Source: Bacillota bacterium
GTDB lineage: Bacteria > Bacillota_A > Clostridia > Peptostreptococcales > Anaerovoracaceae
Assembly (NCBI GenBank): GCA_017438085.1
Contig: JAFRWH010000013.1
Span: 1 to 7,821 of the forward strand
Direction of reading: 5' to 3'
DNA length: 7,821 bases
The notes beneath the pieces are model-generated. The model saw only the letters and a list, made by a program, of their open reading frames with translations. It did no database searches and had not been told where the DNA came from. Position 1 is the first letter of the stretch, and each line of letters starts with the position of its first letter. The position numbers and the translations under genes are program-made. Shown in pieces: positions 1 to 7,821 of the stretch.

Positions 1-1166
1 CTGTACCCATTTCTGCTGCAGATAATGGAATATTCGGAGATGTGTCTGCGGATCACTGGGCAATATCCGAAATAGAGCGGGCTTACCAGGAGCACGTGAT
101 CGAGGGCAGCGTGAATCCCGAGACCGGTATACGCAACTTCCGTCCGGACTCGCCCCTTTCATATGCAGCCTTTGCAACTATAATGATTCGGGCGGCTTAT
201 CCCGAGATGCTGCAGGAGGGCGAGGCGGCTTATCCCAATGACTGGGTGCTGGCGGCAGGATATGCTGCGGAGAAGCTGGGGCTGATAGATGAAGGCATGA
301 GCCGCGAACAGCTGGATTCTCCCATGCCCCGCTACGATATGGCCAGACTGCTGATAAATCTGCTGCTTGTCTTCGGCCGCACAGACGTGAGCCTGTTCGA
401 TGTAGATGCCATAGCAGGAAGTATCAAGGACGGGGCAACTCTGAAGTACGAATACCGAAACAGCGTGGCTTTGTGCTACGATCTCGGCCTCATCAGCGGG
501 TTCTCCGATGGTTCCTTTAAGGGCGATAACAAGATGAACAGGGCGCAGGCGGCTGCGGTCTACTGCAGGTATTCCGATCTTGTTGAGCGCATAGATGCAG
601 GCGAATCCGTTATAAAGACTCCTGCAAAGCAGGAAGAGCTGCCGCCGGTAAGTGAAGAACCCCCGGTAAGCGAGGAGCCGACGGTAAGTGAAGCTCCGGC
701 GGTAAGTGAAGCGCCGGTGGCTGATGGACTTTTCTCGCAGAATTCGGAGTTTGAGCTTGAGTGCATAAAGCAGATCCTCGAGGGGACCAATGCAGCCCGC
801 GCGGAAGAAGGCCTTAAGCCGCTTTTCATAAGCGAGGCTCTTCAGAAGGCTGCTTTTATAAGATCCAGAGAACTGGAGGAACTATTCTCTCATACCAGGC
901 CCGACGGCAGCAGCTGTGATACAGCTATTGAGCCTTCGGCACGGTACAGTACCTGGATGTGCGGTGAAAACATCGCTGCCGGACATCTGAACGGATACCA
1001 TGTAATGGTGGGCTGGATGGGATCCCCCGGCCACAAGAGCAATATACTCGAGAAGGGCTATACCTGCATCGGAATAGGTGCATATGTAGACGCCGAGGGT
1101 ATGACCTATTATGTGCAGGTATTCGGCAATGGTCTGGGAGATCCTGTTGAGCTTCCGAATGATTGA
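1..1166 (+). CDS. SLH-repeat surface protein with C-terminal CAP (SCP/PR-1, YkwD-like) domain, 5' partial
   Basis: The reading frame is open to the left edge (codons begin at base 3), so the N-terminus and any signal peptide are outside the window. A GTG at 42 is only an internal codon, because the upstream residues already form an SLH opening (FGDVSADHW). Up to three SLH-like repeats can be seen: about 30-190, a divergent one about 195-400, and about 405-590 (GLISGFSDGSFKG, then NRAQAAAVYCRY). SLH modules normally bind secondary cell-wall polymers. A Pro/Val/Ser/Glu linker (642-713) leads to a CAP domain at about 735-1120. Its hallmarks are SHTRPDG (His codon 891-893), CGENIAAG (Glu 966-968) and GWMGSPGHKSNIL (His 1032-1034), matching the conserved His/Glu/His cavity of bacterial CAP proteins. 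The biochemical role of bacterial CAP domains is mostly unknown. The family call is very secure; cell-wall location is inferred from the SLH repeats. A hairpin terminator follows 58 bp after the stop. Confidence 0.93.
   Translation, partial: VPISAADNGIFGDVSADHWAISEIERAYQEHVIEGSVNPETGIRNFRPDSPLSYAAFATIMIRAAYPEMLQEGEAAYPNDWVLAAGYAAEKLGLIDEGMSREQLDSPMPRYDMARLLINLLLVFGRTDVSLFDVDAIAGSIKDGATLKYEYRNSVALCYDLGLISGFSDGSFKGDNKMNRAQAAAVYCRYSDLVERIDAGESVIKTPAKQEELPPVSEEPPVSEEPTVSEAPAVSEAPVADGLFSQNSEFELECIKQILEGTNAARAEEGLKPLFISEALQKAAFIRSRELEELFSHTRPDGSSCDTAIEPSARYSTWMCGENIAAGHLNGYHVMVGWMGSPGHKSNILEKGYTCIGIGAYVDAEGMTYYVQVFGNGLGDPVELPND
642..713 (+). repeat. Four in-frame 18-bp repeats encoding a P-x-V-S-E-x linker
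   Basis: Four consecutive 18-nt units (starting at 642, 660, 678 and 696) each encode six residues: PPVSEE, PPVSEE, PTVSEA and PAVSEA. A degenerate fifth unit (PVADG) follows. The units share the core GGTAAGTGAAG with third-position changes. They form an acidic, proline-rich hinge between the SLH repeats and the CAP domain. Such linkers commonly vary in copy number between strains; that is general knowledge and cannot be seen here. Confidence 0.9.
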
Positions 1167-1224
1167 TACGGAATCGCTTCAACGCTGTCTGAGGATGTGT
1201 TATACAATAATTGAATAGCTGGGA

Positions 1225-1258
1225 CGCTCCGGAGCTTACTCCGGGGCGATTATTTTTA
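1225..1258 (+). terminator. Rho-independent terminator of the SLH-CAP gene
   Basis: A 10-bp stem, CGCTCCGGAG (1225-1234) with CTCCGGGGCG (1239-1248), contains one G-U wobble and closes a CTTA tetraloop. The T-rich run ATTATTTTTA follows directly. It lies 58 bp after the SLH-CAP stop codon and points in the same direction. Confidence 0.85.
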
Positions 1259-1283
1259 TATGCTTTTTCCAGTCGCTGATCGG

Positions 1284-1632
1284 GGTGGAAAATCTTTTGT
1301 TCGCGAATAATTTTTTATTTTCAAAAAACGGGAATAAGGCAGCTGACAGCGTATCTGAGAAAAGTTTTCCACAGCTTGTCCACATGGGATATTTTAAGCT
1401 TTTCCGGCAGTTTTGCACTCCTGTTTCGGAGCTTATTCACCGGAAAATCCACAGCTGATTGTGGAAAAGTTAAAAGCCCCGGAATGCCTGAAAACAAAGG
1501 GCTTTCACGACTATGTGCAATTGTCAACAGCAAAGTTTTCCACAGACAGGACCCCTTTTTCCGCAGGATTATGTAAATCCCTTTAAAACATCAGCATCCG
1601 GGCATTTTTTGATATTTTTCCACAGTGGAAAA
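1284..1632. other. Cluster of DnaA-box-like 9-mers: candidate replication origin or DnaA-titration site
   Basis: This part of the 711-bp gene-free gap is crowded with sites resembling the DnaA box (consensus TTATNCACA). Exact TTTTCCACA occurs at 1365-1373 (+), 1460-1468 (-), 1536-1544 (+) and 1616-1624 (+). TTGTCCACA, the form typical of actinobacterial origins, is at 1376-1384 (+). One- or two-mismatch sites are TTATTCACC 1433-1441 (+), AAATCCACA 1445-1453 (+), TTTTCCGCA 1557-1565 (+), TTTTCCACC 1284-1292 (-) and TTTTCCACT 1624-1632 (-). The 14-mer AAAGTTTTCCACAG occurs twice (1361-1374 and 1532-1545). A/T tracts lie on both sides. A given 9-mer should occur about 0.005 times by chance in a region this size counting both strands, so four exact copies are not random. 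No dnaA, dnaN, rpmH or parAB is in view. The site could therefore be oriC detached from dnaA, a DnaA reservoir, or a DnaA-controlled locus. Confidence 0.7.
1306..1328. other. A/T tract left of the DnaA-box cluster
   Basis: Twenty-two of 23 bases are A or T (one C at 1322). The tract lies between the leftmost weak box (1284-1292) and the first strong one (1365-1373). It could assist strand opening or simply be intergenic low-complexity sequence. Confidence 0.4.
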
Positions 1633-1633
1633 A
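1615..1633. repeat. Perfect palindrome built from two opposed DnaA-like boxes
   Basis: TTTTTCCAC (1615-1623) and GTGGAAAAA (1625-1633) are exact inverted copies around a single A at 1624. The left arm contains the exact box TTTTCCACA and the right arm the reverse-strand TTTTCCACT. It directly abuts the right-hand A/T tract. It has no T-run placement that would suit an intrinsic terminator with so short a loop, so a protein-binding site is more likely. Confidence 0.6.
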
Positions 1634-1654
1634 ATAAAAATATTTTTCTTTTTT
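1629..1654. other. A/T tract: candidate DNA-unwinding element
   Basis: Twenty-five of 26 bases are A or T (one C at 1648). The tract starts within the right arm of the palindromic box pair and closes the box array on its right side. In bacterial origins the unwinding element sits beside the DnaA boxes in this way. I did not see a clear DnaA-trio series next to it, so the assignment is positional only. Confidence 0.45.
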
Positions 1655-1688
1655 CAGTATTTGAACCGAGAAAAACGGGGGTTCAAAA

Positions 1689-1769
1689 ATGGAAAAATAC
1701 GCATTAATAGTATCTGATTTATGCATCGGGAACATAAGAAATGGGGATGTCAAGAGACTTATCGATTAA
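1689..1769 (+). CDS. Possible 26-residue small protein, unknown function
   Basis: An ATG at 1689 opens 26 codons, starting MEKYALIVSD and ending VKRLID, then TAA at 1767-1769. A GGGGG run at 1677-1681 lies 7 nt upstream and could act as a Shine-Dalgarno sequence. The product would be soluble-looking, with mixed charge, one Cys and no membrane segment or signal peptide. I recognise no family. It lies between the DnaA-box array and the acyltransferase promoter. It could be a real small gene, the remnant of a longer gene whose 3' part is lost, or chance; the tidy start and plausible composition are the only support. Confidence 0.25.
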   Translation: MEKYALIVSDLCIGNIRNGDVKRLID

Positions 1770-1843
1770 ATTTTACGATACCGTTCTGTTCCTCTCAGAT
1801 TTTCTTTGAGAAAGGCTCTTGACAAAGCAGATCGGGGCTGTCT

Positions 1844-1871
1844 TTGAAAATACTTCCGGCTGTGTTAGAAT
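1844..1871 (+). promoter_or_regulatory. Extended -10 promoter for the acyltransferase gene
   Basis: TGTTAGAAT (1863-1871) fits the extended -10 form TGnTATAAT with one mismatch. TTGAAA at 1844-1849 is a 5/6 match to the -35 element, with a 16-bp spacer. Transcription would begin near 1878, at or next to the annotated ATG. A perfect TTGACA at 1819-1824 lacks a suitable -10 at 16-18 bp and is less likely to be the -35. Confidence 0.5.
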
Positions 1872-1877
1872 AGCGTC

Positions 1878-2996
1878 ATGAACAGCGCACTAAAAGATAA
1901 AAACAGAATAAGCAGAAGAAACAGCGCCATGGATATGTGCCGGCTGTTTTTTGCTGTGCTCGTTCCGCTGGTCCACTTTGAAAGCATATATTTCCCTAAA
2001 ACGCGCCGCATCTTCGAGGGCGGCTATCTGGCAGCAGAGTTTTACTTTATACTTGCCGGCTATCTTTTATACAGATCCTTCAGAAGCGGACGCTATAAAA
2101 ATGCGCTGGACTATACATTCATCAGATATATACGTTTTTTCTGCTACGCTTTTGTTGTCAGAATGGGGCTGCTCTGTCTGGATCTTTATTCCGGAAGGCC
2201 CGATGGCGGCTGGACCGGGTTTAATGAGGCTTTAGGCTTTGCGCTGGAAAAGCTCAGAGTGTCTCTGGGCGAGCTGTTTCTTGTTCAGATGGTGGTGCCT
2301 TCCCAGCTGGTGAACTCGCCCATCTGGTATCTTTCCGCCATGCTGATAGCCGGCTTCGCTCTCTGTCTGCTGCTTGATATAGGGAAGCTGCTCAAGGCGG
2401 AGCGTAGCGCTGTGTATCTGATCTTTATTCTGTCTCTTTTATGCTACAGCTTTTTCTTTGTTCACTACAGGACGCTTGATGTGCACATGGATCAGCTCGC
2501 TGTGGGAAGCGTCGTTTTAAGAGGCGGACTTCTCAGGGCGTTCGCGGACATGGGCTTTGGAGTCTTCTGTTCAATGGCTGCGGAAAAGCTGAGACTGAAT
2601 GCTCCGGGATGGAGCTTGATGGCATCTGCATGTCTTGTGCTTATGGGGCTCTGCATCTTCCTGTTCCCCCACAAACGCACGGATCTTATATTCGTCTCCG
2701 CAATGGGGCTTTTTGCAGTCATCTCCTTCGCAGATGAGTGGGGACGGGCTCATCTTCCTGCTGTACCGGGCTTTCTCACACAGGCTGCTTTCAGCTGCTA
2801 TATCTGTCACATGCTCATAATGAGATGCTGGATATATGCGCTTCCTTTTCTTTCGTCTCTGACCGGAGGGCAGGAGTTTCCGTCCATGGCATTATTCGTT
2901 CTTATCTGTTTCCTTTGCGGGGCATTGCTGGAGCTGATAATGATGCCGGTCAACCGGCTTATAAGCAGGCTGAATAAGAGATCTCAAAACGCATAA
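1878..2996 (+). CDS. Acyltransferase-3 family integral membrane protein (OafA-like)
   Basis: This 372-residue, strongly hydrophobic protein has about ten likely membrane segments and the order of motifs seen in acyltransferase-3 (PF01757) proteins. These are D19-x2-R22 and H33 in the first segment (MDMCRLFFAVLVPLVHF), AAEFYFILAGYLLYRS at about 52-67 (family FFFxxSGF), and SPIWYLSAMLIAGF in the middle. Members transfer acyl groups, often acetyl, from a cytoplasmic donor across the membrane onto sugars of surface polysaccharide, wall or lipid; the substrate here cannot be told. The ATG at 1878 has no Shine-Dalgarno sequence and coincides with the predicted transcription start. Met18 (1929) is an alternative, with only a weak purine run (AGAAGAAA) ahead, but starting there would leave almost no residues before D19. 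It is a single-gene unit closed by the terminator that overlaps its stop codon. Confidence 0.85.
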   Translation: MNSALKDKNRISRRNSAMDMCRLFFAVLVPLVHFESIYFPKTRRIFEGGYLAAEFYFILAGYLLYRSFRSGRYKNALDYTFIRYIRFFCYAFVVRMGLLCLDLYSGRPDGGWTGFNEALGFALEKLRVSLGELFLVQMVVPSQLVNSPIWYLSAMLIAGFALCLLLDIGKLLKAERSAVYLIFILSLLCYSFFFVHYRTLDVHMDQLAVGSVVLRGGLLRAFADMGFGVFCSMAAEKLRLNAPGWSLMASACLVLMGLCIFLFPHKRTDLIFVSAMGLFAVISFADEWGRAHLPAVPGFLTQAAFSCYICHMLIMRCWIYALPFLSSLTGGQEFPSMALFVLICFLCGALLELIMMPVNRLISRLNKRSQNA

Positions 2997-3038
2997 AAAG
3001 GCTTGGCCGTTTATTGGCGATAAACGATCAAGCCTTTT
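2996..3038. terminator. Bidirectional two-part terminator between convergent genes
   Basis: The outer 10-bp stem AAAAGGCTTG (2996-3005) pairs exactly with CAAGCCTTTT (3029-3038). After a 2-nt internal mismatch on each side, an inner 7-bp stem CGTTTAT (3008-3014) pairs with ATAAACG (3020-3026) around a 5-nt loop. The T-run on one strand and the A-run on the other allow it to stop transcription both from the acyltransferase (+) and from sufB (-). Its first base is the last base of the acyltransferase stop codon. Confidence 0.88.
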
Positions 3039-3066
3039 ATTGTGCGATTATTCAGTTTTCTGCCGG

Positions 3067-4185
3067 CTATTTCAAGAAGCCGTTGATTATGGCCGCCTCA
3101 GCCTCTTCTTCTGTAAGTCCAAGAGTCCTCAGCTTCATTATCTGTTCGCCTGCAATCTTGCCGATGGCGGCTTCATGTATGAGCTGAGCATCCTCGCTGT
3201 TGGCAGAGAGCTTCGGAGATGCGTCGACCTTTCCGTTTTCGGCAAGGATCGCGTCGCACTCGGAATGGCCGTAACACACGGTGTTTCCGATGATGTTTGA
3301 CTGGTATGCCTGGTGGGAATTGCCTCTGGCTACAGAACGGCTCATAAGATTGACCGAGCTGCCCTCGCCGTTGAGTTCCACTTCAAAGAAGGTCTCGGCG
3401 GTCTCATCGTCATCGGTCAGCAGTCTTTCTTTTATGACCAGCGTGGACTTGCCGTCCAGTGTGGCTTTTGTCTTGCGCACGGACGAGCTTACGCCGCCAA
3501 GCTGGCTGGTGTCCATCTCAAGATAGGCTCTGTCCTTAAGGAAGCACTCAGTCTGGGGATCGATCACCTTCTTCGGACCCTTGCTGCCTGTGCCTACGTG
3601 TTTTTCAACATACAGCACCCTGGCGCCTTCCTCCAGGAAGAAGCGGTGTATGCCGTTGTGGCGGGCGGGTTCGCCGGTCTCGGTGTGGATGCCGCAGCCC
3701 GCTACTATGACCACATCCGCGTTTCTGCCCACGAAAAAGTCGTTGTAGACCAGATCGTCATAGCCTGCCTTGGTTACACATGCGGGGATGTAGACTTCCT
3801 CTCCCTTGGTGTCCGGAGCGATGTGTATGTCGAGTCCGGGATTGTCTGTCTTGGTGTCGATGTGGATGTGCTCCGTGGACTGGCGTCCCAGGCTCTTGCC
3901 GTTGGAGCGGATGTTGAAGGCTCCGCAAAATCCGGTGCCGTTAAAGTTAGCTACAGTCTCCAGAAGCTTGGCTGTGACCTCGTCCACATTCACGGGAGTC
4001 TCTTCAAATACAGGCTTTGCTGCTTCTGCTTCAGTCTCGGGCTGAATGTTCTCCTCCGGAGCGCCCTTCAGGACTCTTGCGGCCTGGGCCATTGCTGTGG
4101 GCTGAGCCTCGCCTCCGAATATTTTAGCTGCCATATCGGCCGCAGAGCTGGCCACAGACAGTTCTTCTTTAATTGTCTTTTCCAT
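3067..4185 (-). CDS. sufB: SufB/SufD-family Fe-S cluster assembly scaffold protein (SmsB-like)
   Basis: This 372-residue protein belongs to the SufB/SufD family, which with the SufC ATPase forms the scaffold on which Fe-S clusters are built in the cytoplasm. The C-terminal half carries typical family sequence: AGCGIHTETG (C164, H167), VEKHVGTG, SRSVARGNSHQAYQSNIIG, and near the end GHSECDAI (H307, C310) and IHEAAIGKIAGEQIMKLRTLGL (E338). C310 and E338 lie about as far apart as the Cys/Glu pair reported as essential in E. coli SufB. It is shorter than E. coli SufB (about 495) or SufD (about 423), as in minimal two-gene systems where one protein replaces both. Residues about 20-62 form an Ala/Glu/Pro-rich, probably flexible N-terminal segment. 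The start is supported by a GGAGGAAGGAGA site (4191-4202) 5 nt upstream, embedded in the end of sufC. Whether to call it SufB or SufD is a matter of convention. Confidence 0.9.
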   Translation of the reverse strand: MEKTIKEELSVASSAADMAAKIFGGEAQPTAMAQAARVLKGAPEENIQPETEAEAAKPVFEETPVNVDEVTAKLLETVANFNGTGFCGAFNIRSNGKSLGRQSTEHIHIDTKTDNPGLDIHIAPDTKGEEVYIPACVTKAGYDDLVYNDFFVGRNADVVIVAGCGIHTETGEPARHNGIHRFFLEEGARVLYVEKHVGTGSKGPKKVIDPQTECFLKDRAYLEMDTSQLGGVSSSVRKTKATLDGKSTLVIKERLLTDDDETAETFFEVELNGEGSSVNLMSRSVARGNSHQAYQSNIIGNTVCYGHSECDAILAENGKVDASPKLSANSEDAQLIHEAAIGKIAGEQIMKLRTLGLTEEEAEAAIINGFLK

Positions 4186-4906
4186 AGCAGTCTCCTTCCT
4201 CCATGGCGGGGCAGGTATCGCAGCCTTCTCCGCAGATCAGGGGATACATGATATCCCTGGACCCGCGCATTCCCAGTCTTCCGTCCTGGATCAGCATTAT
4301 TTCGTCAGCGATGTTCAGTATGCGCTCCTGATGCGAGATTATTACGAGAGTCACTTCCCGGGCTTCCCTCAGCTCCTCAAATACATTTATCAGGCTGTTG
4401 AAGCTCCACAGGTCTATGCCTGCCTCGGGCTCGTCGAATACTGTCAGCTTGGATTTTCTGAGCAGCACACCTGCGATCTCTATCCGCTTGATCTCGCCGC
4501 CGGAAAGCTTGGTGTCCACATCCCTGTCCTTGTAGGCTTTGGGATCCAGCCCCACCTTCAGCAGTACCTCATCCAGCTGGTCTTCGGTCAGCGCTGAACC
4601 ATTGGCCAGATTCAGGATATCCCTCACCGTGAAGCCCTTGAAACGCACCGGCTGCTGGAAAGCATAGCCTATGCCCAGCTTCGCGCGCTCAGTGGGATCT
4701 TTTTCCGTGATGTCCACGCCGTCCAGGATAAGCTGGCCCGATGTGGGCATGTTAATGCCTGCTATCATTTTTGCAAGTGTGGTCTTGCCGCCGCCGTTGG
4801 GACCGGTCAGAACCACCAGTTTGCCATCGGGGATAGTCAGGCTGATGTTTTTAAGTATCTGTTTGTCTCCCTCCGGGGCGAAACTCAGATTTTTTATCTC
4901 TAACAT
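4169..4906 (-). CDS. sufC: Fe-S assembly ATPase SufC (SmsC-like), with C-terminal cysteine cluster
   Basis: This 245-residue soluble ABC ATPase powers Fe-S cluster assembly on the SufB-type scaffold. In order it shows Walker A GPNGGGKTT (35-43), Q-loop at 84-85, signature LSGGE (134-138), Walker B LTVFDEPEAGID (154-165) and the switch His of IISH (H192). The IKRIEIA stretch after the signature and DEPEAGID are SufC-like rather than transporter-like. The start at 4906 is chosen because AAGGAGAA lies just upstream and MLEIKNLSF is the canonical SufC beginning; an open frame continues 46 codons further but runs back into the promoter and terminator. The gene overlaps sufB by 17 nt, suggesting translational coupling. 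The C-terminus ends in C225-x3-C229-x2-C232-x7-C240, an odd extra cluster for this family. No cysteine desulfurase gene is adjacent. Confidence 0.95.
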   Translation of the reverse strand: MLEIKNLSFAPEGDKQILKNISLTIPDGKLVVLTGPNGGGKTTLAKMIAGINMPTSGQLILDGVDITEKDPTERAKLGIGYAFQQPVRFKGFTVRDILNLANGSALTEDQLDEVLLKVGLDPKAYKDRDVDTKLSGGEIKRIEIAGVLLRKSKLTVFDEPEAGIDLWSFNSLINVFEELREAREVTLVIISHQERILNIADEIMLIQDGRLGMRGSRDIMYPLICGEGCDTCPAMEEGDCYGKDN

Positions 4907-4910
4907 GATC

Positions 4911-4918
4911 TTCTCCTT
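4911..4918 (-). promoter_or_regulatory. Ribosome binding site that fixes the sufC start
   Basis: AAGGAGAA on the minus strand, 4 nt before the ATG at 4906-4904, is a near-perfect Shine-Dalgarno sequence. It decides against the longer in-frame extension toward 5044. Confidence 0.85.
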
Positions 4919-4940
4919 GATGTAAATTAAAAACCGAATA

Positions 4941-4969
4941 ATTTTATCACGAAGCCGGACGCTTTTAAA
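4941..4969 (-). promoter_or_regulatory. Promoter of the sufC-sufB operon
   Basis: On the minus strand, TTTAAA (4969-4964) and TAAAAT (4946-4941) are separated by exactly 17 bp. The -10 is preceded by TGA, giving the extended form TGATAAAAT. The promoter lies between the terminator of the upstream unit and the sufC ribosome binding site, leaving a leader of about 30 nt. I see no convincing regulator site in the leader. Confidence 0.6.
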
Positions 4970-4975
4970 GAGCAG

Positions 4976-5022
4976 AAAATAAAAAAGAGCTTTGCAGAGA
5001 TTCCTTTCTGCAAAGTTCTTTT
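4976..5022 (-). terminator. Rho-independent terminator of the glycosyltransferase operon
   Basis: A 16-bp stem, 4983-4998 with 5007-5022, pairs with a single wobble or mismatch around an 8-nt loop. On the minus strand it is followed by a T-rich tail (TTTTTTATTTT, counting the end of the stem). It begins 36 nt after the stop codon of the GtrB-type gene and insulates sufC-sufB from read-through. Confidence 0.88.
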
Positions 5023-5058
5023 GATGTGTCGTTATGTCCGGCAATTCTGCAGGACTCG

Positions 5059-6060
5059 TTAGCCTTTGTATTTTCTTTCGGTCTTTTCCCAGGTCCTTTC
5101 GCTGATGATATAGCGGGGCCTGTGCTTTGATTCCATGTAGATCTTTCCGATATATTCTCCTATGACGCCCAGGGCGAACAGCTGTATACCGCTAAGCAGG
5201 CAGACTATGCAGACCAGGGAAGCCCAGCCCGCTACGGTCCTGTGCAGAAGAGCCATGACTATAGCCCAGATTATGCCCGCAAAGCCCAGCGCTCCCACAA
5301 AAATACCGATCCCGGTGATTATTCTGATGGGTTTTACGGAAAGGCTTGTTATGCCGTCGAAAGCCAGATGCAGCATCTTGCTCAGCGGATAGTGGCTCTC
5401 TCCTGCCAGCCGCTCGCTGCGCTTGTAGTATACAGTATCGCTTTTATATCCCACCAGTGGGAACATGCCCCTGAGGAACAGATTCACCTCTCCGAAATCC
5501 GCAAAGCTGTCCAGCACCAGGCTGCTTACCAGGCGGTAATCCGCATGGTTGAAGACCACCTCAGCACCCATGGCATTCAGCAGCTTGTAGAAGGACTCCG
5601 CGGTAAAGCGCTTGAAGAAAGTGTCGGTCTCTCTGCTGCTGCGGACGCCGTAAACAACTTCTGCGCCTTCCAGATACTTGTCGACCATCTCGGTCATGGC
5701 GCTGATGTCGTCCTGACCGTCGCAGTCTATGGAGATGATCATATCGCAGTGTTCCCGGGCTTCCATCATGCCTGCCAGCACGGCGTTCTGATGGCCTCTG
5801 TTCCTGCTCTGGGATATCCCTATGAAATGTTCGTCATCAGAGGCGAGCCTGCTGATGATGTTCCATGTCTCGTCCTTTGAACCGTCATTGACGAAAAGTA
5901 TCCTGCTTTTTCCGCTGATCCTGCCGCTGTTTATGAGCAGCTCCAGTTCTTCCCTGAACATCGGCGCTGTGACAGGAAGCACCGCTTCTTCGTTGTAGCA
6001 GGGTATGACCATCCAAAGGATGGGCTTTCCTGCATCATTGGGGACGGTTTTCGTAGACAT
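5059..6060 (-). CDS. GtrB/DPM1-type polyprenyl-phosphate glycosyltransferase (GT2 family)
   Basis: The product has 333 residues. The N-terminal two thirds form a GT2 domain: VIPCYNEE (18-25), FVNDGSKDET (56-65), SQSRNRGHQNA (83-93) and IDCDGQDD (111-118), the metal/nucleotide-sugar site equivalent to the usual DADLQDP. Two membrane segments follow (IRIITGIGIFVGALGF onward and SLVCIVCLLSGIQLFALGVIGEYIGKIY), as in GtrB, ArnC and CsbB-type enzymes. Such enzymes load a sugar from UDP- or GDP-sugar onto undecaprenyl phosphate at the inner face of the membrane; the sugar is unknown. The start at 6060 has a strong GAGGAGG site. An ATG 15 codons upstream (6105) is also in frame but has only a weak site. 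The gene follows the GT-C-type gene by 49 nt and is last in the operon, ending before a strong terminator. Confidence 0.92.
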   Translation of the reverse strand: MSTKTVPNDAGKPILWMVIPCYNEEAVLPVTAPMFREELELLINSGRISGKSRILFVNDGSKDETWNIISRLASDDEHFIGISQSRNRGHQNAVLAGMMEAREHCDMIISIDCDGQDDISAMTEMVDKYLEGAEVVYGVRSSRETDTFFKRFTAESFYKLLNAMGAEVVFNHADYRLVSSLVLDSFADFGEVNLFLRGMFPLVGYKSDTVYYKRSERLAGESHYPLSKMLHLAFDGITSLSVKPIRIITGIGIFVGALGFAGIIWAIVMALLHRTVAGWASLVCIVCLLSGIQLFALGVIGEYIGKIYMESKHRPRYIISERTWEKTERKYKG

Positions 6061-6068
6061 GTTTTGTT

Positions 6069-6075
6069 CCTCCTC
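6069..6075 (-). promoter_or_regulatory. Ribosome binding site that fixes the GtrB-type start
   Basis: GAGGAGG on the minus strand lies 8 nt before the ATG at 6060-6058. It is much stronger than anything ahead of the alternative in-frame ATG at 6105-6103. Confidence 0.8.
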
Positions 6076-6109
6076 TGTGACATTTGGAACGGTTCTTGTT
6101 ATCATCGTT

Positions 6110-7573
6110 TCAGTCTTCTTTGGGCTCTTCCTCAAACAGGATGCGGGGCAGCATTGCGGCGGCAAGGCATACTGCGGGGAAGACGAAATAGGTGTATCTG
6201 TACTGAACTTCCACCACCAGGGCTATGGCACTGAAGGCCATGAAGGCCAGGATCAGCACGCTGCTGCCCAGATGCATTTTCCTCTTCGTACCCATCGCAA
6301 AACCGGACAGGCCGGCAGCTGCAAAGAGCAGCATGCGGGAAAAGCTGTCCCACTGCATTACAGTCCGGGCGACCACTTTGCTGCTGACGCTGCCGATGGG
6401 GGTGCTTACAGTCTGCTGCTGGACTATGTCATGGAGCATCTCATAGGAATGGTAGACATTGGTCCACTGTATATCTATTTTGGCCAGGAAAAGCTTGATG
6501 AGCCTTATGGGGCCGATGGACAGCTCTTCTTTTATGAGCTTCATGGTTTCTTCATCCCGCAGGGCGTGGTCTGCCAGATAGGCTTCGTTATTGAAGATCT
6601 CGTTCTGCATGCGGACTGAATAGCGGCCGGAGCTGGTCTCGTCCAGACCAACGGCAAACTTGTAGAGGGGAAAGTTGTTCCCCAGGCCGAATGGCTGAAG
6701 GGGCGCGACAATGATCTCCACCGCTTTGAAGACAGCAAAATAGGCAGCGATGCAGCAGACCAGGGCGAGGAAGGCTTTCCTGCTCCGCTTCAGCAGTATG
6801 ATGGCTACCGCAATGGCTGCAATATAGACTATTACATCCGCCCTTGCCACCTTTGCTATTGCAAGGCAGAAGCCCGAGAGCAGTCCTCCCAGCCAGTCGG
6901 GGCGCTTAAGCAGTATCCACAGACCCAGCAGTATGAAAAACAGTGACAGGTGCTGGTTCGTGAAGACTGCCGAAAGGTTGGTGGTTATGGGCAGCAGCGT
7001 GAAGATCAGCGCTGCGCAGATGCCGGTCTTTTTGTCCCGGATCTCTTTGACTGCACCGTAGAGCGCAGGGGTGCACCCGGCTGCAAAAAAACTGTTCACC
7101 ACCAGTCCGAAGACAGGATCCCACCGGCCGAAAAGCCTGAATATAAGGGATATGAGCCATTCGAAGCCGAACTGGTAAGCCCAGATGCTGTAGTAGGGCA
7201 GGCTGGTTATAAAGAACATGTCCCTTTTTGCGGTGAGGGCAGCGCCGGCCCGGAAGGTCTGAAAATCTGAGTATTCAGCCGGGGCAAATGTGAAAACTAC
7301 TAAAAGCTTCAGCATCAGGGAAAAGGCAAAGAGCAGCATAACTATCTGCCATCCCTTAAGCTTTGACAGTGGCGCTGCCGCCAGGAAGCTGAAGGCTATG
7401 CTCAGGACCGCAGCGGCGCCTGCTGCGAGGCTGATGTACCACAGGGGCGGCTCCACAAAAAGCCGCAGCATGTTCCGCCATGCCAGGAAAAAGCACCAGA
7501 CGCTGAACATGAATATCGCTATCCTGTGCAGTATATTCTGTTTGCAGTTGAGTGTTTCAGTCATATTATTCAT
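6110..7573 (-). CDS. Polytopic GT-C-type glycosyltransferase (GT39/PMT-like), Gtr-cassette transferase
   Basis: This 487-residue protein has about eleven likely membrane segments. It has the features of lipid-sugar-dependent GT-C enzymes: an acidic extracytoplasmic loop motif PAEYSDFQTF (E100, D103) after an early membrane segment, KVARADVIVY (241-250) at the start of a mid-protein segment, and a large soluble loop at about 290-375 ending GPIRLIKLFLAKIDIQW, which recalls the PMT_2 family. Such proteins take a sugar from polyprenyl phosphate on the outer face and transfer it to a surface polymer or protein. Direct sequence identity to a named family was not checked, so acceptor and sugar are unknown. 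Two close ATGs (7573 and 7564) are possible; AAAGG precedes the first. It overlaps the GtrA-type gene by 8 nt and precedes the GtrB-type gene, which strongly supports the three-component role. Confidence 0.8.
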   Translation of the reverse strand: MNNMTETLNCKQNILHRIAIFMFSVWCFFLAWRNMLRLFVEPPLWYISLAAGAAAVLSIAFSFLAAAPLSKLKGWQIVMLLFAFSLMLKLLVVFTFAPAEYSDFQTFRAGAALTAKRDMFFITSLPYYSIWAYQFGFEWLISLIFRLFGRWDPVFGLVVNSFFAAGCTPALYGAVKEIRDKKTGICAALIFTLLPITTNLSAVFTNQHLSLFFILLGLWILLKRPDWLGGLLSGFCLAIAKVARADVIVYIAAIAVAIILLKRSRKAFLALVCCIAAYFAVFKAVEIIVAPLQPFGLGNNFPLYKFAVGLDETSSGRYSVRMQNEIFNNEAYLADHALRDEETMKLIKEELSIGPIRLIKLFLAKIDIQWTNVYHSYEMLHDIVQQQTVSTPIGSVSSKVVARTVMQWDSFSRMLLFAAAGLSGFAMGTKRKMHLGSSVLILAFMAFSAIALVVEVQYRYTYFVFPAVCLAAAMLPRILFEEEPKED

Positions 7574-7821
7574 CAGCCTTTTCTATACTGGCTTCCGGTA
7601 TTTCCTCAGATGGTTCATCAGCTTCAACTGTTTCCGGCAGGCTCCTTGTCAGCGGATCATCCTCTGCTTCGGCCTTCGGCTTTCTGAACACCAGAAGCTT
7701 GCTGAACAGATAGTTGAGTATGATCACGATCACATTGGAGATCATCTTCCAGAGGGTGCCGTTCATTCCGTACACGTCCACCGCGAAGTACATGATGGCA
7801 AGATCCAGTATGCCGGTGAAG
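7566..7821 (-). CDS. GtrA-family membrane protein (polyprenyl-linked sugar flippase), 5' partial
   Basis: Only the C-terminal 84 or so residues are in the window; the frame stays open to the right edge (FTGILDLAIM leads into the Met at 7793). The segment TLWKMISNVIVIILNYLFSKLLVFRK is the typical last membrane helix of GtrA proteins, which end in N-[YF]-x5-[FWV]-F-[RK]. GtrA proteins are small four-helix proteins thought to flip undecaprenyl-phosphate-sugar across the membrane. After the helix, about 37 residues rich in Glu, Asp and Pro form a hydrophilic tail that most family members lack. The stop overlaps the start of the next gene by 8 nt, so these genes are cotranscribed. The family call is good despite truncation, helped by the neighbours. 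Confidence 0.82.
   Translation of the reverse strand, partial: FTGILDLAIMYFAVDVYGMNGTLWKMISNVIVIILNYLFSKLLVFRKPKAEAEDDPLTRSLPETVEADEPSEEIPEASIEKADE

Follow-up and report, generated by a model that had tools for sequence, protein, structure and literature searches.

What is a dense array of putative DnaA boxes doing between a gene for an SLH-CAP protein and one for an acyltransferase? The array lies in a 7,821-nt stretch of DNA (the window), and a first-pass annotation had read it as either an origin of replication apart from dnaA or an extra-origin control locus. Its setting was confirmed: 711 bp (positions 1167 to 1877) are free of genes, from the stop of the SLH-CAP ORF at 1166 to the start of the acyltransferase ORF at 1878. 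Pfam assigned both neighbors, and the genes on the two sides of the array run in the same direction. A consensus scan of the window found the four exact copies of TTTTCCACA and the single TTGTCCACA that had been annotated, all inside 260 bp (1365 to 1624). Two of the TTTTCCACA boxes delimit a core, with an inverted left box on the minus strand at 1460-1468 and a right box on the plus strand at 1536-1544, 76 bp from the left one. Upstream, at position -95 of the core, stands a plus-strand TTTTCCACA (1365-1373), with the plus-strand variant TTGTCCACA at 1376-1384. Downstream, the fourth TTTTCCACA, on the plus strand at 1616, overlaps a minus-strand TTTTCCACT at 1624, forming two opposed boxes over 1616-1632. 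Within one mismatch of TTWTCCACA, the region from 1284 to 1632 adds only three sites to these five boxes, at 1284 (minus), 1557 (plus; the variant TTTTCCGCA, 1557-1565), and 1624 (minus). To reach the annotated "at least five close variants," the consensus has to be relaxed so that it admits, for example, the weak plus-strand boxes TTTTGCACT at 1411-1419 (exactly -49) and AAATCCACA at 1445-1453 (exactly -15). The description of the boxes as mostly in one orientation is roughly right, with five of the eight sites within one mismatch on the plus strand and three on the minus strand; in the conserved core, the two boxes are inverted relative to each other.

The array is indeed far denser than chance, as had been claimed. 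The whole window holds 12 one-mismatch sites, against a mean of 2.81 and a largest count of 9 in 200 shuffles. Five TTNTCCACA fall within 260 bp; this count never exceeded 2 when the whole window was shuffled 3,000 times or the gap alone 20,000 times. The gap also contains a near-palindrome, TTGTTCGCGAATAA (1297-1310, from a repeat scan), and, between the SLH-CAP gene and the array, a weak plus-strand hairpin with a T-rich tail that resembles an intrinsic terminator (1225-1258; 1 versus 0.9 in shuffles). On the 3′ side of the array is a 13-nt inverted pair, TGTCAAGAG at 1748-1760 and its complement CTCTTGACA at 1812-1824.

The nearest locus we found, L001 (JAEEPD010000214.1, a Bacillota MAG, isolate Tb.RUG.302), has a SufB-like protein 91% identical to that of the window and carries its array at the corresponding position, flanked by genes for an acyltransferase and an SLH protein. 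All 45 positions of the five boxes are identical between the two, compared with 128 of 221 in the rest of the array; the flanks agree at 89 of 170 positions on the left and 127 of 245 on the right. The boxes have been conserved while the sequence around them has diverged. Identity is 9/9 for the box at 1365 and for the variant at 1376, 16/17 for the two opposed boxes, 8/9 for AAATCCACA, 6/9 for TTTTGCACT, and 9/10 for the plus-strand motif TTGTCAACAG beside the right box (1521-1530). The letters of the first inverted-pair copy (TGTCAAGAG, 1748-1760) are present in L001 too. Read by eye, TTGTTCGCGAA-type letters also adjoin the first box in sister loci L289-L293.

Is the arrangement shared more widely? 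We searched the GTDB family of the relative genome nearest to the window (the family). A pattern for the window-type array, with one mismatch allowed, matched 12 of 296 family genomes; most of these matches have inverted boxes 75-77 bp apart together with outer boxes, and L094 and L103 deviate. The recurrent unit is a composite element. At its core, a pair of inverted DnaA boxes is separated by 73-77 bp and encloses a TTGAAATTTCAA-type dyad at the center, with TGTCAA next to the right box; further boxes stand upstream of the core at fixed offsets. In the window, the core spans 85 bp on the plus strand, from the left inverted box to the right box (1460-1544). We aligned 48 elements, drawn from 95 pattern rows in which both orientations and duplicate loci were counted; the rows retained had a GTCAA- or GTTCAA-type motif before the right box and a length below 90, with one row per locus. 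The box pair and the right-box motif are therefore partly conserved by construction, and because many of the 48 are close relatives, the elements cannot be counted as independent occurrences.

Neither the dyad nor the boxes at -93, -49, and -15 entered the selection, and the box-pair gap was left free over 31 values (52-82) in the spaced-pair search. The 48 oriented elements have total lengths of 82 (27 elements), 85 (9), 84 (7), 83 (4), and 86 (1). Among the 39 elements outside the window type, an exact TTWTCCACA stands at -49 or -48 in 38, a box within one mismatch stands at -91 to -94 in 33, and one stands at -15 in 28. Seven of the nine window-type elements have an exact box at -92 to -95. 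Element flanks carry 8.2 one-mismatch sites per kb, compared with 0.47 in 449 kb of background. The order of the boxes is fixed and conserved across these relatives, as is their spacing.

Inside the element, TGTCAACAG-type letters precede the right box, and the TCAA of the right-box motif is invariant in a 38-sequence alignment, the motif having been a selection criterion too. The alignments place the dyad of the window at 1486-1502, where it is degenerate (GCCTGAAAACAAAGGGC); in the best relatives it reads CGTTGAAATTTCAACG. Because its dyad is degenerate, the window copy may have drifted or may rely on the boxes alone. In the majority type (L136-L165 and L218-L256), a GTATAC-centered motif, TCGTATACAAT / ATTGTATACAAT, lies about 28 to 15 bp before the left box and precedes the -15 box; it is absent from the nine window-type rows compared.

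Since the two boxes of the core are inverted, they could be imagined as the terminal stem of a structured RNA, and RNAalifold does pair six outer columns. However, two-sided change occurs in none of the six predicted pairs, and 23 of the 48 elements have a mispair at the variable W of the boxes (A/A in 22, T/T in 1). No Rfam family matches the window or any of 12 related loci. We give the RNA reading hardly any credence.

When only the spaced inverted pair was sought, 235 of the 349 genomes of the family had it, and 9 had a reversed control pattern (control counted by eye); the 235 include pairs other than the element, for example one at the dnaA locus of G234. We used two models, the sequence-only R1, from 38 of the 48 elements, and R2, from 29 sequences without the window lineage. 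R1 matched 300 of 349 family genomes at E ≤ 0.01, 227 at 1e-4, 179 at 1e-6, and 148 at 1e-8, counts that include genomes that supplied training sequences; 49 of the 349 had no match at E ≤ 0.01, and 170 had none at 1e-6. In a class sample of 291 genomes, R1 matched 59 at 0.01, many of them partially, 9 at 1e-4, six of which belong to the family, and 4 at 1e-6, every one from the family. The spaced pair was present in 113 of 247 genomes of an order sample that includes family members and in 5 of 50 outgroup genomes, none of which had the interior motif (by eye). Ten spaced pairs from outside the family scored at most 15.7 bits with R2. These exact counts are weakened by the incompleteness of MAGs, the motif-based choice of training rows, and E-values from a shortened calibration. 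Among the matches listed outside the family but in the same order, G527:C82, G537:C100, and G549:C10 have inverted pairs of 83-84 bp with a similar central motif by eye, so the element may predate the family. Four genomes (G056, G130, G339, and G075) have five spaced box pairs each, versus one or two elsewhere.

R2 recovered all 14 held-out loci, with a best E of 3.8e-12. The window scored 26.9 bits (E = 2.8e-7) and the weakest locus, L091, 17.2 bits (E = 2.9e-4). As a control for boxes alone, we scored 80 viral stretches that had been chosen for carrying a spaced box pair; their maxima were 22.2 bits with R2 and 26.6 bits with R1. Thirteen of the 14 held-out loci (at least 24.4 bits) lie above the viral maximum of 22.2, the window only modestly so, and L091 falls inside the control range. 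With R1, the window reached 50.3 bits, but it belongs to the R1 training set. The same scores bear on whether the array is a remnant or cargo of a mobile element, as could be suspected from a gene context unlike that of most relatives sampled and from the bare spaced pair, which matches at least 120 viral stretches. Against this, the preselected viral stretches stay below the window with both models, and there is no transposase or integrase among the seven window proteins scanned with Pfam. A mobile origin is thus extremely improbable. Viral carriage was dropped as a candidate, since the viral stretches contain bare box pairs only.

Does the element belong to a particular gene? In 38 of 51 loci, the upstream neighbors form one protein cluster. 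The members of this upstream cluster (L195 and L218-L256) are proteins of about 400-450 aa, and the one member scanned had no Pfam match. The downstream neighbor falls in an AlaX cluster in 31 of 51 loci, at 23-116 bp from the right box; one more AlaX is upstream in L228, and AlaX is also downstream of the element in G003 and G009. Pfam supports the AlaX identity for the one member scanned. Unlike most relatives, the window and L001 have the element between SLH and acyltransferase genes, and G037 and G201 differ again; in G037, the neighbors are what we take to be SecA and PEP carboxykinase. A gene that is presumably RluB lies near some copies. Because the contexts of the window, L001, G037, and G201 differ, the element is not tied to any one neighbor.

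This bears on a further explanation, in which DnaA acts here as a transcription factor and the locus controls its neighboring gene, which ancestrally would have been the alanyl-tRNA editing gene AlaX on the downstream side of the right box. The recurrence of AlaX directly downstream in 31 loci and of a single upstream cluster in 38 fits such a role, and for B. subtilis, a passage in PMC4447404 describes DnaA acting as a transcription factor in some regions. However, the boxes and their spacing persist where the neighbors differ, and, read on its TTGACA-like strand, the TGTCAA motif faces away from the gene downstream. We consider control of a neighboring gene unlikely. TTGACA was also tried as a promoter and dropped: between 1100 and 1950, there are two weak promoter-like matches versus 1.4 in shuffles, and neither lies inside the array.

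Is the array an origin? In the relatives, dnaA is on another contig or far from the element, mostly with boxes of its own; L088, a partial dnaA locus, has none. A DnaA C-terminal domain was not found in G001, the relative genome nearest to the window. G288 has two matches to this domain (G288:C24 and G288:C18), from either a duplicate dnaA or contamination. The first-pass annotation had proposed a GC-skew check, which we ran on relatives; in the three where skew could be read, the switch coincides with dnaA rather than with the element. In G037, skew and gene strand both change over there, and the 20 kb around the element keep a skew of +0.07 to +0.12. In the single-contig genomes G261 and G266, both again change over at dnaA, and the skew around the element is positive (20 stretches of 20 kb each); at the G261 element, one 4-kb bin 7 kb away has a skew of -0.03 among nine positive bins. 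Skew was too weak to place a switch in G124, in G055, and in the short dnaA contig of G003. The element lies 414 kb from dnaA in G261 and 459 kb in G266, within one replichore, and R1 at E ≤ 0.1 matched the element alone over those 800 kb.

Distances to dnaA, taken the short way round with contigs assumed to be circular, are 285 kb in G234, 438 kb in G201, 482 kb in G103, 703 kb in G167, and 1,295 kb in G079. The seven single-contig genomes thus span 285-1,295 kb, or 0.09 to 0.47 of the chromosome, and the distance is not constant; this range leaves out G096 (281 kb, 20.7 bits with R1), G171 (319 kb, 15.6 bits, partial), a second G201 site (886 kb, 26.6 bits), and G198 (1,215 kb, spaced pair only). 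A fixed distance to dnaA was accordingly dropped as a property of the element. So was a fixed orientation to the replication fork, since the sign of the skew in the frame of the element varies among loci.

The chromosomal partitioning site parS is a TGTTTCACGTGAAACA-type 16-mer. Exact parS lies 9-18 kb from dnaA in five genomes (G124, G055, G037, G261, and G266). Within two mismatches, there is no parS in the elements; one two-mismatch match is about 19 kb from the G266 element. We also looked for TAG-type DnaA-trios, with the consensus as given in a part of PMC7561715. They occur at 10 of 25 dnaA loci and are absent from the window gap, where the sole regex match is an A tract; because just 10 of the 25 dnaA loci have such trios, a missing match alone is not decisive.

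Several features would suit a chromosomal origin, main or second, lying apart from dnaA in the organism of the window: the dense boxes, an A+T-rich stretch at 1603-1665 (the richest 60 bp, starting at 1603-1606, are 82% A+T), and the occurrence of the same dyad at dnaA in some relatives. But in G261, G266, and G037 the skew switch coincides with dnaA and the element has none, five relatives have exact parS close to dnaA and every element lacks it, the gap has no TAG-type trio, and the flanking genes are codirectional. Judging from the relatives, the window array is probably not oriC, and we rate an origin of either kind as very improbable. Of the two options that the first-pass annotation had left standing, the origin is not supported in relatives, judged by skew, gene strand, and parS, and the candidate control locus outside the origin fits the observations.

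What might the dyad be for? GTTGAAATTTCAAC occurs 11 times in 1.57 Mb of the stretches examined, every time inside an element. Its 12-bp core, TTGAAATTTCAA, is also found perfectly beside dnaA in G007, G005, and G227. Within two mismatches, TTGAAATTTCAA is present at 12 of 25 dnaA loci, with 15 matches where 40 shuffles averaged 4.5 and reached at most 12; in this count, L085 and L170 were oriented by an antisense ORF (upstream and downstream swapped), L173 and L177 come from the same genome, and the dyad-bearing G005, G006, G007, and G010 are similar genomes by their SufB match. The enrichment at dnaA loci is present but uneven. At those loci, a TTWTCAAC-type site follows the dyad, as TTGTCAACAG does in the element, and in some relatives both lie between dnaA and dnaN. 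G003 and G009 have an inverted box pair 74 bp apart between dnaA and dnaN (L092, 493-575, and L084, 1787-1869), which scores 17.8 bits with R1 in G003. This pair may be the counterpart of the element at the origin.

A palindrome of 14-16 bp confined to the element in the stretches examined, at a locus away from the origin, could also mark a site of chromosome organization or segregation, where the dyad would recruit an SMC- or ParB-like factor and the DnaA boxes would be auxiliary. However, the palindrome is not parS, canonical parS is near dnaA, and phased DnaA boxes dominate the element. We regard a segregation site as improbable.

We favor, with reasonable but far from full confidence, an extra-origin DnaA-binding control locus common to about half or more of the sampled family genomes. 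The element is conserved, its boxes keep a fixed order and spacing, and it lies away from the origin in relatives; from this we infer that DnaA binds the locus, that a partner occupies the dyad, and that together they control the availability of DnaA. In the mechanism we propose, DnaA would bind the phased boxes, and a putative partner protein would bind the central dyad and shape the DNA. The inverted boxes, about seven helical turns apart, could thereby join one DnaA complex. Each replication fork would double the locus, and the complex would then lower the amount of free or ATP-bound DnaA, helping to prevent reinitiation in the manner of datA or the B. subtilis DnaA-box clusters. We favor this negative role over DARS-like activation; the present observations fit both. 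As a more speculative possibility, the element might be a dedicated DnaA-switch locus, where DnaA and a putative dyad-binding protein, acting here and at oriC as IHF does at oriC and datA, would interconvert or trap DnaA.

If this switch reading is true, Bacillota would have an organized control of the datA/DARS type, of which the passages of the reviews at hand report none in this phylum; a section of PMC13220808 (2026) states that the datA and DARS loci are absent in B. subtilis and that the regulators of the DnaA-ATP/ADP balance there are still unknown. The element is undescribed in the open-license literature searched, in which filtering was weak, since the term datA also matches "data." A phase-locked element shared by members of a clostridial family offers a precisely defined sequence for deletion, footprinting, and use as bait. 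Its dyad, found also at dnaA in some relatives, could lead to a new initiation protein in gut and rumen bacteria.

How does the element compare with known systems? An extra-origin cluster is recognized by boxes denser than chance and away from oriC; we found the density in the window and the distance from dnaA in relatives. The bipartite oriC of clostridia, as outlined in part of PMC7561715, uses the same box type, and some relatives have the dyad and the TTWTCAAC-type site at dnaA-dnaN. In contrast, the element is without a TAG-type trio, is distant from dnaA in relatives, and coincides with no skew switch wherever the skew can be read. The DnaA-box clusters of B. subtilis, compared by description and not by their sequences, are likewise non-origin clusters in Bacillota, and the loss of six of them leads to early initiation (Okumura et al. 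2012, as cited in passages of PMC5295017 and PMC13220808).

DARS1 and DARS2 of E. coli, in the account given in a portion of PMC4585315, are extra-origin loci with a compact box core at conserved spacing, and DARS2 needs IHF and Fis sites. Set beside them by description, the element is also extra-origin, with a compact core and conserved spacing, but its layout differs. The same portion of PMC4585315 reports that datA and DARS keep a conserved relative distance from oriC, whereas the distance between element and dnaA varies; these genomes span a family, and the E. coli rule concerns one species. datA itself is described, in parts of PMC4585315 and PMC5295017, as an extra-origin noncoding cluster of five DnaA boxes, and the former adds that it needs two boxes with an IHF site between them at a set spacing. 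The element belongs to another phylum (the nearest relatives of the window are Bacillota MAGs), has another box layout, and has a dyad in place of the IHF site; IHF is absent in B. subtilis, according to a passage of the 2026 review. Between its inverted boxes, at conserved spacing, the element has a dyad, degenerate in the window, where a putative protein may play the part of IHF at datA. By this analogy, datA would be the closest functional parallel to an inverted box pair with a central dyad.
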